This document shows, in pieces, positions 1-64,000 of a DNA stretch of 64,000 nucleotides. How positions within the stretch are numbered: position 1 is the first letter of the stretch; each line of letters begins with the position of its first letter. A model generated the notes under the pieces. The model did not search any database. It saw nothing but the letters and a program-made list of their open reading frames with translations, and had not been told where the DNA came from. A program made the position numbers and the translations under genes. This DNA is from Humidesulfovibrio sp. (GTDB lineage: Bacteria > Desulfobacterota > Desulfovibrionia > Desulfovibrionales > Desulfovibrionaceae): contig JARLHQ010000021.1 of the NCBI GenBank assembly GCA_031292175.1, positions 1 to 64,000 on the forward strand. Direction: 5' to 3'.

Positions 1-18
1 GTTTTTGCGCAAAATTTC

Positions 19-47
19 TTGACCTCATTGCCGTGGCGCGATAGGGG
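19..47 (+). promoter_or_regulatory. candidate promoter of the tRNA-Thr gene
   Basis: TTGACC at 19-24 matches the -35 consensus at five of six positions. A 17-base spacer leads to TAGGGG at 42-47, a poor -10 that keeps only the leading TA. It sits 23 bases before the tRNA, the right distance for a stable-RNA promoter. The G-rich stretch after the -10 could act as a stringent-type discriminator. The weak -10 keeps this tentative. Confidence 0.35.
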
Positions 48-69
48 CTTGCGTCCGTCCGCGCGAAGC

Positions 70-145
<76 letters not shown>

Positions 146-241
146 GCTTTCCCCCCCCTTCCCGTCTACCGAGGCGCCGACCTCCCGATGCTCCGCCGCG
201 AGGCCGGGCGCACGCTCGTCATATGCTTTCGTCCGCCGCGC

Positions 242-2836
242 CTAGCCCGGCTTTTGCGCGGCATCTTCCGGCCGGGCGAAGGTGTAGTTGCCCTTGAAGA
301 ACTCGTCCACATACCAGCCGATCTGCCCGTCGTCGGAAAGCAGCATGTCCAGCAGGCGCATGGCCCCCAGAAGCCGCCCCACCATGTCGAGCTTCTGCTT
401 GAGGTCGCTCTCGGTGTGCTTCTTGATCACGCCGTGCACCATGTCGCCCTTGATCTCGGTCTTGAAGCCCAGGCGCTTCAGGATCTGGGCGATCAGGTTG
501 GCCCGCCGCGAGCGCCGCGCGATGTCCGCCGCGCCGCCCTTGAAGGAAAAGGCGATGTAGTTGTCGTTGATGGAGGGGCCGCAGAAGCTGTCCACCACGG
601 CGAAGTGGTAGCCCAGGCGCGTGTTGAAGTTCAGATAGTGGTCGCTCACCACGGCGTAGCTGGGGCCGCCCATGCTGCCGTCGGCGTCCGGGTTGGTCAT
701 GAGGGATTCGGCCACGATGCTGGCGAAGCCGGTGAGGCTGACGCCCACGCCGCCCAGCCAGCGCACGCCGGGGTCGGTCATGCCATGCAGCAGGGCCTGG
801 AAGGGCGCGCTTTTGACGTGCTCCAGCGCCACGAGTTTCTTGGGCGCGGTCGGGGTGAGCCCGCCGCCCATGTCCACCACCAGGATGTTCATCGGCAGGC
901 CCGCGCGCAGGCGCACCGCGCCCTTGGCGTCCTCCATCGTGTCGCCGATGTCGAACATCTCGCGCATGGCCATCTCGTGGACAAAGCGGATGACATCGTG
1001 CAGGGAGCGGCAGCCCTCGGGCGAAAAATTGAGCGCCTTGGGGTCGGTGAGGGTCAAGGGGGCCATGCGCTTGAGCGCCTCCTGCGCGGCCTTGTACACC
1101 GGGCTGCCCTTCATGAGATTCACGCAGGCCCTGTCGCGCGCGAGTTCCGGAACGACGCCCCGGTAGACGATGTGGTTGGTGGCGTCCAGCGTGATGTCTT
1201 CGCCGGGGGCGATGGTCCGGGTGGCGTCCGCAAGGCCCACCAGGGTGGGCACGCCGAACTCGCGCGCCACGGAGGCCATGTGTCCGGTGACGCTGCCCAC
1301 CTCGGTGATGATGGCCCGGATGCGGCCCAGGACCGGCACATAGGTGGGCGAGGTCTGCCGGGCCACCAGGATGACGCCCTGCGGCACGGCGGCCAGGTTG
1401 TGGTCGCTGGTCAGGATATAGGCCGGGCCTGCGGCGCTGCCGGGCGCGGCCATTTCGCCGCCGCGCAGGAGGATCTCACAGCCCGGGATGGGCTCGGCCT
1501 CCGGGGCCAGCGCGCATTCGCTTTTGTCTGCCCGGGTTGCGCCCAGAGGCCGCGCCTGTAGGATGAACAGCCGCCCGTTCTGGTCCTGGGCCCACTCGAT
1601 GTCCAGCGGCTGGCCATAATGTTCCTCCAGCCGCACGCCATAGGCCGCCAGCTGCTTGATTTTGGCCTCGTCCAGGCAGGGGACCGCGCGCTCGGCCTCG
1701 GGCACTGGCTCTTCCCGGATGCCGTCCTCGGCGCGCAGGCGCAGACGCGCGGCCTTCTGGGCCACCTCGTGCCGCAGCAGCGTGGAATCCACGCGGCGCA
1801 CGCTGTAGAAATCCGTGCTGGCGGAACCCTCCACCACGCTGACGCCCAGGCCCCAGGCCGCGCTGATGAGGATGTCGTCCTGGCCTGTGCCGGTGGGGTC
1901 GCCGGTGTACATGACACCGCTGGCGCGCGCGTCGACCATGGTGACGCAGAGCACGGCCATGACCACGTCGTCGTCGGAGTAGCCCATGCTGCGGCGGTAG
2001 TAGACCGCGCGCGGGGTGAAGGTGCTGGCGACGACCTCCTTCCAGGCCTGGCCCAGGCTGGCGGCGCTTACGTTCAACACGGTGGCGTGCTGCCCGGCGA
2101 AGGTGGCCTCGGAGTCCTCGCATGTGGCGCTGGAGCGCACAGAGACGCGCACGTCCGGGCCGTAGAGCCGGGCCAGCTCGTCCATGAGCCGGGCCATGCC
2201 CTGGGCCAGCTCGTCCGGCAGCTCCGCGGCCAGGATCATGGCCTGGATTTCCCCGCAGATGGCCATGAGCTTCTCCGTGTCCTTCACGTCGATGCGCCGC
2301 ATGCGCCGCTCAATGCGCTCGTTGAGGCCGCTGGCCTTGAGGAAATGCTGGCAGGCGTAGGCGCTGACGGCGAAGCCCTGCGGCGTGGGCAGGCCCGCGC
2401 GGTTGGCCACTTCGCCCAGGTTGGCGGCCTTGCCGCCCACCTCGTCGGCCAGTTCCGCCGAGAGCGTGCGCAGGGGCAAAATGAGCTCACCCTTCCTGAT
2501 GCGCTTGCGGTGCACCAGATCGCGCAGCACGCTGACGCCGATGCGCTCCGTGGCGTCGAACAGGCCGGGGTACTTGCCGTTGGACAGGGCGTTCAGATCC
2601 TCGGCCAGATCGTAGACCAGGCTTATCAGGTCCTCGGACAGGGCGAGCACCTGGTCCAGGGTGAAGGGCTTGTTCTCGTACAGCAGGTGCTCGAACTCGG
2701 TCAGCAGCTCAAGCGCGCGGTTGTTCTTGATGAGCAGGCTTTTGAAAAGCCCGTACTTGCGCTTGACCGCCTCCGTGTCCCCGGAGCGTCCCGTCTCCTT
2801 GTCGCCGCGGAGGAGCATGTTCAGAAACTTCAGCAT
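242..2836 (-). CDS. PEP/pyruvate-binding, PEP-synthase-like phosphotransferase with atypical C-terminal domain
   Basis: 864 residues. The ATG at 2836 is chosen because GGAG lies 9 bases upstream; in-frame codons further upstream encode low-complexity sequence. Residues about 60-450 carry the ATP-grasp-like PEP synthase/PPDK N-terminal domain, with DEVGGKAANLGE, SVRSSATCED and a GQHATVLNV stretch. The swivelling phosphohistidine domain is intact, with TGHMAS and catalytic His519 followed by REFGVPT. The TIM-barrel PEP/pyruvate domain of true PEP synthases is absent. Residues about 600-864 form an unrelated region ending in LLSDDGQIGWYVDEFF. Such proteins exist in deltaproteobacteria without a firm function. 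It likely moves phosphate from ATP through His519 to an unknown acceptor. It is divergent from the sugar cassette at 3036. Confidence 0.85.
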   Translation of the reverse strand: MLKFLNMLLRGDKETGRSGDTEAVKRKYGLFKSLLIKNNRALELLTEFEHLLYENKPFTLDQVLALSEDLISLVYDLAEDLNALSNGKYPGLFDATERIGVSVLRDLVHRKRIRKGELILPLRTLSAELADEVGGKAANLGEVANRAGLPTPQGFAVSAYACQHFLKASGLNERIERRMRRIDVKDTEKLMAICGEIQAMILAAELPDELAQGMARLMDELARLYGPDVRVSVRSSATCEDSEATFAGQHATVLNVSAASLGQAWKEVVASTFTPRAVYYRRSMGYSDDDVVMAVLCVTMVDARASGVMYTGDPTGTGQDDILISAAWGLGVSVVEGSASTDFYSVRRVDSTLLRHEVAQKAARLRLRAEDGIREEPVPEAERAVPCLDEAKIKQLAAYGVRLEEHYGQPLDIEWAQDQNGRLFILQARPLGATRADKSECALAPEAEPIPGCEILLRGGEMAAPGSAAGPAYILTSDHNLAAVPQGVILVARQTSPTYVPVLGRIRAIITEVGSVTGHMASVAREFGVPTLVGLADATRTIAPGEDITLDATNHIVYRGVVPELARDRACVNLMKGSPVYKAAQEALKRMAPLTLTDPKALNFSPEGCRSLHDVIRFVHEMAMREMFDIGDTMEDAKGAVRLRAGLPMNILVVDMGGGLTPTAPKKLVALEHVKSAPFQALLHGMTDPGVRWLGGVGVSLTGFASIVAESLMTNPDADGSMGGPSYAVVSDHYLNFNTRLGYHFAVVDSFCGPSINDNYIAFSFKGGAADIARRSRRANLIAQILKRLGFKTEIKGDMVHGVIKKHTESDLKQKLDMVGRLLGAMRLLDMLLSDDGQIGWYVDEFFKGNYTFARPEDAAQKPG

Positions 2837-3035
2837 GCCTGGGGTCTCCAGTGTGTGGAGCGGTTCGTGGGCGGATGCGCGGCAGGAGGGCGCGCCGGGC
2901 AGTCCATGACCACCGTACGGGATGGCCGCAAGGCTTGCAAGAGGCCGCGCCACTCCGCAAGCGTGGCGATGCGCGGCATTGCGGGGCCGGGGCAAAGAGG
3001 CTATGGTCCCGCGCAGCCAAGGAGCATGTCCGTTT

Positions 3036-3737
3036 ATGTACAAGCACAAGCGCATCCTGTGCACCATCAACGCCCGCGGGGGCAGCAAAGGCATTCCCGG
3101 AAAGAACCTGCGCGAGCTGGGCGGCCTGCCCCTCATCGCCTGGTCCATCCGCGAGGCCCGGCGTTCCGCCTACATCGACCGGGTCATCGTCTCCTCCGAC
3201 GACGAGGCTATTCTGGCCGTGGCGCGCGCCCATGGGGCTGAGACGCCCTTCCTGCGCCCGGCGGAGCTGGCCCGGGACGACACCCCCGGCGTGGATCCGG
3301 TGCTGCACGCGGTCTCCGCCCTGGCGCCCGAAAGCTACGACTATGTGGTGCTGCTCCAGCCCACCTCGCCCCTGCGCACGGTTCAGGACGTGGACGGCGC
3401 CATCGCCCGTTGCCTGGACAACGCCTGGCCCTGCCTCATCGGCGTCGCCGAGGCCGAGAGCAGCCCCTACTTCACGTTCAGCATGGCCGAGGACGGACGC
3501 ATGGCCCCGGTCATCGCGCAGGAGCGCTTCCACACGCGCAGGCAGGATCTGCCCCGCTGCGTGAAGCCCAACGGCGCGGTGTACGTGGCCGATTGCGTCT
3601 GGCTGGCGAAAACGCGGAGCTACCTGACCCCGGAGACGCGAGGCTACGAGATGCCCCGCGAGCGCTCCTGGGACATCGACGAATTGCTGGACTTCGACAT
3701 CTGCGAACTCATTCTGAAAAAGGCCGGACGCATCTGA
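3036..3737 (+). CDS. acylneuraminate/CMP-sugar cytidylyltransferase family protein
   Basis: 233 residues, a usual length for this family. The nucleotide-binding signature INARGGSKGIPGKNLRELGG is at residues 11-30, followed by LIAWSI, the SSDDEAI metal/sugar segment, and LLQPTSPLR near residue 109. The end WDIDELLDFDICE is typical of NeuA/LegF/PtmB relatives. The ATG at 3036 has AAGGAG 11 bases upstream; the ATG at 3026 is out of frame. It probably activates a nonulosonic or related acidic sugar with CTP. It stops two bases before a Gfo/Idh oxidoreductase and forms an operon with it. No synthase of the NeuB type is nearby, so the sugar cannot be named. Confidence 0.88.
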   Translation: MYKHKRILCTINARGGSKGIPGKNLRELGGLPLIAWSIREARRSAYIDRVIVSSDDEAILAVARAHGAETPFLRPAELARDDTPGVDPVLHAVSALAPESYDYVVLLQPTSPLRTVQDVDGAIARCLDNAWPCLIGVAEAESSPYFTFSMAEDGRMAPVIAQERFHTRRQDLPRCVKPNGAVYVADCVWLAKTRSYLTPETRGYEMPRERSWDIDELLDFDICELILKKAGRI

Positions 3738-3739
3738 AT

Positions 3740-4801
3740 ATGAACAGCGTGAACAGACAAGAATTGCGCGCCGCTGTCATCGGCCTGGGCGGCATGGGCC
3801 GGCGGCACGTGGCCGCCCTTGACGTTTTGGGCATCCCCGTGGTGGGGCTGTGCGACATGAACCGCAAGGCCGCCGAGGAATTCGCCGCCGGCCGCCCGGA
3901 GCATCCCGCCACGGTCTCCGACTGGCGCGACCTGCTCTCCCTGGGCGGCATCGACCTGCTTTGCATCGCCACCAACGGCCCCAGCCACCGCGACATCGTG
4001 CTGGCCGCTGCGGCGGCGAAGATTCCCTTCGTGCTCTGCGAAAAACCCATGAGCACCAGCGGCGCGCATGCGCGGGAGATGGCCGCGGCCTGCGCGGCCA
4101 TGGGCACCAGGCTGGGTGTGAACCTGTGCCGCCGGTTCCTCACGCGCTGCCTGCTGTTCCGCCAGGCGCTGCAAAAGGGCCTGGTGGGACGTCCCCGGCG
4201 CTTCTGGTCCATCGTGGGCGGCGGCGGCGTGGGCTGTGTGGGCCTGCATTATTTCGACTACGCGGGCTGGCTGTTTGACGCCAGGCCCGTCTGGGTCAGC
4301 GCGGAACTGACGCGGAACCCCGCCCAGAACGTGCGCGGCGCGCAGTTCTTTGATCCAGGCGGACAGGTGAGCGTGGGCTTCGAGTGCGCCGACGGCTGGC
4401 GCTTCGTGGGCGATTTCGAATTGTCCGAGGACGTCCCCAGGGCCTCGCGCTGCATTGTCGTGGGCACCGAGGGCGTGGCCGAGACCGACGACTTCACGCC
4501 GCCGCCCGCCGGAGCGGCGTGCGCCACGGCCCGGCCCCTGGACCAGCGCCATGTGGCCAAGACGCGTCTGGTGCAGCCGGAGCCCGTCCCCCTGGACCAC
4601 GGCCCCGCGCTTGACATCGTGCAAGCCACGGCGGACTGCCTGGCCGACCTGGTGGGCGCGTGCGCCTGCCCCACGGTCCAGGCGGGCATCGAGTCCGTGG
4701 ACGTGGTGCTCGGCGCGCACCTCTCGTCGCGGAACGGTGGCGCGCGCGTGCCCCTGCCCCTCAGCGGCGCGGGCCTGCAGTTCGACGTGCCCATCACCTA
4801 A
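3740..4801 (+). CDS. Gfo/Idh/MocA family NAD(P)-dependent oxidoreductase
   Basis: 353 residues. The Rossmann motif GLGGMG is at residues 15-20. The family signature EKPMS near residue 100 is the loop whose Lys holds substrate and nicotinamide. A C-terminal alpha/beta substrate domain follows. The ATG at 3740 starts two bases after the cytidylyltransferase stop, implying translational coupling. It likely oxidises or reduces a sugar or sugar nucleotide hydroxyl in the same pathway as the CMP-sugar enzyme, comparable to PtmF-like enzymes in nonulosonate loci. The substrate is unknown. Confidence 0.85.
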   Translation: MNSVNRQELRAAVIGLGGMGRRHVAALDVLGIPVVGLCDMNRKAAEEFAAGRPEHPATVSDWRDLLSLGGIDLLCIATNGPSHRDIVLAAAAAKIPFVLCEKPMSTSGAHAREMAAACAAMGTRLGVNLCRRFLTRCLLFRQALQKGLVGRPRRFWSIVGGGGVGCVGLHYFDYAGWLFDARPVWVSAELTRNPAQNVRGAQFFDPGGQVSVGFECADGWRFVGDFELSEDVPRASRCIVVGTEGVAETDDFTPPPAGAACATARPLDQRHVAKTRLVQPEPVPLDHGPALDIVQATADCLADLVGACACPTVQAGIESVDVVLGAHLSSRNGGARVPLPLSGAGLQFDVPIT

Positions 4802-4834
4802 GCCCCGCAAGCCCCCGGAAAGGAACCGCCTCCC

Positions 4835-5821
4835 ATGACCGCATCCGCACCCTCGGCCAGCCCCCTGCGCGTGGGCCTCATCGGGGCCGGGCTCATCGCC
4901 CGGCAGCATCTGCTCGCCATGTCCCGTCTGCCGGACGTGCAGGCCATGGGCATCGCCTCGCGCACGCGCGCCAAGGCCGAGGCCCTGGCCTCTGAGTTCG
5001 CCGTGCCCCTGGTGGCGGACTCGCCGGAGGAGCTGGTGCGCCAGGCCAGGCCCGACGCCCTCATGGTGCTCGTTTCGCCCCAGGCCATGGCCGGAATGGC
5101 CTTTGCCTGCCTTTCCTTCGGGCTGCCGCTTTTTCTGGAAAAGCCCGTGGGCCTCAGCGTGGCCGAGGCCGAGGACGTGGCCCGGGCGGCGGAGACGTCC
5201 GGCGCGCGGACCATGGTCGGCTTCAATCGCCGGCACTATTCCGTGTTCCGCCAGGGTTTGGAGAAGATCCGCGAACGCGGGCGGCTTCTGGCCGTGCACG
5301 TGGAGGGCAACGAGCGCATGGCCGTGGCGCGCGCCACGGGCCGTTTTTCGGACGAGGTGCTGCGGGCCTGGCTCTTCGCCAACGCCACGCACACCATCGA
5401 CCTGCTGCGCCACTTCGGCGGCGAGCCGGAGCAGGTGTTTTCGCTGTGCGCCAGCCTGCGCGAGCCCTTGGGCGATCAGTTCTCGGCCTGTCTGCGCTTC
5501 CGGGATGGGGCGCTCGGCTCGTACACGGCCAACTGGCATTCCCCGGGCGGCTGGGGCGTGGTTCTCAAGGGCGAGGGCGTCACCGTGGAGTTCAAGCCCT
5601 TGGAGACCGGGCGCGTGGCCTATGCCGATGGCGCGACCCTGACCCTGGAGCCCGAGCCCGACGACCAGGGCGTCAAGCCCGGCTTCGTGGGGCAGCTCCG
5701 GGCCTTTGCCCGGCTTGCGCGTACGGGCGTGCTGGACGCGCCTTCGCAGAGCCTCGCCGGTGCGCTTCTGACCATGCGGCTGGCTGGGCAATTGGCCGCC
5801 GAGCCACGGCCCCTGGGGTAG
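4835..5821 (+). CDS. second Gfo/Idh/MocA family oxidoreductase
   Basis: 328 residues. The N-terminal dinucleotide-binding motif is GLIGAGLIA. EKPVGLSVAEAE near residue 101 is the conserved catalytic-Lys loop. A later segment (FANATHTIDLLRHFGG) carries the His typical of the active site. GGAAAGGAACC precedes the ATG. It is the third gene of the 3036-5821 operon and only distantly similar to its neighbour, so the two probably act on different positions of one sugar rather than being a recent duplication. The substrate is unknown. Confidence 0.84.
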   Translation: MTASAPSASPLRVGLIGAGLIARQHLLAMSRLPDVQAMGIASRTRAKAEALASEFAVPLVADSPEELVRQARPDALMVLVSPQAMAGMAFACLSFGLPLFLEKPVGLSVAEAEDVARAAETSGARTMVGFNRRHYSVFRQGLEKIRERGRLLAVHVEGNERMAVARATGRFSDEVLRAWLFANATHTIDLLRHFGGEPEQVFSLCASLREPLGDQFSACLRFRDGALGSYTANWHSPGGWGVVLKGEGVTVEFKPLETGRVAYADGATLTLEPEPDDQGVKPGFVGQLRAFARLARTGVLDAPSQSLAGALLTMRLAGQLAAEPRPLG

Positions 5822-5853
5822 ACTCCCCTCCCCGGCGGTTGCGCCTGTCCCTG

Positions 5854-5891
5854 CGCGCTGGCAGTTTTTCAGCGCGGACCTAGATTTTTTA
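5854..5891 (+). terminator. probable intrinsic terminator of the CMP-sugar operon
   Basis: CGCGCTG (5854-5860) pairs with CAGCGCG (5870-5876) around a nine-base loop. A run of six T follows at about 5886-5891 after a short gap. It lies 33 bases after the last oxidoreductase stop. The gap between stem and T run makes it imperfect. Confidence 0.45.
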
Positions 5892-5967
5892 TCCAATCCG
5901 ACCGATAAGTGTTTTTCGGGAACGTTCAGCTCGTCCCTCTGACCAGGGGGTGAGGAGAAGCGCCATT

Positions 5968-7029
5968 ATGTTCGAAGCCACCCGCCAGCGTCCCCGCATC
6001 CTGGTGGCCGATGATGAAAGCATCATCGCCATGCAAATCGGTGAGCTGCTGGAGGCCGAGGGCTTCGAACTCGCCGGGGTTGCGGGCACGGCCTCCCAGG
6101 CCGTGGACATGGCGAGGCGGCTCCGGCCGGACCTCGTGCTCATGGACATCGTCATGCCCGGCGGCGGGGCGGAGGAGAACGGCGGCCCGGCGGACGGCAT
6201 CGACGCCTGCGCCCTGATCCAGCGCGACCTGCACATCCCGGTGGTGCTGCTCTCGGCCCACGGGGAGGAACACTTCCTGCGGCGCGCCCGGCGCGCCCTG
6301 CCCAGCGCCTACCTGCTCAAGCCCTGCCAGAACACGCAGATCCGGGCGGCCATAGAGGTGGCCCTGGCCCTGCGCGTCCACAGCGACCCGGCCGCGCCCT
6401 TCCGCCTGCGCGAGGCGCACCACCGCATCAAGAACAGCTTTTCGCTGCTGCACAGCATGTTGCGCTTTCAGGAGATCCAGACCGCCGACCCCGTGGCGCG
6501 CCATTCCCTGGCCGACGCCGGGGCGCGGGTGCTGGCCCTGTCCAAGGCGCACGAGGCCATGGGCAACGCCTCGCCAGAGGCCCTGGTGGACGCCCGGGTT
6601 CATGTGGAGTCCCTGGCGCGCACCCTGTTCGAGGCCCAGGCCCCGCCACCGCCCCAGGCCGCGCTGTCCCTGGATCTCCGTGTGGAGCCCGTGGGGCTGC
6701 TGTCGGCCCAGGTGGTGCCCTGCGCCATCTTCCTGGCTGAAGGCCTCACCAACGCCATCAAGCACGCCTTTCCCGGCGGCAGGCGTGGCACCATCCGCGT
6801 GGAGCTGCGCGCCCTGGACGGCCAGGTCGAACTCAGCGTCGCGGACGATGGCGTGGGATTCGGGGGCGATCCGGAGGAGCTTGGCCGCAATTCCTTTGGC
6901 CTGCAATGCTTGCGGGCCGCGGCGGAACAGTTGGAGGGCACGGCGGTCTTTGGCGCGGAGCCGGGCCACGGCGCGCGCGTCAGCGTGCGTTTTCCCCTTG
7001 GCGGGGACTACCAGAGCCGGTCGGCGTAA
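5968..7029 (+). CDS. receiver-HisKA_2 hybrid sensor histidine kinase
   Basis: 353 residues. The N-terminal receiver domain (about 1-125) has the acidic pair in VADDES, phosphoacceptor Asp in LVLMDIVMPG, and conserved Lys in YLLKP. Residues about 150-230 are a HisKA_2 dimerisation domain with REAHHRIKNSFSLL; the first His of HHRIKN is the phosphorylation site. The C-terminal ATPase domain has EGLTNAIKHAF, DDGVGF and FGLQCLR. The ATG at 5968 is preferred over the in-frame GTG at 5950 because GAGGAG sits 10 bases before it. No membrane segment is present, so it is cytoplasmic and probably receives phosphate through its receiver. Its 3' end overlaps the convergent phosphoesterase by 22 bases. Confidence 0.88.
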   Translation: MFEATRQRPRILVADDESIIAMQIGELLEAEGFELAGVAGTASQAVDMARRLRPDLVLMDIVMPGGGAEENGGPADGIDACALIQRDLHIPVVLLSAHGEEHFLRRARRALPSAYLLKPCQNTQIRAAIEVALALRVHSDPAAPFRLREAHHRIKNSFSLLHSMLRFQEIQTADPVARHSLADAGARVLALSKAHEAMGNASPEALVDARVHVESLARTLFEAQAPPPPQAALSLDLRVEPVGLLSAQVVPCAIFLAEGLTNAIKHAFPGGRRGTIRVELRALDGQVELSVADDGVGFGGDPEELGRNSFGLQCLRAAAEQLEGTAVFGAEPGHGARVSVRFPLGGDYQSRSA

Positions 7030-7763
7030 ACCGAGGGCAGCCCCTTTTCGATGATGGCCGCGGCGGTCTTGGCGATGTCGTAGGTCACGAAGCGCACTTT
7101 CAGCGTGTCCGGGGCGTCTTTCGTCCCCGGCTCCCACACCAGATACTTGGCCTTGTTGTTGCCGTCGCGCGGCTGGCCCACGGCCCCGGCGTTGATGATG
7201 TGGCGCGCCGTCCGGTCCAGGGTGAGCGTGCCCTTGCCGAGGGTCTTGCGCTCGATCTTGTCGCGCTCGTCCCCGGCAATGAGGCTGATGCGCTCCAGGT
7301 CGTGGGTGTGCCCGGCGAAGCACAGGCGGTTCGGATAGAGGGCGAAGGCCTCGCGGAGGTCGTTGTCGTCCAGCTCGTACAGATACTTGGAGACCAGGCC
7401 GGGCGGGCAGCCATGCACGAAGAGCGCGCCTTCCGCCTCCAGGGTGCGGGGCAGGGTGCGGAAGTACATGAGCGCGTCGTCGGACAACAGCGCGCGCGTG
7501 CGGTCGAGCGCCCGGCGCGCTTGCGGGTTGAACCAGTTCCGCGCCTGGGCCTCCACGAGGCCCTGTTCGTGGTTGCCCAGGACCGACTCCACGCCGCGCT
7601 CGCGCAGGAGCTTCACGCAGGCGTCCGGCTCCGGGCCATAGCCCACCATGTCGCCCAGGTTCACCATGCGCGTGATGTTCCTGGCGTCGATGTCCGCCAG
7701 CACGGAGAGTAGGGCCTCCAGGTTGCCGTGGACGTCGGAAAGGACAGCGATGCGGGTGCTCAT
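7008..7763 (-). CDS. calcineurin-like metallophosphoesterase (YfcE/MJ0936-type)
   Basis: 251 residues with the full set of metal-binding motifs of small phosphodiesterases in order: SDVHGN near residue 9, GDMVGYGPEP near 38, GNHEQ near 63, HGCPPG near 118 and GHTHD near 146. These ligate two divalent metals. The family hydrolyses phosphodiesters or diadenosine-type substrates; the substrate here cannot be read from sequence. Its stop lies inside the 3' end of the kinase gene on the other strand. It is divergent from the LytTR regulator. Confidence 0.85.
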   Translation of the reverse strand: MSTRIAVLSDVHGNLEALLSVLADIDARNITRMVNLGDMVGYGPEPDACVKLLRERGVESVLGNHEQGLVEAQARNWFNPQARRALDRTRALLSDDALMYFRTLPRTLEAEGALFVHGCPPGLVSKYLYELDDNDLREAFALYPNRLCFAGHTHDLERISLIAGDERDKIERKTLGKGTLTLDRTARHIINAGAVGQPRDGNNKAKYLVWEPGTKDAPDTLKVRFVTYDIAKTAAAIIEKGLPSVYADRLW

Positions 7764-7908
7764 GGCGAAAGGCTACATCAGCGCGGGCTTGTCCGCAAGC
7801 CAGCCTTGCGCCGGGCCATGATTTGCGGCACAACGCCAGGTGAGGCTTCGCCTCGCGCCCGCCGGCCGAACCCGGGCGCAACGTCAGCGCCATCTGGAAA
7901 CCGCGCCC

Positions 7909-8802
7909 ATGGCCAAGCTCAAGACCCTGCTGCTGCACCCGGACCCGCTCGTCCGCCGCGACCTGCGCCAGGCGCTTTCCGGCGCGGGCTTTCTTTCGGT
8001 GCTGGGCGAGGCCGTCACGGCCTTCGAGGCCATGGAGCTCATCGAGGCCATTCCCTACGGCGCGCTCTTCCTCTCCCTCGACCTGCCCGGCGGGGTTTCC
8101 GGTTTGGAGCTTGCGCAGATGCTCTCCGGCCGGAAGAACAAACCCGCCCTTGTATTTCTCGCCACGGGCGAGGGGCAGGCCTACGCCGCCTTCGAACTGG
8201 GAGCCACGGACTACCTGCTGTGGCCCGCGTCGGAAGAACGCGTGCAGAAGACCCTGGCCAAGCTTTCGGAGTTCAAGGCCCGCTTCCGCGAGGTGCCCAT
8301 GCCCGAGAAGTGGGACGAGGCCCAGCCCCAGGCCGTGCCGGACTGGGACGGCGGCTGGGCGGACGGGGACGAGAAGACCGTGTCCCTGCCCCTTGAAGAC
8401 GACGAGCAGGACCATTTCCTTTCCGCCCTGAAGCAGGCCTGGGATACGAACCAGGCGCGCACGCCGGAGATTGAGAAGCTGGCCGTGAGCCAGGACGGCC
8501 GCATGTTCCTGGTGCCCTATGGCCAGATCGTGTTTGTGGAGGCCTACGAGGACTACTCGTACGTGCACACGGCGCAGCAGAAATATCTCACCAGCTACCG
8601 CGTAAAGTACCTGGAGGAGCGCCTGGCCCCGCACCGCTTCTTCCGCGTGCACCGCAAGTATCTGGTGAACCTGGACATGGTGACGGAGATCGCGTCCTTG
8701 CCCGGCAGCAACTTCATGCTGCGCACGGCCGGACGCACGCGCATCGAACTGCCCATCAGCCGCAGGCGCATCGCGAGCCTGAAGCAGGTGCTGGGCTTCT
8801 AG
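7909..8802 (+). CDS. LytTR-family response regulator
   Basis: 297 residues. The receiver-like domain (1-125) has Asp in FLSLDLPGG at the usual phosphoacceptor position. The N-terminal acidic cluster is reduced to LLHPDP, so phosphorylation may be weak or absent. After an acidic linker, residues about 195-297 form a LytTR DNA-binding domain, including IVFVEAYEDYSYVHT and FFRVHRKYLVNLD. LytTR proteins bind direct repeats with a beta-rich fold. The ATG at 7909 fits the start of the receiver fold; no strong ribosome site is visible. No partner kinase is adjacent on this strand, but the HisKA_2 kinase at 5968 is a candidate. Confidence 0.85.
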   Translation: MAKLKTLLLHPDPLVRRDLRQALSGAGFLSVLGEAVTAFEAMELIEAIPYGALFLSLDLPGGVSGLELAQMLSGRKNKPALVFLATGEGQAYAAFELGATDYLLWPASEERVQKTLAKLSEFKARFREVPMPEKWDEAQPQAVPDWDGGWADGDEKTVSLPLEDDEQDHFLSALKQAWDTNQARTPEIEKLAVSQDGRMFLVPYGQIVFVEAYEDYSYVHTAQQKYLTSYRVKYLEERLAPHRFFRVHRKYLVNLDMVTEIASLPGSNFMLRTAGRTRIELPISRRRIASLKQVLGF

Positions 8803-8957
8803 CCGGAGGGCGGGAGGCGCGGCCTTCCGTTCACCGTTTTCCCGTCGCCGTCCGTCGAATGAAACCGCCCGCAAGGCGCGCCCAGGTGGTACACACCGGG
8901 CCAAGCGGGTCCGAGGCGAGAACGAGGCCTGGCCCCGCCGCCCGAGGAGGACAGATC

Positions 8958-10883
8958 ATGGAACCAAGCGGAACCCTGGACAGTCTCGCGCAGGAGCTGC
9001 GCGTCTTCCGGCCCCTGCCCCAGCTGGTCATTGCGGCCAACGTGAACCCCCAGGAGCTGGAGGGTTTCCGGCGTCAGGCCGCGCACGACCCCCTGGGCTA
9101 CTGGGAGGAGGCGGCCGACGACCTGGATTGGTACAAGAAGTGGGACAAGGTGCTCGACGACTCCAAGGCCCCCATCTACCGCTGGTTCCCCGGCGCGCGC
9201 TGCAACATTGTCTACAACTGCCTGGACCGGCACATCGAGACGGCCAACAAGAACAAGCTGGCGCTCATCTGGGAGGGGGAGCCGGGCGACTCCCGCAAGT
9301 TCACCTATTATGAGCTCTACCGCGAGGTGAACCGTTTCGCCGGGGCCCTGCGCACCCTGGGCGTGGGCAAGGGCGACCGCGTGGTCATCTACATGCCGCC
9401 CCTGCCGGAGGCGGTCATCGCCATGCTGGCCACGGCGCGCATCGGCGCGGTGCACTCCCTGGTGTTCGCGGGCTTCTCGGCCAAGGCCCTGCGCGCGCGC
9501 ATCAAGGACGTGAACGCCAAGCTCGTGGTCACGGCGGACGGCTTCTACAGAAACGGCCAGATCATCAAGCTGAAGCCCATCGTGGACGAGGCCCTCGTGG
9601 GCAACTGCGCCGACTGCGTGGACTCGGTCGTCGTGGTGCACCGCGCCAAGGTGGACACGGACATGCAGGAGGGGCGCGACTTCTGGTTCGACGACGTGGT
9701 GCGCCGCGAGCGCCCCGACTCGCCCGCCGAGGTCATGGACGCGAACGATACGCTGTTTTTGCTGCACACCAGCGGCGCCACGGGCGCTCCGAAGGTCGTC
9801 TCGCACTGCCATGGCGGCTACATGGTCGGCGTCAACCGCACCCTGTCCCACGTGTTCGACATCAAGCCCACGGACATTTTCTGGTGCACGGCGGACCTTG
9901 GCTGGGTGACCGGGCACAGCGCCGTGGTCTACGGGCCGCTTCTGGCCGGAACCACCACGCTCATCTACGAGGGCCATCCGAACTATCCCCAGGCCGACCG
10001 CATGTGGCACATCGTGAGCAAGTACGGCGTGACGATCTTCTACACCGCGCCCACGCTCATCCGCATGCTCATGCGCTTCGGCCCGCAGTATCCGCGGATG
10101 CACGACCTTTCCACCCTGCGCCTGCTCGGCACCGTGGGCGAGCCCATCGGCCCGGAGACCTGGCTGTGGTTTTACCGGCACATCGGGCGCGGGGAGTGCC
10201 CGCTGCTCGACACCTGGTGGCAGACCGAGACCGGCATGTTCATGATCTCGCCCCTGCCCATCTCGCTTCTGAAGCCCGGCAGCGTCACCAAACCCCTGCC
10301 CGGCGTGGAGGTGGACGTGGTGGACCGCGAGGGCCAGCCCGTGCCCATGGGCAAGGGCGGCCTGCTCGTCATCACCAAGCCCTGGCCCGCCATGATGACC
10401 GGGGTGTTCGGCCCGGACGGCGAGGACCGTTACCTGGAGTCCTTCAGCCGCTTCCCCGGCAAGTATCTGGCCGGGGACGTGGCCAAACGCGACGAGGACG
10501 GCTTCCTCTGGATCCAGGGCCGCGCCGACGACGTGTTGAACATCGCCGGGCACCGCCTGGGCACCGCGGAACTGGAGAACGCCTTCCGCGCGCACCCGGC
10601 CGTGGCCGAGGCCGCGGTCATCGGCGTGCCGGACAAGATCAAGGGCGAGGCCGCCAAGGCCTTCATCATCCTGAATCCGGGCTTTGCCGGGTCGGATGAG
10701 CTGATGGTCGAGCTGCAGGCGCACATGCGCAAGGAGCTTGGGCCGGTCGCGGCCATCAAGAGCGTGGAGTTCCGCGCGAGCCTGCCGCGCACCAAGAGCG
10801 GCAAGATCCTGCGCCGCGTGCTCAAGAGCGAGGAGACCGGCGAGGCCCCGGGCGATCTGTCCATGCTGGATGAGACGGAGTAG
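8958..10883 (+). CDS. acsA: acetate--CoA ligase (acetyl-CoA synthetase, AMP-forming)
   Basis: 641 residues, the usual length. GAGGAGG lies seven bases before the ATG. The N-terminal ACS extension contains YWEEAADDLDWYKKWD. The AMP-binding P-loop is at about residue 270 but reads HTSGATGAPKVV, where most family members have a Gly after the Lys. Later come WWQTETG (near 415), the hinge GRADDVLNIAGHRLG, and the catalytic C-terminal Lys in RTKSGKILRR near 613. The enzyme activates acetate, or a similar short acid, with ATP and CoA. The divergent P-loop leaves propionate or another acid possible. It stands alone, followed by a hairpin. Confidence 0.9.
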   Translation: MEPSGTLDSLAQELRVFRPLPQLVIAANVNPQELEGFRRQAAHDPLGYWEEAADDLDWYKKWDKVLDDSKAPIYRWFPGARCNIVYNCLDRHIETANKNKLALIWEGEPGDSRKFTYYELYREVNRFAGALRTLGVGKGDRVVIYMPPLPEAVIAMLATARIGAVHSLVFAGFSAKALRARIKDVNAKLVVTADGFYRNGQIIKLKPIVDEALVGNCADCVDSVVVVHRAKVDTDMQEGRDFWFDDVVRRERPDSPAEVMDANDTLFLLHTSGATGAPKVVSHCHGGYMVGVNRTLSHVFDIKPTDIFWCTADLGWVTGHSAVVYGPLLAGTTTLIYEGHPNYPQADRMWHIVSKYGVTIFYTAPTLIRMLMRFGPQYPRMHDLSTLRLLGTVGEPIGPETWLWFYRHIGRGECPLLDTWWQTETGMFMISPLPISLLKPGSVTKPLPGVEVDVVDREGQPVPMGKGGLLVITKPWPAMMTGVFGPDGEDRYLESFSRFPGKYLAGDVAKRDEDGFLWIQGRADDVLNIAGHRLGTAELENAFRAHPAVAEAAVIGVPDKIKGEAAKAFIILNPGFAGSDELMVELQAHMRKELGPVAAIKSVEFRASLPRTKSGKILRRVLKSEETGEAPGDLSMLDETE

Positions 10884-10927
10884 GGCCTTTTTTTGGCAAC
10901 TCCGAGGACGTCCTGACCTTCACCGCC

Positions 10928-10949
10928 GGACGGCCCGTAGGGGCCGTCC
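10928..10949 (+). terminator. hairpin, probable terminator after acsA
   Basis: GGACGGCCC (10928-10936) and GGGCCGTCC (10941-10949) form a perfect nine-pair stem with a four-base loop, 45 bases after the acsA stop. The downstream T tract is short (TTCTTT at about 10960), so it may be a weak or bidirectional terminator. Confidence 0.55.
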
Positions 10950-11050
10950 TCCGCGCCGGTTCTTTGCGGCCGCATCGCCGGTCTGCTCATCCGCCTACCG
11001 CGCGCCGGAGGCTCTTCCTCCCTTGCCCACACCCGAACGGTTTATCCATC

Positions 11051-11089
11051 TTGACAAGTCGCTTGTCGTTATGACAGATGTCTTGTCAT
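11051..11089 (+). promoter_or_regulatory. promoter with two palindromic operators upstream of the MarR gene
   Basis: A perfect TTGACA -35 starts at 11051. Two palindromes overlap and follow it: GACAAG-TCG-CTTGTC at 11053-11067 and ATGACA-GATGTCT-TGTCAT at 11071-11089. Both share the TTGTC/GACAA half. MarR dimers bind such inverted repeats over their own promoters, so autorepression of the MarR-methyltransferase pair is likely. The -10 falls within the second palindrome and is not close to consensus. Confidence 0.65.
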
Positions 11090-11110
11090 CTTTTCGTCTG
11101 GAGCGTTTAT

Positions 11111-11596
11111 ATGTCGACAGCGTCCGCGAACGAGTTTGAAGGGTTCCTCCGCGAATTGCGGCCCCTGCTGCACCGCCTGCATTCCATGGGCAGCCTGCTC
11201 CATGGCGGGGACAACATCCCCGAGTCCTGGCGCAGTCTGCTGGCCGGCCTGGACCAGGGGGGGGAGCAGACCATTCCGCAACTGGCCCGGCTGCGCTCCG
11301 TTTCACGGCAGCAGATCCAGGTCGAGGTGCGGGCGCTGGAGAAGGCGGGGCTGGTGGAAACGCGGCCCAATCCGGCGCACCGCACCTCGCACCTGCTGGC
11401 GTTGACCAAAGAGGGACGCGGCAGGCTCTCCGCCTTGCGGGAGAAGGAGGAGACGGCGCTCGGCAGGCTCGGCCTGCTTTTTGAGCCCGGGGAGATCGGC
11501 CGCGTGGCCAAAGGCTTGCACCAGATACGAACCGCCCTGGACAAGGTCCAGGCGGGGTTGACCAGCCCGCAGTCCTGCGGGCGGGAGAAGAACTGA
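11111..11596 (+). CDS. MarR-family winged-helix transcriptional regulator
   Basis: 161 residues. The winged helix spans about residues 40-120: IPQLARLRSVSRQQIQVEVRALEKAGLVETRPNP reads as helix-turn-helix plus wing start, and HLLALTKEGR as the wing strand. N- and C-terminal helices would dimerise. The start codon is the ATG at 11111, 21 bases after two palindromes that look like its operator. The stop precedes the next gene by one base, so regulator and putative methyltransferase form one unit. The ligand is unknown. Confidence 0.88.
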   Translation: MSTASANEFEGFLRELRPLLHRLHSMGSLLHGGDNIPESWRSLLAGLDQGGEQTIPQLARLRSVSRQQIQVEVRALEKAGLVETRPNPAHRTSHLLALTKEGRGRLSALREKEETALGRLGLLFEPGEIGRVAKGLHQIRTALDKVQAGLTSPQSCGREKN

Positions 11597-11597
11597 A

Positions 11598-12623
11598 ATG
11601 GCTATCCGTATTCCAGAGTCGGCGAAGAAGCCCGGCGTCCATTATGCCGTCAGCAGCGACGGCGTCGAGCTGCCCGTGGTCGATGTCACCCATCCCGCCT
11701 TCATGCTCCGGCTTGAGGCTGAGGACATTGCCGCCCTGCGTGAGCAGGACGCGGCGGAGCATAGGGACTGGCAGCGCAAGCCAGCCCTTTTGCGGCGCCT
11801 GCTCTTTTCCCTGGCCCGCCGGAAATCCGTGTTCGTCCAGGCCTTGAAGGACGGCGAGAGCGGCTTTTTGAGCGGCATGAACACGTATCTGATGAAACTC
11901 GGCCCCGACAATCTCGGCAAGGGCTACACCAAGCCCCTGGACCGGCGCATTGCCTCCAAGGCGCCGTTTTTGAACGTGCGCTTGCGGCTCCAGAACATGG
12001 CCCGGCTGATCGCCGACGGATTGCTGCCGCGTTTGGAGGCGGGCGAATCCGGTCCCTTGCGGCTGGTGAACATCGCTGGCGGGCCTGCTTTGGACAGCAT
12101 CAACGCGCTCATCCTGATCAACCAGGCCCACCCCCGCCATCTTGCCGGGCGTCCCGTGCGCATCCTGGTGCTCGATCAGGACACGGCCGGGCCGACCTTT
12201 GGCGCGCTGGCCCTCCAGGCCTTGAGCCAGCCCGGCGGCCCCCTGGCCGGGCTGGACGTCGCCTTTGAGCGCCGGCACTACAATTGGGGGCAGCCGTCCC
12301 TCTTGGGTGAAGTCTGGAAGGACGCGGCGGGAGAGACCCTCGCGGCGGGCTCCTCGGAGGGCGGTCTTTTCGAGTACGGCGATAACGCGACCATCCTCGC
12401 GAACCTGGAGGCCCTGCGGGAGCGGAGCCCTGCGGGCTTCACCATGTCGGGCTCCTTGTCGCTGGACCTGCCGCATACCCGGTCCAGCGTCCGCTTCGCC
12501 CGGCTGCCGACGCGGACCTTCAGCCTGGAGGCCTTCCATTCCCTGGCCGGTCAGGCGGGCTGGCGTGTGGAGCAGGTCCACGAGGGGCCCATGGCCCTGT
12601 GCGTCCGCCTGGGCAAACGCTGA
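11598..12623 (+). CDS. putative SAM-dependent methyltransferase-like protein
   Basis: 341 residues. A motif-I-like segment, LRLVNIAGGPALDSINALI near residues 155-173, and an acidic strand end RILVLDQD near 200 resemble a class I methyltransferase Rossmann core. The latter would bind the SAM ribose. The N-terminal 120 residues are unassigned and rich in Lys and Arg. It is translationally coupled to the MarR regulator, so it is the likely regulated output. The methyltransferase assignment is inference from two motifs only; it could be another Rossmann-fold enzyme. Confidence 0.6.
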   Translation: MAIRIPESAKKPGVHYAVSSDGVELPVVDVTHPAFMLRLEAEDIAALREQDAAEHRDWQRKPALLRRLLFSLARRKSVFVQALKDGESGFLSGMNTYLMKLGPDNLGKGYTKPLDRRIASKAPFLNVRLRLQNMARLIADGLLPRLEAGESGPLRLVNIAGGPALDSINALILINQAHPRHLAGRPVRILVLDQDTAGPTFGALALQALSQPGGPLAGLDVAFERRHYNWGQPSLLGEVWKDAAGETLAAGSSEGGLFEYGDNATILANLEALRERSPAGFTMSGSLSLDLPHTRSSVRFARLPTRTFSLEAFHSLAGQAGWRVEQVHEGPMALCVRLGKR

Positions 12624-12715
12624 CCTGAGCCCCCCTCACTATTATATATGGGGATTTAAAAGGGCCTCGGACCCCTTGGCCGCCGGAGATCTCTTGCATC
12701 CCTTCCCCCCCAAAA

Positions 12716-12749
12716 GGCCTGTCCCGCGCACGCGGGGCCGGTCTTTTTT
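12716..12749 (+). terminator. intrinsic terminator after the MarR-methyltransferase unit
   Basis: TCCCGCG and CGCGGGG form a GC-rich stem around a short loop, extended by weaker GGCC/GGTC pairing, and are followed by a run of six T at about 12743-12749. The rest of the 380-base gap 12624-13002 holds no convincing ORF. It has an AT-rich stretch at 12640-12660 and the nifU promoter near its right end. Confidence 0.7.
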
Positions 12750-12919
12750 GTTCTCTTGCCGTGACGGGTACGGGATGTATTGCCTGGCGTATAACCATTG
12801 CGGCAATAAATGCTGTCTGCCCGGGATGTTGCGGTCGTAGGCGGGCACGCGCCGCGTGCGCGCGGCCCGAAACTGCGCCCTAAATCACGACTAAATCCAT
12901 GAAGTTTGCATTTCGCCTC

Positions 12920-12947
12920 TTGCGTGTCGCTCAAGGGTGTGTATTTT
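12920..12947 (+). promoter_or_regulatory. candidate promoter of nifU-nifS
   Basis: TTGCGT (12920-12925) and TATTTT (12942-12947) are separated by 16 bases and lie about 55 bases before the nifU start in a locally AT-richer stretch. No clear Rrf2/IscR-type palindrome was recognised around it. Confidence 0.4.
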
Positions 12948-13002
12948 AGGACAATGCGCCCGCTTTTCGCCCGCGCCAATCCGTGATTTTGGGAGATGCG
13001 CC

Positions 13003-13836
13003 ATGTGGGAATATTCAGAAATCGTTAAGGAACACTTCCTCCACCCGAAGAACGTTGGAGAAATGAAGGACGCCACCTGTGTGGGTGAAGTGGGTTCCAT
13101 CGCCTGCGGCGACGCCTTGAAGCTCTTCCTGAAGATCGAAGACGGCACCATCAAGGACGCCAGTTTCCAGACCTTCGGCTGCGCCAGCGCCATCGCCTCC
13201 AGCTCCGCACTGACGGAGCTGGTCAAGGGCAAGACCGTGGATGAAGCGCTCAAGATATCGAACAAGGACATTGCCGCGGCCCTGGGCGGCCTGCCCAAGG
13301 AGAAGATGCACTGCTCCGTCATGGGGCAAGAGGCGCTTGAGGCGGCCATCAAGAGCTGGCGCGGCGAAAAGGTCGACAGCGTCGAGCACTCCGAGGGCGA
13401 GATCGTCTGCGAGTGCTTTGGCGTCACCGACCACCAGATCCTGGAGGCCGTGCGCGAGAACGACCTCAAGACCGTCGAGGACGTGACCTACTACACCAAG
13501 GCCGGTGGTGGCTGCGCCAAGTGCCACGAGAAGATCGCCGAGCTCATCGCCCAGGCGCGCGGCGAGGCCGCCCCGGCTCCCGAACCCGCACCCAAGAAGC
13601 TCACCAACATCCAGCGCATGCGCATGATCGAGGACGTGCTGGAGAAGGAGATTCGGCCCCAGCTCCAGCTCGACGGCGGGGATATCGAACTCGCCGACAT
13701 CGAGGGCCTTGTGGTCTCCGTCACCCTGCGCGGCCACTGCGTGGGCTGCCCGGCCAGCCAGGCCACCGTGCATGGCACTGTGGAGCGCACCCTGCGCGAA
13801 AAGGTCGATCCAGAAATCCAGGTGCGGGAGGTGTAG
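13003..13836 (+). CDS. nifU: NifU Fe-S cluster assembly scaffold
   Basis: 277 residues with the complete three-domain NifU layout. The IscU-like domain (1-125) has scaffold cysteines C35 (ACGD), C60 (GCASA) and C104 (HCSV). The central Bfd-like [2Fe-2S] domain has C136, C138, C171 and C174. The C-terminal Nfu domain has C246 and C249 (CVGCP). It builds clusters on sulfur delivered by NifS, the next gene, three bases downstream. GGGAG lies seven bases before the ATG. No nitrogenase genes are in the window, so this is probably the general Fe-S assembly system. Confidence 0.97.
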   Translation: MWEYSEIVKEHFLHPKNVGEMKDATCVGEVGSIACGDALKLFLKIEDGTIKDASFQTFGCASAIASSSALTELVKGKTVDEALKISNKDIAAALGGLPKEKMHCSVMGQEALEAAIKSWRGEKVDSVEHSEGEIVCECFGVTDHQILEAVRENDLKTVEDVTYYTKAGGGCAKCHEKIAELIAQARGEAAPAPEPAPKKLTNIQRMRMIEDVLEKEIRPQLQLDGGDIELADIEGLVVSVTLRGHCVGCPASQATVHGTVERTLREKVDPEIQVREV

Positions 13837-13839
13837 GCC

Positions 13840-15048
13840 ATGAGCGCGTCCGTCATTTACATGGACAACAACGCCACCACCCGCGTGGCCCCGGAAGTGC
13901 TTGACGCCATGCTTCCGTTCTTCTCGGAACGCTACGGCAACCCGTCCTCCATGCACAGCTTCGGCGGCGCGGTGGGCAAGGAGATGCGCGAGGCGCGCGA
14001 ATCCCTGGCCGGTCTGCTCGGCTGCGCCCCGGACGAGATCATCTTCACCTCCTGCGGCACGGAGAGCGACAACACCGCCATCCGCTCCGCCCTGACCGCC
14101 CAGCCGGAAAAGCGCCACATCGTCACCACCCGCGTGGAGCACCCGGCCGTGCTCTCCCTGTGCAAGTTCCTGGAACGCAGCCAGGGCTACCGCGTCACCT
14201 ACCTGGGCGTGGATTCCGAAGGCCGCCTGGATCTGCAGGAGCTGGAGGAGAGCCTCTCCGACGACACCGCCATCGTGTCCATCATGTGGGCCAACAACGA
14301 GACCGGCGTCATCTTCCCCATCCCGGAGATCGCCAAACTGGTGAAGAGCCGGGGCATCATGATGCACACCGACGCCGTGCAGGCCGTGGGCAAGCTGGAC
14401 ATCAACCTGCAGGAGCTGGACGTGGACATGCTCTCGCTCTCCGGCCATAAGCTGCACGCGCCCAAGGGCATCGGCGCGCTCTACGTGCGCCGCAAGCTGC
14501 CCTACCGGCCCTTCCTCATCGGCGGGCACCAGGAGCACGGACGCCGCGCCGGCACCGAGAACACTACCAGCATCATCGCCCTGGGGGCCGCGGCCCGCGC
14601 CGCCAAGGCGCACCTGCCCATCGAAAACACCCGCGTGCGCGCCCTGCGCGACAAGCTGGAGAACGGGCTTTTGGCCGTCGTGCCCGACAGCCGGCTCAAC
14701 GGGCATAAGCAGGACCGCCTGCCCAATACCTCGAACATCAGCTTCAAGTACATCGAGGGCGAGGCCATCCTGCTTCTGCTCGACCAGCTGGGCATCGCCG
14801 CAAGCTCCGGCTCGGCCTGCACCTCCGGCAGCCTGGAGCCTTCGCACGTCCTGCGCGCCATGGGCGTGCCCTTCACCTTCGCCCACGGCTCCATCCGCTT
14901 CTCGCTCTCGCGCTACACCACCGAGGAAGAGGTGGACTACGTCATCAAGAACGTGCCGCCCATCATCGAGACCCTGCGCAAAATCTCGCCCTACAAGCAG
15001 GGCGAAACGGAGCCCCTTGATCCGCGCAAGCCTGCTTGCGGGTGTTAG
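13840..15048 (+). CDS. nifS: cysteine desulfurase NifS
   Basis: 402 residues, class V aminotransferase fold. PLP-binding Lys204 lies in SLSGHKLHAPKG, the His before it being typical. Persulfide-forming Cys327 lies in SSGSACTSG. RAGTENTTSI is the conserved substrate loop. The enzyme converts L-cysteine to alanine and passes sulfane sulfur to NifU. It starts three bases after nifU. The C terminus ends ACGC, a small extra cysteine pair. Confidence 0.97.
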   Translation: MSASVIYMDNNATTRVAPEVLDAMLPFFSERYGNPSSMHSFGGAVGKEMREARESLAGLLGCAPDEIIFTSCGTESDNTAIRSALTAQPEKRHIVTTRVEHPAVLSLCKFLERSQGYRVTYLGVDSEGRLDLQELEESLSDDTAIVSIMWANNETGVIFPIPEIAKLVKSRGIMMHTDAVQAVGKLDINLQELDVDMLSLSGHKLHAPKGIGALYVRRKLPYRPFLIGGHQEHGRRAGTENTTSIIALGAAARAAKAHLPIENTRVRALRDKLENGLLAVVPDSRLNGHKQDRLPNTSNISFKYIEGEAILLLLDQLGIAASSGSACTSGSLEPSHVLRAMGVPFTFAHGSIRFSLSRYTTEEEVDYVIKNVPPIIETLRKISPYKQGETEPLDPRKPACGC

Positions 15049-15164
15049 GGAGCGGCGGAAGAGAAGATCCTCCGGCGGCCGTGGGGCATGATTCCCCCCG
15101 GGACCCCCTCATGCGGGGCCATCCGCCGGTTCATTCCGGGCGCACAGCCCGCCAGGAGGACAGC

Positions 15165-15662
15165 ATGGGCACAAAGACCGGAACACAGCTTGCCGCAATC
15201 ATCCGCGCCGCGCTGGCGGACCTCAGGAAGGTCTGCGCCGACGTGGATGAGGACACCGCCAGCCGCGCCCCAGTCGGGCGCTGGTCGCCCAAGGAGATCC
15301 TCTCCCACCTCATCGGGCCGGGAGAGAAGAGGCATATGCCGCTGTTCGAGGCCTTCACGGCCAGCGACGTGCCCCGCATCGATATCGTGCCGGAGCAAAC
15401 GTACTTTACGCAAGAGCGGCGCGCCATGAGCTTCGCGCAGCTCGTGCAGCTCGCGGAGCGGGAGTACGAAGGCATCGTCGCCTACGCCTTGAGCCTGAGC
15501 GAGGAGCAGTTCGCCCGCACGGCGCACATCCCGCTGTTCAAGGACTCACCCCTCACCGAATACCCCACCCTGGCGGCCATTCTCGGCGGGCTGGGACAGC
15601 GGCACATGCAGATGCACGTGGACCATCTGCGCCAAGTCCTCGCCGAGCTGGCCACGAAATAG
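15165..15662 (+). CDS. DinB-like four-helix bundle protein
   Basis: 165 residues. AGGAGGACAGC precedes the ATG at 15165. The pattern of an early helix with SRAPVGRWSPKEILSHLI and a late helix with RHMQMHVDHLRQVL fits the DinB/YfiT metal-binding fold, where three histidines (here in SHLI, RHM and DHL) bind a divalent metal. Members act as thiol-dependent transferases or hydrolases. Placement between nifS and cysK hints at thiol or cysteine chemistry, but this is inference. Confidence 0.68.
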   Translation: MGTKTGTQLAAIIRAALADLRKVCADVDEDTASRAPVGRWSPKEILSHLIGPGEKRHMPLFEAFTASDVPRIDIVPEQTYFTQERRAMSFAQLVQLAEREYEGIVAYALSLSEEQFARTAHIPLFKDSPLTEYPTLAAILGGLGQRHMQMHVDHLRQVLAELATK

Positions 15663-15731
15663 TCGCAGAGCGCTGGTTAAAAGAGCGCTACCAAGGGGCT
15701 GATCCCCCAGCGTCGCCACAAGGAGCATACA

Positions 15732-16661
15732 ATGCGCATCGCAGAATCCATGGCGGAACTCATCGGCAAGACGCCGCTGGTCCGATTGAACAAACTGTCT
15801 GAGGGCCTGGGCGCGACGCTGGTGGCCAAACTGGAGTCCCACAATCCTGGCGGCTCGGTGAAGGACCGCATCGGCGCGAGCATGATCGAGGCGGCGTTCG
15901 CGGCCGGGCGCATCACGAAGGACAGCCTCATTGTGGAGCCGACGAGCGGCAACACGGGCATCGGCCTGGCGCTTATTTGCGCCATCAAGGGGCTCCGGCT
16001 GGTGCTCACCATGCCGGAGAGCATGAGTGTGGAGCGGCGCAAGCTCTTGGCGGGTTTCGGCGCGCGGATCGTGCTCACCCCTGCCCCGGCGGGCATGACG
16101 GGGGCCATCAAGAAGGCGGAGGAACTGGTGGCTGAAACGCCTGGCGCGTTCATGCCCATGCAGTTCGACAACCCGGCCAACCCGGCGGCGCACCGCGCGA
16201 CGACCGCGCTGGAGATCTGGGACGATACGGAGGGACGCGTGGACTGCTTCGTGGCGGGCGTGGGCACGGGCGGAACCCTCACCGGCGTGGGCCAGGTGCT
16301 GAAGGCGAAGAAGCCGGGCGTGCGCATCGTGGCCGTGGAGCCCAGCGACTCGCCGGTGCTTTCCGGCGGCAAGGCCGGTCCGCACAAGATCCAGGGCATC
16401 GGCGCGGGCTTTGTGCCCGGCGTGCTGGACACCAATATTTACGACGAGATCATCCAGGTGGGCGCGGAGGACGCGTTCAACACGGCCCGGCGCATGATGC
16501 GCGAGGAGGGCATCAGCTGCGGCATCTCGACCGGGGCCAACGCCTTTGCGGCCATGCAGGTGGCCGCGCGGCCGGAGATGGCGGGCAAGCTGATCGTGTT
16601 TGTGGTGTGCGACACCGGGGAGCGTTATCTTTCGACGCCTCTGTTCGCCGAGGCGGAGTAG
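15732..16661 (+). CDS. cysK: cysteine synthase A (O-acetylserine sulfhydrylase)
   Basis: 309 residues, standard length. PLP-binding Lys44 is in GGSVKDRIG and the substrate loop [11 protein letters not shown] is at residues 71-81. The phosphate-binding GTGGTLTG lies near 177. AAGGAG lies upstream of the ATG at 15732. The enzyme forms cysteine from O-acetylserine and sulfide, which is plentiful in a sulfate reducer. It is followed nine bases later by serine acetyltransferase, giving a two-step cysteine operon next to the desulfurase that consumes the product. Confidence 0.97.
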
Positions 16662-16670
16662 GGGGGCGTT

Positions 16671-17621
16671 ATGATCGACGAAATCCAGCTCCCCCCCTCG
16701 CCGGACAAGGACGAGGTGCTCGCGACCACGGTTGCGCTGCTTTGCTCGCCCGGCGCCTGCGCGACCGCCTGTCTGCACATCAGCCGCGACCAGCCCATGC
16801 CTTCCCTGGACGCCCTGGCCGAGGTGGTGGAGCTGCTGCGCGCGGTGCTGTTCCCGGGCTTTTTCGGGCCCTCGGACGTCAGCGACCACGCCATGCCGTA
16901 TTACGCTGGCAGCACCTTGGACCGCGTGCTGAAGCTTTTGTCCGAGCAGATCAACCGGGGCTACTGTTTCGTGTGCGCCAAGAATAACCGCCAGCCCTGC
17001 GCGGATTGCGAGGCGCGCGCCCAGGCCGTGGCGCTGGAGTTCGTGCGGCGTCTGCCCAAGGTGCGCGAGCTGCTTGCCGGGGACGTGCAGGCGGCCTTTG
17101 ACGGCGACCCCGCGGCCAAGACCCCGGGCGAGACGGTCTTCTGCTACCCGAGCATCAAGGCCCTGACCAACCACCGCATCGCCCACCAGCTGCACCTGCT
17201 CGGCGTGGACATCATTCCGCGCATCATCGGGGAGATGGCGCACTCGGACACGGGCATCGACATCCATCCGGGCGCGCAGATCGGGCCCCGCTTCTTCATC
17301 GACCATGGCACGGGCACGGTGATCGGCGAGACCTGCATCATCGGCCAGAACGTGCGGCTGTACCAGGGCGTGACGCTGGGGGCCAAGAGTTTTCCCAAGG
17401 AGGACTCGAGCAGCAGGCTGGTGAAGGGGCTGGCCCGCCACCCCATTGTCGAGGACGATGTGACCATCTACGCGGGCGCGACGATCCTGGGCCGCGTGAC
17501 CATCGGCGCGGGCGCGGTCATTGGCGGCAACGTGTGGGTGACGCAGGACGTGGCTCCTGGCGCGCGCATCGTCCAGGCCCGCGCAGCGGAACAATTCTTC
17601 ATCAGCGGGTTGGGCATCTGA
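16671..17621 (+). CDS. epsC: serine O-acetyltransferase (EpsC-type)
   Basis: 316 residues. An N-terminal helical region (1-185) is longer than in CysE of enterobacteria. The C-terminal left-handed beta helix has hexapeptide repeats (IDIHPGAQIGPRFFIDHGTG). Catalytic His is in FIDHGTGTVIGE and the family loop is VTLGAKSF. It acetylates L-serine with acetyl-CoA to give the cysK substrate. The C-terminal tail ends FISGLGI, where CysE ends in Ile to insert into CysK; a final Ile is kept here, consistent with a cysteine synthase complex. Confidence 0.93.
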   Translation: MIDEIQLPPSPDKDEVLATTVALLCSPGACATACLHISRDQPMPSLDALAEVVELLRAVLFPGFFGPSDVSDHAMPYYAGSTLDRVLKLLSEQINRGYCFVCAKNNRQPCADCEARAQAVALEFVRRLPKVRELLAGDVQAAFDGDPAAKTPGETVFCYPSIKALTNHRIAHQLHLLGVDIIPRIIGEMAHSDTGIDIHPGAQIGPRFFIDHGTGTVIGETCIIGQNVRLYQGVTLGAKSFPKEDSSSRLVKGLARHPIVEDDVTIYAGATILGRVTIGAGAVIGGNVWVTQDVAPGARIVQARAAEQFFISGLGI

Positions 17622-17662
17622 CGGACTAAGTGATAATTGTTTCGAAATACCTGGAAAAGCCC

Positions 17663-17691
17663 TTGAACTTTTTTATGTATCCGGGTAATGA
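17663..17691 (+). promoter_or_regulatory. candidate promoter of the HIT gene
   Basis: TTGAAC (17663-17668) and AATGAT (17687-17692) are 18 bases apart in an AT-rich stretch between epsC and the HIT-family gene. The -10 matches the consensus at four of six positions. Confidence 0.4.
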
Positions 17692-17729
17692 TTGTGCACA
17701 GTTGGGTGGTTTCAAACGTGGAGCGCGCT

Positions 17730-18146
17730 GTGAACCAGGATTGCATCTTTTGCAGGATCATCGCCGGGGAGATCCCCTCGGCCAAGATTTACGACCATGG
17801 CGGCGTGTTTGCCTTTCTGGACATTGCGCCGGTGAACAAAGGCCATGCCCTGGTGGTGCCGAAGGCGCACCACGACACGCTGTTTGAGCTGTCGCCCGAT
17901 CTGGGCCGGGAGCTGATGGTGGCGCTGCAGACGGTGGGCAAGGCGGTCATGGCGGCCACTGGGGCGTCCGGGCTGAATCTGGGCATGAATAATTTCGAGG
18001 CCGCGGGACAGCTGGTGAGCCATGCCCACTTCCACCTGATACCGCGCCACGCCGGGGACGGACTGACCCTTTGGACCCAGCACGCCTATGAAAGTGTCGA
18101 GGACATGCAGAAGCTGGCCCAGGCCATCCGGTCGGCCATCGGCTGA
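17730..18146 (+). CDS. HIT-family nucleotide-binding hydrolase
   Basis: 138 residues from a GTG start with GGAG six bases upstream. An in-frame ATG at 17688 would add 14 residues absent from the family and lacks a ribosome site. DCIFCRIIAGEIP opens the fold. The histidine triad HAHFHLIPR near residue 98 carries the nucleophilic His of Hint-type phosphoramidases. Substrates are AMP-lysine-like phosphoramidates or dinucleotides. The CxxC in CIFC may bind zinc. Confidence 0.92.
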   Translation: MNQDCIFCRIIAGEIPSAKIYDHGGVFAFLDIAPVNKGHALVVPKAHHDTLFELSPDLGRELMVALQTVGKAVMAATGASGLNLGMNNFEAAGQLVSHAHFHLIPRHAGDGLTLWTQHAYESVEDMQKLAQAIRSAIG

Positions 18147-18172
18147 AAACACGGGAACCCCACGGAGGTTTC

Positions 18173-18469
18173 ATGAGCGGTCAAACCCTGACCAAGGCGC
18201 ACATCGTCGATGCCATTTACAAGAAGACGGACCGCAACCGCGCGGAGATCAAAGACCTGGTCGAGGCCACCCTTGATCTGATGAAGCAGGCCATCAAGAA
18301 GGACCACGCCATGCTGGTGAGCGGGTTCGGCAAGTTTGAGGCCTATGACAAGAACTCCCGCCGGGGCCGCAACCCGCAGACCAACGAAAGCATCACCCTG
18401 CCGCCGCGCAAGGTGGTCGTCTTCCGCCTGTCGCGGAAGTTCCGGGCCGAGCTCAATCCGCTGGAATAA
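18173..18469 (+). CDS. IHF-alpha-like HU/IHF family DNA-bending protein
   Basis: 98 residues, the IHF/HU size. GKFEAYDKNSRRGRNPQTNE contains the beta-arm tip with the DNA-intercalating Pro in RNPQT. The C terminus RLSRKFRAELN matches the alpha-3 helix of the family. A CGGAGG site precedes the ATG. The arm and C-terminal sequence are nearer IHF-alpha (HimA) than HU. Its last 17 bases overlap the convergent SPOR gene. Confidence 0.9.
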   Translation: MSGQTLTKAHIVDAIYKKTDRNRAEIKDLVEATLDLMKQAIKKDHAMLVSGFGKFEAYDKNSRRGRNPQTNESITLPPRKVVVFRLSRKFRAELNPLE

Positions 18470-19268
18470 ACGCCTGCGGCCAGTCAGCCTTCAGCTCCTC
18501 CAGGGCCTTGTGCGCAGCCGCAAGGTCCTGGAAGGGGCCGGCCTGCACGCGATGGTATACGGCCTGGCCCTGCTCCACGCGCTCCACGCGCGCCTCTGAA
18601 AATCCCTTGTCCTTGAGCCAAGCGAGCGCCGCATCGGCGTTCTTTTCCGTGCTGAACGAGGCAATCTGCACCATGGCGGCCCGTGGCGCGGTCTGCTTGG
18701 CGCTTTTTTGCGCCGCATCCAGGGCCGCGTCCTTGCCCAGCTCTTTGGCTGCTTGCTGATCCTGGGCGGCGGCGGCCGTTTTCGCGTCCGCGTCCTGGGC
18801 GGCGGGCGCCGGCTTGGCCTCAGTCGGCATGGCCTTGGCCGGTTGGGCCAGGGCGGGGGCCGCCTCGGGCTTCACCTCGGCGGTCTTGCCGTCCACAGCC
18901 TTGGTCTCGGGCAGGCTCTTTACGGGCGTGACGGCGGCGGGCCTGGCGTCGTCCGTCGCCAGCGCGACGCTGTCCGCCACGGCCTTGGCGTCCGCCTTGG
19001 CCTCGGCCGTCCTGATCTGCGCTTCCGTGTTCTGCGGGTCCTTGACCTCGGAGACCACGGTTCCGGTCTCCGGACCGGTGGGCGCAGCCGGTTTCGGCGC
19101 TTCGGCCGCCTGCGCGGCGTGATGGGCTTTGTGTCCGCGAACCGTGGCCTCGGGACGCGCATCGGGCGGATCGGAGGGAATGGGCTTGCGCGGTGAGCAG
19201 GCGGGCAGCAGCAAGCAGATTGTCAGAGCCAGGGCGTACTTCGGAGCAAGAATACGAGGTCCTTTCAT
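18453..19268 (-). CDS. SPOR-domain lipoprotein
   Basis: 271 residues. A signal peptide ends in lipobox LLPAC with Cys24. Residues 25-190 are a long Ala/Pro/Lys-rich periplasmic linker. Residues about 195-265 form a SPOR domain (MVQIASFSTEKNADAALAWL, VQAGPFQDLAAAHKAL), which binds denuded septal glycan. It is probably an outer-membrane-anchored division or envelope protein. The ATG at 19268 with GGAGGG upstream is chosen because it begins the signal peptide. It overlaps the IHF-like gene tail-to-tail. Confidence 0.85.
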   Translation of the reverse strand: MKGPRILAPKYALALTICLLLPACSPRKPIPSDPPDARPEATVRGHKAHHAAQAAEAPKPAAPTGPETGTVVSEVKDPQNTEAQIRTAEAKADAKAVADSVALATDDARPAAVTPVKSLPETKAVDGKTAEVKPEAAPALAQPAKAMPTEAKPAPAAQDADAKTAAAAQDQQAAKELGKDAALDAAQKSAKQTAPRAAMVQIASFSTEKNADAALAWLKDKGFSEARVERVEQGQAVYHRVQAGPFQDLAAAHKALEELKADWPQAFIPAD

Positions 19269-19474
19269 GGGGCCCTCCGTGGTGTTTGGCGGATCGGCGG
19301 TGGTAAAGCCTAAACTTTTTCTAGAGTAATCCAGCCACAAGCGGATTGCAAGGGCTGTTGGCCGCTTCCGTGTGCGGGAAATGTGGGCGGGGATCGGTTT
19401 GTTCTGTTGCTGTTTGTCCTTGCCTCTGGGGCCAGAGGTGAAAAGCCAATCGCTGGCCCGAAGCGCGGGCAATG

Positions 19475-19506
19475 AAAAAGGCGCCCGGTCTTCCGACCGA
19501 GCGCCT
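19475..19506 (-). terminator. intrinsic terminator of the LysM lipoprotein gene
   Basis: AGGCGC-CC-GGTC and GACC-GA-GCGCCT pair around a TTCC loop at 19479-19506. On the minus strand the stem is followed by five U from the AAAAA at 19475-19479. It begins 26 bases after the LysM stop. Confidence 0.75.
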
Positions 19507-19531
19507 GTCCCTTGCCGATTGTCCCGTGGGA

Positions 19532-19996
19532 CTAGAAGCCGTAGCCCAGAGCTTCGCGAAGATCCGCGGGCAGATTGGCCTTGCTCTCAGGAGCGGACTT
19601 CTTCTTGGACTTGCCAGCCTTGTGGCGGGCGACCTTGGCCTCGTCCAGCGAGAAGGTGCGGGGAATCTCGAAAACCTGGCCGGGGTAGATCAAATTGGCG
19701 TTCTTGATCTTGGCGCGGTTCGCCTTGAAGATCAGAGGCCACATGAAGGGATCGTTGTAGATCTGCTTGAACTCAGAGATCCACCACAGGCAATTGCCCT
19801 TCACGACCGTGTAAGAGGTGGGCAGCTTGGCGTAGTCAGCCTCGTAAATCTGGCGCGGGGACATGGGCGCCGGGGCGACTTCGCGGCTTTCGGCCTGAAC
19901 CGCGGGCGCGGGCGCGGGCGCGGGCTCGACCTTCTTGGAACAACCAAGAGCAAAAATAACACAGCAAGCAACAGTCAACAGCATAAGCTTTTTCAT
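19532..19996 (-). CDS. LysM-domain lipoprotein
   Basis: 154 residues. The signal peptide ends in FALGC, with lipidation at Cys19. A Pro/Ala-rich spacer (25-45) follows. A LysM-like peptidoglycan-binding module spans about 61-115 (SYTVVKGNCLWWIS, LIYPGQVFEIP). The tail is basic (HKAGKSKKKSA). GGAGGAGGGAG precedes the ATG. It has its own strong promoter and terminator, so it is an abundant single-gene envelope lipoprotein, tethering outer membrane and cell wall by inference. Confidence 0.88.
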   Translation of the reverse strand: MKKLMLLTVACCVIFALGCSKKVEPAPAPAPAVQAESREVAPAPMSPRQIYEADYAKLPTSYTVVKGNCLWWISEFKQIYNDPFMWPLIFKANRAKIKNANLIYPGQVFEIPRTFSLDEAKVARHKAGKSKKKSAPESKANLPADLREALGYGF

Positions 19997-20026
19997 AGTT
20001 AACTCCCTCCTCCGTATGAGAACTAA

Positions 20027-20056
20027 AGAATATTCCTGGCAACCTAGACGTGTCAA
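20027..20056 (-). promoter_or_regulatory. strong sigma-70-type promoter of the LysM lipoprotein gene
   Basis: Read on the minus strand, a perfect TTGACA (20056-20051) is followed after 18 bases by TATTCT (20032-20027), matching -10 at four positions. The ATG is 31 bases beyond. It overlaps the extreme 3' side of the upstream hypothetical gene region. Confidence 0.65.
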
Positions 20057-20058
20057 GC

Positions 20059-20829
20059 TCAAGTAGCCATTCTGTGGCTCCAGTTGTCGAGAATTTTTTT
20101 CTCCTGGAGCACCAAACGGTCGGTGGGGTTTATACCCAATGCCCCTTGGACTGCAAGCGCTGCTTCGTCCACCCAGCCCCCTAAACGCAAACTTTGTGCG
20201 GCAAGCACGAACATGCGTTCGGGGTGTTCGCCGTAGACCGTGCGGATGAGGTGGTCGTAGTCCAGCCCAAAGACCTCTCGCACCAGCGTATTTTGAGAAA
20301 ACAGGTAGCGCGCGAGCAGGGCGTTCTCCGCATGGCGCGCCAGATAGATGGGCAGCAGCTGGCGGCATTGGGACATGATGAAACGGATGCGGTCAATTTC
20401 GCGGCGCATGCTTTCTTCCGTCTGGCTCAGCACCTGGAAGAGCTCCTCCACCACGACGCGTTCGGCCCCGGGCAGGTCGCGGCCGCGCAGGGCCAGGAAC
20501 CAGGGCGCGTAGGTCAGCGCCTGGTAGGCGTCTTCCTTTAACTTGATGGTCTCATGGAAGATGTAGCCGAGGCCCCAGTCCAGGAACTGGCCGGTGAGCG
20601 GCGTTTCGGGATCGTTGCGGAACACGTGGTGGGCCGTGTCCTTCAAGCGCCATAGCAGGCCCTTGTCCATCTCCTGCCCGATCAGGTCGCGCAGGATGGT
20701 GAAGGCCACCGCGCCCTCGCGGTCGAAGGAGCGGAACTGCGCCTCCAGCGCCTTGCTGGACAGGCAGAAGTTGCGGAACATGTCGCGGACAAACTCGGGC
20801 AGCTTGGCCCTGATCCAGGCTTTGGACAC
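20059..20829 (-). CDS. conserved hypothetical protein (helical, function unknown)
   Basis: 256 residues with no motif that I recognise. It is predicted mostly alpha-helical, with no signal peptide or membrane span. Tryptophan and aromatic residues recur (LLWRLKD, LDWGLGYIFHE, YAPWFLAL). The first half has an acidic amphipathic helix run (VVEELFQVLSQTEESMRREIDRIRF). It starts three bases after the LonB stop, so it is the second gene of that operon and may serve as a substrate, adaptor or partner of the protease. That role is inference from position only. Confidence 0.8.
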   Translation of the reverse strand: MSKAWIRAKLPEFVRDMFRNFCLSSKALEAQFRSFDREGAVAFTILRDLIGQEMDKGLLWRLKDTAHHVFRNDPETPLTGQFLDWGLGYIFHETIKLKEDAYQALTYAPWFLALRGRDLPGAERVVVEELFQVLSQTEESMRREIDRIRFIMSQCRQLLPIYLARHAENALLARYLFSQNTLVREVFGLDYDHLIRTVYGEHPERMFVLAAQSLRLGGWVDEAALAVQGALGINPTDRLVLQEKKILDNWSHRMAT

Positions 20830-20832
20830 GGA

Positions 20833-23325
20833 TCAGCCCCTTCCCTTGCGCGGTTTCTCGGCCATGGCGGCCAGCTTCGTCAGCTCGGCCAGCCGCGCGT
20901 CGACCAGGCTGTACAGCGAGCCCGGCGTGTAGCGGCCGTCCTTGCGCCGGGTGCCCGCGGGCAGCCCGGTCAAAAGCGTCATGGCCTGCTCGATGCTGGC
21001 CACGGGATAGAGGTGGAACCTGCCCGCGCGCACGGCCTCGACCACCTCGTCCTTGAGCATCAGGTGCACGGTGTTGTCCGCCGGGTAGAGCACGCCCTGG
21101 CGGCCCGTGAGCCCGCGTCTGCGGCAGACCTCGAAAAAGCCCTCGACCTTGCGGCTCACGCCGCCCACGGCCATGATGGCCCCGCTTTGGCTCACCGCGC
21201 CGGTGAAGGCCAGGGAGAGGTCGTTGGGCGCGCCAGACAGGGCGGACAAGAGCGCCGCCAGCTCCGCGCCCGAGGCGGAGTCGCCCTCGACCCCGGCGTA
21301 GTTCTGCTCGAAGCACAGGCTTCCGGTGAGCACCAGCGGCTTGTCCTGGGCGAACAAACGCACCAGGCAGCTCTTGATGATCATCATGCCCTTGGTGTGG
21401 ATGGGGCCGCCCAGCTGGGCCTCGCGCTCCAGGTCGAGGATGCCGCCGTGGCCCACGCCGACGGTGCAGGAGATCTGGTGCGGCAGACCGAACTCGTAGT
21501 CGCCGAAGAGCGTCACCGAAAGGCCGTTGGCCCGGCCCACGGCCGAGCCGCCCGTGGCCACCTTGATGATCTCCCGGTCGTAGTCGGCCATGAACTCCTC
21601 TTCAAAGAGGTTGGCGCGGAAATCGTGTTCGGCCACGGCCCGGGCCAGGTCCGCCGCCTCCACCAGCTCGCGGCCGTCGCGCCGGGCGATGGCCGCGGCC
21701 TCCATCATGCGCCCGCGCACATGGGTGAAGGACAGGGTGAGCAGCTTCTGGTCCTCGGCCAGACGGCTGGCGTGGTCCACCAGGCCGGCCAGGGCCTCGC
21801 GCGAGAAGGGCGGCAGGCCGGCCTCGTCGATGATGCCCTTGAGCGCGGTGAGGTAGTGACGGATGCTCTGGGCTGTGCGCGGCACCGTGCCCTGCAGGTG
21901 GGCCTTGAGCTTGAAGTGCTTGCGGAAGCGGTCGTCGTTGGTGAGCAGCGCCTCGTAGGCCTCGTCCGTGCCCACCAGGATGATCTTGAGGTCGAGCGGA
22001 ATGGGTTCCGGCTCGATGGTGCGCGTTCTGGCCTGCTCAGCGTCGCCGGGCTCCTCCATGCGGAGCCTGCCCAGGCGCAGGGCGCGCAACAGGCCCTCCC
22101 ACGAGCCCTGGTTGCCCAGCAGATCCTCCACGTTAAGGATGAGGAAGCCGCCATTGGCGCGGTGCAGGCTGCCCGCGCGCACCAGGGTGAAGTCCGTGTA
22201 GAACGCGCCCAGCTCGCTTTCGCGCTCAATGCTGCCCAGGAGATTGAAGGAGGTGGGGTGGTCCTCCACGATGACCGGGGCGCCGCCCTTTTCGCGCGCG
22301 CTCTTGCTGTTGTCCACAAAGAGGTTGACCTCGTGGCGGTAGCTCGGGTCGTCGGCCGGGGGCGGGACATGGCCCTCCGCGTGCTGGCCGTGGGGCGGTG
22401 ACGAAACGCCCGCGCCGGTGGCGGTCTTGTCCGCCGCGTCGCGCGGCAGGAAGTAGTCGATGTTGTCCAGGATGTCCTTCTCCACCGCGGCCATGTGCTC
22501 GAGGAGCCTGGGCGTTTCGGCGAAGTCCTTGCGCAGGGGCGCCAGGTGCTCGGTCAGGGCCTCCTGGGCGATCTCGCGGTGCAGCTTGCTTTCGCCCTGG
22601 CGGAAGCCCTGCTCGCTCTGGGTGAGCTTGCGCAGGAACACGCTGATCTCCGAGAGCAGGTGCTCGCCCTTGGTCTTGAGCAGCTTGCGCCGCGCCGGGG
22701 CCAGACGGCCGTATTCCTCGTCGCCCATGACCTTGCCGCCGACCATGGGCATGATGGTCAGCCCGCCCGCGTCGTCCATGTCCAGCGCGAAGCCCTTGGT
22801 GCGGGCCATGGACTCCATCTTGTTGAAGATGCTGTCACGCTTGGCGGAAAAGCGCTTGAAAAGCGTCTCGTGCTTGTGGCGGTAGGCGTCCTCGTCGAAG
22901 GTCGCGGCGATGGTCTGGCGCACGTCGGCCAAAGCCTTGGCGAGACCGGTCTTGAAGGCGCGGCCCTGGCCCGCGGGCAGCGAGACCGCGAGGGGCCGGT
23001 CCTCGTCCTCGAAATTGTGCAGGTAGAGCCAGTCGGAGGGAGTGGGGCGCTTGGCGGCCTCCGGGGCCAGAAAGTGCCGAACGAAATGCGTGCGGCCCAG
23101 GCCGGGCTCGCCGGCGACGAAGACGTTGTACTCCAGGCCGGAGATCATGAGCGCCATGCCGAGGGCCTGGATGGCCCGGGGCTGGAAGCCTCCCTGGCCG
23201 TTCTTCTTGGGCACGGCGCGGCTGTCCTCATAGGGCAGGACCGAGGGATCCAGGCGATTTCTGAGTTTTTCCGGCGCCAGCGGGGTGGCCGTGCGGGGAG
23301 GAATCAACGGTGTCTTTTTGGTCAT
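20833..23325 (-). CDS. LonB-type ATP-dependent protease (AAA_32 family)
   Basis: 830 residues. The Walker A variant GEPGLGRT is at residues 72-79, Arg replacing the usual Lys as in this branch. A long helical insert (about 150-300) is followed by Walker B-like FLILNVEDLL. The C-terminal Lon protease domain has catalytic Ser683 in EGDSASGAE and Lys726 in SRKVEG. The 43-residue spacing equals that of the Lon dyad. Unlike Lon-A there is no N-terminal LAN domain. It degrades unknown proteins in the cytoplasm. It is divergent from the F0 operon. Confidence 0.9.
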   Translation of the reverse strand: MTKKTPLIPPRTATPLAPEKLRNRLDPSVLPYEDSRAVPKKNGQGGFQPRAIQALGMALMISGLEYNVFVAGEPGLGRTHFVRHFLAPEAAKRPTPSDWLYLHNFEDEDRPLAVSLPAGQGRAFKTGLAKALADVRQTIAATFDEDAYRHKHETLFKRFSAKRDSIFNKMESMARTKGFALDMDDAGGLTIMPMVGGKVMGDEEYGRLAPARRKLLKTKGEHLLSEISVFLRKLTQSEQGFRQGESKLHREIAQEALTEHLAPLRKDFAETPRLLEHMAAVEKDILDNIDYFLPRDAADKTATGAGVSSPPHGQHAEGHVPPPADDPSYRHEVNLFVDNSKSAREKGGAPVIVEDHPTSFNLLGSIERESELGAFYTDFTLVRAGSLHRANGGFLILNVEDLLGNQGSWEGLLRALRLGRLRMEEPGDAEQARTRTIEPEPIPLDLKIILVGTDEAYEALLTNDDRFRKHFKLKAHLQGTVPRTAQSIRHYLTALKGIIDEAGLPPFSREALAGLVDHASRLAEDQKLLTLSFTHVRGRMMEAAAIARRDGRELVEAADLARAVAEHDFRANLFEEEFMADYDREIIKVATGGSAVGRANGLSVTLFGDYEFGLPHQISCTVGVGHGGILDLEREAQLGGPIHTKGMMIIKSCLVRLFAQDKPLVLTGSLCFEQNYAGVEGDSASGAELAALLSALSGAPNDLSLAFTGAVSQSGAIMAVGGVSRKVEGFFEVCRRRGLTGRQGVLYPADNTVHLMLKDEVVEAVRAGRFHLYPVASIEQAMTLLTGLPAGTRRKDGRYTPGSLYSLVDARLAELTKLAAMAEKPRKGRG

Positions 23326-23378
23326 GCTCTGTCCATGCTAAAATGTGGATGCGCGGGAGCGCATGTTTCGCACCATCA

Positions 23379-23407
23379 TCTGTACTGGCTTCCGGGCGGA
23401 TTGTCAC
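23379..23407 (-). promoter_or_regulatory. candidate promoter of the LonB operon
   Basis: On the minus strand GTGACA (23407-23402) is followed after 17 bases by TACAGA (23384-23379), about 54 bases before the protease ATG. No CIRCE-like heat-shock palindrome was found next to it. Confidence 0.35.
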
Positions 23408-23481
23408 TAAAAGGCGTCCCGGTCAAAGGCCGTACCCGGGGAGAAAAGTGGAAAAATGCATGGCCGTCAAGGCGAACCGCA

Positions 23482-23535
23482 TTGACTGCCCCGGGGGGTT
23501 GTGCTAGCTACTTCTCCTTGTGAAGAAATGAACGT
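23482..23535 (+). promoter_or_regulatory. F0 operon promoter with Rex-like half-site
   Basis: TTGACT (23482-23487), a 17-base spacer and TAGCTA (23505-23510) preceded by TGC give an extended -10 promoter. The predicted start is near 23517. Immediately after it, TTGTGAA at 23518-23524 is a perfect half of the Rex consensus TTGTGAA-N4-TTCACAA. The second half (TGAACGT at 23529-23535) is poor. Repression by Rex at low NADH is a reasonable inference, given rex lies behind this operon. Confidence 0.45.
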
Positions 23536-23573
23536 CCCGGCCGCAGGGCCGACACGCGGACCGTTCGGGGTGA

Positions 23574-23849
23574 ATGATGTTCTTTCCCAATCAGGGCAAG
23601 CCTTCTGGCGCAATGGAGCTTTTGTCCACCGCGGGGACCATTGGTCTTCAGCTGGTGGTTTCCACCTTCATCGGCCTGGCCATGGGGTACTTCCTCGACA
23701 AGTGGTTGGGGACAAGTCCGTGGCTGTTGGTGTTGTTTCTTCTTCTGGGCATTGTGGCTGGGTTCCGCGATGTCTTTCTGGAAGCCAAGCGCATCCAGAA
23801 AAAGGATGAGGAGGACGCCGGGACGGGTGGTCCTGGTCCGGGGAAGTAG
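23574..23849 (+). CDS. AtpZ/AtpI-type ATP synthase accessory membrane protein
   Basis: 91 residues with two membrane helices, about 20-42 (GLQLVVSTFIGLAMGYFLDKW) and 48-68 (WLLVLFLLLGIVAG). A charged tail with RIQKKDEEDAG follows. This is the small two-helix AtpZ-like protein that opens many F0 operons and helps c-ring assembly or ion supply. Two ATG codons (23574 and 23577) are adjacent; the first is used. It is followed by atpI and atpB. Confidence 0.8.
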   Translation: MMFFPNQGKPSGAMELLSTAGTIGLQLVVSTFIGLAMGYFLDKWLGTSPWLLVLFLLLGIVAGFRDVFLEAKRIQKKDEEDAGTGGPGPGK

Positions 23850-23885
23850 ACCGGGCCCATGCCGGGGCCGGGGTGACGAGGCTTC

Positions 23886-24329
23886 ATGCTGAAAACGCTT
23901 GTTCAGAGAATCGACGCCATGCTGTTCCGTCGCGGGTTCGCCCTGACGGAGGCGCGCAGGCTGATACGCAACCAGATCCTTCTGGCCGCCGGTTGCACGG
24001 CGATTGCGTGTCTGGTGACGGGGTTCGCCAATTGGGGGCTCTCGTTCGGTGCCGGCGCACTCATCATCAGCTTCAACTTCTGGTGGCTTTCCAAGGCCGC
24101 GCAGGAGCTGGTGCAGGTGAGGCAGGGCGCCATGTTTACGCTGCTGACGCTCTTTTACGGAAGATTGGCATTGACCGCGGTCGCCATCGCCGGGCTTGTC
24201 GCCTGGGCGGGGGCTTCGGTTTACGGGCTTTTGGCCGGGCTCTCCACCGTGTTGGCAAACGCCGCACTGTGGGGCGTCCTTCAGATCAGGCACAAGGTCC
24301 CCGTCACGGGGGATGGGAAGGAGGCTTAA
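23886..24329 (+). CDS. atpI: ATP synthase subunit I (AtpI family)
   Basis: 147 residues with four predicted membrane helices (about 30-50, 52-72, 85-108, 110-130), including [12 protein letters not shown] between helices. Its position ahead of atpB and its size fit AtpI, a chaperone for c-ring assembly. Four bases separate it from atpB, whose ribosome site overlaps its 3' end. Confidence 0.8.
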
Positions 24330-24333
24330 ACTC

Positions 24334-25020
24334 ATGGCTGCAGGACTTCCGGAACCGTTGATCTTCTCCGAGATCCTCGACCACTCGCTGGGTCTTCATC
24401 TGCCGCCGCACGTGTACTACATGTGGCTGGCGATGCTTATTCTTTTTGCTTGCTCCATGATGCTCCGCGGGCGTTTGCAGCTGGTGCCGGGCGGGATGCA
24501 GAACGTGTTCGAGACCGTCATTGGCGGCCTTGAAGAATTTACGGTGACCAACATCGGCGAAGAAGGCCGTCGTGTGTTCCCGTTCCTCTGCACGCTCTTC
24601 ATCTTCATCCTCGTGATGAACTACATTGGCCTCATTCCCGGCTGCGACGCCGCGACGGCCAACGTGAACACCAACGCCGCCATGGCTGTCTGCGTGTTCC
24701 TGTACTACAATTATATCGGCATCAAGAAATGGGGCTTCGGCTACATCAAACATTTCATGGGCCCCATGCCCGCGCTGGCTCCGCTCATGCTCATTCTGGA
24801 GACCGTGAGCCACATCGCCCGCCCCCTCTCGCTCACGCTCCGTCTTTTCGGCAACATCCGCGGCGAGGAAATCGTCCTGGTGCTGCTCTTCGTGCTGGCT
24901 CCGGTGCTGGGCACCCTGCCCATGTACTTCCTGTTCATCCTGGGCAAGACCATTCAGGCCTTCATCTTCTTCATGCTGACGATGATCTACCTGAAGGGCT
25001 CGCTGGAGCACGCGCACTAA
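24334..25020 (+). CDS. atpB: F0F1 ATP synthase subunit a
   Basis: 228 residues. The ATG at 24334 follows GGAAGGAGG. The essential Arg is in [15 protein letters not shown] near residue 170, facing the c ring. The last two helices ([21 protein letters not shown]) form the ion half-channels. Subunit a carries ions across the membrane to and from the c-ring glutamate. It is the third gene of the F0 operon. Confidence 0.96.
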
Positions 25021-25074
25021 ACCTGGGGAAATGGTCGTTTGACCACAACATCATACCTTTAGGAGTACATTGCT

Positions 25075-25395
25075 ATGCGTAAGTCTCTTCTGATGGCTCT
25101 GGCTATGGTTCTCTGCGCTTCCGCCGCTTTCGCTTCTGACGGCGCCGCCGTCGCCGCCGTGGGTCCCGTTGCCGCTTGGGCCACCGCCATGGGCATGGGC
25201 CTCGCCGCCGGCCTCTGCGGTATCGCTCAGGGCCTGGGCCTGAAGGCCGCCTGCGAAGGCACCGCCCGCAATCCCGAAGCCGGTGGCAAAATCACCGTTA
25301 CCCTGATCCTGGGCCTGGCCTTCATCGAGTCCCTGGCCATTTACGCCCTGGTCGTCAACCTGATCCTGCTTTTCGTGAAGCCCCTGGGCGCCTAG
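25075..25395 (+). CDS. atpE: F0F1 ATP synthase subunit c, with N-terminal signal-like extension
   Basis: 106 residues, about 25 longer than usual. Residues 1-20 ([10 protein letters not shown]... ASAAFA) look like a cleavable signal peptide. The two-helix hairpin follows, with loop ARNPEAGG and ion-binding Glu85 in AFIESLAIY. Gln52, Glu85, Ser86 and Tyr90 match the ligand set of the Ilyobacter sodium-binding c subunit (Q32, E65, S66, Y70) with identical 33-residue Gln-Glu spacing. The codon bias is strong, as expected for a multicopy subunit. It is followed by a terminator. Confidence 0.95.
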
Positions 25396-25415
25396 TTCAC
25401 GTTTCTTTCGGAATC

Positions 25416-25441
25416 AAGGAGGCCTGCGGGCCTCCTTTTTT
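25416..25441 (+). terminator. intrinsic terminator after atpE
   Basis: AGGAGGCC (25417-25424) pairs fully with GGCCTCCT (25429-25436) around TGCG, followed by at least five T to 25441. It separates the F0 genes from rex. Confidence 0.9.
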
Positions 25442-25450
25442 CCGGGAAAC

Positions 25451-25468
25451 CTGTTCAGAATTTCACAA
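25451..25468 (+). promoter_or_regulatory. candidate Rex operator upstream of rex
   Basis: CTGTTCA-GAAT-TTCACAA fits TTGTGAA-N4-TTCACAA with a perfect right half and four of seven in the left half. It lies 20 bases before the rex start, suggesting autoregulation. Confidence 0.45.
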
Positions 25469-25488
25469 ATCACCATCAGCGTTCTGGA

Positions 25489-26133
25489 ATGGCCGTGAAG
25501 AGCGAGCATATCCCCAAGGCCACCATCGCCCGACTGGCCACCTATATCCAGGTGCTGTCGGAATTTAAGCGCGAAGGAACCGATGTCGTGTCCTCCGAGC
25601 GCCTCGCTGAGGCCTGCTCGGTGAACTCATCGCAAATCCGAAAGGACCTTGCCTATTTTGGTGAGTTCGGCGTGCGCGGGGTCGGCTACTACGTCCAGGA
25701 CCTCATCAGCTCCATCAAACGTTCGCTCGGCATCGACCGCGCCTGGAACTGCGCCCTTGTGGGCGTGGGCAATCTGGGCCGGGCCCTTCTGCGCCACCGT
25801 GAATTCTCCCGCAAGGGCTTCGTCATCCGCGGCGCCTTCGACTGCGATCCGTACAAGATCGGCGAGGTTGTGGAAGGCATGGAGATCGTGTGCTCCCGCC
25901 AACTGCCCGCCAAGGTCAAGGAATTGGGCCTGGAGATCGGCGTCATCACGACCCCGCCGGAACGCGCGCAGCGCGCCGCCAACTACCTTATAGGCGCGGG
26001 CATCAAGGGCATCATCAACTTCGCCCCGGCGCGCATCGCGGTTCCGAAGCATATTCACCTGGAATATGTTGACTTTTTTCATTATTTTTACGCTGCGGCC
26101 TTCCACATCCGCTTCAACGAGCAGCGCGACTGA
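25489..26133 (+). CDS. rex: redox-sensing transcriptional repressor Rex
   Basis: 214 residues. The N-terminal winged helix (1-80) contains SSERLAEACSVNSSQIRKDLAYFGEFG, the recognition helix of Rex proteins. The Rossmann domain follows with LVGVGNLGRALL near residue 90. The C-terminal swapped helix ends VDFFHYFYAAAFHI. Rex binds DNA when NAD+ is high and releases it on NADH binding. In Desulfovibrio it is known to sit beside atp genes and to repress energy genes. Perfect half-sites occur before the F0 operon, rex itself and the F1 operon. Confidence 0.95.
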   Translation: MAVKSEHIPKATIARLATYIQVLSEFKREGTDVVSSERLAEACSVNSSQIRKDLAYFGEFGVRGVGYYVQDLISSIKRSLGIDRAWNCALVGVGNLGRALLRHREFSRKGFVIRGAFDCDPYKIGEVVEGMEIVCSRQLPAKVKELGLEIGVITTPPERAQRAANYLIGAGIKGIINFAPARIAVPKHIHLEYVDFFHYFYAAAFHIRFNEQRD

Positions 26134-26171
26134 TTTTGACGTCCGATAGTCGTTCTCAATTGTAGAGTCGG

Positions 26172-26200
26172 TTGACTTACTGTGCAGTTGGGACGATGAT
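26172..26200 (+). promoter_or_regulatory. candidate promoter of cheD
   Basis: TTGACT (26172-26177) and GATGAT (26195-26200) are 17 bases apart, 44 bases before the cheD start, in an AT-richer gap. No sigma-28 or sigma-54 motif was seen, so a housekeeping promoter is more likely than a flagellar one. Confidence 0.45.
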
Positions 26201-26243
26201 GACTACGTAATTTACAGTTGGCGTGACTCTGGAGCGACCACCC

Positions 26244-26750
26244 GTGCAGGATCTTGACCAGTACCCCAAGGTATTCTTGCAGACGGGCGACTGCTTTCTC
26301 GGGGTACGCCCCACCCTTGTCACCACCGTCCTCGGCTCTTGCGTCGCCGTGACCATGTGCGACCCCACGCGGGGGATCGGCGCGATCTGTCACGCGTTTT
26401 TGCCGGACAGCGCCAGTTTTAAGCACGCCACGCGCGAGCCGCAGGTGTGCCGCTTTGTCGACACGGCCCTGGAGAACCTGTATTCGAGCATGCTGAAGCT
26501 GAAGGTGCCCCAGAACAATCTGGTGGTGAAGGTCTTTGGCGGGGCTTCCGGGCTCATGGGCGGGACGGAGCGCACCAACCTGTACGACATCGGCGGTCGA
26601 AACCTGCGCGCGGTGCGCCAGTGGCTGATGACGCACAGCGTGCCCATCACCAAGGCGCAGGTCGGCGGCAGCCAGGGCCGCAAGCTGCATTTTCTCACCC
26701 ACACCGGGGATGTGTGGGTGAAACTTTTGAACCGCTCGGGCAGGGAGTAG
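26244..26750 (+). CDS. cheD: chemoreceptor glutamine deamidase CheD
   Basis: 168 residues. The GTG at 26244 has GGAG nine bases upstream; an in-frame GTG at 26223 has none. The active-site Cys is in TTVLGSCVAV and the His in GAICHAFLP, both as in CheD. KVFGGASGL and DIGGRN are further family blocks. CheD deamidates glutamines of methyl-accepting chemotaxis proteins and interacts with CheC where present. No other chemotaxis gene is in the window. Confidence 0.93.
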   Translation: MQDLDQYPKVFLQTGDCFLGVRPTLVTTVLGSCVAVTMCDPTRGIGAICHAFLPDSASFKHATREPQVCRFVDTALENLYSSMLKLKVPQNNLVVKVFGGASGLMGGTERTNLYDIGGRNLRAVRQWLMTHSVPITKAQVGGSQGRKLHFLTHTGDVWVKLLNRSGRE

Positions 26751-26754
26751 GGAC

Positions 26755-27573
26755 ATGCGTCGAAATTCCATACGCTTTTTACTTGGCTCCGTGCTGGTCC
26801 TCGCCTGCTGGAGTTTGGCCCTGGCCGCCGCGCCGCCGCGCAGCGCCGGGCCGAAATCCGCGGAACTGGTGCAGGTCGGCGTCATCGATGCCCTGCTCGC
26901 GGGCGGCTACGACGGCTCCATGAGTCTTGGCGAACTGCGGCGGCAAGGCGATTTCGGCCTCGGCACCTTTGACGCCCTGGATGGCGAGATGGTGGTGCTT
27001 GATGGCGTGGTCTACCAGGTGTTGTCGAGCGGGCAGGTGCGCAAGGCCCCCGACAACTTGACCACCCCCTTCGCGCAGGTGACGCGCTTCGCCCCGGACG
27101 TAAGCTGCCCGCTCACGCCGGGCGCGGATCTCAAAGCCGTGGAGGCCAGTCTCAACACCGCTGTGGGCGACGCCAACTGTTTCGCCGCCGTGCGCCTCGA
27201 TGCCGTTTTTGAGACGCTCACCGCTCGCAGCGTCCCACGCCAATCGCCCCCCTACCGGCCCTTGGCCGAGGTGGCCAAAGAGCAGGCCGTGTTCCACTTC
27301 ACGTCCGTGCGCGGCACGCTGGTGGGACTGCGCGGCCCGGCCTTTGTGCGCGGCCTGGGCGTGCCCGGCTGGCACTGGCATTTCCTGACCCGGGACAGGC
27401 TGCGCGGCGGGCATGTGCTGACCTTTGTCCTGTCGTCCAGCGGCGCGGGGCCCGTGGCCCGGCTTGAGCGTCTGCGCCGCATGGAGCTGCTCCTGCCGGA
27501 ACGCGGGCTCGGGGGGCTCGACCTGGGCCGGGACCGCGCCGCCGAACTCAAGGCGGTCGAGAGCGGCAAATGA
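26755..27573 (+). CDS. budA: exported acetolactate decarboxylase
   Basis: 272 residues. A signal peptide spans 1-25 (SVLVLACWSLALAA). The mature part matches alpha-acetolactate decarboxylase: QGDFGLGTFDALDGEMVVLDG near residue 62, and the zinc ligands in GWHWHFL and GGHVL, giving the H-x-H plus H set. The enzyme converts acetolactate to acetoin. Export is unusual, though secreted Bacillus/Brevibacillus forms are known. It starts five bases after cheD and overlaps the next gene by four bases. No acetolactate synthase is nearby. Confidence 0.88.
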   Translation: MRRNSIRFLLGSVLVLACWSLALAAAPPRSAGPKSAELVQVGVIDALLAGGYDGSMSLGELRRQGDFGLGTFDALDGEMVVLDGVVYQVLSSGQVRKAPDNLTTPFAQVTRFAPDVSCPLTPGADLKAVEASLNTAVGDANCFAAVRLDAVFETLTARSVPRQSPPYRPLAEVAKEQAVFHFTSVRGTLVGLRGPAFVRGLGVPGWHWHFLTRDRLRGGHVLTFVLSSSGAGPVARLERLRRMELLLPERGLGGLDLGRDRAAELKAVESGK

Positions 27574-28535
27574 ACATCCTCATGATCGCGGTGAACGATC
27601 CGGCGGGCACGGGCATCGGCTTCTGCCGGGCCGTGAACCGGCTGGGGCGGCATCACTGCCGCATCGTCACCCTGGAGACGCGCTACACCCACTCCTGGCC
27701 CAAGGACCTGCACGTGCCCGACCTGGACGTCGCAGGGCTGGACGAGCTGGAGCGGCTGCTCAAGGCCAGCGATGTGCTGCATTTCCACATGACGGCCGAC
27801 GAGAACCTGCGCCTGGGGCCATTTCTTCCCGCCGACTATCTGGCGGGCAAAGCCATTGTGCACCACGAGCATGGCCACCACGATTTCCGCTCCGACCCGC
27901 AGCGCTTCCGGACAAAATATCGCGCTTTGGGGCGCAGGAACCTCTTGGTGAGCACTCCGGACCTGAAGCGCATGATGCCGGAGGCGCGTTGGCAGCCGAA
28001 CCTCGTGCACCAGGACGAGCCGTTGCTGCGCCCGGCTGCGCGCGCGTGGTCGGGTCCGCTTCTGGTCGCGCATTCGCCCACACGCAAGGATCTCAAGAAC
28101 ACGGACGAGCTGCTTGCCGTGGCGCTTAAGCTGCGCGAGGCGGGGCTGGATCTGGCGCTGGACCTCATCGACAACGTGCCGCACCAGGAGTGCCTGACCC
28201 GCAAGCGCGCGGCGCACGTGCTCTTCGACCACATGCAGGGCTATTACGGCGTCAGCAGCCTGGAGGGCCTGAGCCAGGGGCTCGCGGTCATCGCCGGGCT
28301 GGACGACTGGAACCGCGCGCATGTTGCGGAGTTCGCGGGCGTACCCGACGCCCCGGAGTCCCTGCCCTGGCTTCTGGCGCGCAGCCCGGAAGAATTGGCC
28401 GCGCGCCTGCGCGAACTGGCCGGGGACATGGCGTTCTGCCGCGCCAGGGGCGAGGCCTCGCGGCGGTTCATCGAAGAGTGCTGGTCGGAGGAAAAAGTGG
28501 CCGGGCGGCTGTGCGATTTCTGGGACGGGCTGTAA
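27570..28535 (+). CDS. GT-B-like glycosyltransferase
   Basis: 321 residues. The start overlaps the budA stop (ATGA), so translation is coupled. The N-terminal half has a Rossmann-like strand (MNILMIAVNDPAGTG) and HEHGHHDFR. The C-terminal half has VAHSPTRKDLKNTDEL and DHMQGYYGVSSLEGLSQG, where the final Glu is in the usual nucleotide-sugar-binding EGLSQG position of GT4-type enzymes. Donor and acceptor are unknown. Confidence 0.72.
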   Translation: MNILMIAVNDPAGTGIGFCRAVNRLGRHHCRIVTLETRYTHSWPKDLHVPDLDVAGLDELERLLKASDVLHFHMTADENLRLGPFLPADYLAGKAIVHHEHGHHDFRSDPQRFRTKYRALGRRNLLVSTPDLKRMMPEARWQPNLVHQDEPLLRPAARAWSGPLLVAHSPTRKDLKNTDELLAVALKLREAGLDLALDLIDNVPHQECLTRKRAAHVLFDHMQGYYGVSSLEGLSQGLAVIAGLDDWNRAHVAEFAGVPDAPESLPWLLARSPEELAARLRELAGDMAFCRARGEASRRFIEECWSEEKVAGRLCDFWDGL

Positions 28536-28597
28536 GCGGGCTTTGCTCTGCCCGGCATTTTGTGTAGGGTGCCGAAAAAGACAGTTTGGAGCAGGGC

Positions 28598-29515
28598 ATG
28601 AGCGAAGTGCGCAAATATTTTGGGAGCAGGCTTGCGGCGCTGACCGCTGTGGCGGTCCTGGCGTGCGGGGTGACCGCGGGGTCTGGTTTCGCTGCGGAAT
28701 ATGAGGTGCGCATGCCGGTGGAAAAGACCGTGCGCATCTCGCCTCTGGGCGACGTGCAGGATCAGGACGTGGCCAAGCCTGCGCCCGCCAAATCCGTTGC
28801 GGCCAAGCCCTCGGGCGACACGCCCGAAAAGGCGGTCCCCGGCAAGACCGCGCCTGCCGCCGCCTCCAACGCCACCTCCCAGCCCGAGCGCAAGGGGGTC
28901 ACCCCCTCCACGAAGAACGGCGCGGCTCCGGCCAAGCCGGTCAAGCCCGCGGCGAAGCGGAAGGAAAAGCGCGAGCCCGTCGCCAGCGTCGATGCCGGAA
29001 GCGACACTGCGCCCGGAGCGGCCAAGGCGCCGGCCCCCAAGTCCACCCCATCCACGTCCGCCCTGGCCAAGCCCGCCCCGCCCAAGCCAGAGCCGCCTAA
29101 ATTGGATCCCAAGGCTTCGGTCATGCCCGCTGCGGCCACCGCCGCGGGTTCCGCCGCGCCGTTGCCCGCGGACGGCCAGTGGGTGGGCGACCTGAACGCC
29201 ACCTTCGAGGAGCAGGGCATTTCCCTGCATGCCGCGACCAACGCCGCCGTGAGCCACGTCACCTGGTTCAACCAGGCCGAACCGCGCAAGCTCGCCATCG
29301 ACCTGCATGGGGAATGGCGCAAGAAGGGCGACCATGTGTTGCGTTTCGACACCGGCCCCGTGAAGAACATCATCGTGGGCGAGCACCCGGACCGCCTGCG
29401 CCTGGCCGTTGAATTCCGCGACGGCGCGGTGCTGCCTGCCGTTGAGCCCAAGATTACGACCGGACCCGACGGCGTTTTTATCACCATTCCCCTGGCGGTG
29501 CGGTTGGCGCGCTAA
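28598..29515 (+). CDS. AMIN-domain-like periplasmic protein
   Basis: 305 residues. The ATG at 28598 has GGAG six bases upstream; a TTG at 28586 is less likely. A signal peptide covers about 1-33 (ending GFAAEYEV). Residues 45-190 are a low-complexity Ala/Pro/Lys linker. The C-terminal domain (about 200-300) contains VSHVTWFNQAEPRKLAIDLHG and LRFDTGPVKNIIVGEHPDRLRLAVEF, matching AMIN domains that localise envelope proteins to peptidoglycan. Its partner is unknown. Confidence 0.75.
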   Translation: MSEVRKYFGSRLAALTAVAVLACGVTAGSGFAAEYEVRMPVEKTVRISPLGDVQDQDVAKPAPAKSVAAKPSGDTPEKAVPGKTAPAAASNATSQPERKGVTPSTKNGAAPAKPVKPAAKRKEKREPVASVDAGSDTAPGAAKAPAPKSTPSTSALAKPAPPKPEPPKLDPKASVMPAAATAAGSAAPLPADGQWVGDLNATFEEQGISLHAATNAAVSHVTWFNQAEPRKLAIDLHGEWRKKGDHVLRFDTGPVKNIIVGEHPDRLRLAVEFRDGAVLPAVEPKITTGPDGVFITIPLAVRLAR

Positions 29516-29533
29516 CCGTCTTTTCGGCCTGTC

Positions 29534-29562
29534 TTGTAACCGAATCGTCACAAGGCTGTGTC
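29534..29562 (+). promoter_or_regulatory. candidate Pho box upstream of pstB
   Basis: Three heptamers at strict 11-base intervals, TTGTAAC-N4-TCGTCAC-N4-CTGTGTC, each match CTGTCAT at four of seven positions. The 7+4 spacing is that of PhoB sites. Individual matches are weak, so it is suggestive only. Confidence 0.3.
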
Positions 29563-29652
29563 CCGTACGTCGCTTCTGGTGCGTAAATCTCCAACTGCTG
29601 CACGCGGCCGCGTCCCTGCGGTCCTCCGACAGCTACCCCCACGGAGACGTAC

Positions 29653-30411
29653 ATGCCCGATATCAAAGTAACCTCGCAATCACTCGATTTCTATTACGGC
29701 GCTTTTCATGCCCTGCACCAGGTGAGCCTCGATTTCGAGAAATACCAGGTGACGGCGCTCATCGGGCCGTCCGGCTGCGGCAAGAGCACCTTTCTGCGCT
29801 GCATCAACCGCATGAACGACCTCATCCCCGGAACGCGCGTCAGTGGTGTGCTGGCCCTCGACGGCGAGGACATCCATGCGCCCGGTGTGGATGTGGTGGC
29901 CCTGCGCCGGCGCATCGGCATGGTCTTTCAGAAGCCGAACCCCTTTCCCAAGACCATTTATGAAAACGTGGCCTACGGCCTGCGCGTGAACGGCGTGAGC
30001 GACAAGCGCGTGCTGGATGCGGGCGTTGAGTCCTCGTTGCGTGGCGCGGCCCTGTGGGACGAGGTGAAGGACCGCCTGGAATCCTCCGCCCTGGGGCTTT
30101 CCGGTGGTCAGCAGCAGCGGCTGTGCATCGCCCGCGCGCTGGCCGTGCGGCCCGAGGTGCTGCTGATGGACGAGCCCGCCAGCGCGCTCGACCCCATCGC
30201 CACCCAGAAGATCGAGGACCTGATCCATGAACTTAAGCGCGACCTGACCATCATCATCGTCACCCACTCCATGCAGCAGGCCGCCCGCGTCTCCGACCGC
30301 ACGGCCTTCTTCTATCTGGGCAAACTCATCGAGGAAGGCGACACGCGCACCATCTTCACCAAGCCGCGCAACCGCCAGACCGAAGACTACATCACCGGCC
30401 GTTTCGGCTAG
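29653..30411 (+). CDS. pstB: phosphate ABC transporter ATP-binding protein PstB
   Basis: 252 residues, standard length. Walker [10 protein letters not shown] is near residues 38-46. The PstB-specific [11 protein letters not shown] follows directly, then Q-loop [16 protein letters not shown], signature LSGGQQQRL and Walker [13 protein letters not shown]. It powers phosphate uptake through PstCA. The pstS, pstC and pstA genes are not adjacent and must lie elsewhere. It is followed 13 bases later by phoU. Confidence 0.96.
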
Positions 30412-30424
30412 GGGGAGAATCATC

Positions 30425-31090
30425 ATGCAGCAGCGCAGTCATTTCACTCACAAACTCGAAGAGCTGCGGATGCTCCTCCTGCGCATGGCCGCGTTGGCCG
30501 AGCAGGCCGTGCAGCACGCCTGCCGCGCCTATCTGGAGGGCGACACAGATCTGGCTGAAAGCGTGGTCATGAACGACATGGCCATCAACGAGATGGAAGA
30601 CGCCATCGACGCCTTCAACCTGGAGCTGTTGGCGCTGGACCAGCCCATGGCCAGCGATCTGCGGCTCATCATCGGCTCCATGCGCATCACCATGAACCTG
30701 GAGCGCGTGGGGGACGAGGCCGTGAACCTGGCGCACCGGTCGCTCTTTTTGTCCACCCGCCAGTCCATGCCCGCCAACCCGCGCATGTCCCAGCTCTGCG
30801 CCCACGTGCAGGACATGCTGAGCAAGGCCGTTCGCGCGCTGGTGGAAGAGGATACGGCCCTGGCCAGCGAAATCTGCGCCATGGACCACCGCGCCGACGA
30901 GCTCTGCCTCAAGGTGCTCAAGGAAGCCATCAACACGATGGTGGACGAGACGCGCATCGTGGAGCGTGGGGTGCATGTGATCATGGCCTCGCGCCATCTG
31001 GAACGCATCGGCGACCTCTCCACGAACATCGCCGAGGCGGTGATTTTCATCAAGGAAGGCATGAACCTGAAGCACCGCTGCAAAGGCTAG
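30425..31090 (+). CDS. phoU: phosphate signalling complex protein PhoU
   Basis: 221 residues of two similar three-helix repeats. Metal-binding motifs are VMNDMAINEMEDAID in the first and AMDHRADEL in the second. RLIIGSMRITMNLERVGDEAVNLA and SRHLERIGDLSTNIAE are the paired PhoU signatures. It restrains PhoR-PhoB signalling and Pst transport. It is the last gene of the pstB-phoU unit and is followed by a terminator. Confidence 0.95.
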   Translation: MQQRSHFTHKLEELRMLLLRMAALAEQAVQHACRAYLEGDTDLAESVVMNDMAINEMEDAIDAFNLELLALDQPMASDLRLIIGSMRITMNLERVGDEAVNLAHRSLFLSTRQSMPANPRMSQLCAHVQDMLSKAVRALVEEDTALASEICAMDHRADELCLKVLKEAINTMVDETRIVERGVHVIMASRHLERIGDLSTNIAEAVIFIKEGMNLKHRCKG

Positions 31091-31159
31091 CGGAAAGCGG
31101 CAAGCGCCGCCGCCGTTCGCCGCCAGGGTCGCTGGGCCAAAAGGGCGGCGGCCACAGGA

Positions 31160-31187
31160 AAGCCCCGGGGAAACCCGGGGCTTTTTC
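31160..31187 (+). terminator. intrinsic terminator after phoU
   Basis: AGCCCCGGG (31161-31169) pairs with CCCGGGGCT (31174-31182) around GAAA, then five T. The rest of the 260-base gap before 31353 shows only the AGGAG ribosome site of the next gene. Confidence 0.88.
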
Positions 31188-31352
31188 GTTCGCCAAGCCG
31201 GGCGTGTATTCACTCTTTGGATTTTCGGCCAAAACTGCTACAGCGAACTCTCGGCGGCGCGCACAGGCCGCCAGTGGTCGCGGAAAGCGCCAGGCGCGTC
31301 CGCGCGTCCTGCGGTCCAACAGTGTATTCGCTTCGACCAGAGGAGATCGCCC

Positions 31353-32438
31353 ATGCTCATGACCTCGATTTTCCCCGCCCGCTATGTCCAGGGCGCTGGG
31401 GCCTTATCCGTGCTGTGCGAAGAGGCCGCACGGCTGGGGAGACGGGCGCTGGCCGTTGTTTCCGGATCCGCGCGGCCGCTTGTGGAAAAGGCCCTGGCCG
31501 GACAGATGCTGCTGGAGCTGACCCAGGAGGCCTTCCGGGGCGAATGTTGCGATGAGGAGATCGACCGCCTGGCCGACAGGGCCAGACAGATCCGGGCCGA
31601 TGTCATTATCGGCGTTGGCGGCGGCAAGTCCCTGGATACCGCCAAGGCCGTGGCGCATGCCCTGCGGCTGCCGGTGGTGGTCGCCCCGAGCATCGCCTCG
31701 ACCGACGCCCCGTGCAGCGCCTTGTCGGTGATCTATACGCCCGAGGGGACCTTCAAGCGCTATCTGCTCCAGCCGCGCAACCCCGATGTGGTGCTGGTGG
31801 ACAGCGAGGTGGTCGCCAACGCCCCGGTCCGGTTTCTCGTCTCGGGCATGGGCGACGCGCTGTCCACCTGGTTCGAGGCGGAGGACTGCCGGGAGAGCGG
31901 GGCCAGGAACATGAGCGGCCGCGCCGGCACCATGACCGCTTTGGGTCTGGCGCGCCTGTGCTTTGACACGCTTCTGGCCGATGGGCTTGCCGCGAAAAAG
32001 GCTTGCGAAGGCAAGAGGGTCAGCCCCGAGCTTGAGCGCATCATCGAGGCGAACACCCTGTTGAGCGGCCTGGGCTTTGAAAGCGGCGGCCTGTCCGGCG
32101 CCCACGCCATCCACAACGGGTTCACCGCGTTGCCCGAAACGCACACGTACTGGCACGGCGAAAAGGTCGCGCTGGGCACCCTGGCGCTGCTGCAACTGAC
32201 CAACCGCCCCGCGGACATGATCTCCAGGGTTTATGACTTCTGCCAGTCCGTGGGCCTGCCCGTCTGCCTCGCGGATATCGGCCTTGCGGACCCCACGGAG
32301 GCACAGCTCATGGCGGTGGCGCGCCAGGCCTGCGCCCCGGGGGAAACCATCCACAACATCAAGGGCGGCGTGAGCCCGGAGGCCGTGCTCGCGGCCATCA
32401 AGTCCGCGGATGCGGAAGGACGCCGCAGGAAAGGCTGA
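31353..32438 (+). CDS. gldA: glycerol dehydrogenase (iron-containing/GldA-type)
   Basis: 361 residues. The NAD-binding loop GVGGGKSLDTAKAVA is near residues 88-102. Metal ligands fall in VSGMGDALSTWFEA (Asp), GGLSGAHAIHNGF (His) and HTYWHGEKV (His), the GldA zinc set. APSIASTDAPCSALSV is the family substrate loop. It oxidises glycerol to dihydroxyacetone or the reverse. AGGAG precedes the ATG. It is a single gene between phoU and the sugar locus; glycerol-1-phosphate dehydrogenase is a less likely alternative. Confidence 0.87.
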   Translation: MLMTSIFPARYVQGAGALSVLCEEAARLGRRALAVVSGSARPLVEKALAGQMLLELTQEAFRGECCDEEIDRLADRARQIRADVIIGVGGGKSLDTAKAVAHALRLPVVVAPSIASTDAPCSALSVIYTPEGTFKRYLLQPRNPDVVLVDSEVVANAPVRFLVSGMGDALSTWFEAEDCRESGARNMSGRAGTMTALGLARLCFDTLLADGLAAKKACEGKRVSPELERIIEANTLLSGLGFESGGLSGAHAIHNGFTALPETHTYWHGEKVALGTLALLQLTNRPADMISRVYDFCQSVGLPVCLADIGLADPTEAQLMAVARQACAPGETIHNIKGGVSPEAVLAAIKSADAEGRRRKG

Positions 32439-32644
32439 GCCCTCCTGCCCGTTCGTCTCGGCAAGGGGCTGCCCTCCGCCACGCGCCGCTCTGGCTCCGC
32501 GCGCCCGCAAAGGCCCAGCCGCAAAGGGCGGGCCGGACGGGTTCCAAAAACCGCGGAGTGCGTGTATGGCATGCGCGGCTGTCTGCGATTGCTTCTACCT
32601 CTGGGGGTCGGGTTCCGCGCTGGAGCCCCCCTCGTTTGATTTAA

Positions 32645-33637
<993 letters not shown>

Positions 33638-33641
33638 GCGC

Positions 33642-34931
33642 ATGCCCGGCTTCGACGCAGTCACGGCGTACATCCTGGCGGGCGGGTTCGGAACCCGCCT
33701 GCGCCAGGTCGTGGCCGACCGCCCCAAGGCCCTGGCCGAGATCCTTGGCCGACCCTACATCTACCATCTGCTGGATACCCTGGCCGGGGCCGGCCTCAAG
33801 CGCGTGGTGCTCTGCACCGGGCACATGGCGGAACAGCTGGAGTCCTTCCTCGGCGCGACGTACCGGGGAATGGCGCTTCTGTATTCCCGCGAGGACGCCC
33901 CCCTGGGCACCGGCGGCGCGCTCAAGCTGGCGTTTTCGCGCCATCCGTCCGGCCTGGCGCTGGCCATCAACGGCGACTCCCTCACCGACGCCGACCTGGG
34001 AGCATTCCTGCGCTGGTTCGAAGGGCGCGGGGAGCTTGGGGCCCTGCTGCTGGCACCCGTGGACGACGCGGCGCGCTATGGCAGCGTGGCCGTGGACGCG
34101 GCGGAGAAGGTGACGGGCTTCGTGGAGAAGGGGCGGGGCGGGCCTGGCTTCATCAGCGCGGGCATCTACCTGCTGCGCCCGCAGAGCCTCGCGGGCGTCG
34201 CCGCCGGCCAGGCCGCGTCCATTGAGCAGGACGTGTTCCCGGCCCTGGCGGCTAGGGGCGCGCTGTGCGCCAGCAAGGTGCAGGCGCGGTTCCTGGACAT
34301 CGGCACGCCGGAATCCTATGCCTCGGCCGGGCGCTTCCTGCTGGGCGAGGCGTCCGCAAGCGCCTGCGCGGCGGTGTTCCTGGACCGCGACGGCACGGTC
34401 ATCAAGGAGAAGCACTACCTGCACGATCCGGCCGGGGTGGAACTGCTGCCCGGCGTGGTCGCGGGGCTCAAGCGCATGCGTGCGCTGGGTCTGCGGCTCG
34501 TGCTGGTGAGCAACCAGTCCGGGGTGGGGCGCGGCTACTTCAGCCGTGGCGACGTGGAGCGGGTGCATGGGCGGCTCATGGAGCTTCTGGAGGCCGAAGG
34601 CGTGCGCCTGGACGCGCTCTATGTGTGCCCCCACGCGCCGGACGAGGCCTGCGCCTGCCGCAAGCCGCTGCCAGGGCTCATTGAGCGGGCCTGCCTCGAG
34701 CTGGGGCTTGACCCGCGCCGGAGCTTTGTCATTGGCGATAAGCCTTGTGATGTTGACCTTGGTCTGGTAGTGAACGCCACGGCGATTCTCGTGACAACGG
34801 GCTACGGCGCGGCGCATGTCGAAGCGGGCGATTGCCGCCCGCACCATGTCTCGGCGAGCCTGCTTGAAGCCGCCCAGACCATCGAATCCATCCTGGCCTC
34901 CCGGGACACCGGCGGTGCGGAGCATACATGA
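33642..34931 (+). CDS. fusion: heptose-1-phosphate nucleotidyltransferase (HddC-like) + heptose-bisphosphate phosphatase (GmhB-like)
   Basis: 429 residues in two enzyme domains. Residues 1 to about 235 are an NTP-transferase with LAGGFGTRLRQ and the Lys of RPKALAEI, plus NGDSLTDAD for metal binding. From about residue 243 a HAD-IIIA phosphatase begins, with FLDRDGTVIKEKHYL, VSNQSGVGRGYFS and the zinc loop with CPHAPDEACACRKP, then GDKPCDVDLG. In the ADP/GDP-heptose routes these steps are the 7-phosphatase and 1-phosphate nucleotidylation, normally separate proteins. It couples to the kinase gene by a four-base overlap, so all three activities act in succession. Confidence 0.88.
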   Translation: MPGFDAVTAYILAGGFGTRLRQVVADRPKALAEILGRPYIYHLLDTLAGAGLKRVVLCTGHMAEQLESFLGATYRGMALLYSREDAPLGTGGALKLAFSRHPSGLALAINGDSLTDADLGAFLRWFEGRGELGALLLAPVDDAARYGSVAVDAAEKVTGFVEKGRGGPGFISAGIYLLRPQSLAGVAAGQAASIEQDVFPALAARGALCASKVQARFLDIGTPESYASAGRFLLGEASASACAAVFLDRDGTVIKEKHYLHDPAGVELLPGVVAGLKRMRALGLRLVLVSNQSGVGRGYFSRGDVERVHGRLMELLEAEGVRLDALYVCPHAPDEACACRKPLPGLIERACLELGLDPRRSFVIGDKPCDVDLGLVVNATAILVTTGYGAAHVEAGDCRPHHVSASLLEAAQTIESILASRDTGGAEHT

Positions 34932-35995
34932 TCATCTGCAGAACCCCTTTCCGCGTCTCTTTTTTTGGCGGCGGCACCGACTATCCCGGCTGGTACCGTG
35001 AACACGGCGGCCAGGTGCTCTCCACGGCCATCGACAAATTTTGCTACATCACCCTGCGCCACCTGCCGCCGTTTTTTGAGCACAAGATCCGCGCGGTCTA
35101 CTCCCGGATCGAGCAGTGCCAGACCATTGACGAGGTGAAGCACCCGGCCATCCGCGAGACGCTGCGCTTCATGAACCTGAACCGCAACGTCGAGATCCAC
35201 CACGACGGCGACCTGCCGGCGCGCAGTGGCATGGGCTCCAGCTCCTCCTTCACGGTGGGCCTCTTGCACGCGCTCTACGCCCTGAAGGGCCAGATGCCGA
35301 CCAAGGAGCAGCTGGCGCGCGAGGCCGTCCATATCGAGCAGAATCTCATCAAGGAGACCGTGGGCTCGCAGGACCAGTGCGCGGCGGCCTACGGCGGGTT
35401 CAACCACATCATCTTCCACCGCGACGGGGAGATCGAGGTGCGGCCGCTGACGCTTTCGCGCTCGCGCCTGACCGAACTCTCGGACCACCTCATGCTTTTC
35501 TACACGGGCATCATGCGCACGGCCTCGGACGTGGCGCAGACCTATGTGGAGAACCTCGGCGCCAAGGAGCAGCTCCTGCGCACCATGCACAACATGGTGG
35601 ACGACGGCATCAAGCTGATGCAGAGCAACCGCTGCATCTGCGGCTTCGGCGAACTGCTGCACGAGGCCTGGAAGGCCAAGCGCTCCTTGAGCCCGAACAT
35701 CTCCAACGGCGTGGTGGACGATTTCTACACCCGCGCGCAGGAGAACGGGGCCATCGGCGGCAAGCTCATCGGCGCCGGCGGCGGCGGCTTCCTGCTGCTC
35801 TTCGTGCCGCCCTCGGCGCGGGAGCGCGTGCGCGAGGAGCTCTCCGAGCTGCTGCACGTGCCGTTCACCTTCTGCCGCGATGGCAGCCAGATCATTTTCT
35901 ACGAGCCGCAGACCGCCGACTACCGGCAGAGCGAACGCGACCACCGGAACCGCAGCATCCAGAGCTTCCGGGAACTTGGCACGCTGAAGGACTGA
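34928..35995 (+). CDS. D-glycero-D-manno-heptose 7-phosphate kinase-like GHMP kinase (HddA-like)
   Basis: 355 residues of GHMP kinase fold. RTPFRVSFFGGGTDYPGWY at the N terminus is the hallmark of heptose and fucose kinases. The ATP loop is LPARSGMGSSSSFTVG near residues 95-110. The C-terminal GGKLIGAGGGGFLLLF is motif 3. HddA phosphorylates heptose 7-phosphate at C1, making the substrate for the phosphatase domain encoded just upstream. The start overlaps the previous stop (ATGA). No GmhA isomerase is in the window. Confidence 0.87.
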   Translation: MIICRTPFRVSFFGGGTDYPGWYREHGGQVLSTAIDKFCYITLRHLPPFFEHKIRAVYSRIEQCQTIDEVKHPAIRETLRFMNLNRNVEIHHDGDLPARSGMGSSSSFTVGLLHALYALKGQMPTKEQLAREAVHIEQNLIKETVGSQDQCAAAYGGFNHIIFHRDGEIEVRPLTLSRSRLTELSDHLMLFYTGIMRTASDVAQTYVENLGAKEQLLRTMHNMVDDGIKLMQSNRCICGFGELLHEAWKAKRSLSPNISNGVVDDFYTRAQENGAIGGKLIGAGGGGFLLLFVPPSARERVREELSELLHVPFTFCRDGSQIIFYEPQTADYRQSERDHRNRSIQSFRELGTLKD

Positions 35996-35998
35996 GCA

Positions 35999-36970
35999 AT
36001 GCTTCCGACCGCTGAGGAAAAGCTCCAATTATTCCGCACCATGTTGCGCATCCGCCGCGTGCAGGAGCGCATCGAATCCGAGTACATGCAAGACGAGATG
36101 AAGACGCCGGTGCATCTGTACATCGGGCAGGAAGCCATCGCCGCCGGCGTCTGCGCCTGCCTGCGCGATGACGACGCGGTGAACAGCAACCACCGGAGCC
36201 ACGGGCACTACCTGGCCAAGGGCGGCGACCTGAACGCCATGATGGCCGAGCTGTTCTGCAAGGCCACGGGCTGCTCCGGCGGGTACGGCGGATCCATGCA
36301 CCTGGTGGACGTGGCGCACGGCAACATGGGCACTTCGGCCATCGTGGGCGGCGGCATCCCCATCGGCACGGGCCAGGGCTTGGCCTTCAAGATGCGGGGC
36401 CTGGACAACGTGAGCGTGGTCTTTTTCGGCGACGGCGCGGCCGATGAGGGCACGTTTTATGAGTCGCTCAATTTCGCGCTGCTGAAACAATTGCCCGTGG
36501 TCTACGTCATGGAGAACAACGGTTGGGCCGTGTGTTCGCCCACGGCCACGCGCCACAGCGGCGACAATGTCTTCCATGCGGGCGCTGGCGACAGGCTGTT
36601 CACGGCCAAAATCGACGGCAACGAGCCGGAGCAGGTCTTTGCCGCCATGGCCAAGGCCGTGGCGCGCGCGCGCGCTGGCGAGGGGCCGTCCTTCATCGAG
36701 TGCGTGACCTACCGCATCCTGGGGCATGCCGGCTGTCTGCAGCAGGACCCCAAGGGCTACCGCGATCCGGCGGAAGTCGAGGCCTGGCGCGCGCGCTGCC
36801 CCGTGTGCGCGTACCAGCGGACGCTGCTGGCCCAGGGGCTTCTCTCCGAGGCCGGGCTTGCGGAGCTGGAGGCGGAACTGGCCGCCGAGATCGACACGGC
36901 GTTCGCGTTCGCGCGGCAGAGCCCGCTGCCCGCGGCCGATGCCCTCCTTAAAAACCTTTTCTGCGAGTAG
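35999..36970 (+). CDS. thiamine-diphosphate dehydrogenase E1 alpha subunit, sugar-locus associated
   Basis: 323 residues. The ThDP motif runs from GDGAADEGTFYES near residue 143 to MENNGWAV near 172, the GDG...NN pair. NSNHRSHGHYLAKGG and GGSMHLVD are E1-alpha blocks. It starts three bases after the heptose kinase and four before its beta partner. No E2, lipoyl domain or E3 is present. In a sugar locus it may decarboxylate pyruvate and add the two-carbon unit to a keto sugar, as YerE does in yersiniose synthesis. Acetoin or pyruvate dehydrogenase is the alternative. Function is inferred. Confidence 0.85.
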   Translation: MLPTAEEKLQLFRTMLRIRRVQERIESEYMQDEMKTPVHLYIGQEAIAAGVCACLRDDDAVNSNHRSHGHYLAKGGDLNAMMAELFCKATGCSGGYGGSMHLVDVAHGNMGTSAIVGGGIPIGTGQGLAFKMRGLDNVSVVFFGDGAADEGTFYESLNFALLKQLPVVYVMENNGWAVCSPTATRHSGDNVFHAGAGDRLFTAKIDGNEPEQVFAAMAKAVARARAGEGPSFIECVTYRILGHAGCLQQDPKGYRDPAEVEAWRARCPVCAYQRTLLAQGLLSEAGLAELEAELAAEIDTAFAFARQSPLPAADALLKNLFCE

Positions 36971-36973
36971 CCC

Positions 36974-38029
36974 ATGCCCTGGTCGCGCATCAAGCCAGAC
37001 ACCAACGAGCCGGATTTCCAGATCGAGGGCCTGCCCGACAACCGGGACGGCCGCCGCGTCTCCTACGCCGAGGCCATCAACGAAGCGCTTTCGCAGGCCC
37101 TTGGCCTTGACCCGCGCGTGTTCGTCATGGGGCAGGGCGTGGACGACCCCTCGGGCATGTTCGGGGCCACGCGGGATCTGCACCTGAAATATGGGGCGGA
37201 GCGCGTGTTCGATACGCCCCTGGCTGAGACCGCGCTTTCCGGCGTGGCCGTGGGCGCGGCCCTGGGCGGCATGCGGCCCGTCTACTTCCACAATCGTCCG
37301 GATTTCCTGCTTTTGGCCATGGACCAACTGGTGAACCACGCGGCCAAGTGGCACTACATGTTTGGCGGCGCGGCCTGCGTTCCGCTGGTGTTCTGGGCCT
37401 GCATCGGCCGCGGCTGGGGCTCGGCGGCGCAGCATTCCCAAGCCCTGCAGGGGCTTTTCAACCACGTGCCGGGCCTGAAGCTCATCATGCCCGCCACCTG
37501 CTACGACACCAAGGGGCTCATGCTCGCGGCCATCGCGGACAATAATCCCGTGCTCATCATCGAGCACCGCATGAATTTCAAGCAGCGCGGCCTGGTGCCG
37601 GAAGCGCCGTACACCCTGCCCATCGGCAAGGGGGTGATCCGCCGCAAGGGGCGCGACGTCACCGTGGTCGCCGTGTCGCACCTGGTGGTCGAGGCTTACG
37701 CCGCCGCCCAGGAACTGTCGGAGGAGGGCATCGAGGCCGAGGTCATCGACCCGCGCACCCTCAGGCCGCTCGACGAAGCGCTCATTCTGGAGTCTGTGGC
37801 GCGCACCGGCCGGTTGGTGGTGACGGACACGGGCTGGAAGACCGGCGGCGTGACGGCCGAGATCGCGGCCATGGTGGCGGAGAAGGGCTTCTCCTCCCTC
37901 AGGGCGCCCATCGTGCGCGTGGCCAATCCGGACCTGCCCACGCCCAGCGGCTACACCCTGGAGCGGGCCTATTACATCGGCAAGGACGACATCAAGCAGG
38001 GCATCCTGAAGGCGGTGCGCGGCGCATGA
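36974..38029 (+). CDS. thiamine-diphosphate dehydrogenase E1 beta subunit, sugar-locus associated
   Basis: 351 residues, transketolase-like. SYAEAINEALSQAL, VFDTPLAETALSGVAVGAAL and VVSHLVVEAYAAAQEL are E1-beta blocks, followed by IDPRTLRPLD and DTGWKTGG. It forms the alpha2beta2 enzyme with the preceding gene. The N-terminal 30 residues (PDTNEPDFQIEGLPDN) are extra. It overlaps the next SDR gene by four bases, tying it to the sugar pathway rather than to central metabolism. Confidence 0.86.
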   Translation: MPWSRIKPDTNEPDFQIEGLPDNRDGRRVSYAEAINEALSQALGLDPRVFVMGQGVDDPSGMFGATRDLHLKYGAERVFDTPLAETALSGVAVGAALGGMRPVYFHNRPDFLLLAMDQLVNHAAKWHYMFGGAACVPLVFWACIGRGWGSAAQHSQALQGLFNHVPGLKLIMPATCYDTKGLMLAAIADNNPVLIIEHRMNFKQRGLVPEAPYTLPIGKGVIRRKGRDVTVVAVSHLVVEAYAAAQELSEEGIEAEVIDPRTLRPLDEALILESVARTGRLVVTDTGWKTGGVTAEIAAMVAEKGFSSLRAPIVRVANPDLPTPSGYTLERAYYIGKDDIKQGILKAVRGA

Positions 38030-38946
38030 ACAGCGCGCCGAAGATCTTTGTCGCCGGCGGCTGCAAGGCCCTTGGGGCGTCCATCCTGCGCGCCTTCGCC
38101 CAGGCCGGGCAGGCCTGCCTGCCCTCGGCCCTGGAGCCGGACCTGCGCGACCAGCGCGCCGTGGACGCCTTTTTCGAGGCCCAGCAGCCAAGCTGGGTGG
38201 TCTATGCGGCCGGGAAGGCCGGGGGCATCGGGCTCAACCGCCGCGCCCCGGCGGACCTCATCCTCGACAACCTGCTTTCGGCCACCCACGTCCTCCACGC
38301 GGCGCACCGCTTTGGCGTCAAAAAACTTTTGTACCTCGCCAGCTCCTGCGTGTACCCCAAGGACGCGGCCCAGCCCATCCGCGAGGAGAGCCTGTACGCC
38401 TCGCCGCTTGAGCCCACGAACCTGGCCTACGCGGTGAGCAAGCTGGCGGGGCTGGAGCTCTGCCGGGCGCTCAGGCAGCAGCACGGGGCCGACTTCAACA
38501 TCGCGGTGCCGACGAACTATTTCGGCCCCGGCGACGACTTCAGCCCGGAGAATTCCCATGTGGTGGGCGCGCTCATGGCGCGCCTGCGCGCGGCGGCCGC
38601 CAGCGGCGGCGCGGAGCTGTCCATCTGGGGCACGGGCAAGGCCCGGCGCGAGTTTCTCTACGTGGACGACGTGGCCGACGCCGCGGTGTTCCTCATGCAG
38701 GGGCACAGCTGGGACGGGCCGCTGAACATCGGCTCCGGCTCCGCGGTGTCCATTGCCGAACTGGCGGAGATGCTCAAGGCGATCACGCAATTCTCCGGCG
38801 CGCTCACCTATGACGTCTCCAAGCCGGACGGCATGCCGGTGAAGGTGCTGGATTCCACGCGCCTGGCGGCGCTGGGCTGGGCGCCCAAGGTTTCCTTTGC
38901 CGACGGCCTGCGCCGCACCTACGATTGGTACCTGCAACAGAAATAA
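38026..38946 (+). CDS. GDP-L-fucose-synthase-like SDR epimerase/reductase
   Basis: 306 residues. The organisation is that of GDP-fucose synthase: AGKAGGIGLNRRAPADLILDN, SSCVYPKDAAQPI, the catalytic Tyr in NLAYAVSKLAG, TNYFGPGDDF, and SIWGTGKARREFLYVDDVADA. The nucleotide-binding loop reads AGGCKALGAS, with Lys where the central Gly of GxxGxxG is expected. It probably epimerises and reduces a GDP-4-keto sugar with NADPH, like Fcl or Campylobacter Cj1428. It overlaps E1 beta by four bases. Confidence 0.82.
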   Translation: MNSAPKIFVAGGCKALGASILRAFAQAGQACLPSALEPDLRDQRAVDAFFEAQQPSWVVYAAGKAGGIGLNRRAPADLILDNLLSATHVLHAAHRFGVKKLLYLASSCVYPKDAAQPIREESLYASPLEPTNLAYAVSKLAGLELCRALRQQHGADFNIAVPTNYFGPGDDFSPENSHVVGALMARLRAAAASGGAELSIWGTGKARREFLYVDDVADAAVFLMQGHSWDGPLNIGSGSAVSIAELAEMLKAITQFSGALTYDVSKPDGMPVKVLDSTRLAALGWAPKVSFADGLRRTYDWYLQQK

Positions 38947-38961
38947 TTCCGCGAGGTTTTC

Positions 38962-40137
38962 ATGGCGTTTAAATGGCCGCTGATGGAAGACAATGTCACC
39001 CGGCAGGATCTGGACGGGCTCATCGCGTTTTTGCAGGGCATGCCCCGGCTCACGCAGTCCGAGAACGTGCGCGCCCTGGAGCGCGAATGGTCGGAGTGGC
39101 TCGGCGTCAGGCACAGCGTGTTCGTGAACTCCGGCGCCTCGGCCAACCTCATCACCATGGGTGCGCTCAAGCACCTGTACGGCGGGGGCGAGGTCATCGT
39201 GCCCACGCTCACCTGGGTGTCGGACATCGCCTCGGTGCTGCAAAACGGCTTCACGCCCGTGTTTGTGGACATCAACCCGCGCACCCTGTGCATGGACGAG
39301 GAGCAGGTCCTCGCCAAGCTCTCGGACAAGACGCGCGCCGTGTTCCTGACGTACGTGCAGGGCTTTAATGGCCTGTCCGACCGGCTCTTGGCCGAGCTGA
39401 AGCGCCGCGACATTCCGCTCATCGAGGACGTGTGCGAGTCGCACGGGGCGACCTTCAAGGGCCAGAAGCTCGGCTCCTATGGCCTGGCCTCGAACTTCTC
39501 CTTTTATTTCGCGCACCATATGAGCACGGTCGAGGGCGGCATGGTCTGCACCAACGACGACGCCTTTTACGACGCCATCCGCATGTTCCGGTCCCACGGC
39601 ATGGTGCGCGAGGCCGAAAGCGCGGACACGAAGGCGCGTTACGCGCGCGAGAACCCGGAGCTTTCGCCGGACTTCATCTTCGCCTTCCCGGCCTTCAACG
39701 TGCGCAGCACCGAGATCAACGCCGTGCTGGGCAGAAGCCAGCTGAAGCGCCTGGACACCTGCAACCAACGCCGGCGCGAGAACTTCACACTTTTCCTGAG
39801 CCTGATTGATCCGTCCAAGTACCGCACGGACTTCGACCTTGAAGGCAGCTGCAACTACGCCTTCAACCTGGTGCTGCGGCGGCCGGACGAGGCCCTGCGC
39901 GGCCGCCTGGAGGCGGCCATGCGCGAAAGCGGCATCGAGTTCCGCCGGGGCAGCGCGGGCGGCGGCAACCAGCTGCGCCAGCCGTACCTGAAGGGCATCG
40001 TGCCGGACGGGGCCTACAAGAACTACCCGGAAGTGGAGCACATCCACTTCTTCGGCTACTACATCGGCAACTATCCGACCCTGAGCGCGGAACGCATCCG
40101 CGAACTCTGCGACGTGCTGAACGCGGTGGAAGGGTAG
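38962..40137 (+). CDS. ColD-like PLP-dependent 3-dehydratase (DegT/DnrJ fold with His for Lys)
   Basis: 391 residues. VFVNSGASANLITM binds PLP phosphate, and IEDVCESHGATF supplies the ring-binding Asp. The internal-aldimine Lys is replaced: the motif is SFYFAHHMSTVEGG with His185 at the Lys position. This swap marks GDP-4-keto-6-deoxymannose 3-dehydratase ColD and DdhC/RfbH. No [2Fe-2S] cysteine set is seen, favouring the ColD type, which uses PLP and glutamate to remove the C3 hydroxyl of a 4-keto sugar nucleotide. Substrate here is probably a keto-heptose or hexose made by neighbouring genes. Confidence 0.85.
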   Translation: MAFKWPLMEDNVTRQDLDGLIAFLQGMPRLTQSENVRALEREWSEWLGVRHSVFVNSGASANLITMGALKHLYGGGEVIVPTLTWVSDIASVLQNGFTPVFVDINPRTLCMDEEQVLAKLSDKTRAVFLTYVQGFNGLSDRLLAELKRRDIPLIEDVCESHGATFKGQKLGSYGLASNFSFYFAHHMSTVEGGMVCTNDDAFYDAIRMFRSHGMVREAESADTKARYARENPELSPDFIFAFPAFNVRSTEINAVLGRSQLKRLDTCNQRRRENFTLFLSLIDPSKYRTDFDLEGSCNYAFNLVLRRPDEALRGRLEAAMRESGIEFRRGSAGGGNQLRQPYLKGIVPDGAYKNYPEVEHIHFFGYYIGNYPTLSAERIRELCDVLNAVEG

Positions 40138-40141
40138 CCCC

Positions 40142-41617
40142 ATGTCCCGCAAGCCCGACGTCCTGTTCATCAAGCCCGGCAGCCAGAAGCAGATCTACGG
40201 CTCCCTGTCGGACTACGACCTCACGGCCATTGAGCCGCCGCTCTGGGCGGCGATCCTGGCGGGATATCTGCGCGGGCAGGGCTACGGGGTGGAGATTCTG
40301 GACGCCGAGACCGACGGCCTCAGCTGGGACCAGGTGGCCGCGTCCGCCGTGGAGCGGGGCGCGTTGCTCACGGTGGTGATGGCCTCCGGGCACAACCCCT
40401 CCGCCTCGACCATGAACATGACCGGGGTCGGGGCCATCGCCCGCAAGATCAAGGAACTGGCGCCGGACATGGCCGTGTGCCTCACGGGCCTGCACGTGAG
40501 CGCCCTGCCGGAGCGCTCCCTGCGCGAGGAGGCCGCTGATTTCGTCATCCAGGGTGAAGGCCTGCGCACCCTGCCGCCGCTCATCGAGGCGCTGAAGGAG
40601 GCCAGCCCGGTCCTCCGGGGCATTCCCGGCCTGTGGCGCCGCGAGGACGGCCAGATCGTGCCCGGGGCCATGCCGGAGATGTGGGCCGACCTGGACACGC
40701 TGCCCATGCCCGCCTGGGACCTGCTGCCCATGCGGCGCTACCGCGCGCACAACTGGCACTGCTTCGACGACGTGACGCGCCGCCAGCCCTACGCCACGCT
40801 TTACACCAGCCTGGGCTGCCCGTACCAGTGCTCGTTCTGCTGCATCAACGCGCTGTTCGGCGAACACCGCCTGCGCACGCGCGGGGTGGACGCGGTGCTG
40901 GCCGAGATCGATTTCCTCGTCACAACCTACGGCGTGCGCAACATCAAGATCATGGACGAGCTGTTCGCCGTGAACGAGAAGCGCGTGCTGGAGCTCTGCG
41001 ACGGCATCGCCAGCCGCGGCTATGACCTGAATTTCTGGGCCTACGCCCGGGTGAACACGGTTTCCGAGCGCATGCTCGCCGCCATGAAGCGCGCCGGCGT
41101 CAACTGGATCGCCTACGGCTTCGAGTCCGGCAGCAAGCGCGTCATCGAAGACGTGACCAAAGGCTACAAGCTCGACCAGGTCATGCGCGTGGTGGAGATG
41201 ACCTACGCGCAGGACCAGCACATCTGCGCCAACTTCATCTTCGGCCTGCCGGAGGACGACTACGACTCCATGCAGGAAACCAACGCCCTCATGCAGGAGA
41301 TCAACGCCGAGTGGGCGAACATCTATTCCGCCATGGCCTATCCGGGCTCGAAGCTCTATGACGACGCCGTGGCCTCCGGCGCGCCGCTCCCGGCGACCTG
41401 GAACGGCTTTTCGCAGTACAGCCGCGACTGCCTGCCGCTGCCCACCAAGTACCTTTCCGGCGGACAGGTGCTGGCCTTCCGCGACTACAGCTTCGACGCC
41501 TACTACAAGAATCCGCGCTACCTGAGCATGATCCGGCGCAAGTTTGGCGTGGAGACCATGCGCCATATCCAGCTCATGGCCGAGAAAAGCTTGGTGAGGG
41601 ACAATCTTGAACTCTAG
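40142..41617 (+). CDS. B12-binding-domain radical SAM enzyme
   Basis: 491 residues. Residues about 5-145 form a cobalamin-binding-like Rossmann domain (KPGSQ, TAIEPPLWAAILAGYLRGQG, VIQGEG). The radical SAM cluster ligands are C226, C230 and C233 in GCPYQCSFC. TRGVDAVLAEIDFL and AYGFESGSKRVIE are barrel strands. The DxHxxG cobalamin loop is not obvious, so B12 may bind base-off without the His or not at all. It begins four bases after the ColD-like stop and may methylate or rearrange the sugar. Reaction unknown. Confidence 0.83.
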   Translation: MSRKPDVLFIKPGSQKQIYGSLSDYDLTAIEPPLWAAILAGYLRGQGYGVEILDAETDGLSWDQVAASAVERGALLTVVMASGHNPSASTMNMTGVGAIARKIKELAPDMAVCLTGLHVSALPERSLREEAADFVIQGEGLRTLPPLIEALKEASPVLRGIPGLWRREDGQIVPGAMPEMWADLDTLPMPAWDLLPMRRYRAHNWHCFDDVTRRQPYATLYTSLGCPYQCSFCCINALFGEHRLRTRGVDAVLAEIDFLVTTYGVRNIKIMDELFAVNEKRVLELCDGIASRGYDLNFWAYARVNTVSERMLAAMKRAGVNWIAYGFESGSKRVIEDVTKGYKLDQVMRVVEMTYAQDQHICANFIFGLPEDDYDSMQETNALMQEINAEWANIYSAMAYPGSKLYDDAVASGAPLPATWNGFSQYSRDCLPLPTKYLSGGQVLAFRDYSFDAYYKNPRYLSMIRRKFGVETMRHIQLMAEKSLVRDNLEL

Positions 41618-41628
41618 CGGCGTGGCCC

Positions 41629-42351
41629 TTGCTGTTGCGTAATACGCAACAGGCTTCTTCCGGCGCCGCCAAGGGCACGCTCCGGAAATACATCGGGCCA
41701 AAACGCCTGTGCCTGCTTGTCGGCTATGCGTGTATTGCCGCATTCGCCTGGCATTACTGGCGGATAGGCATCTTGACCCCGGAAAACGTGCTGCTGTTCA
41801 TCTCGAAGAATTCCATTACCGCGCCGGTCCTGTTCATTGTGGCCTATGCACTCATTGTCGTGTTCATGATCCCGAGCCTGCCCCTGAATCTCGGCGCAGG
41901 TTTTCTGTGGGGGCCGTTTCTTGGAAGCATTTACACGTTGATTGGCTGCACGCTGGGGTCGACCGTCGCCTTTTTGTTCGCCCGGACCGCGCTTGGGCAG
42001 CCTTTGGCGAGGAAGTTCGACAACAACATCCTCCAATGGCTTATGGGCCAGATTTCCAAAAAAGAGTGGCAGGTTGTCGCCTTCATCCGGGTCAATCCGG
42101 CATTTCCGAGCGGGCCTGTCAATTATCTGCTGGGGCTGACATCGATTTCCTTCAAGCACTATTTCTGGGCTTCGCTCGTGGCGAGCTATCCGCTTTGCCT
42201 GGCCTTTGCCTATGTCGGTGAAGCCGCCGGCGGGATCATGCTGCACGGTGCGGCGAAGCAATTCGTGCAACTCCTGCTCGCCGTTTCGATCACCGTGTGT
42301 GTGGGGATCGCTGGACGGATCACCTACAAATACTATTTCAAAGGCCAGTAA
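41629..42351 (+). CDS. VTT-domain (DedA/TVP38-like) membrane protein
   Basis: 240 residues with about five membrane segments. PSLPLNLGAGFLWGPFLGSIYTLIGCTLGSTVAFLFAR and RVNPAFPSGPVNYLLGLT are the paired VTT motifs, including the Arg and Pro-Gly re-entrant loop. These proteins scramble or flip polyprenyl-phosphate or phospholipid carriers. In this locus recycling undecaprenyl phosphate is plausible. The only early start codons are TTG at 41629 or 41635; no ribosome site is clear. Base composition is visibly less GC-rich than neighbours. Confidence 0.8.
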   Translation: MLLRNTQQASSGAAKGTLRKYIGPKRLCLLVGYACIAAFAWHYWRIGILTPENVLLFISKNSITAPVLFIVAYALIVVFMIPSLPLNLGAGFLWGPFLGSIYTLIGCTLGSTVAFLFARTALGQPLARKFDNNILQWLMGQISKKEWQVVAFIRVNPAFPSGPVNYLLGLTSISFKHYFWASLVASYPLCLAFAYVGEAAGGIMLHGAAKQFVQLLLAVSITVCVGIAGRITYKYYFKGQ

Positions 42352-42374
42352 AACCTTCTGCCTGTGGACTGCTA

Positions 42375-43079
42375 ATGAAAACGACGCTCCTCGTAATGAC
42401 CTTGAATGAAATCAATGGCATGAAAGCCATTATGCCGAAAATTAAGCGTGACTGGGTCGACCAGATCATCGTTGTTGACGGTGGCTCAAAGGACGGCACC
42501 ATCGAGTGGTCGCGCGAGCAAGGCTACGAGGTCTATGTCCAGAAGAAGAAGGGCTTCCGGCACGCGTATTGCGAGGTCATGCCGCTTGTTACGGGTGATG
42601 TCATTCTGACCTTCAGCCCGGACGGCAACTCCGTGCCCGAGCTGATTCCTGACCTCGTCCAGAAGATGCGGGAAGGCTACGACATGGTCATCGCCTCCCG
42701 TTACCTGGGCGACGCCAAGAGCGAGGACGATGATCCGGTCACGGCGTTCGGGAACTGGCTGTTCACGAAGACGATCAACATCCTGCACGGCGGGCATTAC
42801 ACGGACGCGATGGTCATCTACCGCGCGTACAAGACGCAGATGGTGCATGATCTGGAGTTGATGGACGAGGGCGCGTACCGCACGGCCGAGCGGCTGTTCT
42901 TCACCAAGATCAGCTGGGAGCCGCTGCTTTCCGTCCGTGCCGCCAAGCGCAAGCTCAAAATCACGGAGATCCCGGGCGATGAGCCCGCGCGCATCGGCGG
43001 TGAGCGCAAACTGCAGATCATCCGCTGGGGCGGCGCCTACTTCTTTCAGTTCTTCCGCGAAAAGCTGTGGTGGCGGTAG
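42375..43079 (+). CDS. GT2-family glycosyltransferase (DPM1/DGT-like)
   Basis: 234 residues, short for GT2. The GT-A core shows VVDGGSKDGTIEW (nucleotide binding) and TFSPDGNSVPELIPDL, where the usual DADL/DxD lies as SPDGN. SRYLGDAKSEDDDPV follows. No membrane helices are evident. It likely transfers a sugar, perhaps the product of this locus, to a lipid carrier or glycan. The ATG at 42375 starts the first beta strand. It is the last gene of the sugar locus. Confidence 0.82.
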   Translation: MKTTLLVMTLNEINGMKAIMPKIKRDWVDQIIVVDGGSKDGTIEWSREQGYEVYVQKKKGFRHAYCEVMPLVTGDVILTFSPDGNSVPELIPDLVQKMREGYDMVIASRYLGDAKSEDDDPVTAFGNWLFTKTINILHGGHYTDAMVIYRAYKTQMVHDLELMDEGAYRTAERLFFTKISWEPLLSVRAAKRKLKITEIPGDEPARIGGERKLQIIRWGGAYFFQFFREKLWWR

Positions 43080-43136
43080 GCCGCTTTCGCTCCCGAGCGC
43101 CTGAAGCGCCATCGCCATAGAAGTCTTTGAAAGGGG

Positions 43137-43177
43137 GCCAGGGGGGAATCTTTCTGAAGGAAGGTTCTCCCCCTGGC
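43137..43177. terminator. long hairpin between converging genes, probable terminator
   Basis: GCCAGGGGG (43137-43145) pairs with CCCCCTGGC (43169-43177). Inside it GAA/TTC and CTTTC/GAAGG add further pairs around a TCTGAA loop, giving a nearly continuous stem of about 17 pairs. It lies between the GT2 gene and tyrS, which converge. There is no long T run on either side, so it could equally be a dispersed intergenic repeat. Confidence 0.55.
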
Positions 43178-43195
43178 GCTCTCTTCTGCCCCCGT

Positions 43196-44482
43196 CTACC
43201 CCAAGCGCACCAGACCGTAGTTCTTCTTGCCCTTGCGCAGCACCACGAACGCCCCGTGCGTGGCGTTGACCTCGCCCAGGAAGTCGTCCTCGGTGAGCGC
43301 GCGCGCGGCGTCGCTGACCTTGTCGCCGTTCAGGGACACCGCTCCGGCCTGGATGTCCTTTCTGGCCTGGCCCTTGGAGGGGCAGAGGTTCAGGTCTACA
43401 AGAATCTGCGGCAAATCCGGCAGGGCGGCGAACGCGTAGTCTTTGGCGGGCGCGGATTCCAGGGCCGCGGCCAGGGTGCCGTGGTCCAGGGCGCGCAGGT
43501 CGCCTTTGCCGAAGAGCGCGTCGGTGGCGGCCAGCACCTTGGCCAGCTCCTCCTCGCCGTGGACCATGATGGTGCTCTGCGCGGCCAGGGCCTTCTGGGC
43601 GGCGCGCTCCTGCGGGGCGCGGGCGACCTCCGCCTCCAGGGCGGCGATATCCTCCTGCGTGAGGAAAGTGAAGTACTTGAGAAACTTCACCACGTCCGCG
43701 TCCTCGGTGTTGATCCAGAACTGGTAAAAGGCGTAGGGGCTGGTCAGGGCGGGGCTCATGAAGATGGCGCCCTTTTCGCTCTTGCCGAACTTCTTGCCCG
43801 AGGCCGTGGTGATGAGCGGGAAGGTGAGGGCATAGGCGTCGCCCGCGGCCTTTTTGCGGATGAGCTCCGTGCCCGCGGTGATGTTGCCCCACTGGTCGCC
43901 GCCGCCGATCTGCAGCCTGCAACCGTATTCCTTGCAGAGGTGGTAGAAGTCATAACCCTGCAGGATCATGTAGCTGAATTCCGTGTAGGAGATGCCGGTC
44001 TCCTCGCGCTCGATGCGGCCCTTGACCGAGTCCTTGGCGAGCATCCAGTTGACGGTGAAGTGCTTGCCCACGTCACGCAGGAGCTCGATGGCGCTCATGT
44101 CCTTGACCCAATCGTAGTTGTTCATCACGCGGGGCTTCTGCCCGGTGTTGCGCTCCACAAAGGCCTCCATCTGGGCCCGGATGCGTTCGGCGCGGGCTTG
44201 CACGGCCGCCTGATTGGAGAGTTCCCGCTCCTTGTCCTTGCCGGAGGGGTCGCCGATGAGGCCCGTGGCCCCGCCCAGCAGGAAGATGGGCTTGTGCCCG
44301 GCGCGCAGCATGCGCACGAGCGAAAGCAGGGGCACGAGGTTGCCGATGTGCAGGCTCTCGGCCGTGGGATCAAAACCACAGTACATGGCCTGGCCCGGGG
44401 CATCGAGGTACTTGCGCAGGCCTTCGGCGTCGGAAACCTGGTGCACCAGGCCGCGCCAGGTGAGTTCGTCGAATATGTTCAT
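43196..44482 (-). CDS. tyrS: tyrosyl-tRNA synthetase
   Basis: 428 residues. The ATG at 44482 begins MNIFDELTWRG. Class I motifs are the HIGH-equivalent LHIGN at residues 44-48 and the KMSKS-equivalent KFGKSEKG near 230. GFDPTAESLH and LQGYDFYHL bind tyrosine. An S4 RNA-binding domain ends the protein (about 365-428: LCPSKGQARKDIQAGAVSLNG). It charges tRNA-Tyr. It lies 13 bases downstream of the phosphodiesterase gene. Confidence 0.97.
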   Translation of the reverse strand: MNIFDELTWRGLVHQVSDAEGLRKYLDAPGQAMYCGFDPTAESLHIGNLVPLLSLVRMLRAGHKPIFLLGGATGLIGDPSGKDKERELSNQAAVQARAERIRAQMEAFVERNTGQKPRVMNNYDWVKDMSAIELLRDVGKHFTVNWMLAKDSVKGRIEREETGISYTEFSYMILQGYDFYHLCKEYGCRLQIGGGDQWGNITAGTELIRKKAAGDAYALTFPLITTASGKKFGKSEKGAIFMSPALTSPYAFYQFWINTEDADVVKFLKYFTFLTQEDIAALEAEVARAPQERAAQKALAAQSTIMVHGEEELAKVLAATDALFGKGDLRALDHGTLAAALESAPAKDYAFAALPDLPQILVDLNLCPSKGQARKDIQAGAVSLNGDKVSDAARALTEDDFLGEVNATHGAFVVLRKGKKNYGLVRLG

Positions 44483-44495
44483 GGGTGCTCCGCTG

Positions 44496-45287
44496 TTATT
44501 CCGTATCAAAACGCCAGGCCGTGATGTCGCGCGCCTGGCCGGTTTCGTCATCGATTTCGAGCAGCGCCCCGCAGAGGGTCACGGGGCCGCCGGCCACTTC
44601 AAAACGTTCCGGGGCCGCCGTCAAGAACTTCCGCAAGATGGGCGCAATGGTCATGCCCAGGCAGGAATCCCTGGGGCCGCACATGCCGAGGTCGGTCATG
44701 AAGGCCGTGCCCTTGTGCAGCAGGCGCGCGTCGGCCGTCTGCACGTGGGTGTGGGTGCCCAGAACGGAGCTGACACGGCCGTCCAGGTACCAGGCCAGCC
44801 CGGCCTTCTCGCTGGTGGCCTCGGCGTGGAAATCCAGCAGGCGCACGCGGACGTCCGGGGCCTCGGCGTCCAGCTGGGCCAGCAGCGCGTCGGCCGCGCG
44901 GAAGGGGCAGTCCAGAGGCGTCATGTAGGTGCGGCCCATGAGGTTCAGCACGGCCACCGGAGGCAGGCCCTCCTTGCGCAGCACGCAAAGGCCCCTGCCC
45001 GGCAGGCCGGGGGGGAAGTTGGCCGGGCGGATGAGCCGCTCCTCGCGCGCCATGTAGGACGGGATATCCTTGAACTTCCAGATGTGGTTGCCGCTGGTGA
45101 GCAGGTCGAGCCCCGCGTTCAGCAACTCCTTGGCGCCCTCGCCGGAAAGGCCCAGGCCGCCCGAGGCGTTTTCGGCGTTGGCGAACACGAGGTCGGCGCG
45201 CGTGTTCGCCCGGATCTCGGCAAGGTGCTTTTTGACGGCCGTGCGGCCGGGGCGGCCCACAATGTCGCCCAGGAAAAGGATGCGCAT
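44496..45287 (-). CDS. YmdB-type metallophosphoesterase (TIGR00282 family)
   Basis: 263 residues. Metal motifs occur in the family order: LGDIVGRPGR at the start, FANAENASGG, TSGNHIW, LLDFHAEATSEK and GTHTHVQTAD. Bacillus YmdB hydrolyses 2',3'-cyclic nucleotides and affects biofilm genes and RNA decay. The ATG at 45287 is chosen because it directly begins the first strand. In many bacteria ymdB neighbours rny, and rny is indeed two genes upstream here, which supports an RNA-metabolism role. Confidence 0.92.
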   Translation of the reverse strand: MRILFLGDIVGRPGRTAVKKHLAEIRANTRADLVFANAENASGGLGLSGEGAKELLNAGLDLLTSGNHIWKFKDIPSYMAREERLIRPANFPPGLPGRGLCVLRKEGLPPVAVLNLMGRTYMTPLDCPFRAADALLAQLDAEAPDVRVRLLDFHAEATSEKAGLAWYLDGRVSSVLGTHTHVQTADARLLHKGTAFMTDLGMCGPRDSCLGMTIAPILRKFLTAAPERFEVAGGPVTLCGALLEIDDETGQARDITAWRFDTE

Positions 45288-45391
45288 GGGCGCGAGCTTA
45301 TCCGAGGGCGCCTTGCGGGGCAAGGGGCGTGTGCTTGGCGGAGGTGAGGAAAGGGCGGGGAGGGGGCTCCCCGCCCGTGCGTGCCGGTGTG

Positions 45392-45949
45392 TTACGCTCC
45401 AGCTCCGCCAGCCGCGCCGCCGCCGGGCAGGGCGAAACCCTTGGTGATGCCGCCGGTGGTCGAGGGGGTGCCCGCGATGCGCGAGAGGTAGGCGTCGCCG
45501 AGGTTTTTGACGTGCTGGGCCACGTTGTCGAAGTGGTTGTAGTGGATCTGCTCCTCGTCGATGATGGCCTGGAACAGGTTCATGCTGATGTTGTCGCCGT
45601 TGTCGCGGCAGACCTGCAGGAATTTGTTGTAGGTGTCGATGGTGTTGTCCTCCAGGTCGGCGTCGAAGGGGAAGACCACCCGCACGTCCTGGCCCTTGGC
45701 GACGGACCCCTCGCCCTGGGCGACCGGCTCGCCGTCCAACTCCTTGATGCGGTCCGCGAACATCTCGGCGTGGCGCATCTCGTCGATGGCGATGAGCTTC
45801 ATGTTGGCGGCCATTTCGCCGTAGTCCAAGTTGTCCAGGTTGTAGTGCTGGTTCATGTACTGGGCGATGGCGAAGAGCTCCATCGCGCGCGCCTTGTTGA
45901 GGACTTCCAAGACCTTCGCCTTGCGTTTTTCTCTGCTTTCAACGGCCAT
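45392..45949 (-). CDS. bfr: bacterioferritin (Desulfovibrio type)
   Basis: 185 residues. GGAGGTG lies five bases before the ATG. Ferroxidase ligands fall in ARAMELFAIAQYMNQH (Glu24), AIDEMRHAE (Glu57, His60) and the later IIDEEQIHYNHF. Met58 in DEMRHAE is in the haem-ligand position. Desulfovibrio desulfuricans Bfr, which this resembles, binds iron-coproporphyrin III at the equivalent Met. A Gly/Ala-rich tail ends the chain. It stores iron and removes oxygen or peroxide radicals. Confidence 0.92.
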   Translation of the reverse strand: MAVESREKRKAKVLEVLNKARAMELFAIAQYMNQHYNLDNLDYGEMAANMKLIAIDEMRHAEMFADRIKELDGEPVAQGEGSVAKGQDVRVVFPFDADLEDNTIDTYNKFLQVCRDNGDNISMNLFQAIIDEEQIHYNHFDNVAQHVKNLGDAYLSRIAGTPSTTGGITKGFALPGGGAAGGAGA

Positions 45950-46150
45950 GCGGCACCTCCGTCCAGGTTGTTGTTCACTGATGGTGGCGCTGGGCAAACT
46001 CCAGCAAAACAACCCTAGGCGATTGGACCCGGGGCGGCAAGGGGGGAACGGGGCAGAGAGGGGGCAGAAAAAGACCGGGAGGGGCATCTATGGCCCGGCC
46101 TTTTGTGGCTGGGGTTGCGGTTCCCGCGTGCGGCCCGCGCCCCGTGCGGG

Positions 46151-46612
46151 TCAGCGCCGGGCCTTGCCGGTCAGCGCGGTGATGCGGATGGCGAAGGCGC
46201 AGGCCTTGGCCCCCCCGCTTTTGATGTAGGCCACGCCGCTTTCCTCATGCTCCGGCGCGTACTTGCGCACCAGGGCGAGGAGCGCGGCGTCCTTTTCCCC
46301 GGCGGGCAGCTCACGCGCCACGCCGGAGGCGATGACGCTCTCGTAGCGCGTGGTGAATTTTTCCGGGAGCACGGTGGTTTCGCCGACAACGCAGAACGAT
46401 ACGGCGGGATTTCGACGCAGGATGTCCAGCTTGCGGCCCTCGGGCGCGCAGTGGATGAGGATTTCGCCGTCCGTGTAAACATAGCTCAAGGGCAGGCCGT
46501 AGGGCGTGTTGTCCGCGTCCACAAGGGAGAGCACGCCGTATTCGCCCTGGTCGAGGATGGCGGCGGCCTCCTCCTGGCTGATCTCCCGTTCCTTTTTCCG
46601 CATCGCGCGCAT
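46151..46612 (-). CDS. pyridoxamine 5'-phosphate oxidase-like FMN-binding protein (NimA-like)
   Basis: 153 residues with the split-barrel flavin fold. EISQEEAAAIL, GEYGVLSLVDADNTPYGLPLSYVY and HCAPEGRKLDILRRNPAVSFCVVG match the Nim/PNPOx-like group common in anaerobes. AGGAG lies before the ATG. Members reduce small molecules or act in nitroimidazole resistance; the actual substrate is unknown. It is transcribed in the same direction as bfr but 200 bases away. Confidence 0.85.
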   Translation of the reverse strand: MRAMRKKEREISQEEAAAILDQGEYGVLSLVDADNTPYGLPLSYVYTDGEILIHCAPEGRKLDILRRNPAVSFCVVGETTVLPEKFTTRYESVIASGVARELPAGEKDAALLALVRKYAPEHEESGVAYIKSGGAKACAFAIRITALTGKARR

Positions 46613-46743
46613 GGGGGCTCCTGTTCTGGTTTGGGGCCGGGGAAACTACCGGCCGCATCGCGCGAGGCTCGCAGAAATCCGGCGCGGCGTCAAAGCCTGG
46701 AAAGGTGGGCGGCGGGGGCAAAGGACGAAGGGCGGAGGGCAAA

Positions 46744-46785
46744 AAAAAGCGGCGGGAGGGTTTTGTGCCCCTCCCGCCGCTTTTT
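46744..46785. terminator. bidirectional intrinsic terminator beyond rny
   Basis: GCGGCGGGAGGG (46749-46760) pairs perfectly with CCCTCCCGCCGC (46769-46780). It is flanked by A8 on the left and T5 on the right, so both strands give a stem plus U run. It lies ten bases past the rny stop. Confidence 0.92.
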
Positions 46786-46794
46786 GACGTGGCG

Positions 46795-48363
46795 TTATTT
46801 CGCGTAGCCCACGGCGCGCTTCTCGCGGATCACCGTGACGCGGATCTGGCCGGGGTAGGTCATGTTGTTCTCGATCTTGGCGGCGATGTCCTTCACGAGC
46901 ATGTACGTCTGCTCGTCGGGCACGCGCTCGGCGTCGACCATGACGCGCACCTCGCGGCCGGCCTGGATGGCGTAGGCCTTGGACACGCCGCCGAAGCTGG
47001 TGGCGATGCCCTCCAGCTCCTCCAGGCGCTTCACGTAGTTCTCCAGGAGCTCCTTGCGGGCGCCGGGACGCGCGCCGGAGAGGGAGTCGGCCGCCTGCAC
47101 CAGGGTGGCGATGGCCGTCTGGGGCGGCACGTCCTCGTGGTGGGCCTGGATGGCGTGCACGATCTCCTGGATCTCGCCGTGCTTCTTGGCCAGGTCCGCG
47201 CCGATGACGGCGTGCGGGCCTTCCACCTCGTGGTCCACGGCCTTGCCCAGGTCGTGCAGCAGCCCCGCGCGCTTGGCCATTTTCTCGTCCAGGCCGAGTT
47301 CCGCGGCCATGATGCCGCAGAGGAACGCCACCTCAATGGAGTGCTGCAGCACGTTCTGGGAGTAGCTGGTGCGGTAGTGCAGCTGGCCCAGGAGCTTCAC
47401 GAGCTCCGGGTGGATGCCATGCACGCCGACGTCGAAGGTGGCCTGCTCGCCGATCTCGCGCAGCTTCACGTCCATTTCCTGCTCCACCTTGCGCACGACG
47501 TCCTCAATGCGCGCGGGGTGGATGCGGCCGTCGTGAATGAGGCGCTCCAAAGCCTGTTTGGCCACCTCGCGGCGGAGCGGGCTGTAGGCGGAAAGCACGA
47601 CGGTCTCCGGCGTGTCGTCGATGATGAGGTCCACGCCGGTGGCGGCCTCCAGGGCGCGGATGTTGCGGCCCTCGCGGCCGATGATGCGGCCCTTCATTTC
47701 CTCGGAAGGCAGGGTCACGGCGGTGACGGTCTGCTCGGAGATGTAGTCGCCCGCGTAGCGCTGGATGGCCAGCGAAAGCACTTCCTTGGCCTTTTTGCTG
47801 GCGATCTCCTTGGCCTCGGTCTCAATGTTGCGGATCATGCGCGCGGCTTCGTGCCGGGTGCGCGACTCCACTTCGGTCATGAGGCGTTCCTTGGCCTCCT
47901 CGACCGTGAGGCCGGAAATTTCCTGAAGCTTGCGTTCGTGGACGTTGGCGGCGGCGCTCAAGGCCTCTTCCTGCTCGGCCAGGGCCTTCTCCTGCTTGAT
48001 GAGGCGCTTTTCCAGCTCCACAACGCCGGATTCCTTCTGGGCCACCTTCTCGAGCTTGCTCTCCAGGCGCTCTTCCTTTTCCTGCAAACGGGACTGTTCG
48101 CGCTTCAGCGCCTGGTCACGGTCCTTGAACTCCTGCTCCTGCTCCTTCTTCAAACCGAAAATTTCATCCTGGGCCTGGAGTCGGGCTTCCTTGCGGGTGG
48201 CGTCGGCCTCCTTGCGGGCCTCCTCCACGATGCGGCTGGCGAGATCCTGGGCATCCTGGCTGCGTTTTTTTGAAACATAGCTGCTGAAATAGTATCCCCC
48301 GACGAGGCCGACCAAAAGGGCCACGGCATCCAGGGCGATGAGCAACATGTTGGAATCGTTCAT
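46795..48363 (-). CDS. rny: ribonuclease Y
   Basis: 522 residues. An N-terminal membrane anchor (about 4-24, [20 protein letters not shown]) is followed by a long coiled coil (25-205) of Glu/Lys/Arg heptads. The KH domain has [15 protein letters not shown] near 225 and the HD domain has HSIEVAFL and [10 protein letters not shown] near 350. The endonuclease starts mRNA decay at the membrane. The start at 48363 follows AAGGAG-type sequence. Its terminator is strong. Confidence 0.97.
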
Positions 48364-48520
48364 GCGCTGCTCCTTACCGGTTATATGGACAGGCCATGCG
48401 GGCCTGATTCGCGCGGGATCGCCGGCCTTTAGGCGCAAGCGAACACGCTCGTGTGAACCGTTTGGGGCAGGTGTCTTGAAGAGGAGGAACGCGCCTGGGT
48501 GAAACGCGGGACTCAGGTCC

Positions 48521-48673
48521 CAAAACGGCAAGAGCCGCCAGGGCTTTTAGCCCCGGGGCGCCGTGTTGCTCTTAGAGTTTTGAACCTCGTTTAACGAGGG
48601 GGGCTCCTCCGGCCCACCGTCAGGCTGCCCGCACGGAGGCGGGTGTGCACACGGGTGGGCGCTGGCGGATCCC
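48521..48673 (-). ncRNA. ssrS: structured ncRNA, probable 6S RNA (ssrS)
   Basis: The 407-base gap between rny and zapA holds a highly structured minus-strand segment. The predicted 5' end (GGGATCCGCCAG near 48673) pairs with a 3' segment CTGGCGGCTCT (48541-48531), making a closing stem. Internal hairpins are GCCCACC/GGTGGGC with nested CCCGC/GCGGG, CCTCGT-TAA-ACGAGG, and CCGGGGC-TAAAA-GCCCTGG, then GCCGTTTT as a stop. The location next to zapA is the classic place for 6S RNA, which binds sigma-70 polymerase. At about 150 bases it is shorter than E. coli 6S, so the ends are approximate. GGGAC/GTCCC at 48508-48521 is a further small hairpin downstream. Confidence 0.6.
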
Positions 48674-48679
48674 ATTTGA

Positions 48680-48708
48680 TACATATTGGCTCAAGAACTC
48701 AAAAACAA
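48680..48708 (-). promoter_or_regulatory. candidate promoter of the 6S-like RNA
   Basis: On the minus strand TTGTTT (48708-48703), a 17-base spacer and TATGTA (48685-48680) lie just ahead of the predicted RNA 5' end. This stretch is the most AT-rich part of the gap. Confidence 0.5.
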
Positions 48709-48770
48709 TCACGAACTCCCCAGGGTTTGTCCCACATTTCTATGCGCAAGGCCGCTGAACCGGCCTGATG

Positions 48771-49019
48771 TCACCTCTCCAAGAGCTCCTGCATGCGGGC
48801 TTCAAGGCCCGCCTGCTTCCGCCGCATTTCAAGATAGTCGTCCGCCATCCCGAGGGCCAGAAGCGTGAGCAGTTTCTCCCTGCTTATATACCGACCACCC
48901 TTGCTCAGCTCGGCGAAGCGTTCTTCGAGCAAGGCCTGGGCTGCTTCGATGCGGACGTTGTCCGCATCTGTCTTAAAGGAAATCTCCAGTCCGTTGACCG
49001 TGATAGTGTAACTCGGCAT
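48771..49019 (-). CDS. zapA: cell division protein ZapA
   Basis: 82 residues. SYTITVNGLEISFKTDADNVRIEAAQALLEERF matches the ZapA N-terminal sheet, followed by a C-terminal coiled coil (LGMADDYLEMRRKQAGLEARMQELL). ZapA crosslinks FtsZ filaments at the Z ring. It lies 15 bases after zapB and is followed by the 6S-like RNA. Confidence 0.9.
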   Translation of the reverse strand: MPSYTITVNGLEISFKTDADNVRIEAAQALLEERFAELSKGGRYISREKLLTLLALGMADDYLEMRRKQAGLEARMQELLER

Positions 49020-49034
49020 GATGATTTGGCAAGC

Positions 49035-49217
49035 CTAGCGGCCGTCGAGAGATTCCTGCACCTTCTGAAGAAGGGCCTCGATACGGTCCTGGACCTCCCG
49101 CCTCTTTCCGGCCTCAGCCTCAACTTGAACCGCCAGGGCCTGCTTTTCCTCTTCCAGTTGCCGGACGCGCAACAAGAGCTCTCCGAAGCGCGCCTCCAAC
49201 TTTTCGATAAGTTCCAT
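49035..49217 (-). CDS. zapB: ZapB-like coiled-coil cell division protein
   Basis: 60 residues, almost wholly a coiled coil (LIEKLEARFGELLLRVRQLEEEKQAL onward). Size, heptads and position directly ahead of zapA fit ZapB, which links ZapA to nucleoid-bound factors. Being only a coiled coil, the call leans on context. Confidence 0.75.
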   Translation of the reverse strand: MELIEKLEARFGELLLRVRQLEEEKQALAVQVEAEAGKRREVQDRIEALLQKVQESLDGR

Positions 49218-49248
49218 GTTCAGACCCTAACGCTTCCTGACGGTGAAA

Positions 49249-50625
49249 TCAAGACTTCTTGCCCCGGCCCTCAAGATTGGACTGCCGCGCGCGGGCGACG
49301 CCAAGGGCACGGTCCGGCACATCTTTCGTAATGACCGAGCCCGCGCCGACCACGGCGTTCTCGCCGATGCGCACCGGGGCCACCAGGGCCGTGTTGCTGC
49401 CGATGAACGCGTGCGCGCCGATGTCCGTGTGGTGCTTGTTCGTCCCGTCGTAGTTGCAGGTGATGGTGCCCGCGCCGATGTTCGCGCCCGCGCCCACGCT
49501 GGCGTCGCCCAGATAGCTGAGGTGGCTGGCCTTGGCTCCGGGGCCGAGGGTCGCCTGTTTCATCTCCACGAAGTTGCCCACGCGGGCGTTTTCCTGCACG
49601 TCCGCGCCGGGGCGCAGCCGCGCATACGGTCCGGCCACGCTGCCCGGGGCAAGGCGCGCGCCCTCCAGGTGGCAGAACTCGCACAGCTCGCTGCCAGGCT
49701 CAAGCCGGCTGTCCGTGACGCTGCAGAACGCGCCGACCTTGGCGCCGCGCGCCACGGAGGAGGCTTTGAGAATGCGGCAGGGGCCCGTGAGTTCCGCACC
49801 GGGCTCAATGGCCACGCGTGGTCCGACGACGACGGACTCCGCCTGGTGGATGAGCACGCCCGTGGCGAGCAGGTCGCCGACGATGCTTGCGCGCAGCCTG
49901 TCCTCCGCCTGGGCGAGTTCCTGCGGCGAGTTGATGCCCAGCAGGTCAAGGGCGCCGTCGCGCTTGAGCGCGTGGACGTTGAGGTCCTCGTTGACGCCCA
50001 GCTCCACCAGATCGGTGATGTAGTATTCCCCGGCGCGGTTGGCGCTGGTAAGCGAGAAGAGCACGGCCTCCACGGCGGCGGTGGAGAGGCAGAACAACCC
50101 GGTGTTGACTTCGCCGGTGTCTTCGCCGTGCTGGGTCGGGTCGAAGTCCTTGGCCTCAATGATGCCCGTGACATTGCCGTCCGAGCCGCGCAGCACGCGG
50201 CCGAAGGCGCCGGGATCGGGCAGCACCGTGGTCAGAAAGGCGATGTCCGCGCCTTCGCGCGCGGTCGCCACCAGCTCCTCAAGGTGCTCGGGCTTGACCA
50301 GGGGCGCATCGCCGTTGAGCACCAGGCAGTGCGTGGCGCCGCTCTGGCGCACCTGTTCCCAGGCCACCTGCAGGGCATGGCCTGTGCCTTTCTGCTCCGT
50401 CTGCAGCACGAATCCCTCGGCCAGGCCCGGGTGCTCCTTGCGCACCAGCTCCGCGCCGTGCCCGACCACGGTGAGCACACGGGAGGCTACGGCGCTGGCC
50501 GCGACCGCGACGTAGAAGAGCATGCTCTCCCCAAGCAGGGTCTGCAGGACCTTGGGCTTGTCGGAGTGCATGCGCGTGCCTTTTCCGGCTGCCAGGATGA
50601 CGGCGATGGTGTTGTCGTAAGGCAT
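49249..50625 (-). CDS. glmU: bifunctional UDP-GlcNAc pyrophosphorylase/GlcN-1-P acetyltransferase
   Basis: 458 residues. The N-terminal uridyltransferase has LAAGKGTRMHSDKPKVLQ and the UTP/metal site NGDAPLV near 100. A left-handed beta helix from about 250 carries the acetyltransferase, with GNFVEMKQATLGPGAKASHLSYLGDA and the trimer-buried NYDGTNKHHT. It makes UDP-GlcNAc for peptidoglycan and LPS. It stands between the F1 operon terminator and zapB. Confidence 0.97.
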   Translation of the reverse strand: MPYDNTIAVILAAGKGTRMHSDKPKVLQTLLGESMLFYVAVAASAVASRVLTVVGHGAELVRKEHPGLAEGFVLQTEQKGTGHALQVAWEQVRQSGATHCLVLNGDAPLVKPEHLEELVATAREGADIAFLTTVLPDPGAFGRVLRGSDGNVTGIIEAKDFDPTQHGEDTGEVNTGLFCLSTAAVEAVLFSLTSANRAGEYYITDLVELGVNEDLNVHALKRDGALDLLGINSPQELAQAEDRLRASIVGDLLATGVLIHQAESVVVGPRVAIEPGAELTGPCRILKASSVARGAKVGAFCSVTDSRLEPGSELCEFCHLEGARLAPGSVAGPYARLRPGADVQENARVGNFVEMKQATLGPGAKASHLSYLGDASVGAGANIGAGTITCNYDGTNKHHTDIGAHAFIGSNTALVAPVRIGENAVVGAGSVITKDVPDRALGVARARQSNLEGRGKKS

Positions 50626-50686
50626 GACGGCTCCTCAAAAAATGATGGTCACAGCGCGTAATGATCGCACCTTTTTTGATAAATGA

Positions 50687-50718
50687 AAAGGCAGGCCGGG
50701 GGAACCCGACCTGCCTTT
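50687..50718 (-). terminator. terminator of the F1 operon
   Basis: AAAGGCAGG-C-CGGG (50687-50700) pairs with CCCG-A-CCTGCCTTT (50705-50718) around GGAA. On the minus strand a U run of three to four follows the stem, 46 bases after the atpC stop. It may work both ways. Confidence 0.75.
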
Positions 50719-50763
50719 GTTGTTGCGTTGGCTGAACGCCGCTTCAGGCGGCAAGGGCGTGGG

Positions 50764-51186
50764 TTAGCACGTCCCCGCTTTTTCGCCGGAGGTGCGGCAG
50801 CTCATGCGGGCGAGTGACCGGCGCAGCGCGGCCTGGGCCCGGGCGTTGTCAACCTTCTCCTGGGCGCGCGCCAAGCGCTGCTGGGCGCGTTCCTGCGCTT
50901 TGCGGGCGCGTTCCGTGTCGATATCCGTCGCCTTTTCCGCAGCCTCGGCCAGGATGGTGACCTTGTCGGGATTGACCTCGGCGAACCCGCCAGAGACGAA
51001 GACGTAGTGGGTCCGTCCGCCGTCCTTGTAGTACAGGTTCCCAATGCCCAGCGCGGACAGGAAGGGGATGTGGTTCGGCAGGACACCGAACTCCCCAAGC
51101 GCGCCGGGAGCACCCACATAGTCAACGTCCTGCGAGAGGACCTTGCGGTCGGGCGTCACGATTTCAAGCAGCAGCTTTTTGGACAT
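50764..51186 (-). CDS. atpC: F1 ATP synthase epsilon subunit
   Basis: 140 residues. The N-terminal beta sandwich has [40 protein letters not shown], and [21 protein letters not shown] is the conserved block. The C-terminal two-helix arm ([19 protein letters not shown]) can inhibit hydrolysis. It ends with an extra Cys-bearing tail ([13 protein letters not shown]). Last gene of the F1 operon. Confidence 0.95.
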
Positions 51187-51196
51187 GGCGTCCTAC

Positions 51197-53486
<2,290 letters not shown>

Positions 53487-53504
53487 CGCACCCTCCTGCG
53501 CCGG

Positions 53505-55565
<2,061 letters not shown>

Positions 55566-55569
<4 letters not shown>

Positions 55570-56141
55570 TTGAGCACCACCTTTGTTAAGTATTCATCCA
55601 CGAGGCGCTCGTGATCCTGTGCGGTGAGCTTCTCGCGCACGACTTTCGTAGCCTGTTCGATGACCTGGTCGGCGATTTCGCCGCGCACGCGGTCAAAGGC
55701 GGCCCGCGCCTCGTTCTCGGCGCTGGCGACGGCCTGGGCGCGCATAGCCGCGGCGTCCTTGCCCGCCTTCTCGATGATGGCGTCCTTGATGGCCTCGCCC
55801 TGGGTCTTGGCCTCGGCCAGGATGGCGGCCTTCTCCTGCTCCAGGTTGCGGATGCCGTTCTCGACGTCCTTCAGCCGCTTGTCGGCCTCGGCCTTGCGGA
55901 TTTCCAGGTCTTCAAGATCCTTTTTGATCTGATTGCGGCGCCCGCCAAAGAAGGCCGCGGCCTTGGGGCCGGCGAGCTTATAGAGCAGGAAGATGAAGAT
56001 GACGAAGTTCAGGATGCGAAAACCAAAGTTCGCCCAAGGCAAACCCTCGGCCTCGCCGCCCTCGCCCCCGCTGGCGTAGGCCAACGCGGTGAACGCGAGG
56101 ACGCCGATCAGGGTCAGTACTGTGTGCCGTGCAACTTTCAA
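55566..56141 (-). CDS. atpF: F0 ATP synthase subunit b, with signal-like N terminus
   Basis: 191 residues from a TTG at 56141, chosen because GGAGGGGG lies six bases upstream; a longer TTG-started frame from 56183 would overlap the previous gene. Residues 1-25 resemble a signal peptide (LTLIGVLAFTALAYASGG). The true anchor is about 42-62 (FRILNFVIFIFLLYKLAG). A long charged stalk helix follows, with YEADKR-type heptads. It forms the peripheral stalk with b'. Confidence 0.88.
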
Positions 56142-56169
56142 GATGTTCCCCCTCCTTCTTCCTGTCGGC

Positions 56170-56592
56170 TTAGGCCTGGCCAAGAATCTTGGCCGTGGCT
56201 TTCAGCGCGAATTTCTCCACATCGGCGATCAGGGCGTTCTTGGCCCCGGCCACCTGCGCGGCGATTTCATCCTGGGCGGCCTTCAAGGTCGCAGCCACTT
56301 CCTTGCCGACGGCAGCCATGATCTGCTGCTCTTCGCCAGAGCCCTCGGCACGCATCTGCTTGCGCAGTTCGAGACCCTGCTGACGAGTGGAATCCAACGC
56401 CTTCTCATAGCCTTTCAGCTTTTCGTCGGCGTTGGCGGTGAAGGTCTCGATGGTGGACAGCTGGTCCGCCATGAGGGTGTTGCGCTCCTTGACCTTTTCC
56501 CGGATGGGGCGGATCAGCAGGGCGTTCAGGAACACCACCGTAAGAAGAAAGTTGATGAGCTGAATGAAAAATGTACTGTCAATATCAATCAT
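56170..56592 (-). CDS. F0 ATP synthase subunit b' (second b-type stalk protein)
   Basis: 140 residues. An N-terminal membrane helix (about 8-27, FFIQLINFLLTVVFLNALLI) is followed by RPIREKVKERN and a long stalk helix. It differs from AtpF and lacks the signal-like extension, so the two form a b-b' heterodimer, as in phototrophs and Desulfovibrio. First gene of the F1 operon. Confidence 0.9.
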   Translation of the reverse strand: MIDIDSTFFIQLINFLLTVVFLNALLIRPIREKVKERNTLMADQLSTIETFTANADEKLKGYEKALDSTRQQGLELRKQMRAEGSGEEQQIMAAVGKEVAATLKAAQDEIAAQVAGAKNALIADVEKFALKATAKILGQA

Positions 56593-56794
56593 TGCGGCCC
56601 CCAGCGCTTTGGATTTGGGATTGTGAAATTTGGTCCAAAGTCACCGGGTACCTACAGCATCCCGTTGCCTCTGTCAAAGCCTTTTTTCGTTTTTCCCGGC
56701 TCCTTAGCCTCTTGCGAGCGTTGCGCCGCAAGCGCTTGCGGGCCCTGGTCGGAAATTCCCACTTGGGGCCTGGAGCTTGTGAAAACTTTGCCAT
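56585..56794 (-). other. possible small basic ORF overlapping the F1 operon promoter
   Basis: A 69-codon frame begins MAKFSQAPGPKWEFP and is very rich in Arg/Lys (RARKRLRRNARKRLRSREK). It ends by overlapping the atpF' start by eight bases. There is no good ribosome site. The frame runs over the F1 promoter and Rex half-site, so it is probably chance, but a short basic protein or leader cannot be excluded. Confidence 0.15.
56621..56677 (-). promoter_or_regulatory. F1 operon promoter with Rex-like half-site
   Basis: On the minus strand a perfect TTGACA (56677-56672) and TAGGTA (56654-56649) are 17 bases apart, putting the start near 56642. About four bases further lies a site at 56638-56621 whose distal half TTCACAA (56627-56621) is perfect, while the other half is poor. 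The arrangement mirrors that at the F0 operon, supporting shared Rex control. Confidence 0.5.
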
Positions 56795-56832
56795 AGCCCG
56801 GCGGACGCTTCCGGGGACGGCGGCGGGGAGGC

Positions 56833-57948
56833 CTATGTTTGCTTGAACAGATAGCGGCGCATGGACACGTTGAGCACGAGCCCGACCAGGCAGAAGTTCA
56901 CCAGGGTGGCGCTGCCGCCGTAGCTGACGAAGGGCAGGGGCACGCCCACCACGGGCATGAGCCCCATGACCATGCCCATGTTGATGAGGATCTGCCAGAA
57001 GAAGTAGAAGAACACGCCCGCGGCCAGGTAGCTGCCGTAGGGGTCCTTGGCGTCGCGGGCCACCGCGGCGATCTGGTAGAGATAGGCGCAGAAGAGCGAG
57101 AGGATCACGATCATGCCGACGAAGCCCCATTCCTCGCCAAAAACGGCCACGGCGAAGTCCGTGTGCTTTTCCGGCAGGAAGCGGAGCTGGCTCTGGGTGC
57201 CGGCCAGGAAGCCCTTGCCGAAGATGCGGCCCGAACCCACGGCGATTTCCGATTGCAGGATGTGGTAGCCCGAGCCGAGGGGGTCGGTGGCCGGGTCCAG
57301 GAAGGCCAGGATGCGCCGCTTCTGGTAGTCCTTGAGCACGAACCAGAACAGCGGGGTGACCACGGGCAGCAGCACGCACAGGGTGCGGAACAGCCAGGGC
57401 ACGATGCCCCGGTAGAGGATGAGCCCGCCCAGGAGCAGGAACACCAGCATCCCGGTGCCCAGGTCCGGCTGCTTGATGATGAGCAGCGTGGGCAAAAGAC
57501 CCAGGCCGAGCACCGTGCCAAGCTCCTTCAGGGTCAGGCGCTCCGAGCTTACGGAGAGCAGCCGCGCGCCCAGAAGCAGCACGGTGAACTTGGCCAGCTC
57601 GCTCGGCTGGAAGCTGAACACGCCAAAGTCGAGCCAGCGCCGCGCGCCCATGACCGTCTTGCCCATGATGGGCACGGCCAGCAGAAAGACCAGGGTCACG
57701 CAGTAGAGGGGCCAGGCCACGGCGTGCAGCCTGCGGTAGTCGAAGGCCATGAACGCGGCCATGCCCGCCACGCCGATGGCGCCCCAGACGAGCTGCTTCT
57801 GGTAGAAGTTTTCCACCTGCAAGCCGTCGCCCAGGCGCACGCCGCTCGCGGAATAGAGGTTCAAGACCCCGATGGCGAAAAGCGCGGCCAAGACCCCGAC
57901 GAGCCGCCAGTTCACATGGTAGAACATTCGCCTGTCGATAGGGCTCAT
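56833..57948 (-). CDS. rodA: rod-shape peptidoglycan glycosyltransferase RodA
   Basis: 371 residues with about ten membrane helices of the SEDS family. Conserved blocks are MGARRWLDFGVFSFQPSELAKF, IIKQPDLGTGMLVFLL (with the catalytic-region Asp), and VGVPLPFVSYGGSATLVNF at the end. It polymerises glycan for lateral wall growth together with PBP2, whose gene overlaps by four bases. Confidence 0.96.
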   Translation of the reverse strand: MSPIDRRMFYHVNWRLVGVLAALFAIGVLNLYSASGVRLGDGLQVENFYQKQLVWGAIGVAGMAAFMAFDYRRLHAVAWPLYCVTLVFLLAVPIMGKTVMGARRWLDFGVFSFQPSELAKFTVLLLGARLLSVSSERLTLKELGTVLGLGLLPTLLIIKQPDLGTGMLVFLLLGGLILYRGIVPWLFRTLCVLLPVVTPLFWFVLKDYQKRRILAFLDPATDPLGSGYHILQSEIAVGSGRIFGKGFLAGTQSQLRFLPEKHTDFAVAVFGEEWGFVGMIVILSLFCAYLYQIAAVARDAKDPYGSYLAAGVFFYFFWQILINMGMVMGLMPVVGVPLPFVSYGGSATLVNFCLVGLVLNVSMRRYLFKQT

Positions 57949-59858
57949 TGGGCGGGCGCCCCCTGCGGGATGTCCGCGGTCGGCGGTTCCGGGAATTGCG
58001 GCTCCACGGTGTCGAGGCGGGCGGGAACGTCCACGGGGCGCTCCGCGCCTTCGAGGTCCTTGGGCGGCAGCTCGCGCTTGCCCATGAACAGGGCGTCCAG
58101 CATGGCCTTGACCACGGGGCCGGCGCCGGACGCGCCGTGCAGGCCGTGCTCCACCAAGGCCACGATGACGTAGCGCTTGCCGCCCTGTTCGCCGAAGGCG
58201 GCCATCCAGGCGTGGTCGCGGTATTTCAGGGGCACGTTGTCGCCCATGCGGCGCAGCTCCTCGGTCAGGTGCACCACCTGGGCGCTGCCGGTCTTGGCCC
58301 CCACCACGACGCCCGGGGTCAGCACCCGGTGGGCGGTGCCGTGCGGGTCCTCAACAGTGGACACCATGGCCCGCTTGATGATGGCGGCCTGGTCGTCGGT
58401 CAGGGGCAGGCGCCCCTCGATGTCGGTGGGCTCGCCCCGGATGAGCGTGGGCTTGAGCAGCTTGCCGCCATTGATGAGCGCGGCGACAAAGCGCGCCACC
58501 TGCAGGGGCGAGGTGACCGTGTAGCCCTGGCCGATGGCCATGTTCAGGTCTTCGCCCTTGGTCCAGCGCACGCCGAAGCGCTTGAGCTTCCATTCCCGGC
58601 TGGCGATGAGCCCGCCCTTTTCATGCGGCAGGTCAATGCCCGTGGGCGAGCCGAAGCCCGCGGCCTTGGCGAACTCGCTCATGCGGTCCACGCCGAGCCG
58701 CATGCCAAGCTTGTAGAAATAGACGTCGCAGGACTCCACCAGGGCGCGCTGCAGGTTCACCACGCCGTGGCCGGTATGCTTCCAGCAGCGGAAGACATGG
58801 TTGCCCAGGGCCAGCTCGCCCGTGCAGGTCACGGTTTCCTTGGGGTCGATCGCACCATAGTGCAGGGCCGCCGCGGCCATGACCAGCTTGAACACCGAGC
58901 CCGGCGGGTACACGCTTTGGGTGGCCCGGTTCTGCAGCGGGTGCAGGGGGTCGTCGCGCAGTTCGGCCCATTGCGCGCTGGAGAGGCCGTTGGTGAACAT
59001 GTTGGAGTCGTAGCTCGGCTCGCTCACCAGGGCGTGGATCTCCCCCGTGTCCGGGTCCATGACCACCACGGCCCCGCTTTTGCCATCCAGAAGCTTATGT
59101 CCCAGCTGCTGCAGGCTCAGGTCCAGGGAGAGGAAGATCTCCTCGCCGGCCTTGGGCGCGCCTTGCTGTTCCTCGGAAAGCCTGCGCCCGGTGACGTCGA
59201 CCTCGATGAGCCGCTTGCCCTTGGTCCCGCGCAGCCGCGCGTCCAGCCGGTTCTCCAGGCCCTGCTTGCCCATGAAGTCGCCCAGGGACAAGGTGGGGTC
59301 GGCCTGCATCTCGGCCTCGCTGGCCTCGCTCACGTAGCCCAGCACGTGCGAGAGCAGGTGCCCGTAGTTGTACTTGCGCCGGGTGCGCGAGAGGATTTCC
59401 AGCCCCGGCCAGCGCACGACCGCGCCCTCCACCTTGGCGATGGTCTCGAAGTTCATGTCCGGCACCAGCACCAGGGGCTCGAAGCTTTTCACCTTGGGCT
59501 TGTTGCGGGCGTACACCTCCTTGAGCCGCTCCACGGGGATGCCGGAGAGCTTGGCCACCTCGGCGAGGGTGGCGGGGATGTCGTCGCAGTCCTCGCGCAC
59601 CAGGCCCAGGGCGAAGGCGGGCTCGTTGACGGCGAGCAGCTCGCCGTTGCGGTCGCGCAGGAATCCGCGCGGAGCGAAAAGATACTCGATGCGCAGCTGG
59701 TTGTTGCGGCTTTTCTCCGTGAACACCGGGCCCAGGTGGATCTGCAGGTACCACAGACGCACGGCGAACAGCAGGAACAGGCCCAGCACCAGGAACTGGA
59801 GCAGGGCCGGGCCGAAGCGCGGCATGTTCTGGCTGGAGGCGCTAAGCAGGTTCTTCAT
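57945..59858 (-). CDS. mrdA: penicillin-binding protein 2
   Basis: 637 residues. One N-terminal membrane helix (about 18-37) is followed by the pedestal domain (SRNNQLRIEYLFAPRGFLRDRNGELLA). Transpeptidase motifs are YPPGSVFK (SxxK), ESCD (SxN position with Asp) and GAKTGSAQV (KTG). It crosslinks peptidoglycan and activates RodA. Its start overlaps the mreD 3' end by 17 bases. Confidence 0.96.
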   Translation of the reverse strand: MKNLLSASSQNMPRFGPALLQFLVLGLFLLFAVRLWYLQIHLGPVFTEKSRNNQLRIEYLFAPRGFLRDRNGELLAVNEPAFALGLVREDCDDIPATLAEVAKLSGIPVERLKEVYARNKPKVKSFEPLVLVPDMNFETIAKVEGAVVRWPGLEILSRTRRKYNYGHLLSHVLGYVSEASEAEMQADPTLSLGDFMGKQGLENRLDARLRGTKGKRLIEVDVTGRRLSEEQQGAPKAGEEIFLSLDLSLQQLGHKLLDGKSGAVVVMDPDTGEIHALVSEPSYDSNMFTNGLSSAQWAELRDDPLHPLQNRATQSVYPPGSVFKLVMAAAALHYGAIDPKETVTCTGELALGNHVFRCWKHTGHGVVNLQRALVESCDVYFYKLGMRLGVDRMSEFAKAAGFGSPTGIDLPHEKGGLIASREWKLKRFGVRWTKGEDLNMAIGQGYTVTSPLQVARFVAALINGGKLLKPTLIRGEPTDIEGRLPLTDDQAAIIKRAMVSTVEDPHGTAHRVLTPGVVVGAKTGSAQVVHLTEELRRMGDNVPLKYRDHAWMAAFGEQGGKRYVIVALVEHGLHGASGAGPVVKAMLDALFMGKRELPPKDLEGAERPVDVPARLDTVEPQFPEPPTADIPQGAPAQ

Positions 59859-60309
59859 GACGCTTCAGCCGTTCTGGAAACAGGTTTTCCGCCGTGTACC
59901 ACAGCACGGGGTAGATAAGGGTCTGCAGCAGGCATTCGAGCAGCACCCGGCGCAGGGGGAAGGCGCGCATCTCCAGCATGGCCATGAGGTAGAGCAGGAA
60001 GAAATGCGCCAGGCCGAGCGCCAGGCCGAGCAGGGCCTGGAACTGCAGGCTGCCGGGATCAAGCAGCCAGCGGCCAACGGTGAGCAGCAGAAAGAGCGTG
60101 GCGTACCAGAGGATGCCGTAGCCGAAGGCCAGACCGCCCGCGCCCTCCTGGATGGCCATCCAGACCAGGGCCAGGGTGATGGTCACGGCGGGCCTCTGCC
60201 AGCGCAGGCTGATGGCCATGCCCGGGGCGAAGAAGTCCACGCCCGGCACGAGGGTCTGCCCCCAGATGCCACAGACCGTGAACACGAACCACCAGAGCGC
60301 GGAGAGCAT
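59842..60309 (-). CDS. mreD: rod-shape determining protein MreD
   Basis: 155 residues with about five hydrophobic helices. The ATG at 60309 lies after GGGAG formed over the mreC stop; a GTG at 60324 would overlap mreC. MreD is poorly conserved, so the call rests on topology, LPTLIYPVLW-like ending (LLQTLIYPVLWYTAENLF) and its place between mreC and mrdA. Confidence 0.85.
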   Translation of the reverse strand: MLSALWWFVFTVCGIWGQTLVPGVDFFAPGMAISLRWQRPAVTITLALVWMAIQEGAGGLAFGYGILWYATLFLLLTVGRWLLDPGSLQFQALLGLALGLAHFFLLYLMAMLEMRAFPLRRVLLECLLQTLIYPVLWYTAENLFPERLKRHEEPA

Positions 60310-60314
60310 GGGGA

Positions 60315-61160
60315 CTACTCCCACAAGGCGCGGCTGTCTTCTTGCGGCGCCGCGCGTTTGAGCAGGAGCACTTCCTCCAGGTGGGCGACGTCCACCAGGG
60401 GTTCGGCCTGCACGTCCATGAACAAGGTGCCTTCCTCGCGTTTCACGGCGGTGATGCGGGCCACGGGCAGGCCCCTGGGGTATACGCCGTCCATGCCGGA
60501 GGTGACGAGGACCTCGTTGGGGTCAAGCGTGGACTTGAAACCGACGTATTTGACCACGAGGTTCTCGCCCGAGCCCATGCCGTACACGACGCCCTCGGCG
60601 CGGTTGTTGCGCCCGACGACGGCGATGCGGCTCGAGGGGTCGGTCAGGAGCAGCACGGTGGAGACGGTGAGCCCGGCGCGGAAGATGCGGCCCACAACGC
60701 CCTCGGTGCAGAGCACGGGGGTATCCTCCACAGCGCCGGAGTTCTTGCCGCGGTCCACCAGGATGGTCTCCAGGATGGCCGTGGGCCCGACCCGGTGCGC
60801 GACGACGCGCGCGCCCTCGCGTGTCCATTCCGGCGGTTCGGGGAAGGACAACAGCTTCTCCACCCGGGCCGTGGCCTCGGCGCGTTCGCGCAGGGTCATG
60901 TTCTCCAGGCGCAGCGCCTTGATCTTGGCCTCAAGGGCGTCGTTCTGCTGCTTGAGCCCGACCAGCTCGATGTAGCGGTCGACAAAACTCTCGCCTTTAA
61001 GCCCAAGCCACCTGCCGGGGCGGAGCACCATTCCGACACTGTCCAGTCCGGAATAGGTGCTCAGCCTCGTCAGATAGCCGGAGCGCAGGTTCCAGGTATA
61101 GAGGCTCAGGTAGATGAAGAGCCCGGCGACGAGGAAGATGGCGACGCGTTTCAGATTCAC
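60315..61160 (-). CDS. mreC: rod-shape determining protein MreC
   Basis: 281 residues. An N-terminal membrane anchor (about 7-25) precedes a coiled coil (LVGLKQQNDALEAKIKALRLENMTLRE). The periplasmic beta-barrel part has VAHRVGPTAILETILVDRGKNSGA and VGRIFRAGLTVSTVLLLTDPSSRIAV. It scaffolds PBP2 and RodA. It starts one base after the mreB stop. Confidence 0.95.
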   Translation of the reverse strand: MNLKRVAIFLVAGLFIYLSLYTWNLRSGYLTRLSTYSGLDSVGMVLRPGRWLGLKGESFVDRYIELVGLKQQNDALEAKIKALRLENMTLRERAEATARVEKLLSFPEPPEWTREGARVVAHRVGPTAILETILVDRGKNSGAVEDTPVLCTEGVVGRIFRAGLTVSTVLLLTDPSSRIAVVGRNNRAEGVVYGMGSGENLVVKYVGFKSTLDPNEVLVTSGMDGVYPRGLPVARITAVKREEGTLFMDVQAEPLVDVAHLEEVLLLKRAAPQEDSRALWE

Positions 61161-61161
61161 G

Positions 61162-62262
<1,101 letters not shown>

Positions 62263-62321
62263 CTAAACGCAACTGCCGCAGAACAGTCTCCCGTACCAAA
62301 AGAAACCCCGGCAGGCAATAC

Positions 62322-63326
62322 ATGAGCACTCCCCCGCCCTCGGCAGACCCCGTATTGTCCTGGCATCCCCCCAGATTGTTTTTCAGCGCCCGGGTGGGCG
62401 GGCGGGTGCGCAAGGTGCCCCTCGACGCCGGCTTCTCCTGCCCCAACCGCGACGGCACGCTTTCCCGCGCGGGCTGTTCCTTTTGCAACGCCGAAGGCTC
62501 CGGCACCGGACTTTACGCCCAGGGCCTGGGGCTGGCCGCGCAATGGGCCGCGCTTTTGCCCCGCGTCCTGGTCAAGGACCCCAGGGCCCGCCTGCTGGCC
62601 TACCTCCAGGCATACTCTAACACACACACCAGCCCCGAGCGCCTGCGCGCCGTGCTGGACGAGGTCGCGGTGCTGCCCGGCGTGGCCGGCCTGTGTCTGG
62701 GCACCCGGCCGGACTGCCTGGACCTGGGCGCTGGCGAGGCGCGGCTCGATGTCCTGGGCGCGTTCGTGGGCCGTGGCCTGCCCTTCATCCAGCTGGACCT
62801 GGGCCTGCAGTCGGCGGACGACGCCGTGCTGGCCCGGGCGGGGCGCGGGCACGACGCGGCCTGCTTTGCCGAGGCGGTCCGGGCGGCGGCGGCGCGGGGG
62901 CTTTGCGTCTGCGCGCACCTGCTGCACGGCCTGCCCGGGGCAAGGCCGGACGATCTGGCGCGCTCCGTGGATTTTCTGAACACCCTGCCCGTGGCGGCGG
63001 TGAAGTTCCACAACCTGCTCATCTGCCGGGGCACGGCCCTGGCCCGGTTGTGGGAGGCCGGGCGCTTCGTCCCCGCGGGGCGCGAGGACTACGCGGCGGC
63101 GCTGATAGAGGCCCTGGAGCGCCTGCGGCCGGACATCTGCGTCCAGCGGCTTATCGCGGATCCCGCGCCGGGCGAACTGCTGGCCCCGGCCTGGACGGTG
63201 GACAAGTACGGCGCGCTGGACTGCGTGCGGCGGGAGATGGTACGGCGCAACACATGGCAGGGCCGCCTGGGCTTCTGCCCGGAAGGTTCGCCGGACTGGA
63301 CCCTCTATTATAAGGAGGACGGATGA
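62322..63326 (+). CDS. YhcC-type radical SAM protein (TIGR01212 family)
   Basis: 334 residues. The cluster motif SCPNRDGTLSRAGCSFCN has three Cys with the C-x11-C-x2-C spacing of this family. QAYSNTHTSPERLRAVLDEV, DLGLQSADDAVLARAGRGHD and HLLHGLPGARPDDLARSVDFL are YhcC blocks. The reaction is not established in the family, though RNA or protein modification has been suggested. The ATG at 62322 is used because upstream codons are not conserved. It overlaps the next gene by four bases. Confidence 0.92.
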   Translation: MSTPPPSADPVLSWHPPRLFFSARVGGRVRKVPLDAGFSCPNRDGTLSRAGCSFCNAEGSGTGLYAQGLGLAAQWAALLPRVLVKDPRARLLAYLQAYSNTHTSPERLRAVLDEVAVLPGVAGLCLGTRPDCLDLGAGEARLDVLGAFVGRGLPFIQLDLGLQSADDAVLARAGRGHDAACFAEAVRAAAARGLCVCAHLLHGLPGARPDDLARSVDFLNTLPVAAVKFHNLLICRGTALARLWEAGRFVPAGREDYAAALIEALERLRPDICVQRLIADPAPGELLAPAWTVDKYGALDCVRREMVRRNTWQGRLGFCPEGSPDWTLYYKEDG

Positions 63327-63850
63327 CCAAGGCGAAACCTTCCGCACCGGGTGGAGCCCCACAAGTGGAGCGCGTGGAGACTGTGGCCGCGCCGCCGTTG
63401 GCGTTGCGCCTGCACTGGCGCGGCGGACGGATCACGCGCCTGGAGCTGCGCCGGGCCGAGGCCGTTGAACTGCCACGGGACGCGACCCCGGAGGCCCGGG
63501 CCGTGCATGCGGCGCTGACGCTTCTGGCCGCGGGGAAGCCCGCAGCGTTCCCGATTTTGCCCCTGGACTGGGACGCGTTGCCGCCCTTCACCCGTGGGGT
63601 GCTGCAAACCCTCTACGAGCGCGTGGGCTCCGGGAGCACCGTGAGCTATGGCGAGCTGGCGGCGCTTTCCGGCCAGCCGGGCAAGGCCCGGGCCGTGGGC
63701 CAGGCCATGGCGAGGAATCCCTGGCCGCTCATCGTGCCCTGCCACCGGGTGCTCGGCGCGGGCGGCGGCCTGACGGGCTACACCAACCCGCACGGCGTGG
63801 ATTTGAAGGCCCTGCTGCTGACCCTGGAGGGGGTTCCCGCCCGGGAGTGA
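63323..63850 (+). CDS. methylated-DNA--protein-cysteine methyltransferase (Ogt/MGMT)
   Basis: 175 residues. The active site PCHRVLGAGGGLTGY contains the acceptor Cys. The upstream helix-turn-helix has GSGSTVSYGELAALSGQPGKARAVGQAMARNPWPLIV, with the finger Tyr/Arg region. A short N-terminal domain precedes it. The protein irreversibly removes alkyl groups from O6-alkylguanine. GGAGGA precedes the ATG. Confidence 0.93.
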   Translation: MTKAKPSAPGGAPQVERVETVAAPPLALRLHWRGGRITRLELRRAEAVELPRDATPEARAVHAALTLLAAGKPAAFPILPLDWDALPPFTRGVLQTLYERVGSGSTVSYGELAALSGQPGKARAVGQAMARNPWPLIVPCHRVLGAGGGLTGYTNPHGVDLKALLLTLEGVPARE

Positions 63851-63900
63851 TGCCTAGCCCGCTCTTTCCCCGTGTGATGGACACGCCGCCTGATGCCAAA

Positions 63901-63916
63901 CGGGCGTCTGCGCCCG
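63901..63916 (-). terminator. small hairpin after the right-edge gene
   Basis: CGGGCG (63901-63906) and CGCCCG (63911-63916) pair around TCTG. On the minus strand TTT follows the stem. It is a minimal terminator between converging genes. Confidence 0.4.
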
Positions 63917-63920
63917 GGCG

Positions 63921-64000
63921 CTACTCCTTGTGCTTGGCCTTCTTGCCCTTGCGCTTGGCCACGGCCTTGTGCTCGGCCGTATGTTCGGGCTTATGTTCGA
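63921..64000 (-). CDS. partial gene with Lys/His-rich C-terminal tail
   Basis: The minus strand reads in one open frame from the window edge to a TAG at 63921-63923. The visible tail is EHKPEHTAEHKAVAKRKGK and then KAKHKE, strongly basic with regular Glu-His pairs. Codon usage is AAG/GCC-rich like the neighbours. Such tails occur on small metal-binding or nucleoid-like proteins, but the body lies outside the window, so no function is assigned. Confidence 0.55.
   Translation of the reverse strand, partial: EHKPEHTAEHKAVAKRKGKKAKHKE

Follow-up and report, generated by a model that had tools for sequence, protein, structure and literature searches.

The atpE gene in the window (the whole stretch of 64,000 nucleotides that was analysed) very probably encodes an ordinary housekeeping c subunit, the rotor-ring protein, of the F-type ATP synthase of a sulfate reducer, in a ring that is coupled to protons, and the deciding point for this reading of the coupling ion is the leucine found at the position of Thr67 in the sodium ring of Ilyobacter. 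The initial annotation had described a "sodium-type ligand signature" in this protein, a title that does not hold, as the residues concerned are common in the rings of the phylum and are found in combination in one chloroplast ring (22vl_M). Its own caveat, that leucine in place of Thr67 might mean a proton-preferring ring, is supported, and in the same family all 78 main rings read have Leu67. As judged by alignment, the apparent Na+ ligand set is partial and non-diagnostic, and it is not peculiar to the window gene, which taken alone is nothing unusual.

Table 1. ATP synthase genes in the window and codons at the ligand positions of the c subunit
Feature	Position	Strand	Remarks
atpZ-like, ATPase gene 1	23574..23849	+	PF09527, 68.5 bits; TIGR02230, only 22.4 bits, below the cut-off of 46.7
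atpI, ATP synthase I chain	23886..24329	+	PF03899, 41.7 bits
atpB, ATP synthase a subunit (stator half-channels)	24334..25020	+	PF00119, 184.5 bits; start codon inferred
atpE, F-type ATP synthase c subunit	25075..25395	+	106 aa, ATG start; PF00137, 55.7 bits
Gln52 codon CAG	25228..25230	+	Ilyobacter Q32 position, by alignment
Glu85 codon GAG	25327..25329	+	Ilyobacter E65 position, by alignment
Ser86 codon TCC	25330..25332	+	Ilyobacter S66 position, by alignment
Leu87 codon CTG	25333..25335	+	Ilyobacter T67 position, by alignment
Tyr90 codon TAC	25342..25344	+	Ilyobacter Y70 position, by alignment
atpH (delta/OSCP, F1 part)	55036..55554	-	PF00213, 162.9 bits; sole match found in the genome

The atpE product belongs to PF00137, with a score (Table 1) well above the cut-off of 24 bits, the carboxylate Glu85 in place and atpB adjoining. 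It is the sole PF00137 match found in its own genome, which is 81% complete, so that absences in this genome alone are weak. With the model for N-type ATPase c subunits, TIGR03322, it scored 46.1 bits, below the cut-off of 130.85. The best match among named genomes came from a metagenome assembly of Desulfovibrio sp., with 96% identity over the hairpin. The N-terminus (25075-25140) resembles a signal peptide, as do those of many (uncounted) c subunits of relatives, and we infer that it is cleaved. On the + strand, the order of genes is atpZ-like, atpI, atpB, atpE and then rex (25489), with the Fo genes positioned directly 5' of rex (23574-26133). The F1 delta gene, atpH, is located 30 kb from the Fo genes on the opposite strand of the same window, and thus at least the delta gene of F1 is separate from the Fo genes. 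Between atpE and rex, positions 25451-25468 match a Rex-box-like pattern with three mismatches. The case for a Rex operator at this site is weak, since the window contains three pattern matches and as high a number came from 5 of 100 shuffles.

Codons and alignment confirmed the assignment of Gln52, Glu85, Ser86 and Tyr90 to Q32, E65, S66 and Y70 of Ilyobacter, whose numbering is used below for all rings. The residues expected of a Na+-type ring at four positions (Gln or Glu at 32, Glu65, Ser or Thr at 66 and Tyr70) are all found in the window ring (Q52, E85, S86 and Y90), but the polar residue at 67 that would hold the Na+-bound water is replaced by Leu87, which leaves the ring with four of the five Na+-site side chains. 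The set expected of chloroplast/cyanobacterial H+ rings, namely Gln32, Glu65, an aliphatic residue at 67 and Tyr70, is found in full. The 33-residue spacing from Gln to Glu, to which the initial annotation had also pointed, is real but uninformative: it was found in all 259 aligned c subunits (258 loci, not all independent, as pairs such as L192 with L063 and L194 with L084 probably represent a single record each, plus one Ilyobacter reference), whatever residue occupies column 32, and the four chloroplast/cyanobacterial rings also have Gln exactly 33 residues before Glu. The spacing was therefore rejected as evidence for sodium and is a property of the c-subunit fold.

Among solved rings, the residue at 67 is Thr in the Na+ hairpins 1yce, 3zk1 and 4bem A and Ser in the first hairpin of 4bem J, and it is Leu in all four chloroplast/cyanobacterial rings (4mjn, 3v3c, 2wie and 22vl_M); the second hairpin of 4bem_J, which is without the carboxylate, and other PDB hits were excluded from the comparison. 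The species assignments of the solved chains other than Ilyobacter are presumptive, and the 22vl_M sequence is presumably that of Chlamydomonas. The chain 22vl_M, from an enzyme named chloroplastic, carries all five residues of the window ring (Gln, Glu, Ser, Leu and Tyr). It is established that the ATP synthases of chloroplasts are driven by protons. The window sequence has its five best PDB matches among chains of the chloroplast/cyanobacterial kind, and its hairpin shares 51-54% identity with the four rings of this kind (63 positions) and 33-44% with the Na+ hairpins. The statement that in proton-type rings the Glu is usually followed by Ala or Gly agrees with three of these four rings, which have Ala, but the fourth has Ser, so the residue provides no test. 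Ser after Glu was rejected as a mark of sodium, being present in a chloroplast ring and, summed over types, in 84 of the 88 phylum loci described below.

Two published rules conflict on rings with this residue set (QESLY). The short rule of papers on acetogens, in the sections available, takes "Q...ES/T" as the mark of a Na+ ring (PMC4715464, PMC4320612, PMC7911925) and places the window ring in the Na+ class, whereas the rule of a polar residue at 67 places it in the H+ class. The latter derives from an alignment, available to us in part, in which known and predicted Na+ rotary ATPases are all polar at the Thr67 position and H+ enzymes are all aliphatic (Leu, Ile or Val), with some Na+ ligands persisting in H+ enzymes (Mulkidjanian, 2008; PMC2359735); this rule is partly circular, since predicted members were classed by their ligands. 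In the Fusobacterium ring, according to the sections available, Thr67 contacts the Na+-bound water (PMC3692424), and the proton-driven nature of the chloroplast enzymes is likewise stated in the available part of PMC8106487. An N-type ring of Burkholderia (Glu30/Glu61/Thr62/Met63/Tyr66) was predicted to use Na+ and was measured to be predominantly H+ selective, the labelling left being 40, 55 and 44% with 15 mM Na+, Li+ and Cs+, respectively, and 1% after a shift to pH 9 (PMC5376962, available sections). For the Ilyobacter ring, the same source reports that NaCl halts NCD-4 labelling immediately. For Desulfovibrio gigas, the available text contains the authors' statement, which is not a ring test, that F1Fo is powered by a gradient of protons (PMC4287179). 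In the available sections of the open-licence literature surveyed, we saw no ion measurement on a c ring of this phylum, and those of PMC4911364, PMC5165239 and PMC4103992 describe no experiment on the ion to which a c ring is coupled. Since so many of the phylum loci read have QESLY, a ring of this type could serve to test which motif rule to trust in genome annotation.

To place the window ring among its relatives, 99 genomes of the family (Desulfovibrionaceae) were searched, and 94 had a match; the best match was read for 78 of these 94 genomes, as were all 12 second matches. Glu65, Ser66, Leu67 and Tyr70 are each present in 78 of 78 housekeeping main rings, and the complete QESLY set of the window is found in 70 of them. 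One family match outside the 78 (G063:C148:3145-3456) contains an in-frame TGA, which may be an assembly error. At the residue encoded by 25216-25218, which precedes the Gln by four positions, 76 of the 78 family main rings have Cys and Ilyobacter has Pro. At the phylum level, 192 of 198 genomes had a match, and 88 loci were read, comprising the 28 best-scoring new loci and 60 picked by hand across family codes, from matches with E better than about 2e-13; this set contains scarcely any second rings from outside the family of the window, L092 duplicates the location of L083, and L092-L096 belong to the window's own family. These 88 loci included 57 with QESLY, 21 with MESLY, three with MESIY and two with MEALY, together with one each of IESLF, IETQY, QEALY, IESLY and LESVY. 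QESLY is thus the commonest type among the phylum loci read, and the pattern is ordinary. A further set of named genomes, assigned by title to Desulfovibrio, Geobacteraceae, Desulfuromonas, Nitrospirae and others, gave QESLY in 60, MESLY in 18, and IETQY and MESIY in one locus each of 80 kept out of 492 confirmed loci, with the reservation that one of the two search patterns requires ES[LT] and biases the set towards Ser66 and Leu or Thr at 67.

Position 32 is the variable one in the family main rings, with Gln in 70 of 78, Met in seven and Ile in one. On a tree built without column 32, the label Gln versus Met/Ile needs at least four changes, two of which are forced by starred branches, although the tree is weak, as it rests on a short alignment with few columns and a quick method. 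Replacement of Gln while Glu, Ser, Leu and Tyr are kept is hard to explain if Gln takes part in binding Na+ at a functional site. The Met/Ile32 state is, however, clustered on the tree (the shuffled mean is 7.8 changes, and none of 500 shuffles was as low as four), which indicates that changes of Gln were few and counts against the proton reading. The rings with Met or Ile at 32 that keep Glu-Ser-Leu-x-x-Tyr are L059, L060, L064, L083, L085, L086, L087 and L091. Two main rings that share one genus code (g34) have Ile32 (L087) and Gln32 (L050).

In addition to the main ring, 12 of the 99 family genomes encode a second c subunit (L032-L043), mostly N-type-like. Thr67 is present in 11 of these 12, Glu32 in nine and Gln32 in two; the exceptional second ring, L034, has Met32 and Leu67. 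Eight of the 12 were scanned with TIGR03322, of which six pass its cut-off, one falls just under it but over the cut-off of NF009998, and the remaining one, L034, falls under both. With Leu67 in 78 of 78 main rings and Thr67 in 11 of 12 second rings, the Thr67 and Leu67 sets are therefore found in different enzymes, with one exception.

Neither RnfD/NqrB nor OAD-beta was matched in 15 genomes of the window's genus, eight of them near-complete, in searches whose controls gave matches in 4 and 2 of 14, respectively. A membrane pyrophosphatase was found in one of the 15, as a partial match at a contig end (L260, G293:C154). Sodium pumps do exist in relatives, as RnfD/NqrB was matched in 47 of the 99 family genomes, among them those of nine of the 12 second rings. 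The Glu-Ser-Leu-Tyr residues of the main ring are identical in the 39 rings from genomes with a RnfD/NqrB match and the 39 from genomes without one, so the type of main ring is not tied to whether RnfD/NqrB is present. A link of Gln32 to Rnf found no support among the family main rings, with RnfD/NqrB in the genomes of 37 of 70 Gln rings versus two of eight non-Gln rings (Fisher p 0.26).

H+ is most likely the ion that the window ring binds and transports. We propose that Glu85 would carry a proton within the membrane and be locked through hydrogen bonding with Gln52 and Tyr90, with a geometry presumed to be that of the chloroplast/cyanobacterial rings, that Ser86 would add one polar neighbour of Glu85, and that Leu87 would occupy the place where Thr67 of Ilyobacter holds the Na+-bound water. 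The ring may nevertheless bind some Na+ at a high Na+/H+ ratio. We consider it unlikely that the ring is promiscuous, carrying H+ at low Na+ and partly Na+ where the Na+/H+ ratio is high, as in a saline, alkaline habitat. The partial ligand set would suit such behaviour, and according to the available sections of one study, Na+-driven rings such as that of Fusobacterium retain their selectivity for H+ and use Na+ owing to its large excess, the relative concentrations of Na+ and H+ helping to decide which is used (PMC3692424), so that a weaker Na+ site could matter. However, the lost water ligand and the bulky non-polar Phe83, Ile84 and Leu87 should raise H+ selectivity, and the invariance of Glu-Ser-Leu-Tyr with RnfD/NqrB presence also speaks against it. 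Similarly improbable, in our estimate, is the more general reading that Q-E-S-L-Y rings are facultative Na+/H+ rings in which Ser66 would coordinate Na+ well enough without Thr67; if this were true, some sulfate reducers could use a sodium gradient for ATP synthesis where salt and pH are high. A genuinely Na+-coupled ring like that of Ilyobacter, in which Gln52, Glu85, Ser86 and the backbone carbonyl of residue 83 would bind Na+ and the water would be held without the side chain of residue 87, is highly improbable, for although its Gln, Glu, Ser and Tyr all match Ilyobacter and the short rule calls it Na+, Leu replaces Thr67 here and throughout the family main rings, a chloroplast ring has the identical residue set, Gln was altered more than once with the rest kept, and the two pumps were unmatched in 15 genomes of the genus.

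Among known systems, housekeeping c subunits from the Desulfovibrionaceae and from further families in the phylum commonly have the residue set of the window ring, and no difference with a bearing on ion binding was seen. The chloroplast/cyanobacterial rings share Gln32, Phe63, Glu65, Leu67 and Tyr70 with it, and 22vl_M also Ser66, whereas the other three have Ala66 and the rings of this kind have Thr at 68, where the window ring has Ala. The Na+ ring of Ilyobacter tartaricus (1yce) shares Gln32, Glu65, Ser66, Tyr70 and the spacing of 33, but differs in having Val63, Ala64, Thr67 and Gly68 in place of Phe, Ile, Leu and Ala, with 43% identity over 63 positions. The N-type second rings of the family have Glu65, Ser66 and Tyr70 in common with the window ring and differ by Thr67 (11 of 12) and Glu32 (9 of 12) in place of Leu67 and Gln32. 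The N-type ring of Burkholderia is Na+-like except for the non-polar Met63 at the 67 position, and has Glu30 instead of Gln.
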